Below, piece after piece: positions 1 through 34,836 of a DNA stretch of 34,836 nt (position 1 is its first letter; each line of letters begins with the position of its first letter). Where the stretch lies: contig JAJRVS010000147.1 of assembly GCA_024277195.1 (NCBI GenBank), forward strand, positions 1 to 34,836, in the 5' to 3' direction. The notes under the pieces are model-generated. The model worked only from the letters and a program-made list of their open reading frames with translations, made no database searches and was not told the origin of the DNA. This DNA is from Verrucomicrobiota bacterium (lineage in GTDB: Bacteria; Verrucomicrobiota; Verrucomicrobiia; Verrucomicrobiales; DEV007). The position numbers and the translations under genes were made by a program.

Positions 1-1049
1 TCAACCCGTGCGGTGCGGGTTTTGATGGCGGCGGTGATGTCGGAGTGCATGTCCCAGACGTAGTTCCAGATCTGGACAAAACGCACGCCGCGTTCGACCA
101 GTCGGCGGGCGATGATGCAGGCTTCGGCGAGCTGCTTGGTGTTTTTGTCATCGAGACCGTAAAGTTTACGCGTGGCCGCCGTTTCCTTGGTCAGGTCGAG
201 CGCGTCGGTGGCAGAGGTCTGCATTTTGGCAGCAAGCTCATAAGAGGCGATGCGCGCTGCCAGATCATTTTCGCCGGGGTAGTTTTTGAGATCGAGTTGG
301 TTGAGTTTTTTCAGGGTGGCGAGTTGCTCTTGCTGCGCCGAACCTTTCAGGTGCGCAGGCGGGGTCAGATTCATGATGCGAGGTGTTTGCTCGCGAACCA
401 CGGTGCCCTGATAGATCGATGGCAGTTGCACCGAGTCCCAGAAGGGGGATCCGGGAGGGTTGCCGCCGACGATGAGGGCGACAAAGGAGGGCAGGTTATC
501 GGTCTCGGATCCGAGTCCGTAAGTGAGCCAACTGCCGAGGGAAGGGTAACCGGCTTGTCCGCGTCCGGTGGTCAGGGCGCGCATGCCGGCGACGTGGTTG
601 CGGATGTTGGGTAGGGTCATCGAGCGGATGACGGTGATGTCATCGCTGATGGTTTTGAGTTCGGGTAGCAGTTCGGATATCTCGGTGCCGGACTGACCGC
701 ATTTTTCAAAAGCGTAGGCGGAGGGCATGATGATGGGACTGGCCCCGCCGACATTGTCGAACTTGAGTTTCTTGGCGTTGGGGAAGGGTTTGCCGGCGTA
801 TTTGTCCAGTAGAGGTTTGGGGTCGAGCAATTCTAGATGACTGGGGCCGCCGCCCATGAACATCGAGATCATCGCCTTGGCCTGGGGTTCTTTTGACGGA
901 TTTTTTACGGAGAGGTCGAAAGTTTTGGGAGCGAGGTTGGGTTTATTAGTGGCTGCCAACAAGCCGTCATCCTTGAGCAGACTGGCCAGAGCGAGTGAGG
1001 AAATGCCCAGGGCGTTTTGCGAGAGGAAATGTCGGCGGGAAGAGTTCAT
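1..1049 (-). CDS. DUF1501 domain-containing exported protein (partial, C-terminus off left edge)
   Basis: The frame is open from an ATG at 1049 to the window edge, giving 349 complete codons. The N-terminus carries a twin-arginine-like signal (SRRHFLSQNALG), followed by SMFMGGGPSHLELLDPKP, the hallmark start of DUF1501 proteins, which are related to the sulfatase/alkaline phosphatase fold. The protein is closely similar throughout to the complete 476-residue copy at 10354-11784, so about 127 residues should lie beyond the edge. It follows the PSCyt1/PSD1 gene at 1148 with a 98-base gap, against 17 bases in the other copy, and is probably co-transcribed. DUF1501 proteins habitually sit next to PSCyt1/PSD1 proteins in Planctomycetes and Verrucomicrobia. 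No biochemical role is established for the family; a periplasmic partner of the cytochrome-like protein is an inference. Confidence 0.9.
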   Translation of the reverse strand, partial: MNSSRRHFLSQNALGISSLALASLLKDDGLLAATNKPNLAPKTFDLSVKNPSKEPQAKAMISMFMGGGPSHLELLDPKPLLDKYAGKPFPNAKKLKFDNVGGASPIIMPSAYAFEKCGQSGTEISELLPELKTISDDITVIRSMTLPNIRNHVAGMRALTTGRGQAGYPSLGSWLTYGLGSETDNLPSFVALIVGGNPPGSPFWDSVQLPSIYQGTVVREQTPRIMNLTPPAHLKGSAQQEQLATLKKLNQLDLKNYPGENDLAARIASYELAAKMQTSATDALDLTKETAATRKLYGLDDKNTKQLAEACIIARRLVERGVRFVQIWNYVWDMHSDITAAIKTRTARV

Positions 1050-1147
1050 TTGTGTGAGATGAAAGAATAGAATCTAAGTTATGATCGAGGCAAGCGCAGC
1101 GTTCGCCCTACGATGTTAGCTATGAGAAAGGGGTTTTGGAATGGCTG

Positions 1148-3811
1148 TTAATAAACGTAAAGGAATCGGTTGGTTTGGAACAATACCTGACAGAGAGTGG
1201 TGAGAGCTTTTTTGTCGGCAGACCTTTGGTCTTTGGTTTTGTTGGCGGCGCTCAATAAATTTTTCTGCACGTCGAAAAGCCGTTTGAGTTCGGTGAACTC
1301 GTCATCGTTTGGCAGCTCGCCAGTGGAGAGCTGCCAGGCGTGGCGGATGCGGTCACCGGAGCTGGCACTCGCCCCGCTTTCAGCAATCACGCGCTCGGCA
1401 AAGAGGGCTGCTTGTTTGAGCACAAAATCGCTGTTCATCAGGGCGAGGGATTGTGGGGTTACGGTTGAAGAGGTTCGCAGTTCACAATTAGGCGCCATCT
1501 GCGGGGCATCAAAAACGTCGAGAATGGAGGCTTGTTGGGAGCGGCGGGTTTGCACATAAATCGAGCGTTTATACTCCCGCTGATCGGCTGAGATTGTAAC
1601 TCCACCGATCACTAAAGCGCCGACCTTGCTGAGAACCACCGGAACAGGTTTGCCAAAGGGGGTGGTATTGAGCTTTCCGGTCACCGCGAGAATGCTGTCA
1701 CGAATGGTTTCGGCTTCAAGTCTTTGCACTGGCATCCGCCACAGCAGAGCGTTGTCGGCATCGACCAGGTCGTGGTCGGGGCGACGGACGGAGTCCTGCT
1801 GGTAGGTGGAGGAGCTCATCAGCAGTTTGTGAAAACGTTTCAACTGCCAGCCGTTTTCCATGAAGTCGGCGGCGAGCCAGTCGAGCAGTTCGGGGTGAGA
1901 GGGCGCGCTGCCGCGGACACCAAAATCGCCCGGAGTGTTGACGATGCCACGACCAAAGTGATGCATCCAGAAACGATTGACCAGAACCCGGGCGGTGAGC
2001 GGGTGTTTGCCGTTGGTGAGATGTTGGGCGTAAGCCAGACGACGACCGCTGGTGGGCAGATCTTTGTTGTTGTCGGGGAAGGGCGTGCTGTTGGTGGAGG
2101 AAAGTACGGTAAAATCCGCTGGTGGCATGGTTTCTTTTTTAGGAGAGGTGTGATCGCCGCGATAAAAAACCTTGGTGAGGGGAGCTTTGTTGGCGGTGTT
2201 TTCTACAGTCACTCGGATGTATTCGGGCAGCGGTTTGGTTTTTCGCAAACCGGCGGCGGCGTCTTGATACAGCTTGATGTTTTTTTCCAATTCCTTGGCG
2301 TCTTTTTCGACGTTGATATAAAGTCCCAGTCCACTGCCGATGCTACCAAAAGTGGTAGGCACGTTGATCACGGTGTATTTTTCGGTGATGAACTTTACCT
2401 GCTCCGGAGTGCGTTTGTCTTTTGGTGTATTGTAAGTTTCGCGGGCAAACTTGCGATGTTTTTCAGGCAAGCGACTGATCACACGTTCGAAGATGGTCGC
2501 CGCGACTTCTTTTGCTTTAGCCTTGGTGAAAACATCAATTTTTTTGGCTTCAACCTCGATGGTATCTGAGCATTTTTTGTCAGCTTCGGATAACAGCGCC
2601 AAGCGGCGGCTGGCGGGTTTGCGCCAATGACTGGTATCGAGAGCCGGGGCAAAAACAGCGCGCAGGCGGTAGAAGTCCTCCTGTGGAATGGGGTCGAATC
2701 GGTGGTGATGGCATTCCGCGCAGGCGACGGTCAGGCCTAGTAGGGAGGAAGAAACAATCTTAAGCGTTTCGGTGATGTTTTGATTGGCGGCTTTGGCCTG
2801 CTCTGCGCTGGGGGCGGAGGCGGTGCCGTCAGGTCCCATGCGCAGGAAGGCGGTGGCGGTGAGTTTTTCCAATGCTTCGGGATCCTTGTTGACGAGCCCT
2901 TGTGCATTGGCAAGGGTGGCACTCACGAGTTCGTCACCGGCGATTTGTTCGATGACAAATTGGTCAAAAGCTTTGTCGTTGTTGAAAGCTCGGATGACAT
3001 AATCCCGGTAGTGCCAGGCATCGGTGCGCAGCACGTCTTTGTCATTGTATCCTTCGGAATCTGCGTAACCAGCAGCGTCTAACCAGTGACGTCCCCAGCG
3101 CTCTCCGTAGCGGGGAGAGGCGAGCAGGCGATCAATCACCCGTTGCCAGGCGTCGGGTGATTGATCCTGAAGGAATTTTTTGATTTCACTATGGGTGGGA
3201 GGCAGGCCGGTGAGATCAAAAGTAGCACGGCGGATCAATTTGATGCGCGAGGCTTTGGGTGATGGAGTTAGATTATTTTCAGCAAGTTTGCGGGCGATGA
3301 AGAGGTCGATGGGATTGCTGCCTGCCGGGACTTTGAGTTGAGGCAGAGCGGGTTTCCTGATCGGTTGAAAGGACCAGTGGGCACGTTCATCCCCGGTGAT
3401 GATCAGTTCTCCGGCTGCCGGGATTTGATCGGGTTCGGGATAAGCCGTGGCAGCGTTTTGATCAATCCAGCGGGCGATGAGTTCGATTTCTTTGGGCTTG
3501 AGAGCGGGATGCTCTTCGGGAGGCATTTTGCCTTTTTGAGTGAGAGTGTAAAGCGGGCTTTTTTTGTGATCTCCGGGGATGAGAGCGGGGCCGTTTTTTC
3601 CGCCTTTGACGATGGCCTTGCGCAGTCGTAGGTCGAGTTCGCCTTTCAGCTCTTTATCCTCGCCATGGCATTGGAAGCAGTTGGCCTTGAGGATGGGGCG
3701 GATGTGTTGCTCGAAAGTGAGTTTTTCAGCCTGTGACGCGGTGAGGCCGAGGGCAAAGCAAACTGTTGTCAGCAAACAAAAAGCAGGGGGATTTAAAAGG
3801 GGGAATCTCAT
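1148..3811 (-). CDS. PSCyt1/DUF1549/DUF1553 (PSD1) cytochrome-like exported protein, copy A
   Basis: This is an 887-residue protein with a Sec signal peptide (about 1-28, ending TASQA). The Planctomycete cytochrome C domain spans about 30-125 with the haem-binding motif CFQCH at 45-49 and KMPPEEHP near 95, the usual position of the distal Met ligand. DUF1549 (about 165-390) holds a second CxxCH, CAECH at 364-368, followed by HHRFDPIPQEDFYRL. DUF1553 covers about 610-870 and ends NRFLYVY. The likely role is a periplasmic c-type haem protein, but no substrate or redox partner is known for the family. It is first in an operon with the DUF1501 gene downstream and is paralogous to 11802-14492. The ATG at 3811 is supported by the signal peptide that follows it. 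Confidence 0.93.
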   Translation of the reverse strand: MRFPLLNPPAFCLLTTVCFALGLTASQAEKLTFEQHIRPILKANCFQCHGEDKELKGELDLRLRKAIVKGGKNGPALIPGDHKKSPLYTLTQKGKMPPEEHPALKPKEIELIARWIDQNAATAYPEPDQIPAAGELIITGDERAHWSFQPIRKPALPQLKVPAGSNPIDLFIARKLAENNLTPSPKASRIKLIRRATFDLTGLPPTHSEIKKFLQDQSPDAWQRVIDRLLASPRYGERWGRHWLDAAGYADSEGYNDKDVLRTDAWHYRDYVIRAFNNDKAFDQFVIEQIAGDELVSATLANAQGLVNKDPEALEKLTATAFLRMGPDGTASAPSAEQAKAANQNITETLKIVSSSLLGLTVACAECHHHRFDPIPQEDFYRLRAVFAPALDTSHWRKPASRRLALLSEADKKCSDTIEVEAKKIDVFTKAKAKEVAATIFERVISRLPEKHRKFARETYNTPKDKRTPEQVKFITEKYTVINVPTTFGSIGSGLGLYINVEKDAKELEKNIKLYQDAAAGLRKTKPLPEYIRVTVENTANKAPLTKVFYRGDHTSPKKETMPPADFTVLSSTNSTPFPDNNKDLPTSGRRLAYAQHLTNGKHPLTARVLVNRFWMHHFGRGIVNTPGDFGVRGSAPSHPELLDWLAADFMENGWQLKRFHKLLMSSSTYQQDSVRRPDHDLVDADNALLWRMPVQRLEAETIRDSILAVTGKLNTTPFGKPVPVVLSKVGALVIGGVTISADQREYKRSIYVQTRRSQQASILDVFDAPQMAPNCELRTSSTVTPQSLALMNSDFVLKQAALFAERVIAESGASASSGDRIRHAWQLSTGELPNDDEFTELKRLFDVQKNLLSAANKTKDQRSADKKALTTLCQVLFQTNRFLYVY

Positions 3812-3870
3812 GGGCAGGCACTCGGTTGAGACTTGGCAGGGGGTAATGGTCTAGGGCAGCAGGTGGTTTT

Positions 3871-3900
3871 GACCGTTTTTTAGATAAATTGTTCGATTTT
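3871..3900 (-). promoter_or_regulatory. Putative ECF-sigma-type promoter for copy A operon
   Basis: Read on the minus strand, the element is AAAATCGAACAA (3900-3889), a 13-base spacer, then CGGTC (3875-3871). The same two blocks at exactly the same spacing precede the paralogous operon (14531-14560), while the spacer and both flanks have diverged. A GAAC-type -35 and a CGGTC-type -10 about 15 bases apart resemble promoters of extracytoplasmic-function sigma factors. The start codon lies 59 bases downstream. The sigma factor assignment is inference. Confidence 0.45.
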
Positions 3901-4151
3901 TGTGGAATGGAGGAGGGCAAGGGCAGGGAAATGTGAGTTGAAGCATTTTGCGCTATTTCCTCCAGACACTGTTTTGCGGTGTCTGGTAGTTCCAATAGAC
4001 CTAGCTATTCAATCGCAAAATAAATAAGATTCAGGTAAAAAGGGCGTTGCTGACTGCGCAGCAAACGTTTGCGTTTTTTAATAGACAAAGACGGCCCATC
4101 ATCAAGTGCGGAATGCAGCAGGAAATACAGGGAAGCACCCTGCTTATTTGC

Positions 4152-4178
4152 TTGCCTGTCGAACATTTGTTCTATACA
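4152..4178 (+). promoter_or_regulatory. Possible promoter and operator for carbonic anhydrase gene
   Basis: TTGCCT (4152-4157) and TATACA (4173-4178) are separated by 15 bases, slightly short for a housekeeping promoter. The spacer contains the palindrome GAACATTTGTTC (4161-4172, arms GAACA/TGTTC), which would suit a repressor site. The 5' leader would be about 135 bases. A second -10-like TATACT is at 4288-4293 without a good -35. Confidence 0.25.
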
Positions 4179-4320
4179 AGACTGTAAATCTACTTCATTC
4201 TGCTGCGATTAGGATAGGAAGCTTCACATCTTTTTATTATCGAAATTTTATCCAGATTCTGGTCAATCAGGAATGTCAAAAGACCCTTATACTCGAACTC
4301 AAATTTAATACTCTACTATA

Positions 4321-5016
4321 ATGAAATTAACTAAATTAATACCCATCATTGCTGTTTTGGTAGGCTGCTCGACAGCACAAGCTCAGGTAAGCCAACAGCG
4401 GCAGGACGACTTAACTCCAAGTAAAGTTCTTACTCGAATGGTGGAAGGCAATTCTCGATTTGTGAATGATCAAGGAAATGCTCCTAAAATCAATGCTCGT
4501 ATTGCCGCATCTGCTGCAGGGCAATATCCCAAAGCTGTGATTCTGTCTTGCCTTGATTCCCGAGTGCCCGTTGAGCTTGTGTTTGATCAGGGGATAGGAG
4601 ATATTTTTGTCGGACGTGTTGCAGGAAATGTTGTGAACAAGGATTTGCTCGGCTCGATGGAATTTGCCACCAAATTGGCTGGAGCCATGGTCGTGATGGT
4701 CCTTGGTCATACAAATTGCGGGGCCGTCGCAGGTGCCTGTGATGGAGCAGAAATGGGTAATCTCACCCAGTTGTTAGCTAAGATTTCACCTGCGGTTGAA
4801 GCAGTCAAAGGTGGTGATCCCGACCAGCGAACTTCAGCCAACAAGAAGTTTCTAGCCAAAGTGATTGAAAAAAACGTTCGCCTGGCTGTGACTGATATTC
4901 GGAATAGAAGTGCTATTTTAGCCAAGCTCGAAAAGAAAGGGGAAATTAAAATTGTTGGAGCGGTGTATGATTTGAAAACGGGCAAAGTTACTTTGCTGGA
5001 TCAGTCCGCTAAATAA
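4321..5016 (+). CDS. Exported beta-class carbonic anhydrase
   Basis: This 231-residue protein catalyses reversible CO2 hydration by family assignment. The zinc site of beta carbonic anhydrases is intact: CLDSR with Cys77, Asp79 and Arg81, and GHTNC with His130 and Cys133. The core contains the family segment DIFVGRVAGNVV. The N-terminus is a signal sequence and offers two readings: a lipobox LVGC with Cys16, or signal peptidase I cleavage after AQA at 21. Either way the enzyme would act in the periplasm or at a membrane face, unlike the common cytoplasmic forms. ATG 4321 has no Shine-Dalgarno sequence, but the signal peptide follows immediately. It is apparently a single-gene unit, with the next gene starting 93 bases downstream. 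Confidence 0.93.
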   Translation: MKLTKLIPIIAVLVGCSTAQAQVSQQRQDDLTPSKVLTRMVEGNSRFVNDQGNAPKINARIAASAAGQYPKAVILSCLDSRVPVELVFDQGIGDIFVGRVAGNVVNKDLLGSMEFATKLAGAMVVMVLGHTNCGAVAGACDGAEMGNLTQLLAKISPAVEAVKGGDPDQRTSANKKFLAKVIEKNVRLAVTDIRNRSAILAKLEKKGEIKIVGAVYDLKTGKVTLLDQSAK

Positions 5017-5109
5017 AACCTTCCATCAAAATATCGCCCTGCTTCCACCGAATGAGTAAAAAATCCAGTTTGCCATTTTGACGTGTTTAATAATTATTGA
5101 TTTCAAAAA

Positions 5110-5436
5110 ATGAGCCGCCAACCGCTTTCCACCCGTTTGATATTGATAGGACTCATCTGTTTGGCAGTTGGAGGCTTGGTTGAGTCGTTTCGAATAGGGC
5201 AGGTCACCACTGATTTTAAGGAGGTTCTCGCAACGGCCGAGGGAATGGCGGAGATCAAAGAACCGTTGACTGAGGCGGTGGATGGATTGGGAGGGGGGAT
5301 GTCCTTTTGGCAGGTTTTGATGATAGTGGGAGTGGTTTTGCTAAGTTCTGGCCTGTTAGTGGTCTTGGTGAAGCTGGCAAAAACGCGGGAGCAAGTGGTG
5401 CAAAGCAAATCAGGCGGTTGTGGGGGGTGTCATTGA
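5110..5436 (+). CDS. Small membrane protein with C-terminal CGGCH
   Basis: This is a 108-residue protein of no recognised family. It has two hydrophobic segments (about 9-25 and 66-88) joined by a 40-residue acidic loop, then a short basic stretch and the terminal sequence SGGCGGCH. The final five residues form CxxCH. With two membrane spans and a basic tail, both ends are probably cytoplasmic, which argues against haem c attachment and for a metal or thiol role; the topology is a prediction. No Shine-Dalgarno sequence is seen. The stop TGA is followed by the next small gene 45 bases on, so the two are probably one transcript. Confidence 0.7.
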   Translation: MSRQPLSTRLILIGLICLAVGGLVESFRIGQVTTDFKEVLATAEGMAEIKEPLTEAVDGLGGGMSFWQVLMIVGVVLLSSGLLVVLVKLAKTREQVVQSKSGGCGGCH

Positions 5437-5468
5437 ATGGGGGCAGGGAATAATAATACAAAACTAGT

Positions 5469-5475
5469 GAAGGAG
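5469..5475 (+). promoter_or_regulatory. Shine-Dalgarno site deciding the start of the 65-residue gene
   Basis: GAAGGAG lies six bases before ATG 5482. An in-frame ATG at 5437, touching the previous stop codon, lacks any such site, so 5482 is the better start. Confidence 0.65.
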
Positions 5476-5481
5476 AAAATA

Positions 5482-5679
5482 ATGGATGCAGAAAAAATAA
5501 TGAAACGTTTGTCTGAAGAAATCATGGCTACGCTAAAAGCAATGGAAAAGGCAAAGACGGCTAAAGAGAAACTGATGTATAGCAAAGCGGTAAAGAATTT
5601 AAGTCTTTCGCTGGAAGTGTTTCAGGATCCGTTGGGTGACATAGGACTGTTCCCCGGCGATGATTCGATCCCGTTTTAG
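5482..5679 (+). CDS. Small charged hypothetical protein
   Basis: This 65-residue protein is not recognised. The first 45 residues are rich in Lys, Glu, Met and Ala and should form an amphipathic helix or short coiled coil. The tail is acidic and proline-containing and ends GDDSIPF. There is no signal peptide or membrane segment, so it is probably cytoplasmic. An alternative start at 5437 would add 15 residues. It follows the small CGGCH membrane protein, and a joint function is possible but unsupported. Confidence 0.6.
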   Translation: MDAEKIMKRLSEEIMATLKAMEKAKTAKEKLMYSKAVKNLSLSLEVFQDPLGDIGLFPGDDSIPF

Positions 5680-5810
5680 AGTGGGTGCGCCTAAGCTCGC
5701 TTCTGATATGAATGGGTCTTGGTTAATAGTGCACACGAAGATCTGAAGGGGAAATATAGAAGCGGGGGAGAGTAGGATAGGATTGCCTCCGGCGGTTTGC
5801 GTTGCACTTC

Positions 5811-5870
5811 GGCACCGTTTTTGTTTGGGGCGGGAGCGCTGGGGGAACAAATATGGAAATTTGTTTTACG
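5811..5870 (+). repeat. Dispersed hairpin repeat, copy 1
   Basis: The core AACAAATATGGAAATTTGTT (5846-5865) folds with 7-bp arms AACAAAT/ATTTGTT around ATGGAA. The upstream flank, CCGTTTTTGTTTGGGG then GCGCTG, matches the copy at 16951-17012. The repeat lies in the same orientation as the other two copies and in the gap between convergent genes. Confidence 0.7.
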
Positions 5871-5901
5871 AGGGAGGGTGCTTCGCCTGCTTTGTGTTTA
5901 C

Positions 5902-7239
5902 TTATCCTAACTCGGGAAGTATTCCGGTGCTTTCGTTGAATTGATCTATATTGAGGCCGAAGTTTTTTAGCATCGTCAGGTATAGATTACACAGGCGGGT
6001 GTTTTCGGGGTATTCGATGTGGCGGCCGGGATTGATCTGTCCGCCGGCGCGGCCGGCCAGTAGGATCGGCAAGTTTGCCGAGGTGTGGGAGTTGCCGTCT
6101 CGCATGTTATTGCCGTAAAGGATCATCGAGTTGTCGAGGATGGACTTGTCGCCTTCTTTGATTGCATGAAGTTTCTGTAGGAACTCAACATACTTTTTCA
6201 CCGTGTATTGATTGGCGATTTGGTAGCCGTCGAGCTTCTCTTTGATCTCGGCGTGGTGTGCCATGCCGTGCAGGCCACCGCATTTTTTATCGACGAAGGA
6301 AAAGTCGATGCCGCTGGAGCTGCGTCCCATCATGAAGGTGGCGACGCGGGTGCGGTCGGTTTGGAACGCGAGCGTCATGATGTCGATCATGCGGCTGAGA
6401 TGTTCGTCGTGGGACTTGGCTTTGCCGGGTTCGGGGATGCGTCCTTTTAACAGAGACGCTGAAACGGGGCGTTGATTTTTTTCGTTGAACTCGAGTTTTT
6501 TCTCCAAGCTGCGCACCGAGGTCAGGTATTCATCGAGACGATGGCGGTCGTCTTGGTTCACTTTTTTCATCAGGCCGTTGATGCTGTCGAGCGTCAGGTC
6601 GATCACACTGCGGGTATCTCCTAGGCCTGTGGTTTTGCCAAACAGGCGGTCAAAAGCGAGGCGAGGATAACGCTCGCGGGCGAGCGGGGTGCTGGGAGTC
6701 AGCCAGGAAATAGAGTTGCCGTAAAGTTGGGTGATGCGCTCGCCAGAATCGACGCCGGTCCACTCGGCTTCGGTGGAGAGCTCCAGGGAAGGCAGCAAAG
6801 TCTGGTCAGCCATGTGCAGGGCTGCCATCTGATCGACGGAGACGCCACACTGGATGTCGCTGCCCATGCTGCGTTTGACTCCGTTGCCGACGAGGAAATT
6901 CGAGGTGCCGCCGTAGTGACCACTGGTGGGGCGGTCACGACCTTTTTTGAGGTCGTGATTGAGGTTGCTTAATATCAAAACTTCACTGCGAATCGCTTCG
7001 AGAGGTCTCAGGGTTTTGGAGGTTTTGTAGTCAGCTCCAGTTCCCTGTGGCGTCCATTCGTAGGGATTGATGCCGTTGGGTTGATAGATCACTCCCAGGC
7101 GTAAAGGGTTTTTGTCGATGGCTTTTTTGTCGGCACCCCACAGCATGGTTTCCATCCAGGGTAGGCCAAGGGTGACGCCGCCCAAGCCTTTGAGCACGGT
7201 TCTTCGATTGAGGGTCCAGTTACGTAGGTTAGTTTGCAT
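5902..7239 (-). CDS. DUF1552 domain-containing exported protein
   Basis: This 445-residue protein begins MQTNLRNWTLNRRTVLKGLG, a twin-arginine-like signal, followed by GLPWMETML, typical of DUF1552 proteins. I chose ATG 7239 rather than the in-frame ATG at 7290 because it places the signal at the N-terminus; GAAAGGA precedes it by about ten bases and it overlaps the upstream gene's end by 11 bases. DUF1552 proteins are the regular neighbour of DUF1592-type cytochrome-like proteins, as here. DUF1552 is distantly related to DUF1501 and its function is unknown. It is the last gene of the four-gene operon. Confidence 0.9.
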   Translation of the reverse strand: MQTNLRNWTLNRRTVLKGLGGVTLGLPWMETMLWGADKKAIDKNPLRLGVIYQPNGINPYEWTPQGTGADYKTSKTLRPLEAIRSEVLILSNLNHDLKKGRDRPTSGHYGGTSNFLVGNGVKRSMGSDIQCGVSVDQMAALHMADQTLLPSLELSTEAEWTGVDSGERITQLYGNSISWLTPSTPLARERYPRLAFDRLFGKTTGLGDTRSVIDLTLDSINGLMKKVNQDDRHRLDEYLTSVRSLEKKLEFNEKNQRPVSASLLKGRIPEPGKAKSHDEHLSRMIDIMTLAFQTDRTRVATFMMGRSSSGIDFSFVDKKCGGLHGMAHHAEIKEKLDGYQIANQYTVKKYVEFLQKLHAIKEGDKSILDNSMILYGNNMRDGNSHTSANLPILLAGRAGGQINPGRHIEYPENTRLCNLYLTMLKNFGLNIDQFNESTGILPELG

Positions 7240-10200
7240 CGGTGAGGTGTCCTTTCTCTCTTCTGTAGCGAAATGGGTAGCTTTTGACAATGGTCAAGAC
7301 CAGCGCCGAGAAGCGTAGGTCATTTTTTTTCAAATTGGCAACTGAAGCACGGATGACGCTTTCGTCGTAATACTGCAAGCTGCGCCCGAGGGCAAAACCG
7401 AGATTCTTCTGCGCCATTTGGTGTAAAAAGGCATCCTGTTTGGTGGTTTTTAAATACTGTTTTAATCCTACCAGCCCTTGAAGTTTCAGTCCGCCGTTCA
7501 AGTCGCTCACCGAATCGATGGGTTTGCCGTTTTTTCCTTTACTCCTGAAACGACCTACTGCATCGAAATTTTCCAGCGCAAAACCGAGCGGATCCATGCG
7601 TTCATGACAGACCGAGCAATTAGGATTATTGCGGTGTTCGGCTAGTCGCTCTTTGATGCTAAGAGATTCGTTGTTCAGCTTGGCTCTATCAATCACCAGG
7701 CCGTCAGGAGCGGGCGGGACTTTTCCTCCAATCAGGGCGTCAAGAATCCATTGGCCGCGAATCACTGGGCTGGTGCGACCCGGAAAAGAGGTAGCGACGA
7801 GCATGCTTCCCATGCTCAAAAATCCGCCGCGGTGATTGTTTTTTAAATCAACTTTGCGCATTTGTTTGCCTTTGACTCCTGCTATTCCGTAATGTTTGGC
7901 GAGAGTTTCATTGAGGAAGGTGTTTTTTGAATCGATGATCTGCAAAACGCTTTTGTCCTGTTTTACCAATTGATCGAAGCTGAGGATCGCTTCTTGATAC
8001 ATGCTATCTTTGAGCTCTTTGGTATAGGTGGGGAAAAGTTTTAGGTCGGGTTCTTTTTCACCAAGGATCTTGCGAAAGCCGAGCCATTGACTGGCGAACT
8101 CCTGTGCTAGGGAAATGGACTTGGGATCTTTGAGCATGCGCCGGACTTGGGCTTCGAGAACTTTATCCTCCTGCAATTTGCCTTCTGCTGCGAGGCGCAT
8201 CAGGGTTTCGTCAGGCATGGAGCTCCAGAGGAAATAGGACAAACGGTTGGCGAGGGCATAATCGCTGATGCGTTGAGAGCTTTTGCCAGGTCGATCGTCT
8301 TCGAAGCGGAAGAGGAACTGTGGGCGGGTCAATAAACTTTGAATCACCAGCTGGACGGCTTTCTGGAAATTGTCCGTTGTTGAAATGGATTTCTGGTAAA
8401 CCGCGGTGACCATTTGAGCTTCTTCTTTACTGAGCGGGCGACGGAAGGTTCTCGTCGCAAAGGTCAATAAGTTGGCATGTAAGTTGTCGTCGATTTTCTT
8501 TTGAAATGCTTCGGCAGATTTTTTTAGTTCGGTCCATTTTTTCTGATCCTGCTCGGAGAGTTTAGCCGGAGCGGCACGATTTTTTTGGCTCAAGTCTGCC
8601 AGTGCGGGAAGCGCGCCTTTTTTGGTTTTCAAAAGTTTGGCGAATCCTTTTTTGTTGACAAAAGTGAAGAAGTTTTGGATCGCTTCCCGTTTGGCAAATT
8701 CAATCTCACTGTGAATCGAAGCCAGTTTCTTTTTGTTTTTTTCATCCAAGGAGACATTGACCATCTCTTTTGCGCCGGCTCCTTTGCCGTAACCCACTAG
8801 AGAGGAATAAATGACCCACCATTTTTTAGCCGCTTCCACTGAGACCATGCCGGGTCCGCTATAAAAATAGCAATGAGTGTGTTTTCCTTTGGGGAAAGGG
8901 ATCTTTTCATCCGAGGCATAAACCTGAACCGAGCCTTTGCCTTGGGCGGATTTTTCCATACCCATGGTAGCTGTGAAAGATTTTGCTCCTGGTGGTAGTT
9001 TGAAGGATAACAGGGCGGGGGCTTCGATGTAATAAGCGTGTTCGATTTTTTTAGCAGCACTGCTGGTAAAGGTTTTACCATCGGGAAATTTCTCCTTGTG
9101 GATTTGTCCTTTGCCTTGTTTTTCGATCAATTCGAGATCGACTAAGTTCACCACTTTGCCGTCCTTGAGCTTGATCTGTGCTTGGTGCAGGACGATGTGA
9201 TCAAATTCATGCCCGTCGCCCATGTCGCCTACGCTGATATACAAGACTTTGGCGTTTTCTTTTATCTTGGTTTTCACCTCCATGCTGGTTTTGATCATCA
9301 TGCCAGTGGCGGGAATGGAAAGGCGGACTTTCTCAGAAAAGTCAGCGTGCACTTTTTTCAACTCGTCATCTGTAAAGCTCTCTCTTTTGGCTTGAAGTGC
9401 TAACCAGGGTTCGAGCACCCATTTGCCGTAGTGGCTGTCCCAACGCGAGCTTTTGATGTCTTCGTCGGCGTGGGCAAAGGCGATATACCATTTGTAAAAA
9501 ACTCCCGGCATGAGTTTCTCTTTGATCGCGGCATCGTAGATCTCGCGGTCGCTGGCTTTGGGTTTTGCCAGTGCCAGCTTCATTGCAGGCATGAGGTAGG
9601 GCTTGTAATCTTTGCGAGGACTGTATTTGGGTAGTTTGTCGAAGAAGTCGTTGTAGAAGTTGGTCAGGTTTCGTTTTGCCGTCACCAGATAAGCTTGCGG
9701 CGTGTGAGTGGGAGAAAGCTCAGGGCTGAATTGGATTCCGTCAGCGTAGCTTGCTTGGGCATGACGGGAAATATCGCGCGCGGCTTTGAAGTATTTCTCC
9801 ACCATCAGGGGAAGCATGGTCATGCCTTCGGCATTGTTATCAAAACCTTCGCCACCCGAGCCATCACCAGAAAAATACTGTGCGGGTTTGAGATCAATGC
9901 CAGTGAGATCACGTATAGTGTTATTGTATTCGGCTTTGTTCAAACGGCGCAGAGTGAACTTGCCGGGGTCTTTGACAGAATCGTAATCAAATTCGTCGAT
10001 GGTTTTTCTGACCCAGGAGACTAATTTGATTTTTTCCTCAGCACTCGGCCTGAGTTTTTTCTTTTCCGGCGGCATCACGCCGGTCTCTACCTGATCAATG
10101 ACGCTGAACCATTGTTGCAGATGAATGAGGATATCTTTTTCGACTTTGAATTTTTCAAAATTGAGCCCGCCTTTGTGTTTGTCGTTGTCGTGACAGTCGT

Positions 10201-10330
10201 GGCAGTATTTTTCCAAGATCGGTTTGACTTCGTCGAAACCTTGTTGGAAATCGGCATGAAGACTGAGGGGAGAAAAGAGACCGAGGATGGCGAAGCTCGC
10301 TAGTCTGGTTAGTGCGCTTGAGTTTCGCAT
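7229..10330 (-). CDS. DUF1592-type cytochrome-like exported protein with large insertion
   Basis: This is a 1033-residue protein with a Sec signal (about 1-26). A cytochrome-like domain has CHDCH at 43-47 and VMPPEKKK near 85. DUF1587 is at about 125-185 (LRRLNKAEYNNTIRDLTG). DUF1595 begins about 620 (FATRTFRRPLSKEEA), DUF1592 spans about 660-790, DUF1588 about 830-930 with a second CxxCH, CSVCH at 905-909, and DUF1585 occupies the end. Between DUF1587 and DUF1595 lie about 430 extra residues. The part at about 331-475 looks like a beta-sandwich, perhaps NPCBM-like carbohydrate binding, which is a guess. It is predicted to be periplasmic and haem-binding. It starts 23 bases after the DUF1501 gene and overlaps the DUF1552 gene. 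Confidence 0.92.
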   Translation of the reverse strand: MRNSSALTRLASFAILGLFSPLSLHADFQQGFDEVKPILEKYCHDCHDNDKHKGGLNFEKFKVEKDILIHLQQWFSVIDQVETGVMPPEKKKLRPSAEEKIKLVSWVRKTIDEFDYDSVKDPGKFTLRRLNKAEYNNTIRDLTGIDLKPAQYFSGDGSGGEGFDNNAEGMTMLPLMVEKYFKAARDISRHAQASYADGIQFSPELSPTHTPQAYLVTAKRNLTNFYNDFFDKLPKYSPRKDYKPYLMPAMKLALAKPKASDREIYDAAIKEKLMPGVFYKWYIAFAHADEDIKSSRWDSHYGKWVLEPWLALQAKRESFTDDELKKVHADFSEKVRLSIPATGMMIKTSMEVKTKIKENAKVLYISVGDMGDGHEFDHIVLHQAQIKLKDGKVVNLVDLELIEKQGKGQIHKEKFPDGKTFTSSAAKKIEHAYYIEAPALLSFKLPPGAKSFTATMGMEKSAQGKGSVQVYASDEKIPFPKGKHTHCYFYSGPGMVSVEAAKKWWVIYSSLVGYGKGAGAKEMVNVSLDEKNKKKLASIHSEIEFAKREAIQNFFTFVNKKGFAKLLKTKKGALPALADLSQKNRAAPAKLSEQDQKKWTELKKSAEAFQKKIDDNLHANLLTFATRTFRRPLSKEEAQMVTAVYQKSISTTDNFQKAVQLVIQSLLTRPQFLFRFEDDRPGKSSQRISDYALANRLSYFLWSSMPDETLMRLAAEGKLQEDKVLEAQVRRMLKDPKSISLAQEFASQWLGFRKILGEKEPDLKLFPTYTKELKDSMYQEAILSFDQLVKQDKSVLQIIDSKNTFLNETLAKHYGIAGVKGKQMRKVDLKNNHRGGFLSMGSMLVATSFPGRTSPVIRGQWILDALIGGKVPPAPDGLVIDRAKLNNESLSIKERLAEHRNNPNCSVCHERMDPLGFALENFDAVGRFRSKGKNGKPIDSVSDLNGGLKLQGLVGLKQYLKTTKQDAFLHQMAQKNLGFALGRSLQYYDESVIRASVANLKKNDLRFSALVLTIVKSYPFRYRREKGHLTDAN

Positions 10331-10353
10331 GAGGTTTGGAGACTTGGTCGTAT

Positions 10354-11784
10354 TCAGGCGAGGATGCCTTCTACGGCTTTGCCTTTTTCCATTTCAACCA
10401 GCGCTACGGGAAGGGCATTTTGGCGATAGCTGAGCTGATTGGCGTCGAGGCCGAATTGTTTCAGGATCGTCGCGTGGAAATCATGCTGGTTGACCGGTTG
10501 ATCAACGGCGCGGTGACCGAACTCGTCGGTGGAGCCGTGCACGTGACCGCCTTTGATGCCGCCTCCTGCCATCCAAATAGAGAAGCCTTCGGTATTGTGA
10601 TCGCGGCCGGGTTTTTTGCCAGCTCCCCGATCTTGGATCACCGGCAGGCGTCCCATTTCCCCGCCCCACTGGACGATGGTGGAGTCGATCATGCCACGTG
10701 ATTTAAGATCCTTGACCAGAGCGGCGCAGGGTTGATCGACAGCAGCGCAGCGGGTTTTGATCGATGCGGTGAGGTTTTCATGCATGTCCCAGGCGTAGTT
10801 CCAAATCTGGACAAAGCGCACTCCACGTTCGACTAAACGGCGGGCGATGATGCAGGCTTCGGCGAGTTTTTTGGTGTTTTTGTCTTCGAGCCCGTAAAGT
10901 TTGCGGGTGGCGGCCGTTTCTTTACTGAGATCGAGCGCGTCGGTGGCGGAGGTCTGCATCCGTGCCGCGAGTTCGTAAGAAGCGATGCGGGCGGAGAGAT
11001 CGTTTTCGCCGGGGTGATCCTTGAGGTGCAGCTGATTGAGTTTCTCTAATGCGCTGAGCTGTTTTTCCTGCGCGGCGCCTTTTAAATGGGCGGGCGGGGT
11101 GAGGTTCATGATGCGCGGCTCTTGTTCGCGCACTACAGTGCCCTGATAAATCGACGGCAGGTGGCGGGAATCCCAGAATGGTGAGCCGGGAGGGTTACTG
11201 CCAACGATGAGGGCGACAAAGGAGGGCAGGTTGTTGGTTTCCGAGCCGAGCCCGTAGGTGAGCCAGGAACCGAGTGAGGGCCAGCCTGCCTGGCCGCGTC
11301 CGGTGGTCAGGGCGCGCATGCCGGCGACGTGGTTGCGGATATCGGGCAGGGTCATCGAGCGGATGACAGTGGCGTCATCGACGATGGTTTTGAAGTGTGG
11401 CAACAGCTCGGAAACTTCGGTGCCTGACTGGCCGCATTTTTCAAAAGCATAAGCGGATGGCATCAGCACGGCGCTGGCCTGCCCCACGCTGTCAAACTTG
11501 AGATCTTTGGCGTTGGGAAAATCCTTGCCGGCGTATTTGTCCAGCATTGGTTTGGGGTCGAGCAGTTCCAGGTGGCTGGGCCCGCCACCCATGAACATCG
11601 AGATCATCGCTTTGGCCTGGGGTTCCTGTTGCGGATCCTTGGGCAGCATGTCGAAGCTTTTTTGTTCGAGCACGGGTTTGAAGGGGGCTGCGAACAGGCC
11701 GTCGTCCTTGAGCAGGTTAGCCAAGGCGAGTGATGAGATGCCCAGCGCGTTGCGTGATAAAAAATGTCGGCGGGTGGAGTTCAT
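10354..11784 (-). CDS. DUF1501 domain-containing exported protein, complete copy
   Basis: This 476-residue protein has an N-terminal twin-arginine-like motif (TRRHFLSRNALG). SMFMGGGPSHLELLDPKP starts the DUF1501 domain, which runs to the C-terminus and includes GGEMGRLPVIQDRGAGKKPGRDHN, a conserved region in this family. DUF1501 is related to sulfatases/alkaline phosphatases in fold, but I cannot confirm a complete metal site and do not claim hydrolase activity. It is 17 bases downstream of the PSCyt1/PSD1 gene and 23 bases upstream of the DUF1592 gene, so it sits mid-operon. A close paralogue, truncated by the window edge, is at 1-1049. Confidence 0.93.
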   Translation of the reverse strand: MNSTRRHFLSRNALGISSLALANLLKDDGLFAAPFKPVLEQKSFDMLPKDPQQEPQAKAMISMFMGGGPSHLELLDPKPMLDKYAGKDFPNAKDLKFDSVGQASAVLMPSAYAFEKCGQSGTEVSELLPHFKTIVDDATVIRSMTLPDIRNHVAGMRALTTGRGQAGWPSLGSWLTYGLGSETNNLPSFVALIVGSNPPGSPFWDSRHLPSIYQGTVVREQEPRIMNLTPPAHLKGAAQEKQLSALEKLNQLHLKDHPGENDLSARIASYELAARMQTSATDALDLSKETAATRKLYGLEDKNTKKLAEACIIARRLVERGVRFVQIWNYAWDMHENLTASIKTRCAAVDQPCAALVKDLKSRGMIDSTIVQWGGEMGRLPVIQDRGAGKKPGRDHNTEGFSIWMAGGGIKGGHVHGSTDEFGHRAVDQPVNQHDFHATILKQFGLDANQLSYRQNALPVALVEMEKGKAVEGILA

Positions 11785-11801
11785 GGTCGCAGTAGAATAA
11801 G

Positions 11802-14492
11802 TTAGTCGACGTAGAGAAAGCGATTAGTTTGAAACAACACCTGGCAAAGGGTGGTGAGTGCTTGTTGGTTGCGAACGGTCTCGTTCTTTTTGTCCTTGGC
11901 CGCAGCGAGTAGGGCTTTTTGTTCGTCGAGCAGCTTTTTTAGTTCGACGAATTCAGCTGCGGAGGGTGGTTGGCCGCAGGCGAGTTGCCAGGCGTAACGG
12001 ATGCGGGTATCGGAGTCGGCTTTGGATCCGGTTTCGGCGATCACCCGTTGGGCAAACAGCTCGGCTTGTTTGAGGATAAAATCACTGTTCATTAAAGCCA
12101 ACGATTGGGGCGTAACGGTGGAGGAATTGCGCAGTTCGCAGTTGGGTTCCATTTGTGGGGCGTCAAAAACCTGGAGCATGGAGACGGGTTGGGAGCGCCG
12201 GGTCTGGACGTATAAGGAGCGTTTGTATTCGCGGCCGTCGGCAGAGATTTTTCCGCCACCGACGACAAACGAGCCGTCGTTGTTGGGAGCGACGGGGATG
12301 GGGGCTCCGAAAGGCAGTGGGTTGAGTTTTCCTGAGACAGCAAGGATGCTGTCACGGATGGTTTCGGCTTCAAGGCGATGCACCGGCATGCGCCATAACA
12401 AAGTATTGTCGGCATCGACATTGTCATGGTCAGGGCGACGGGCTGAGGTCTGCTGGTAGGTATTGGAGCTCATCAGCAGTTTGTGCAGTCGTTTCACGCT
12501 CCAGCCATTTTCCATGAAGTCGCTGGCCAGCCAGTCGAGCAGTTCGGGGTGGCTGGGGCGTTCGCCACGTAAACCAAAATCACCCGGAGTGTTGACGATG
12601 CCGCGACCAAAGTGATGCAGCCAGAAGCGGTTGACCAATACGCGGGCGGTGAGCGGATGGCGACCGTTGGTGAGGTGGCGGGCGTAAGCCAGACGGCGAC
12701 CGGTGGATTTCAGCGCCGGATCGTTATCGGCGATTTTTGCGCTACCGGCTTGAGCCAATACGGTGAAATCGGCGGGAGCCATCGGCTCGGTTTTCGGGGA
12801 AGTGTGGTCGCCACGGTAGAACACCTGGGTGATTGGGGGGATGTTCCCAGGGTTCTCCGTGGCGACGCGAATGTATTCGACTTGCGGTTTGGTTTTGCGG
12901 ATGGCCGCGGCGGTATTGAGCAGGATCGATTGCCTGCGTTCCAATTCCTTGCGGTCTTTTTCGATATCGATGTAATTTTTCAAAGGTCCACCGGCACGTT
13001 TGGGCACGTTGACCACGGTGTATTTTTCGGTGATGAATTTCACCTGTTCAGGAGTGCGTTCTTTTTCGGGGGTGTTGTAGGTTTCACGGGCAAAGGCACG
13101 CACTTCTTCGGGCAGGCGACTGATCACGCGTTCAAAGATCATTTTTGAGATGGCCTCGCCTTCCTTGACATAAAGTGCGCTGACTTTTTTGGCTTCGGCT
13201 TCGATCGCATCGGAGATGATTTTGTCTTCTTTGGAAAGCAGCGGCAGGCGGCTGGAGGTGGGTTTGCGCCAGTGGGTGGTATCGAGTGCAGGGGCGAAGA
13301 CGGCTCGCAGACGATAAAAATCTTCCTGGGGGATGGGGTCGAAACGGTGGTGATGGCATTCCGCGCAGGCGACGGTGAGGCCGAGCAGCGAGGATGAAAC
13401 GATTTTGAGGGTTTCGGTGATATTCTGGTTGGCGGCTTTTTGTAATTCGGAGGTGGCTGCGGATCCGGTGCCGTCGGGGCCGAGTCGTAGAAAGGCGGTG
13501 GCGGTGAGTTTCTCCAAGGTGTCGGCGTTGTTGTTGGCGAGGGTGCGGGCGTTGCTGTAATCGGCTTTGGCCAGTTCGTCGCCGGCCAGTTGTTCGACGA
13601 TGAATTGATCAAAGGGTTTGTCGCTGTTGAAGGCACGCACCACGTAGTCGCGGTAGCGCCAGACGTCCGGGCGCACGACGTCTTTGTCATCGTAGCCCTC
13701 GGAGTCCGAGTAACCGGCGACGTCGAGCCAATGACGTCCCCAGCGTTCACCATATTGTGGGCTGGCGAGCAGGCGGTCGATCACGCGCTGCCAGGCCCCG
13801 GGGGAGCTGTCGCTGATAAAATCATCGATCTCGGCTTTGCTCGGAGGCAGACCGGTGAGGTCGAAGGTGGCGCGGCGGATCAGGGTGATTCGAGGTGCTT
13901 GCGGCGAGGCGCTGAGTTTTTTTTCTGTGAGTTTTTCCGCGATGAAAGCATCAACAGGGTTGCTGCTGTTATTGGATGTGTTTTGCGGTAGCGCAGGTTT
14001 TTTGATTACCTGGAAAGACCAGTGGGCACGTTCTTCACCCGTGATGACCAGTTCTCCGGCGGCGGGGATCTGATCAGGCTCGGGATAAGCGGTGGGTGCT
14101 TTTTGATCGATCCAGCGGGCGATCAGCTCGATCTCCGAGTTTTTCAGCGGGGTGCTGTCTTCGGGCGGCATTTCCCGTTTGTGGAGGAAAGTGTAGAGCG
14201 GGCTTTTGTCGCGGTCGCCGGGGATCAGCGCGGAGCCACTTTTGCCACCTTTGACGATGGTTTTGCGAAAGCGCAGGTCGAGTTCGCCTTTTAATTCATG
14301 ATCTTCGCCGTGACACTGAAAGCAGTTGGTTTTGAGAATCGGGCGGATATCGTGCTCGAAGGTGAGTTGGCTGTCGGTAGGCGGGGTTTTTGCCGTGGGA
14401 GCCGACCAGGCGGGGGAAGCGGCGACGAGCAGCCAAGCTAAAAGAGGTAGGCAAGGTCGCCAGAGCTGGGGGCTGTAGGGATGGATGGGCAT
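11802..14492 (-). CDS. PSCyt1/DUF1549/DUF1553 (PSD1) cytochrome-like exported protein, copy B
   Basis: This 896-residue protein is first in the four-gene operon. The signal peptide covers about 1-30 (ending PAWSA). The PSCyt1 domain has CFQCH at 57-61 and EMPPED downstream. DUF1549 includes HWLDVAGYSDSEGY and the second CxxCH, CAECH, followed by HHRFDPIPQEDFYRL. DUF1553 contains LVNRFWLHHFGRGIVNTPGD and ends NRFLYVD. It is very similar over its whole length to copy A at 1148-3811, including the region between domains (ARETYNTP, ERTPEQVKFITEKYTV), so the two arose by duplication. The likely role is a periplasmic c-type haem protein of unknown partner or substrate. Confidence 0.93.
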   Translation of the reverse strand: MPIHPYSPQLWRPCLPLLAWLLVAASPAWSAPTAKTPPTDSQLTFEHDIRPILKTNCFQCHGEDHELKGELDLRFRKTIVKGGKSGSALIPGDRDKSPLYTFLHKREMPPEDSTPLKNSEIELIARWIDQKAPTAYPEPDQIPAAGELVITGEERAHWSFQVIKKPALPQNTSNNSSNPVDAFIAEKLTEKKLSASPQAPRITLIRRATFDLTGLPPSKAEIDDFISDSSPGAWQRVIDRLLASPQYGERWGRHWLDVAGYSDSEGYDDKDVVRPDVWRYRDYVVRAFNSDKPFDQFIVEQLAGDELAKADYSNARTLANNNADTLEKLTATAFLRLGPDGTGSAATSELQKAANQNITETLKIVSSSLLGLTVACAECHHHRFDPIPQEDFYRLRAVFAPALDTTHWRKPTSSRLPLLSKEDKIISDAIEAEAKKVSALYVKEGEAISKMIFERVISRLPEEVRAFARETYNTPEKERTPEQVKFITEKYTVVNVPKRAGGPLKNYIDIEKDRKELERRQSILLNTAAAIRKTKPQVEYIRVATENPGNIPPITQVFYRGDHTSPKTEPMAPADFTVLAQAGSAKIADNDPALKSTGRRLAYARHLTNGRHPLTARVLVNRFWLHHFGRGIVNTPGDFGLRGERPSHPELLDWLASDFMENGWSVKRLHKLLMSSNTYQQTSARRPDHDNVDADNTLLWRMPVHRLEAETIRDSILAVSGKLNPLPFGAPIPVAPNNDGSFVVGGGKISADGREYKRSLYVQTRRSQPVSMLQVFDAPQMEPNCELRNSSTVTPQSLALMNSDFILKQAELFAQRVIAETGSKADSDTRIRYAWQLACGQPPSAAEFVELKKLLDEQKALLAAAKDKKNETVRNQQALTTLCQVLFQTNRFLYVD

Positions 14493-14530
14493 CGGGGGGC
14501 AGCGGGTAAAATACAGGCAATGAGAAATTC

Positions 14531-14560
14531 GACCGGAAAATCGTGGATTTGTTCGATTTT
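14531..14560 (-). promoter_or_regulatory. Putative ECF-sigma-type promoter for copy B operon
   Basis: On the minus strand the blocks are AAAATCGAACAA (14560-14549), 13 bases, then CGGTC (14535-14531), identical in sequence and spacing to the element before copy A. The start codon is 38 bases downstream. The element lies in the 171-base gap shared with the divergent TPR gene. Confidence 0.45.
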
Positions 14561-14663
14561 TTATTAATCAAAGATGGGGGCGGTCGTGCTGTGGATGCAG
14601 AGCTGCAGAGAGGGGCGGATAAAAGGGCTTTCACTGGAGGGGGGATTTTGTTAGTGATCACTT

Positions 14664-16865
14664 GTGAAAAATATTAAAAATCTGCCGCTGCTTTTATGCT
14701 TGGCTATAGCTTGTCCATCATGCTCCCCACCGCCGATCCCGGGTGGGAGGTCTTATGAGGTTAATGACGGTCCGGGGGCTCAAGCTGCGGCAGTTACGAT
14801 GGATGAATGGATCGAGCGCCTGCATCAATACAGTGGGGCTTGGCAGGTTGATCTGGATAATTTGTATGCGGAGTTGCCATCCCCGGATACTTGGGAAGAA
14901 GGGCGTAAGGCTTTGTTAGCTGCTCCGGATACTCGATCTAAATATTTTACTGAAAAAAAGAAGATGAAACGTAGAGCCAGCCTGTTGGCTTGTTTTGCCG
15001 CTATGTTAGAAGGGGAGGAGGGCAAACAGAAGGCCTTGAGCGAATACATTTCGTTGCTGCGACCTTATTTGTCTGGCAGGAAGAATGGCTATCCCGGCAG
15101 CAGGCAGGCGCGTGAATACCATTTGCGTATGATTGTTTTGGGTAGCAGTAAAAAAGACGCCGATGCTTTTATGGACGGGGTATTCCCAGGTTGGAATAAG
15201 CAGAAAAAAGAGGATCACAAAGAGAAAAAAGACAAATGGCGCATCGCCCTGGCGGAGAATCGGGTGGATGAGGGCATTACTCTTTTGTGGCAAGCGGTGG
15301 ATAAAAGTAAAAAGTCAGATCGGTTTTCATTATTAGAGCGACTTTACGACCTTGCCGTTTTATTGGACCGGCCAGAGTTGCTCAACAAGACGCTGAAACT
15401 GGCCGAATCCGATTTTAGAGATGAAGTCAAAGCAGGGAGAGCACCTGGCTATTATTCGGCGGGTTTTTTGTTTGTCGCTTTAGCAAAACAAGAACAATGG
15501 CTCAAACTTCGTGACCTGAGCGCCTTGGCGTTAAAAGAGAATCCGGATGATGAGGCATACCTGGCATCCAGTTTTACCGCAACTCTGAAGCTTGATGGGG
15601 CGGAGGCTTTGACTGAGGCATTGGGCAAATTGCCTGAACAAGGAATCAAGAGCAAAGCGATGTATTTGAAACTGTTGGTCTCGCAGGACGAGGAATTCGG
15701 GCTCAGGGTTTGCAGGGCGATGCGGGAGACGGGGCAGCAAAATGAAGCTGAAATTTTGCTGCATTATCTGATAGCTGCAACGGGAGGCTATGATCCCTAT
15801 TATCGTGAACTCCTGGAGAACTACAGGGAGGGGGCGGAAGTGTTTTTGGAAAAGTTGATGGATTACGATGCTTTTGAGGAAAGGCCGCTGATTTGGTTGG
15901 CTCACTTGGCGCTCGAAGAGGGGGAGGTCGGAAAAGCCCGGCAATGGGTGGAAAAGGCGATCGCTCTGGACCCCTCGGACGGGGATCAGGGGAAAGAGAG
16001 CCGGATGGAAGCGTATAAAGTTCTTGCAGCGGTTTATGCTGCCGAGGGTAATGAAGAAAGGTCGGCTTTTTTCACGGATGTGACCAAAGCTATCCGGGAA
16101 GGTGAGAGAGCCGACGATTATCTGCGCGCGGGTTTACGCAGTGAAGCCATCCGTAGATACCAAAAGGCTCTGGGACGTTTCGAGGATGCCTATTGTTTGC
16201 AATCGCGCTTGGCAAAAACCTTGGTGGAGCAGGGCCGGATCGCTGAAGCGGAAAAACATTTTGAGAAGGCCTTTGAGCTGATGCCAGTGAGTTTCGGGCC
16301 GGTGGAAAGCCACTGTTTTGGTTGCGAAGGAGCTTTTAGTAATAAAAACAGCCGGGAGATCGCCGAGCGGGTATTCAAAAAGATCATCGCAACGACTCCT
16401 GAAAATCCACGGACTTATTATCTGCTTGCGCTGATTTTTGAAAAGAGAGGGGAATCAGATGAAGCGTTTCGTTATTACCTTGAGGCTTTTCAACGGGATC
16501 CTTTGTATTACAACTGTGCGATTAAGATAGAGGATTACTTACGGAGTCACCCGCAGCACTTGGCGGATCATCAGGAAACCCTGCGGCAGATTTTGAAGAT
16601 CACTCCGTATTACAAATTGCCAGATCGTTTTGCGGACAGAATGGATCTCAAACAAGCCTGGTTGGATGCCGATGAACTAGCAGGAAAGGACAAACATCCC
16701 TTGTCACTGAAGCCATTGAAGCTCCCTTTTGTGGAAAAAAACGAGGATTTGAAACTCGGGAATTATATCAGCAATCAAATTCGTGGGCTGGAGAGCTGGG
16801 CACGTGAAGATTTGTTGCGTGAAAATAGCTTCCTCGAGGATTTGTCTTTTTTGGAATATTACTGA
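14664..16865 (+). CDS. TPR-repeat exported protein, possible lipoprotein
   Basis: This is a 733-residue protein starting at GTG 14664; no in-frame ATG gives the signal sequence. Residues 1-20 are a signal peptide with a weak lipobox (AIAC, Cys17). The rest is helical with tetratricopeptide-like units, clearest at about 408-437 (LAHLALEEGEVGKARQWVEK), 509-540 (AKTLVEQGRIAEAEKHFEKA) and 580-608 (LALIFEKRGESDEAFRYYLE). TPR proteins hold protein complexes together, but no enzymatic motif is visible. It is transcribed divergently from the cytochrome operon and followed by a repeat that begins at its stop codon. Its substrate or partner is unknown. Confidence 0.8.
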   Translation: MKNIKNLPLLLCLAIACPSCSPPPIPGGRSYEVNDGPGAQAAAVTMDEWIERLHQYSGAWQVDLDNLYAELPSPDTWEEGRKALLAAPDTRSKYFTEKKKMKRRASLLACFAAMLEGEEGKQKALSEYISLLRPYLSGRKNGYPGSRQAREYHLRMIVLGSSKKDADAFMDGVFPGWNKQKKEDHKEKKDKWRIALAENRVDEGITLLWQAVDKSKKSDRFSLLERLYDLAVLLDRPELLNKTLKLAESDFRDEVKAGRAPGYYSAGFLFVALAKQEQWLKLRDLSALALKENPDDEAYLASSFTATLKLDGAEALTEALGKLPEQGIKSKAMYLKLLVSQDEEFGLRVCRAMRETGQQNEAEILLHYLIAATGGYDPYYRELLENYREGAEVFLEKLMDYDAFEERPLIWLAHLALEEGEVGKARQWVEKAIALDPSDGDQGKESRMEAYKVLAAVYAAEGNEERSAFFTDVTKAIREGERADDYLRAGLRSEAIRRYQKALGRFEDAYCLQSRLAKTLVEQGRIAEAEKHFEKAFELMPVSFGPVESHCFGCEGAFSNKNSREIAERVFKKIIATTPENPRTYYLLALIFEKRGESDEAFRYYLEAFQRDPLYYNCAIKIEDYLRSHPQHLADHQETLRQILKITPYYKLPDRFADRMDLKQAWLDADELAGKDKHPLSLKPLKLPFVEKNEDLKLGNYISNQIRGLESWAREDLLRENSFLEDLSFLEYY

Positions 16866-16870
16866 TCGCC

Positions 16871-16920
16871 ATTTGTATTGGGGACGCTGGGTGAACAGAT
16901 ATGGAAATCTGTTTTAAGAC
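16871..16920 (+). repeat. Dispersed hairpin repeat, copy 2 (compensatory change)
   Basis: The core AACAGATATGGAAATCTGTT (16894-16913) differs from the other copies by A to G in one arm and T to C in the pairing position, so the 7-bp stem is kept. The flank TTGGGGACGCTGGG upstream matches the other copies. Confidence 0.7.
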
Positions 16921-16950
16921 TGGGGATGGCACGATCTTGTAGGATAGAAC

Positions 16951-17012
16951 TCCGTTTCTGTCTGGGGATAACGCGCTGAGTAAACAAATATGGAAATTTG
17001 TTTTACGGGTGG
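16951..17012 (+). repeat. Dispersed hairpin repeat, copy 3
   Basis: The core AACAAATATGGAAATTTGTT (16983-17002) is identical to copy 1 and is followed by TTACGGG. The upstream part CCGTTTCTGTCTGGGG...GCGCTG aligns with copy 1. It lies 89 bases from copy 2 in the same orientation, between the TPR gene and the Minf_1886 gene. Confidence 0.7.
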
Positions 17013-17085
17013 ATTTGTAACTGAAAACTTGACGATGGGGGTGGGAGACTGCACGTCATTGTAGGTGAAAAAATCACCGTAAAGT

Positions 17086-17535
17086 ATGCAAAAGATTGGT
17101 TTTGAAGAAGCAGTGGTGAGAATCCGGCAGGAGGACGGGCGTTACGACAGTGACGCTTATGTTTTCCTGCGTGATGCCTTGGATCATTCGGTGCGGGCGA
17201 AGCAGGAGAAGATGGGCGAGGAATATCCGCATGTCGGGGGGCAGGAGCTGCTGTTTGGTTTCCGGGATCTGGCGCTGGATGAGTTTGGACCGATGGCGGA
17301 GACGGTGCTGGAGGTATGGGGGGTGACTTGCTCGGAGGATGTGGGCGAAATGGTGTTTCAATTGATTGAAATGGGCGCTTTTGGTCAGTCGGACGACGAT
17401 ACCCGGGAGGATTTCAAAGAGGTGTTTTCTTTTGACGAAGCTTTCAGGGAGCCTTTCCGGCCGAAAAAGAGAAGTCAGGAGTTAGTTGTCAGGAGTCGGA
17501 AATCAGGAGTCAAGAGTCAGAAATCGGGATCATAA
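17086..17535 (+). CDS. Minf_1886 family protein
   Basis: This 149-residue protein is of a family restricted mainly to Planctomycetes and Verrucomicrobia and of unknown function. The conserved core is residues 1 to about 128, with RDALDHSVRAK, HVGGQELLFGFRDLALDEFG and VWGVTCSEDVGEMVFQLIE. It has no signal peptide and is probably cytoplasmic. The last 20 residues or so (SQELVVRSRKSGVKSQKSGS) are basic and Ser/Gln-rich and are encoded by the degenerate repeat at 17471-17530, so they are probably an added tail. Its stop TAA overlaps the ATG of the protease gene (TAATG), which suggests coupled translation. Confidence 0.85.
   Translation: MQKIGFEEAVVRIRQEDGRYDSDAYVFLRDALDHSVRAKQEKMGEEYPHVGGQELLFGFRDLALDEFGPMAETVLEVWGVTCSEDVGEMVFQLIEMGAFGQSDDDTREDFKEVFSFDEAFREPFRPKKRSQELVVRSRKSGVKSQKSGS
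17471..17530 (+). repeat. Degenerate GTCAGGAGT-type short tandem repeat
   Basis: Variants of GTCAGGAGT and AATCAGGAGTCAAGAGTCAG recur about every 10-20 bases across this stretch. They form the 3' end of the Minf_1886 gene and stop just before the protease start codon. Confidence 0.6.
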
Positions 17536-20069
17536 TGGCGGCGATAGAATTTCCACAAACCAGTGCCCAAGTGCGGCGACTGCCCAATGGGCTGGAACTG
17601 ATTATCAAAGAAGATCGCAGCGCACCGGTGGTGAGTCTGCAGGCTTGGTGCCGGGTGGGCAGTATGCACGAGGGGGATCGCATGGGTGCGGGCATGGCGC
17701 ATTTTGTCGAGCACATGTTGTTCAAGGGCACCGAGAAGCGGGATGCGAATGAGATCGCCGAGGTGGTGCAGGGCTGTGGCGGTTATATCAATGCTTACAC
17801 TTCGTTTGACCGCACCGTTTATTGGATCGATACGCCGCGTGAGGGGGCGGAGGTTTGTCTGGATGTGTTGGCGGATGCGATTTGTCATTCGCGCCTGCCT
17901 GAGGAGGAATTTGGCAAAGAGCAGGAAGTGATCCGGCGGGAGTTTGCCATGGGCGATGATAATCCTGGCCAGGTGTTGAGCAAACAACTGCTGTCCACCG
18001 CTTTCCGGGTGCATCCGATGCGTCATCCGGTGATCGGTTATCTGGATGTGTTTGATACTCTGACCCGCGATGATCTGAACGAGTTTTATCGCCGCGAATA
18101 CGCGCCGGATAATGTGTTTTTTGTGGTGGTGGGTGACGTGGATGCTGACAAGATTTATGATCAGCTGGCTAAAGCTTTCGAGGGGGCTCCGCGCCGGGCG
18201 CGTTCACTGGTGATGTTACCGGATGAACCGAAGCAGATGGGACGCCGTGAGCGGCATGAGGAATTTTCCACGGATCTTTCCCGCATGAGGCTAGGCTGGC
18301 ATATTCCCGGCGGCAGTCATCCGGACGGTGCGGCACTGGATGTGTTGGCGATGATGTTGGGACAAGGTCAGAGTTCGCTTTTGTATCGCCGCATCCGGGA
18401 GGAGTTGGGCTTGGCTCATTCGGTCAGTGCTAGTTCGTATAGTCTGGCGAACACCGGTTTGTTTTTGCTGGCAGCAGACTGTGAGGCGGACAAACGTGAG
18501 CGGGTGATGGAGGAATTGCTCAAAGGTTTGGACGAGGTGAGGCAGGGGGCATTAAAACAAGCGGATTTGGACAAGGCGGTGCGCATGGTTTTGAATTCAC
18601 AATTCTCGACTCTGAGCACGATGAATGGTCAGGCGTCGGATTTGGGATCGAACTGGTTGTTTGCAGAGAATCTGGATTTCACTCGGGATTACATTGCGCA
18701 ATTGCAGAAAGTGGATCTGGATGATGTGGCGACTGTGGTAGGGCGTTATTTTTCTGATGAAGGCATGACCTCGGTTTCGCTCAATCCTGTGGGTTCCTTG
18801 AAGCGGGTGAGTGCGGGATCCGGTGGCAAGTCGGAATCAGCGGTGGAAAAGGTGATTTTGGGAAACGGACTTACTTTATTAGTTAAATCCGACAAACGAT
18901 TGCCGGTGGCGAATGTTTCGGCGGTGTTCAGGGGGGGGGTGTTGGCTGAGACAGAGGTTAATAACGGAGTGAACTCGCTGCTTTCCAGCTTGCTGACCAG
19001 CGACACGGCTAACCGATCGGCAGAGCAGGTGGCGGAGGCCATTGAGTCGGTGGGTGGCGCGATCGGGGCTTCTTCGGGTAACAATACCTTTGGGGTTTCC
19101 GGTGAAGTGATGCGTCCTGATCTGGAGCTGTTGGTCGATTTGATTGGGGATTCCCTGTTGTGTCCGGCTTTTGTACCGGAAGCGGTGGAGCGTGAAAAGT
19201 CTTACCAGTTGGCGGGTATCAAAGCCGAGGACGACCATCCGATGTCGGTGGCGATGCGGCGTTTGCGCAGTGAACTGTTTGGGGGTCATCCCTACGCTTT
19301 ACGCGCTTCGGGAACGCAGCAGTCGGTGGATTCACTGGATGGTGGGGTGTTGGAAAAATTCCGCGCGCAGTATGTGGCCGGGCGCAATGCGGTGGTGACG
19401 GTTTATGGTGATATCGATGCGGATGAAGTGATCGAACTGGTGCAGGGCAAATTGGGAGGCATGGCAAGCGGCGATCAGGCTTTTGCATCGCCAGTGGTGG
19501 CGGGTGGGGAGATTGACGGGCCACGAGAGGTGACTTTATTGCATGAAAAATCCCAGGCGATTTTGATGGAGGGATTTCGTAGTTGCGATTTGGCGCACGA
19601 GGATCGGGCGGCTTTGGATTTGTTGCACGAGGCGTGCAGCGATATGTCCTCACGGCTGTTTGTGAAAATACGCGAGGAACTTGGTTTGGCTTATTCGGTG
19701 GGGGCTAGTCAATTGCTCGGTCCGGAACCGGGTTGTTTCCTTTTTTATGCGGCGACTTCACCGGAGAAGCTTGATGAAGTGCAGCAGGTCTTGTTGGACG
19801 AGGTGAAAAGAATGCGCGAGCTGGGCTTGGAATCCGCTGAGCTGGAACGGGCAAAAAGTTCATTGATCGGCAAGGAGGTGATTCGCTTGCAGAGCAGTCA
19901 GAATCAGGCGGCGGTATCGGGTTTGGATGAGCTGCTGGGTTTGGGTTGGGATAACTATCAACAGACTTCGGAGAAAATAGCTGCGCTGAGCAATGACGAC
20001 ATCATGCGGGTTGCTTCGACTTACTTTCAAGATGCAGGTCGAGTGGTGGTGCGGTTGACGACGGGGTGA
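17535..20069 (+). CDS. M16 family zinc metalloprotease, two fused domains
   Basis: This 844-residue protein has two M16 halves in tandem. The N-terminal half (about 10-425) has the inverted zinc motif HFVEH at 56-60 and the downstream acidic segment EEFGKEQEVIRREF that supplies the third ligand. The C-terminal half (about 430-844) has the same fold by sequence but SLLSS in place of HxxEH, so it should be catalytically inactive and shape the substrate chamber, as in other M16 enzymes. No signal peptide is visible, so the enzyme is probably cytoplasmic, unlike periplasmic pitrilysin. ATG 17535 overlaps the stop codon of the previous gene by one base. Confidence 0.93.
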   Translation: MAAIEFPQTSAQVRRLPNGLELIIKEDRSAPVVSLQAWCRVGSMHEGDRMGAGMAHFVEHMLFKGTEKRDANEIAEVVQGCGGYINAYTSFDRTVYWIDTPREGAEVCLDVLADAICHSRLPEEEFGKEQEVIRREFAMGDDNPGQVLSKQLLSTAFRVHPMRHPVIGYLDVFDTLTRDDLNEFYRREYAPDNVFFVVVGDVDADKIYDQLAKAFEGAPRRARSLVMLPDEPKQMGRRERHEEFSTDLSRMRLGWHIPGGSHPDGAALDVLAMMLGQGQSSLLYRRIREELGLAHSVSASSYSLANTGLFLLAADCEADKRERVMEELLKGLDEVRQGALKQADLDKAVRMVLNSQFSTLSTMNGQASDLGSNWLFAENLDFTRDYIAQLQKVDLDDVATVVGRYFSDEGMTSVSLNPVGSLKRVSAGSGGKSESAVEKVILGNGLTLLVKSDKRLPVANVSAVFRGGVLAETEVNNGVNSLLSSLLTSDTANRSAEQVAEAIESVGGAIGASSGNNTFGVSGEVMRPDLELLVDLIGDSLLCPAFVPEAVEREKSYQLAGIKAEDDHPMSVAMRRLRSELFGGHPYALRASGTQQSVDSLDGGVLEKFRAQYVAGRNAVVTVYGDIDADEVIELVQGKLGGMASGDQAFASPVVAGGEIDGPREVTLLHEKSQAILMEGFRSCDLAHEDRAALDLLHEACSDMSSRLFVKIREELGLAYSVGASQLLGPEPGCFLFYAATSPEKLDEVQQVLLDEVKRMRELGLESAELERAKSSLIGKEVIRLQSSQNQAAVSGLDELLGLGWDNYQQTSEKIAALSNDDIMRVASTYFQDAGRVVVRLTTG

Positions 20070-20146
20070 GGTGGGTTTGGTTAGAGCAAAAAGCAGGGAA
20101 TCGCTAATCGACGCGAATAGAACAGGGCTTGAGGACGCGTTGGATT

Positions 20147-20174
20147 TTGAAGGTTTTATTCCCAGGATTATAAA
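20147..20174 (+). promoter_or_regulatory. Probable promoter of the kdsA-lpt cluster
   Basis: TTGAAG (20147-20152) and TATAAA (20169-20174) are separated by 16 bases, close to the housekeeping sigma consensus. The leader to the kdsA GTG would be about 113 bases and contains a 24-codon frame at 20216-20290. Confidence 0.45.
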
Positions 20175-20293
20175 TTGAAGGGGTGAAAGTAGGTACATGT
20201 GAATAGTTGCCAAACATGAAAGTTGCTGTTGCTGTTGCTGGTTTTGGTGGTGAAACGCCTTGCGGGAGCTGGGGAGCTTGGCTAAACTGAGAT

Positions 20294-21139
20294 GTGTCAG
20301 ATTCCGTAATAGAAAGTCCGTCTCTTCCCGTCATTCCCATTCAAGATCTTGAATTGGGAGGGGAGCAGCTTGTTTACACGCTGGGGCCTTGTGTGATGGA
20401 GTCGGAGGCCTTTGTCTGGTCGATGGCCAGGGAGCTCAAGAAGCTGACGGAGTCGCTGGGCACGGGTTTTGTGTTCAAGGCTTCTTTTGACAAAGCGAAC
20501 CGCAGTTCGGTGGATTCTTTTCGTGGTATGGAGTGTCGGCAAGGCTGTGAGATTTTGGGGGATATCGGCAAGGAGCTCAAGCTGCCGGTGACCACCGATA
20601 TCCATTTGCCGGCGCAGGCGGAGATGGCGGCTGAGTGGATCGACGTGTTGCAGATTCCGGCTTTTTTGTGTCGCCAGACGGATTTGATCCAGGCTGCTGC
20701 CGAGACCGGTCGGGTGGTCGGGGTGAAAAAGGGGCAGTTTCTGGCACCTTGGGATATGGTCAATATTGCTGACAAGTTGCGCCATTTTGGTTGTGAACAT
20801 TTCTTTTTTATCGAAAGAGGCACCAGTTTTGGCTACAATAATCTGGTGGCGGATATGCGATCGATCGTATGGATGAGGGAGCAAGGGGTTCGAGTGGTGT
20901 TTGATGCGACCCATTCGGTTCAGCGTCCGGGGGGATTGGGTGGCACCAGCGGCGGCGACGGAGTGCTGGCTCCGGTCTTGGCGCGGGCGGCGGTGGCGAC
21001 GGGTTGTGATGGAGTGTTCATGGAAACCCATCCTGATCCGGCCAAAGCATTGTCCGATGGACCCAATCAGGTGCCTTTGGCAGAGTTGGCTGGAGTTTTG
21101 GAAAAATTGCAACAAATACACAAGGTGGTGACGCTTTAG
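20294..21139 (+). CDS. kdsA: 3-deoxy-8-phosphooctulonate synthase (Kdo-8-P synthase)
   Basis: This 281-residue enzyme condenses phosphoenolpyruvate with arabinose 5-phosphate to Kdo-8-phosphate, the first committed step to the LPS inner-core sugar, in the cytoplasm. Family motifs are GPCVMES (31-37), FKASFDKANRSS, TTDIHLPAQ, KKGQFLAPWDM, ERGTSFGYNNL, FDATHSVQRPGG and ETHPDPAKALSDGPN. Cys33 in GPC marks the metal-dependent class (the metal-independent enzymes have Asn there). The start is GTG 20294; the overlapping ATG at 20292 is out of frame. The gene heads the LPS-export genes, with ten bases before the lptC-like gene. Confidence 0.96.
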   Translation: MSDSVIESPSLPVIPIQDLELGGEQLVYTLGPCVMESEAFVWSMARELKKLTESLGTGFVFKASFDKANRSSVDSFRGMECRQGCEILGDIGKELKLPVTTDIHLPAQAEMAAEWIDVLQIPAFLCRQTDLIQAAAETGRVVGVKKGQFLAPWDMVNIADKLRHFGCEHFFFIERGTSFGYNNLVADMRSIVWMREQGVRVVFDATHSVQRPGGLGGTSGGDGVLAPVLARAAVATGCDGVFMETHPDPAKALSDGPNQVPLAELAGVLEKLQQIHKVVTL

Positions 21140-21149
21140 TGACTGGACG

Positions 21150-21884
21150 ATGGGCATAGCACAAACGAAAATGATGAGAGCGAGCTCCGGACGATTTGAA
21201 GTGCGTATCGCTTGCCTGTTGCTGGCTGTTTTTCCGTCGTTCTTTTTGGTATCCGGAGTGGACTTGCAGGCTCAGGACCGGCCGGCAATCGCCCGTCCGA
21301 AAAAAACAAGCAAAAAGGCTTCGCCTGCTAAAGCGGCGCAATCCGGTAAAACATCGGCGACTTCCCAATCGTCTGCTGCGACGAAAAAAAGCCAAACAAA
21401 GGCGGATGGAACGGCGGAGGTAGCCAAGGGCCCTAATATTGATATAGGCAAAATCTTGCCGGAGGGACGGAGCTTGAAGGGGGTAAAATTGCCGAGTTAC
21501 ACCGGGGATCGCCTGAGTTCGCTGATGACCGCGATCACAATGAAACGTTTGGATGATAAGCATCTCGATATGGAGGAACTGCGTATTATAATGTACGCAA
21601 AACCCGGAGAGACCGATACTTTGATTTCGACAGAACGTGGCATTTATGACTTGGAAAAAGAGGAGATCACCAGTGATACCCGCACCCGCATTGAGCAGGA
21701 AGGGGTGTTTGACTTGGAGGGGGATCAGATGGTATTTGACGCCGTCACTCAAAAAGGGAAGATGACAGGCCGGGTGAAAATGCTACTTTATAAAATGGAG
21801 GGAAATATGATGCCGCAGAAGAAATCGGATGAAGCGGTGAATGACGAGGAAAAGGGCAGTGAAAAACGGGAAGGAAACGCATGA
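21150..21884 (+). CDS. lptC: LptC-like LPS export protein
   Basis: This 244-residue protein has an N-terminal hydrophobic segment (about 18-36) that serves as signal or anchor. A Lys/Ala/Ser-rich linker (about 45-90) follows, then an LptC/OstA-like beta domain (about 100-225; LPSYTGDRLSSLMTAITMKR, LISTERGIYDLEKEEITSD). LptC is the bitopic periplasmic part of the LPS transporter that passes LPS from LptBFG to LptA. Identification rests on the weakly conserved domain plus position between kdsA and lptA/lptB. Met8 or Met9 could be the true start. Its stop overlaps the next ATG (ATGA). Confidence 0.75.
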   Translation: MGIAQTKMMRASSGRFEVRIACLLLAVFPSFFLVSGVDLQAQDRPAIARPKKTSKKASPAKAAQSGKTSATSQSSAATKKSQTKADGTAEVAKGPNIDIGKILPEGRSLKGVKLPSYTGDRLSSLMTAITMKRLDDKHLDMEELRIIMYAKPGETDTLISTERGIYDLEKEEITSDTRTRIEQEGVFDLEGDQMVFDAVTQKGKMTGRVKMLLYKMEGNMMPQKKSDEAVNDEEKGSEKREGNA

Positions 21885-23182
21885 TGAAATTATCGATAGC
21901 AAAAAGAGTGTTAGTGTTGGCTGTGGGGGCTGGGGTTGCGATGGCGACTGTAGGATCGGGAGGAAATGTCAAGGCGGCGGATTCGCAAAAATTCAAACTC
22001 AGTGACTTGTTCAAAAAGAGCAAATCAGGGTCGGGCAAAACAAAGAGCAAATCGACGACGAGTAAAACGACTACGTCTGCTACGGAAAAAACAGCGGAGA
22101 AAAAGGCGGCTCCGGCGGCGACAAGCACGAGCAAGGCCGCTACGGATACTCAATCCACGGCCAGCTCCTCGAAGCAGATGTCGACGGTGGATCAGTTGAA
22201 ATCGCTGACCGGTCAATTAGACAAAGCGGGGACGGATCCGGATGCTTTGTTGCGTTCGGCGCGTGCGCGTTTTCTCAAACTGAAGGAGCAGGAGGCTGCT
22301 TCAAAAAAGAAACCGGCAACTGTTGTTAAGAAAGATAGCAGCACTAAAAAAACAGAGATGGCTAAACCGAGCTCCAAAGTTGAGAGCCCGACGGTAGCCA
22401 AGAGTCAAACTGCGCCGGTGAAGACTTCGGAAAAGCCAGTAACAACAGCAGTGGTGACCTCGGCGAGCAAGCCGGTGCAGACTTCGAGAGTGGTGGACCC
22501 TTCGCGTCCCCCTTCATTGGCACCGTTGACGACAGTCGCTGCGGCTACGGTGATCACGTCGAGAGAGGTTCCTGCGGAAAATCTGCAAACATCTCTGGCG
22601 GCCAGTGCGGTGCCCGCTCCGAAACCTTTGGTGGCTAAGAAGCAGAAGAAAAAAAGCAAATCAGCACCCAGCGCGATGGAAATCACTTCTGACGAGGTGG
22701 AAATGGATAATGAAAAGCATACCACCACTTTTATTGGTAATGTGTATCTGGTGCATCCGACTTTTAACTTAAGAAGTGACCGCTTGGTGATCTACATGCA
22801 CGATGAGAGCGTGGAATCGGAAGCGCCCTTTAAAACAGCGGTGGCGACTGGTGCCCGGGTGATTGTCGAGCGACTGAATGATAAAGGTGGCAAGGATGTG
22901 GGGCAATCCCGCAAAGTGAACTACGATGCGTTGACCGGCGATTTAATTTTAAGCGGAGGACCGCCTCAGTTGCAGAGCGGCTCCAGTTTGGTGCAAACGA
23001 ACTCCGAAGAGGCGACGATCACTTTAAAAAGAGACGGCAATCACAGTGTGAAAGACAAAGGCTCCAAAAAGGGCGGGGGAGCGAAGATTATTATACCGGT
23101 GAATGGCAAAAAAGGAGCAGGGAGCAAAGGGCCTAACCTGATGCCTTCCAAGCTGGGGGATATTTCTTCCAAACGCAAATAG
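21881..23182 (+). CDS. lptA: LptA-like LPS export protein with long low-complexity linker
   Basis: This 433-residue protein has a signal peptide at about 1-32. A Lys/Ser/Thr/Ala-rich stretch of some 230 residues is unlike the compact LptA of enterobacteria. The OstA/LptA domain is at about 265-390 (SAMEITSDEVEMDNEKHTTT, FIGNVYLVHPTFNLRSDRLV, KVNYDALTGDLILSGGP). LptA forms the periplasmic bridge that carries LPS to the outer membrane. The long basic linker could span the periplasm or bind peptidoglycan; that is inference. It overlaps the lptC-like gene by four bases. A second in-frame ATG follows at 21884. Confidence 0.8.
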   Translation: MMKLSIAKRVLVLAVGAGVAMATVGSGGNVKAADSQKFKLSDLFKKSKSGSGKTKSKSTTSKTTTSATEKTAEKKAAPAATSTSKAATDTQSTASSSKQMSTVDQLKSLTGQLDKAGTDPDALLRSARARFLKLKEQEAASKKKPATVVKKDSSTKKTEMAKPSSKVESPTVAKSQTAPVKTSEKPVTTAVVTSASKPVQTSRVVDPSRPPSLAPLTTVAAATVITSREVPAENLQTSLAASAVPAPKPLVAKKQKKKSKSAPSAMEITSDEVEMDNEKHTTTFIGNVYLVHPTFNLRSDRLVIYMHDESVESEAPFKTAVATGARVIVERLNDKGGKDVGQSRKVNYDALTGDLILSGGPPQLQSGSSLVQTNSEEATITLKRDGNHSVKDKGSKKGGGAKIIIPVNGKKGAGSKGPNLMPSKLGDISSKRK

Positions 23183-23217
23183 ACTTGGTGCGGACTATAC
23201 AGAACTGACAGATAATT

Positions 23218-24030
23218 ATGAATACCGGCTCTGAGCTCTCGCAAGCCCCTTTGAATGCTAAATCAGGCCTTGCGCCTAATCGCTCCACTAATAGAGATGG
23301 AGAGTTTGCAGCGTTGATGCACACCGAGGGATTGGTGAAGGTTTATGATGGTCGCGCGGTGGTGGACGGAGTCGACATTCATGTCGGCAATGGTGAGATT
23401 GTGGGTTTGCTAGGGCCGAATGGGGCGGGCAAGACGACGACTTTTTACATGATCGTGGGGCTGGTGCCGCCGAATGAGGGGCGGGTGGTTTTTAGTGATC
23501 AGGATGTGACCAACGAGCCGATGTATAAACGGGCTCGGGTGGGCATGGGCTATTTGCCGCAGGAAGAGTCGATTTTTCGCAAGCTGACGGTGGAGCAGAA
23601 CATCATGGCGGTATTGGAAACGCAGAATTTCACCAAAGGCGAGCAGAAAGAGCGTTGTCATACTTTGATGCAGCAGTTTGGTATCGAAGGATTGGCAAAA
23701 AATGTAGCTTTGACTTTGAGTGGTGGAGAGAAACGCCGTTTGACGATTGCTCGATCCTTGGTGACCGAGCCGCGTTTGCTGATGTTGGACGAGCCTTTTT
23801 CAGGAGTGGATCCGATCGCTGTGAGTGAGATCCAGGACATCATTGTGCAGCTGAGGGAATCGGGCCTGGCGATTTTGATCACCGATCACAATGTGCGCGA
23901 AACTTTGAATATCGTGGATCGAGCTTATTTGCTCTGTGAGGGCAAGGTGGTGCGCGAAGGCAACCGTGACTTTTTGATCAATGACCCGGTGAGTCGTGAG
24001 CTTTATCTCGGAGATCGATTCAGTATGTGA
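23218..24030 (+). CDS. lptB: LPS export ABC transporter ATP-binding protein
   Basis: This is a 270-residue cytoplasmic ATPase that powers LPS extraction with LptFG. Walker A is GPNGAGKT (66-73), Q-loop Gln115, signature LSGGE (167-171), Walker B LLMLDEP (187-193) and switch His224. The segment GMGYLPQEESIFRKLTVEQN is characteristic of LptB. The first 33 residues are extra relative to the family. Met34 (23317) would give the usual N-terminus, but neither start has a clear ribosome site. LptF and LptG are not in the window, and rpoN, which often follows lptB in Proteobacteria, is absent. Confidence 0.93.
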   Translation: MNTGSELSQAPLNAKSGLAPNRSTNRDGEFAALMHTEGLVKVYDGRAVVDGVDIHVGNGEIVGLLGPNGAGKTTTFYMIVGLVPPNEGRVVFSDQDVTNEPMYKRARVGMGYLPQEESIFRKLTVEQNIMAVLETQNFTKGEQKERCHTLMQQFGIEGLAKNVALTLSGGEKRRLTIARSLVTEPRLLMLDEPFSGVDPIAVSEIQDIIVQLRESGLAILITDHNVRETLNIVDRAYLLCEGKVVREGNRDFLINDPVSRELYLGDRFSM

Positions 24031-24085
24031 GATGCTGAGAATTTTTACTGATTAATACTAACCCATAACCTATAAAAAAAACACC

Positions 24086-24664
24086 ATGCAGGTACAGAAC
24101 GTAAATCTTCCTATAACCGTAACCGGACGCCATGTGACCGTCACCGACGCGATGCGCGACCATGCCCATAAAAAGGTGGAAGGATTGCACTTGGATTATC
24201 CAAAAATCATCGAAGCTAAAGTGATTCTCGATGTGCAAAAAAACCGTCAGAAAGCGGAAGTGATTCTCCATTGCGCCAATCATATCACCATTGAGGCTGA
24301 TACGGAGACGGAGGATATGTATGCATCGATTGACGAAACTTTGAGCAAAATCGCTCGCCGGATGAGGAAATACAAAACCCGGATGTTGAAATCCCATCGC
24401 CCGCGCAAGCAGGATATCCGCCACCTTGAAGAGCGGGTGTTCAGTTCGGATGTGCCGGATGATCATGAAGAAGAAGTGAAGCCGGTGATTGTGCATCAGG
24501 CTAATTATCGCATTCGTCCTTTGTTTGAAGAGGAAGCTATCATGGAGATGGAGTTGAGTGAGCGTTCGTTCATCGTTTTTCACAATGCTGCGAATGAGCG
24601 CTTGAGTGTGCTTTATCGTCGTAAGGACGGGGATTACGGAATGATTGAACCTGAGCAATCATAG
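24086..24664 (+). CDS. hpf: Ribosome hibernation promoting factor, long form
   Basis: This 192-residue protein has an N-terminal S30AE domain (about 1-105, ITVTGRHVTVTDAMRDHAHK) that binds in the 30S decoding centre. A charged linker and the C-terminal dimerisation domain of long-form HPF (about 132-190, ending RLSVLYRRKDGDYGMIEPE) follow. Long HPF pairs 70S ribosomes into inactive 100S dimers during slow growth. It lies 55 bases after lptB and 3 bases before hprK. The linkage lptB-hpf-hprK/ptsH resembles the proteobacterial rpoN region without rpoN. Confidence 0.95.
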   Translation: MQVQNVNLPITVTGRHVTVTDAMRDHAHKKVEGLHLDYPKIIEAKVILDVQKNRQKAEVILHCANHITIEADTETEDMYASIDETLSKIARRMRKYKTRMLKSHRPRKQDIRHLEERVFSSDVPDDHEEEVKPVIVHQANYRIRPLFEEEAIMEMELSERSFIVFHNAANERLSVLYRRKDGDYGMIEPEQS

Positions 24665-24667
24665 ATT

Positions 24668-25645
24668 TTGACTAAGCCCAAGAGCAAAAGCACTATCGTA
24701 AAGAGTGTAAAGGTTGCGGACTTTTTTGAGCGCCATGGGGAAGAGCTTCGCATGAAGCTGATTGGCACCCGTAGTGGTTTTGATCGCAAGATCATGGAGC
24801 CGACGGTTAATCGTCCGGGTTTGGCATTGGCGGGGTATTATAATTATTTTGCCCACCACAGGATCCAAGTCATCGGCAAGGCGGAGCGTTCGTATCTCAA
24901 GCATTTGGATGCGACAGAAAAACGTAACCGTTTTGCCGATCTCTGCAAACGTCAGATTCCTTGCATCATAGTTAGTAGAGGAGATACGATCAGCGCGGCC
25001 TCGGTGGAGATCGCCAACAAGGCCAAGCTTTCGGTGTTCCAAACGACCATGGTGACGATGAAGTTCATCAATGCGGCGACGGTACGGCTCGAATGGGAGT
25101 TTGCTGCCCGTACTACCCAGCACGGTTCAATGGTGGATGTGATGGGCATTGGTATTTTGATTCGTGGTGCCAGTGGAACGGGGAAAAGTGAGACAGTTTT
25201 ATCACTTTTGCGACGTGGGGCGAGTTTGGTATCTGATGATATGGTGTATTTCCGCAACTTTGAGGGGCGCGAGATCATTGGCGAAGCTCCTGAACTGGGA
25301 CAAAATCACATGGAAGTGAGGGGTTTGGGTATCATTAATGTGCCGGCTTTGTTTGGTGTGGGCACTGTTCGGACTGAAAAAAGGCTTGATCTGGTGATCA
25401 CTCTGAGGCCGGCGGATATGATGAATGAAGTGGATCGCATCGGCTTGGATCGCGGCTATTACAACCTGCTGGGGATGAAGGTTCCGCATGTGGAATTGCC
25501 GGTGGCTCCGGGTCGGGATATTGCTCAATTGGTTGAAGTAGCGGCATTGGATCAGAAATTAAAGTCTCTGGGACATGACTCGGCTGTCGAATTTAACAAG
25601 AAATTGTTGAAAATGATGCGTGAGCGACGAAAATCAGTTGTGTGA
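24668..25645 (+). CDS. hprK: HPr kinase/phosphorylase
   Basis: This 325-residue enzyme phosphorylates and dephosphorylates HPr on Ser46. The N-terminal domain (about 10-140) precedes the kinase domain with catalytic HG at 152-153, P-loop GASGTGKS at 167-174, acidic pair Asp190/Asp191 and signature EVRGLGIINV at 216-225. The start is taken as TTG 24668, three bases after the hpf stop, since it gives the normal family length; the first ATG, at 24752, would remove 28 residues. The target HPr gene lies 75 bases downstream and retains the Ser46 site. Confidence 0.95.
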   Translation: MTKPKSKSTIVKSVKVADFFERHGEELRMKLIGTRSGFDRKIMEPTVNRPGLALAGYYNYFAHHRIQVIGKAERSYLKHLDATEKRNRFADLCKRQIPCIIVSRGDTISAASVEIANKAKLSVFQTTMVTMKFINAATVRLEWEFAARTTQHGSMVDVMGIGILIRGASGTGKSETVLSLLRRGASLVSDDMVYFRNFEGREIIGEAPELGQNHMEVRGLGIINVPALFGVGTVRTEKRLDLVITLRPADMMNEVDRIGLDRGYYNLLGMKVPHVELPVAPGRDIAQLVEVAALDQKLKSLGHDSAVEFNKKLLKMMRERRKSVV

Positions 25646-25650
25646 ACCCG

Positions 25651-25692
25651 AATTCCCGATGGGAAAATAAAAATTCCCGATAGAAAAAGCAA
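25651..25692 (+). repeat. 21-base-period direct repeat before ptsH
   Basis: AATTCCCGATGGGAAAA (25651-25667) recurs as AATTCCCGATAGAAAAA at 25672-25688, one 21-base period later. The first copy contains a perfect TTCCC-GAT-GGGAA inverted repeat (25653-25665). A weaker third match, AATTCCCGCTAAAGA, is at 26016-26030 before ptsI. Two helical turns between copies is typical of paired protein-binding sites; an operator role is inference. Confidence 0.5.
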
Positions 25693-25720
25693 GCTACTCC
25701 CCCTGATACAGCGCCTGACG

Positions 25721-25990
25721 ATGTTGGAAAAACAATATACTATCACTAATCGCCAAGGACTGCATGCGCGTCCTGCAGCGATGTTTGTTAAAATCTCTAA
25801 TCGCTTCAAATGCGAGGTCTGGGTCACGAAGGATGGTGAACAGGTGAATGGCAAGAGCATCATGGGACTGATGATTCTGGCTGCCGAGGAGGGTGCCAAG
25901 ATAGACATTTCTACAGATGGGGAGGATGAAACCGAAGCGATGGAGAGCCTGGGAGCATTGATTGAAAGTGGCTTTACCAAGGACGCGTAA
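25721..25990 (+). CDS. ptsH: Phosphocarrier protein HPr
   Basis: This 89-residue protein accepts phosphate from enzyme I on His15 (GLHARPA, 13-19) and is regulated by phosphorylation at Ser46 (NGKSIMGL, 43-50) by HPr kinase. Both sites sit at their canonical positions. No sugar-specific EII component is in the window, so the relay may be regulatory. ptsI follows after 90 bases. Confidence 0.97.
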   Translation: MLEKQYTITNRQGLHARPAAMFVKISNRFKCEVWVTKDGEQVNGKSIMGLMILAAEEGAKIDISTDGEDETEAMESLGALIESGFTKDA

Positions 25991-26080
25991 ATTTATCCCC
26001 GGCTGTTTATGGCTGAATTCCCGCTAAAGAGCATCGAATTTGCTTGGAGCGCAGGCTGTAAATGGAGAGAATGAGCCACC

Positions 26081-27858
26081 ATGCCTGAAAACGATCCACG
26101 AGAAGAACACCGATACCAGGGCACTGCGGTGTCTCCGGGCATCGTCCGCGCTCGAGTGCAGTTGAAAGGGGTGTTGATGGACGAGCCGGAATCCAGAAGG
26201 ATTGCCGAGTCGGAGTTGGAGGCTGAAGAGCAACGTTTGCAGCAAGCGCTGTTACTGACTCGTGAGCAAATTGTCGAGATGCGGCACAAAATCGAAGCGG
26301 TGGCCGGTGCTGAGAATGCGAGTATTTTTGATGCTCATTTGTTGCTGTTGGAGGATTCTACTGTTTTGGGGGAAGTGAAGAAGTTGATGCACTCCGAATT
26401 GCGCAATGTGGATCGGGTTTATTATGAGGTGATCGAGCGCTATCTGGAGTCGTTGCGCCGCATCGAGGATCCTTATCTGAGGGAGAGGGCGATTGATATC
26501 GAAGATGTGGCGATGCGGGTATTGAGAAATCTCGGTCCGGATGAGAATGCGGATGAAGAGTTGGTATTCGAGGGTTTGGGCGACGAATTTATTCTGGTGG
26601 CACATGACCTGACTCCCTCCGATACCGCGTCGATAGACCGCAATCAAGTTTTGGGATTTGCGACCGAGGTGGGCAGTATGGTATCTCACACCGCCATTAT
26701 GGCTCGTTCTCTTAATATACCGGCCGTGGTTGGTATTCCATCCTTACGGGCTGATGTGGAAACGGGTGATGAGGTTTTACTCGATGGTTATAATGGTTTG
26801 CTGATCGTGAGGCCGAATCAGGAAACGCTGGCGGAATATGAAATTCTGAAAGCTGAGAAAGCGGTTTTATTGGATGACCTAAAGGAGCTGCGCGACCGTG
26901 AAACGGAAACGGCTGACGGGCATCAGATCACGTTGTCGGCAAATATCGAATTTTCGCATGAAGTCAGCCAGGTGCAGAAGCAGGGAGCGGAAGGGGTCGG
27001 GCTTTTCCGCACCGAGTTTTTTTATGCCAATGAAAAAGCGCTAAGGACAGAGAATGCGCAGACGCGTCAGTATGTTGATGTGGCGGTGGCGGTGGCGCCC
27101 AATGCGGTGATTATCCGCACCGTTGATCTGGGCGGAGACAAATTAATGCCGGGCTTGATGGCTGAAGCGGAGCCTAATCCCTTTTTGGGTTGGCGGGGCA
27201 TTCGAGTGTGTTTGCAGGAGCCGGACATTTCCGCCCGCAGTTGAGGTCGATTTTGCGTGCCAGTGCGCGGGGCAAGGTGGGGGTGATGTTTCCATTTATC
27301 TGTTGCGTGGAGGAGTTGCGGGATGCGATCGCGGCCTTGGAGGAAGAAAAGATCAATCTTAGAAAAGCGGGTGAGCCTTTTGATGATAATATTGAAGTGG
27401 GGGCGATGATTGAAATCCCCAGTGCGGCTTTGATGGCGGATGAACTGGCCAGGGAAGTGGATTTTTTCAGTATAGGTACCAATGATCTGGTGCAATACAC
27501 CTTGGCGGTGGATCGTGTCAATGATCGGGTGGCCAATCTGTTTCGCAGTGCTAATCCTGCGGTGTTGAAGTTGATCAAACATGTGGTGGAGGCGGCGCAT
27601 CGCAATGGGATTTGGGCTGGAATTTGCGGAGAAATGGCAGGTGATCTGCTGATGACTCCGTTGATGATTGGTTACGGGGTTGATGAGTTGAGCGTGGGAG
27701 CATCCCAGTTATTGAGTGTGAGACGGGCGATCTCACGGCTCAGGGTGGATGAGTGTCAGAAGCTGGTGAAGGAGATCGAGGGACTTTCTTCTGCCAGCGA
27801 GGTGGAAGAGCGTTGTCGGGCTTTGGTGATGGAAAAATATCCGGAATTGGTGTCTTGA
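26081..27858 (+). CDS. ptsI: PTS enzyme I, interrupted by a -1 frameshift near 27229
   Basis: Enzyme I transfers phosphate from phosphoenolpyruvate to HPr. The first frame (26081-27244) has the N-terminal domain, the phospho-histidine motif GSMVSHTAIMARS (His203) and the PEP-binding barrel to NPFLGWRGIRVCLQEPDI, then ends after SARS. The sequence continues in the -1 frame from TTC at 27229 as FRPQLRSILRASARGKVGVM to 27858, with SIGTNDLVQYTLAVDR and the active cysteine in GICGEMAGD. One extra T in the run at 27228-27230 would restore a 592-residue protein of normal length. Both halves look fully conserved, which favours a sequencing or assembly error, a very recent mutation or, less likely, recoding. 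The start has GGAGAG eleven bases upstream. Confidence 0.9.
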
Positions 27859-28988
27859 TGAGTTCAACGCAATGGCGCATAGCATTATCGATCTTGTTGT
27901 CAGTATTTTTTCTGACGACACAGGCGCAGGCATTCCCTTTTGGTAAAAAAACAGCAGGGATAGAGGAGTCTGCGCAAGCTCCCTGTGGCCCTGGCGGCAT
28001 GACGATCACGCCCAGCGGATCCTATATTGTCAGTTGTCACCAGTTTTTTAACCCGGAGATGAAGGTGATGCGGCTGAATAAGGATGGGATTTGGGAGCCG
28101 TTCCCCAACCGGGCAATGAATACCGGGGAGGGGAATGCGCCTTTGGTGCTGGATTCTGTTTTGGGAGTCGAGTGCGACAAAGATGGCATCGTTTGGATGC
28201 TCGATAATGGCCGGCGGACTGAAAAACAGCCCAAGTTGGTCGCATGGAATACCAAAAAAAAGAGACTGCACCGGGTGATTCCGATCACCGAGGCGGCTTT
28301 GGTGGAAACTTCGTTTTTGGATGACTTGGCGCTGGATCCGGAGGAGCCTTTTATCTATCTGGCGGACCCGGCAGGTGGGGATGATGCCGCTTTGATAGTG
28401 GTGGATTTGGTCACAGGTTTGTCCCGCCGGGTGCTGCATGGGGATTATGCAGTTCGCGCAGGGAAAATAGGTCTGCAGATGGACGGGCAAGCCGTGGTGG
28501 TGAAACGGCCGGATGGCCGGCAGGTGAAACCGCTGAGCGGGGTCAACCCGATCACCGTGGACAAAAAAGGGCGCTGGCTGTTTTTTGGCCCGATGAACAG
28601 TCGCATTCTCTATCAGATAGAAACCAAGGATCTGCGCAATTCTGCCTTGCTTGAAGAGGAACTGGCCGGCCGGATCAAGCGGGTCAGTGGTCAGAAACCG
28701 ATTGCCAGCAGCATGTCGATCGATTCCAAAGGCAATATCTATTTTGCGGACATCCAGCGTCACGCGATCACTTATATTTCGGTGGTGGATCAGCGCTTGC
28801 ACACCTTGATCACGGATTCGCGCATTTTGTGGCCGGACGGATTGTGTTTTGGCACTGATGGCAAATTGCATTTTTTTACCAGCCAGCTGCATCGCTCAGC
28901 GATTTTTAATGCGGGCAAAGATCGCAGCCAGCCGCCCTTTTGGGTGTTTAAGATCAAGGCCAAAGCATCGGGAACGGTCGGGAGGTGA
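27858..28988 (+). CDS. Exported MRJP/yellow-like beta-propeller protein
   Basis: This 376-residue protein has a signal peptide (about 1-25, ending AQA). The beta-propeller resembles the major royal jelly/yellow family: FLDDLALDPEEPFIYLADPA, GGDDAALIVVDLVTGLSRRV, ITVDKKGRWLFFGPMNSRIL and IASSMSIDSKGNIYFADIQR. Bacterial members are often annotated as SMP-30/gluconolactonase-like or L-dopachrome tautomerase-related, but their substrates are mostly unknown. ATG 27858 overlaps the ptsI stop (TGATG). A longer in-frame start at 27753 lies inside ptsI and would bury the signal peptide, so I rejected it. Confidence 0.85.
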   Translation: MSSTQWRIALSILLSVFFLTTQAQAFPFGKKTAGIEESAQAPCGPGGMTITPSGSYIVSCHQFFNPEMKVMRLNKDGIWEPFPNRAMNTGEGNAPLVLDSVLGVECDKDGIVWMLDNGRRTEKQPKLVAWNTKKKRLHRVIPITEAALVETSFLDDLALDPEEPFIYLADPAGGDDAALIVVDLVTGLSRRVLHGDYAVRAGKIGLQMDGQAVVVKRPDGRQVKPLSGVNPITVDKKGRWLFFGPMNSRILYQIETKDLRNSALLEEELAGRIKRVSGQKPIASSMSIDSKGNIYFADIQRHAITYISVVDQRLHTLITDSRILWPDGLCFGTDGKLHFFTSQLHRSAIFNAGKDRSQPPFWVFKIKAKASGTVGR

Positions 28989-28992
28989 GATT

Positions 28993-29023
28993 TTGACAAT
29001 AAATAACGGAGATAGCGCATAAT
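28993..29023 (+). promoter_or_regulatory. Probable promoter of tRNA-Leu and ubiE
   Basis: A perfect TTGACA -35 (28993-28998) is followed after 19 bases by CATAAT (29018-29023). The spacer is slightly long. Transcription would begin about 65 bases before the tRNA. Confidence 0.45.
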
Positions 29024-29095
29024 TCTGGTTGTGGGATCGGCTTTTACGTGATTAGGTGCGACCCCGTTTGAGGTGGTTCGCCACTTCGATTAACT

Positions 29096-29177
29096 GCTCA
29101 CGTGGCGGAATTGGTAGACGCGCATGATTCAGGTTCATGTGGGGAGACCCGTGGAGGTTCGATTCCTCTCGTGAGCA
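29096..29177 (+). tRNA. tRNA-Leu (anticodon CAG)
   Basis: The acceptor stem GCTCACG pairs with CGTGAGC and is followed by discriminator A. The D arm is GGCGGAATTGGTAGACGC. The anticodon stem CATGA/TCATG encloses loop TTCAGGT, with anticodon CAG at 29130-29132. A long variable arm, as in class II tRNAs, precedes the T arm GGAGG-TTCGATT-CCTCT. CCA is not encoded. A run of seven T lies just downstream. Confidence 0.95.
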
Positions 29178-29233
29178 CTTCTTTTTTTGTCGAGTTTCCC
29201 GACTTATTTCACCCAGCGATCAGGCTAACGCAG

Positions 29234-29923
29234 ATGTCTCAAGATCCGGTATTTGTCAGTAAGGCATTCAGTTCAATCGCCAAGCGATATGTGCTGACCA
29301 ATCATGTGCTGAGCTTTGGCGTGGATATTTTGTGGCGTAGGCAAGTGGCTTCGATGGTGCGCGATTTTGGCGGGCAACGGGTTTTGGATATTGCCTGTGG
29401 CAGCGGGGATCTCGCTGCGGAGGTGATTAAAAAAATGCCTCAGGCAGAAGTGGTGGCGGCAGATTTCTGTGCGCCGATGCTGCAACAAGCACGCTTGCGA
29501 GGTTTGCCGATGTTATTGGTGGCGGATGGTATGCAATTGCCTTTCGAAGCTGGTTTTTTTGATTCACTCACGATTGGCTACGGGCTCAGGAATATGGAGA
29601 CCTGGGACGGGGCTTTGTCAGAGCTGGGCCGAGTGCTGAAACCGGGCGGACAGTTGGTGGTATTGGATTTTTCTATCCCAAGGGGATGGCTGTGCGGTCC
29701 TTATCGGTTTTATCTGCATCGCATTTTGCCGGTTATGGGGGGCTGGTTGACTGGCAACCGCGAAGCTTACGACTACTTGTCCGAATCCATCGAGCGTTTT
29801 CCCAGCGGAGATGAGATGTGCGACTTGATGAGGAATAATGGTTTTGATGAAGCTCGCTGTATTCCTCTGTGGGGCGGGATTTCCTCGATCTATGTAGGGC
29901 GGGCCTCCGACCCGCACAGTTGA
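29234..29923 (+). CDS. ubiE: Ubiquinone/menaquinone biosynthesis C-methyltransferase
   Basis: This 229-residue enzyme uses S-adenosylmethionine to methylate demethylmenaquinone (or the ubiquinone precursor), the last step of menaquinone synthesis. It has FSSIAKRYVLTNHVLSFG at the N-terminus, SAM motif I LDIACGSGD (51-59), ADFCAPML, GYGLRNMETWDGALSELGRV and LKPGGQLVVLDFSIPRG. A frame open from within the tRNA extends upstream, but ATG 29234 gives the family's N-terminus. The family normally ends soon after GGISSIYVG; here RASDPHS is added by a repeat-like sequence at 29894-29916. It probably shares a transcript with the tRNA. Confidence 0.94.
   Translation: MSQDPVFVSKAFSSIAKRYVLTNHVLSFGVDILWRRQVASMVRDFGGQRVLDIACGSGDLAAEVIKKMPQAEVVAADFCAPMLQQARLRGLPMLLVADGMQLPFEAGFFDSLTIGYGLRNMETWDGALSELGRVLKPGGQLVVLDFSIPRGWLCGPYRFYLHRILPVMGGWLTGNREAYDYLSESIERFPSGDEMCDLMRNNGFDEARCIPLWGGISSIYVGRASDPHS
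29894..29916 (+). repeat. Short GC-rich hairpin sequence at the ubiE 3' end
   Basis: GTAGGGCGGGCCTCCGACCC and the following bases form arms GCGGG (29899-29903) and CCCGC (29911-29915) around CCTCCGA. It resembles short repeats common in verrucomicrobial genomes, from memory; this is the only copy I noticed in the window. It encodes the last residues of UbiE. Confidence 0.4.
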
Positions 29924-30011
29924 ACGCAATGTTATCGATGGGCGGGGGCATTCATAGCCCGGCTAATCGTGCCGAGTATTTGGTTTCTTGAAAACCCTAT
30001 AGCTTAATTGC

Positions 30012-32021
30012 TTAATTTTGCGCCGGGCGCAAGGCGGCGGGGGTGGTGATGATGGGCTGGGAGAGGTCGCGGAAGGTTGCGCGGTCGATGATAAAAACAT
30101 CGGGGGAGTTGTCGAGCGAGCCGTAATAAAAACCGCTGGTGGCAGCTGCGGAAAATCTGAGGGTGTGTGTTACCTCTGTGGGTGTCTGTAAGGCTCGGTC
30201 GATTTCCTCGATCAGAATTTTTATCGTTAACTTGGGCTGCTCTAGAGCTTTATAGGCGAGCTGGCTGGTGGTGATCCAGTCTTGGGAGGTGAGTGAGCCC
30301 AGAGTTGAGGCGAGTTTGAGTGCCACACGACGGTCGATCTCTTTGCTGATGTCGCTGCCGTCTTGTTTGCCGCTCCACTGATCACGGGTATAATCGTATT
30401 TCAGTTGCAGAGCTTTTTGGTCAGCTTTGCTGCGTTCGATTTCACGCAGAGTGAGGATGGAAAAACTGATCACTTTGGGGGCTTTCCATTTCAAGGGATG
30501 GGGGGATACACGGTTTTGGAAGGCTGGGGAAATTTCGTAAATATAGGGTTCACCGATGAAACTGGCAAACAGACGGTTAGCGTCGTTTTTGCTCCGTCCG
30601 AGTTTGAGTGTGTGCTGGATCAGTTCGGGTTTTTGTTGGGCGGCGTTTGCTTGAGCAAGGTTTTGATTCGTATCGTTACTGGAATTGGGGTCTATGGTTT
30701 TGAATACATTGAAGGTGATGGCGGTGAAGGGATGATCGAGGCCGTAGTCGGCTGGTTTTGCTTTATCAGGGGCAATAAAAGAGATGATTTTTTCTTCGTT
30801 AACCGAATTTACCAGACGCACTATTTTGCCGAGGTTGGCATTTTCCCGTTTGCTGTTGCGATCGGATTTCCATTTGATCTGCCCTTCGGCGGGTGGCATC
30901 GCGGTGAGGATGACGTTGGGGTTGCTGCGGGTTTGGATGATGATGCTGTGCAGCAGGGGGAGGGGGATGCGGGCCAGGTAGGGGTCGCGGTAGGTATTGG
31001 AGTTATCCGGTAATTGTTGCAGCAAAGGCGAACGGATCAAAAAGGTGGCTGGACGGTCGGATACCCGGGCCTCTAGTAATGGAAGCTCTTTTGCTTTTGA
31101 AGCAACCGGCTCGGCAGCAGGGTTGCCTGGTGTTTTGGCGGGGGAGAGAAATACAGAGATAGCTTTGTCCAGGCCTTTGATTTGCAGCTCGAAGACCACC
31201 GCATTTTCTGGCACGGGATTTGGATTGGCGGCATTGCTTTCCTTGCTATCGAGCAGAGTTTCTACTCGCAGGGAGGAAAGTTGAGCAAGGATGTTTTCGA
31301 TAAGCTCGGCATTGGCGCGAGCGGGCAGCGGATGGGTCATCAACCATTCCGTGCCGGTAGGGCTGGTTTTTTTTGCTAATTTGACTGAATTGCCTGCCGT
31401 GCGGATGGAAAGGCCGGTCAGACTGCTCACTGGAGCGAAGAGCAGGGTTTGATCACGCAGGGCAGCGGCGGGGTCTTCGAAGTACTGCCGAGGGTTGCCG
31501 TCAACGACATAGACATCAGAGCTTTGTTTGTCCTTGCCCTTGATCCGTGCGTAAATGGTATTGGTCATGGGGGCGGGTTTGCCGAAGACCAAGGTCAGGG
31601 TGTCATTGGTTTTGGATTTTTTAGAATCACCGCCCAAAACTAGGGCAACTTCTATTTGATCTTCTTCGTTGAAGCCGAGTTCTTGATCCGAAAGTTTTTC
31701 ATCGTTTTTGATTTCATCGGCAGAAAGTTGGTCACGCAGAGTGAGGTGGGTGAGCAGGTCAAGCACTGCCTTGATAGTGGCTTGGTCGGCACGGTCGGCG
31801 ACGGGTTGGTCAAAAAACCAAAGTTCATTGTGTTTGCTGATCACTGTCTTGATCCCGTCGGATTGGATATGGATCTCTTTGACGTTTTCTGCCTGAAAGC
31901 GGGTCAGGGTTTTGTTGTTTTGATTATCCGGGTTCAGACTTTGAGAGGATTGCCCCAGATAGATCCAGATACCAAGGCCGGTGGCGATGGCAAATAAAAT
32001 CAAAGTGGTGGTGGATCTCAT
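30012..32021 (-). CDS. DUF4340 domain-containing membrane-anchored protein
   Basis: This 669-residue protein has one N-terminal transmembrane segment (about 4-23) followed by a large periplasmic part. The beginning (QAENVKEIHIQSDGIKTVIS, then LWFFDQPVADRADQATIKAV) matches the repeated beta-rich DUF4340 module, which appears again further along (LSGLSIRTAGNSVKLAKK-type segment and later repeats). DUF4340 proteins regularly accompany GldG-like transporter proteins, as here. Function is unknown; it may be the outermost part of the transporter complex. It is the last gene of the operon, 24 bases after the GldG-like gene. Confidence 0.87.
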   Translation of the reverse strand: MRSTTTLILFAIATGLGIWIYLGQSSQSLNPDNQNNKTLTRFQAENVKEIHIQSDGIKTVISKHNELWFFDQPVADRADQATIKAVLDLLTHLTLRDQLSADEIKNDEKLSDQELGFNEEDQIEVALVLGGDSKKSKTNDTLTLVFGKPAPMTNTIYARIKGKDKQSSDVYVVDGNPRQYFEDPAAALRDQTLLFAPVSSLTGLSIRTAGNSVKLAKKTSPTGTEWLMTHPLPARANAELIENILAQLSSLRVETLLDSKESNAANPNPVPENAVVFELQIKGLDKAISVFLSPAKTPGNPAAEPVASKAKELPLLEARVSDRPATFLIRSPLLQQLPDNSNTYRDPYLARIPLPLLHSIIIQTRSNPNVILTAMPPAEGQIKWKSDRNSKRENANLGKIVRLVNSVNEEKIISFIAPDKAKPADYGLDHPFTAITFNVFKTIDPNSSNDTNQNLAQANAAQQKPELIQHTLKLGRSKNDANRLFASFIGEPYIYEISPAFQNRVSPHPLKWKAPKVISFSILTLREIERSKADQKALQLKYDYTRDQWSGKQDGSDISKEIDRRVALKLASTLGSLTSQDWITTSQLAYKALEQPKLTIKILIEEIDRALQTPTEVTHTLRFSAAATSGFYYGSLDNSPDVFIIDRATFRDLSQPIITTPAALRPAQN

Positions 32022-32045
32022 GGTTTTTAAAAAGGTGATGCGAGT

Positions 32046-33548
32046 TTAGTGTCTGCGTATCATTCTGATAATTCCCGCTAAAATCAGCGCGATGCCAGGC
32101 AGGATGAAAATCGACAGGTTGTTCAATAGACTGAGGTCTGCGGGTTCGATGTCCAGAGTGTAGGTTGTCAGCTTTCTGGGAGAGATGCCGATCAACTCGG
32201 AACGATCAACCATCCAGTTGAGCGAGGCCATGGTGAAGTCTGCGTTGATCTTTGATGTATTCCCCGCGGGGTCGATCAAGTCGGGATTGCTGACGATGAC
32301 CATGCGGGAGCTGCGGATTTTCATGTTGGGATCATCAGTGGCTCCTTTTTCGATCGATGCAGCGGTGTAGGCGGGCGGTGGGTTGTCTTGGTTTTCGTTG
32401 TAAGCGGCGACTTCCTCCTGGTAATCCGTTTCTCCCCAGAAACGGGAACCTGCAACCATCAGTGGCAGCGGGCGTATTTTTTTCACTTCGAGCAATTCGT
32501 CGTCGTTGAATACTTTGAGGGACTGGGTTTGTCCTCTGAGCTGCAAATTGATACCACCCAGATTGCGGGTGATGGGCGAACCGGGCAGGAAGGCGATGGG
32601 CACGTCGAAGGTTTTTTTCAGCGCCATGCCGGGGATGCTGACTACGGATAATACCCGGTCATCCTGTGGGGCGACGCCGTGGGCGCGGATGAAGGCGCTG
32701 AGGTTGGGAGTGGCTGCAGCGGGGTCGAGAAAGATCAACAGGCCGCCGTGTTGTTCGTTCCAGTAGCTTTCTAGCATCTCAATGTGACGGGCTTCGAGGT
32801 CGACTTTGGCCCCGGCGATGAACACGGCATCGGCATCGGCGGGGATGGACTTGATCCCTGCCAGGTTGAGTGATTCGAGGCGGACGTTCTGGGTAGATGC
32901 GATGCTGGCGAGTTGTTTGCCGATTTGGATTAATTCTTCTGCTTGGCGATTGCCGATCAGTAGGTAGATTTTTTTCTGCTGCTTTTCGGTGACTTGTAAG
33001 AGGGAGGAGGTGATGACTTCTTCACCGCGAAATTCCATCACGCGTTGATTGCGGTCGGTGGAGCGGGTGATCAGGTCTTCGGCGGCGAGGATCTTGGTGC
33101 GGTTGGGGGTGAGCAATACGATGGAGTCGCGGTTGAATACCAAGCCGTGTTGGTTGCTCAGGTCCATCAGGCGCTCGCGGTCGCGGCTGAGGTCCAGTAT
33201 TTCTAGAGTGATGTGGTCATTGCTGTGGCGTTCATATTCGGAGAGTAAAGCCTGGACGTCGGAAAATAAGTCCGAGGAGCGCAGGAAGGCCATGATGATT
33301 TTGACTTCTCCTTCTTGATTAGCGAGGAAGTTTTTGCTGGTTTCGGAGAGGGTGAATTTGCGGTTCTGGGTCAGATCCCATTGTTGGTGTTGGCGGAAAC
33401 CGATGTAATTAACTTCGGCGTAGATGATGAATACCAGTAAAATCTGCAAGACCACCCGCGCGGCGATAAACAGACGTCGGGCGGGACGCGCCGGACGAGG
33501 ATCGGGCGTTTCGCTTTTTTGTTTGGACTGCTTATCGGGTGATGCCAT
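32046..33548 (-). CDS. GldG family ABC transporter-associated protein
   Basis: This 500-residue protein has a basic, proline-rich cytoplasmic N-terminus, then a transmembrane segment (about 26-46). A periplasmic domain of the ABC-transporter auxiliary (GldG/IflA) type begins WDLTQNRKFTLSETSKNFL and includes IAGAKVDLEARHIEMLESYW and GGLLIFLDPAAATP. A second transmembrane segment lies near the C-terminus (about 478-496) followed by RMIRRH. In Bacteroidetes GldG acts with GldA and GldF and is needed for gliding; outside that group the substrate is unknown. It sits between the permease and DUF4340 genes. Confidence 0.9.
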   Translation of the reverse strand: MASPDKQSKQKSETPDPRPARPARRLFIAARVVLQILLVFIIYAEVNYIGFRQHQQWDLTQNRKFTLSETSKNFLANQEGEVKIIMAFLRSSDLFSDVQALLSEYERHSNDHITLEILDLSRDRERLMDLSNQHGLVFNRDSIVLLTPNRTKILAAEDLITRSTDRNQRVMEFRGEEVITSSLLQVTEKQQKKIYLLIGNRQAEELIQIGKQLASIASTQNVRLESLNLAGIKSIPADADAVFIAGAKVDLEARHIEMLESYWNEQHGGLLIFLDPAAATPNLSAFIRAHGVAPQDDRVLSVVSIPGMALKKTFDVPIAFLPGSPITRNLGGINLQLRGQTQSLKVFNDDELLEVKKIRPLPLMVAGSRFWGETDYQEEVAAYNENQDNPPPAYTAASIEKGATDDPNMKIRSSRMVIVSNPDLIDPAGNTSKINADFTMASLNWMVDRSELIGISPRKLTTYTLDIEPADLSLLNNLSIFILPGIALILAGIIRMIRRH

Positions 33549-33582
33549 GGGTATGGTCGAATGTTTTAACTGCGGAGGAGTG

Positions 33583-34338
33583 TTAGGATTTCCAACGACG
33601 ACGTTCGAGGACTTGGTGGGTGAGAAAAAGCATCACCGCAGCGGAGCTGAGGTAATAGACGATGGGGCGGGAGTCGATCAAGCCTTCGGTGAAAATACGG
33701 CGGTGTTCGACGGTGGAAAAATAGGTCACTTTGTCGAGCAGTTCGGTGGGCAGTTTGGCTCCGAAGAAGTGGATGAAACCAAGAAAGTAGTGCAGCATCA
33801 CTACAACAAAAGTGATCATGGCGGCGATCAGTTGGTTGGAGGTGAGGGAGGAGGCAAAACAACCAATGGCGATGTTGAAAAAACCAAGCAGCAGCAGGAT
33901 GGCGCCGGCGCCGTAGAAGGAGCCGGATTGAAAGGCTGCCAGTTCTCCAGTGATGTCTTGGAAGAGGAAGAAAAAGGCAAAGACCGGCAGGATGATGACG
34001 ACGTAGAGGATGCAGGTGGCAATGTATTTGGCCATCACCACTTGCACGCTGCGCACCGGGGCGGTGAACAGGGTTTCCAAGGTGCCCATTTTTTTCTCTT
34101 CGGCAAAAAGCCGCATAGTTAGAAGTGGGAAGAGGAAAAAGTAGCCCATCCAAAACCAGCCGGAATCAAAGAGGTTGTAGACCAGGCTGTGTTGGTTCAC
34201 CCGCAGGCGCATGGCGGTGACGATGCTGGAGAACAACCAGCCGTTGAGAAAGGTGAACAGGGCGATGATCACGTACGCTAGTGGAGAGAGAAAGAAGGAG
34301 CGCAGTTCTTTTCGCAATAGGATGAAAAACGGGCGCAT
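33583..34338 (-). CDS. ABC-2 type transporter permease, GldF-like
   Basis: This 251-residue integral membrane protein has about six transmembrane helices. The N-terminus FFILLRKELRSFFLSPLAYV and the segment AEEKKMGTLETLFTAPVRS are typical of the ABC-2 permeases associated with GldG. It would form the membrane channel with the ATPase encoded 38 bases upstream. The next gene starts 34 bases downstream. No ribosome site is obvious. Confidence 0.9.
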   Translation of the reverse strand: MRPFFILLRKELRSFFLSPLAYVIIALFTFLNGWLFSSIVTAMRLRVNQHSLVYNLFDSGWFWMGYFFLFPLLTMRLFAEEKKMGTLETLFTAPVRSVQVVMAKYIATCILYVVIILPVFAFFFLFQDITGELAAFQSGSFYGAGAILLLLGFFNIAIGCFASSLTSNQLIAAMITFVVVMLHYFLGFIHFFGAKLPTELLDKVTYFSTVEHRRIFTEGLIDSRPIVYYLSSAAVMLFLTHQVLERRRWKS

Positions 34339-34376
34339 GGGTGGGAAGATTTGAGATCTGAAATTAAGGATTTAAA

Positions 34377-34836
34377 TCAATCACCAGTGATGTTGACGAA
34401 GGCGTCTTCCAGGGAGGCGGTGTCGCGGTAGAGTTCACGCAGCGGCCAGTTCTGCTCGCGGGCGAGGGCGAAAAGTTGCTCGCGGATGTCGATGTTGCTG
34501 TGTGGATGGATGTCGATCATTGACCAGTCTTGATTACTACCGGTGTGAATGGCGCTATTGACGTCCGCCAGGCCTTCGATTTTTTCGAGTGCTTGTTTGG
34601 CACTGGTTTTCACTTCCAAGTGGACGGTTCCGGAGCAGTGCAGGCGACGGATCAGGTTCTGCGGGGTGTCGGAGGCTTTGATCCGGCCTTTGTCGATGAT
34701 GACTACCCGGGTGGCGGTCATCTCCACTTCGCTGAGAATGTGGGTGGAAATCAATATGGTGTGGCGCTCGCCGAGGCGTTTGATCAGTTCGCGCACTTGG
34801 CGGATCTGGTTGGGGTCGAGGCCGTTGGTGGGTTCA
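34377..34836 (-). CDS. ABC transporter ATP-binding protein (partial, N-terminus off right edge)
   Basis: The frame is open to the window edge. The first visible residues, EPTNGLDPNQIRQVRELI, follow the Walker B aspartate. Next comes the switch region HTILISTHILSEVE with the H-loop histidine, then the C-terminal extension typical of ABC-2 ATPases (LHCSGTVHLEVKTSAKQALE). About 153 residues are visible. Walker A and the signature lie beyond the edge. It is the first visible gene of the operon with the GldF-like permease. Confidence 0.9.
   Translation of the reverse strand, partial: EPTNGLDPNQIRQVRELIKRLGERHTILISTHILSEVEMTATRVVIIDKGRIKASDTPQNLIRRLHCSGTVHLEVKTSAKQALEKIEGLADVNSAIHTGSNQDWSMIDIHPHSNIDIREQLFALAREQNWPLRELYRDTASLEDAFVNITGD

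Follow-up and report, generated by a model that had tools for sequence, protein, structure and literature searches.

Is ptsI, the gene for enzyme I, truly broken in this bacterium, or is it whole in the cell and broken only in the assembled sequence? In the window (the whole stretch of DNA that was analysed, 34,836 nucleotides), the gene is spread over two reading frames, and an earlier note on the same DNA proposed three explanations: a sequencing error, a very recent loss or recoding. The comparisons reported here make it very probable that ptsI is an ordinary gene, intact in the organism, and that the split arose when one base was wrongly dropped from the assembly consensus.

Two consecutive parts of one enzyme I

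Frame 1 of ptsI is open from 26081 to 27241 and closes with a premature TGA at 27242-27244. There is no single continuous reading frame; the continuation lies in the -1 frame, which is open from a stop at 27175 up to the stop at 27856-27858 (Table 1). The upstream part comprises the enzyme I N-terminal domain, the mobile His domain and the start of the PEP-binding domain. The expected domain order of an enzyme I is present (PF05524, PF00391, PF02896), with the last domain, PEP-utilizers_C, divided into two matches that meet at profile position 120. Matches to the family model for PEP:phosphotransferase enzyme I (TIGR01417) are likewise consecutive, running from 3 to 368 in the upstream part and from 369 in the downstream part, and they jointly cover 3-561 of the 565 model positions. 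The gene resembles this family in its coverage and in adjoining the genes for HPr and HprK, and differs from it in being broken by one missing base in the assembly.

Table 1. Features at the ptsI locus and at two further frameshifted genes of the same assembly (G000). Plain positions are those of the window.
Feature	Position	Strand	Basis or remark
hprK, intact HPr(Ser) kinase/phosphatase	24668..25645	+	TIGR00679 above cut-off
ptsH, intact HPr	25721..25990	+	TIGR01003; PF00381, single match
ptsI, upstream part	26081..27244	+	ORF; TIGR01417 3-368; PF05524, PF00391, PF02896 4-120
ptsI, downstream part (rest of PEP-binding domain)	27178..27858	+ (-1 frame)	TIGR01417 369-561; PF02896 120-291
Frameshift site	27227..27231	+	DNA alignments to G001 and G002
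Downstream gene, major royal jelly protein-like domain	27858..28988	+	sequence; PF03022
ftsA, frameshifted near C-terminal end	L136:4519-5759 (G000:C28)	-	survey and DNA alignment
J-domain chaperone gene	L161:10893-11878 (G000:C52)	-	split between DnaJ and DnaJ_C domains; one missing base in T run

DNA alignment with the two same-genus genomes placed the lesion. One base is missing at 27228 relative to both G001 (80% identity) and G002 (78%), and the T run at this site is shorter by at least one base than in either, the window reading ATTTCC, G001 ATTTTCC and G002 ATTTTTA. The upstream and downstream halves are 87% and 92% identical, respectively, to the intact G001 protein, which rules out a chance pair of open reading frames. 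The frames, the family-model matches and the alignments thus all agree with the earlier description of a gene split by a single-base frameshift with both halves conserved, in which the -1 frame takes up the family where the upstream frame stops and one extra T, as read in G001, repairs the frame.

Programmed -1 frameshifting would yield full-length enzyme I from such an arrangement, the alternative being the short product. A heptamer of the XXXYYYZ type, TTTGGGT, does occur in the right phase at 27184, where the -1 frame is open, and it is the only one in phase within the frame overlap. The earlier statement that no classical slippery heptamer is visible holds for the shift itself; it missed this one, which precedes the homology break by 44 bases. 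Slippage at that distance would garble a stretch in which G001 is identical. A scan of the overlap found no XXXYYYZ heptamer at the break, the RNA beyond this point shows no folding advantage over shuffled sequences (z +1.25; 185 of 200 shuffles fold at least as well), and the same-genus relatives encode enzyme I in one frame. With neither a heptamer at the break nor a fold signal in these tests, recoding at ptsI is unlikely, and production of the full-length protein by programmed slippage is hardly to be expected.

Enzyme I in relatives and its PTS context

The comparison with related genomes that the earlier note had called for revealed no disruption at the shift site. When 56 non-self relatives were searched with each ptsI part, 51 proved to have enzyme I in a single open frame across the shift point. 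In 50 of those 51 the frame has at least 589 aa; the exception, of 471 aa (G030), is ended by a contig end downstream. The other five either yielded no enzyme I with either part (G007 and G056) or have the gene cut by contig ends: one contig starts 58 bases ahead of the match to the downstream part (G042), another genome has just an upstream piece, which lies where a contig ends (G046), and in G029 enzyme I is divided between two contig ends overlapping by 20 bases. A lesion at the same site was considered for G029 and rejected in favour of a contig break, since the contig ends share these 20 bases. Of all the genomes searched, this one alone carries the lesion.

Judged from their sequences, both ptsI parts are under equally strong purifying selection, with dN/dS about 0.04, evolving as one working protein would. 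Relative to G001, the upstream part gave a dN/dS of 0.043 and the downstream part one of 0.041, both figures being subject to a nearly saturated dS (1.5-1.7). The changes that only the window has numbered 11 nonsynonymous to 52 synonymous in the upstream part and 3 to 29 in the downstream part, close to those unique to G001 (8:48 and 1:34). Neither the branch counts nor dN/dS gave any sign of relaxed selection on this branch, although a loss of very recent date would leave none; the absence of decay is as expected under either an error or a very recent change.

The surroundings of ptsI are in order. The ATG of the downstream gene shares one base with the ptsI stop (TGATG) and HPr is intact, as had been stated; ptsH is the sole HPr copy found in the genome by a PF00381 search. 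One EIIA of the PF00359 type is present, and searches of this genome found no PTS_EIIC permease of the PF02378 type and no EIIA-man. PTS_EIIC was present in only one of the 19 genomes searched, this one included. If intact, ptsI presumably encodes an ordinary enzyme I of a regulatory PTS lacking PF02378-type EIIC transporters. Regulatory enzyme I proteins of this kind (group R) have been described for Chlamydiales, Planctomycetes and others, in which PTS transporters are mostly absent (PMC2405797). The genome studied here resembles them in having a single enzyme I with HPr and HprK and no PTS_EIIC found, a resemblance only and not a tree-based assignment; the string "Verrucomicrobi" does not occur in the main text of that paper.

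It is in this context that a true, very recent one-base deletion, knocking out enzyme I in the sampled strain, has to be weighed. The lesion is confined to this genome, as a recent event would be, and with no PTS_EIIC or EIIA-man found, enzyme I could be lost without cost to PTS sugar uptake. There are also precedents, Bartonella and Ureaplasma being recorded as having HPr but no enzyme I (PMC2405797). In such a strain, from a lineage without PTS transporters, HPr would be phosphorylated only by HprK, using ATP, and PEP-dependent signalling to the single EIIA would have ended; this outcome, too, has a low probability. Against a loss, nearly all relatives keep enzyme I despite the rarity of PTS_EIIC among them, selection is not relaxed, and a like lesion lies in the single-copy ftsA of the same assembly. 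A very recent loss, one of the options of the earlier note, therefore has a low probability and ranks below an error.

One-base losses elsewhere in the assembly

A background survey was used to separate error from loss, comparing 596,055 bases of this assembly (G000) with 1,260,325 bases of G001, of the same genus. Across 140 orthologue pairs (153,636 coding bases), three single-base frameshifts were found in G000, in ptsI, ftsA and a J-domain chaperone gene, and in each of them DNA alignment placed the one missing base within or next to a run of T. The reverse comparison, over 141 pairs (155,430 bases), revealed no single-base frameshift in G001. Further one-base frameshifts in conserved genes are what a consensus error would lead one to expect in this assembly.

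These counts come from a refined survey that listed five G000-broken rows, of which two were dropped and three kept. The L035(+)/L056 row was presumed, from its pattern, to be an antisense shadow, and in the L104/L144 row the open reading frames lie opposite others, which we take to be those of ribosomal proteins. The reverse comparison listed one row, L151/L115, which was discarded since the query does not carry its two pieces contiguously. Rows with in-frame stops (3 and 5) were left out of the count as mostly presumed shadow ORFs. From the first survey, two L062/L107 candidates were not counted because of several gaps in the DNA alignment, and of its four reverse rows L136/L070, L144/L104 and L161/L069 fell away, leaving L151/L115, when ORFs that a longer ORF overlaps were taken out. 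A de novo search for split genes, based on codon usage, was unspecific (82 candidates in G000, 115 in G001), many adjacent genes overlapping.

The ftsA gene is the only match above the family cut-off in the genome and stands between an intact ftsZ and an ORF that is presumably ftsQ-like. Its frame has 363 aa, against 406-530 aa in all 18 other relatives, and its frameshift is likely another consensus error. The downstream part of the J-domain gene has 213 aa, against frames of 338 aa in G001 and 333 aa in G002. That two further conserved genes of the assembly, among them a cell-division gene, show like one-base losses favours a consensus error at ptsI; a joint new loss of enzyme I, the J-domain chaperone and the end of the only FtsA is less likely than scattered assembly indels. 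Together with the undisrupted site in relatives, these frameshifts clearly favour sequencing error among the three options first proposed. The deletion error would lie at or beside the short T run in the consensus, and the reads or the living cell would be predicted to carry the full-length ptsI frame.

Several observations temper this reading. Three frameshifts against none is a small count; were the two assemblies equal, a fair coin would produce it about once in eight. With three or four T, the run is short for an error of this kind, and the G000 contigs are short, looking more like those of a short-read assembly; indel errors are rarer in short-read assemblies. Homopolymer run-length spectra are alike in the G000 and G001 samples, with no overall shortening of runs and hence no gross homopolymer compression in G000, although such shortening is expected only if indel errors are very frequent. 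The small count, the like spectra and the short run are the reasons why confidence in an error is high rather than complete and why a loss keeps a small share of the probability.

Frame-breaking homopolymer indels have been documented in long-read metagenome assemblies (PMC9262707). Like those errors, the losses described here remove single bases within or adjacent to T runs of conserved genes, while the errors of that study come from nanopore data, which may not be the platform of this assembly. Three events in the coding sequence compared amount to about two frame-breaking losses of a single base per 100 kb, a rate that would imply many falsely broken genes. Wherever this assembly suggests an absent gene or a pseudogene, the call needs checking, and the ptsI split carries little biological weight unless the deletion is real.

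Two minor observations concern the other genes. The J-domain homologue of G011 is also short, with an open frame of 199 aa (G011:C177:29251-29805). The ftsZ gene beside ftsA (L136:1607-4429, minus strand, G000:C28) has an open frame of 941 aa, with a very long acidic, repetitive C-terminal extension.
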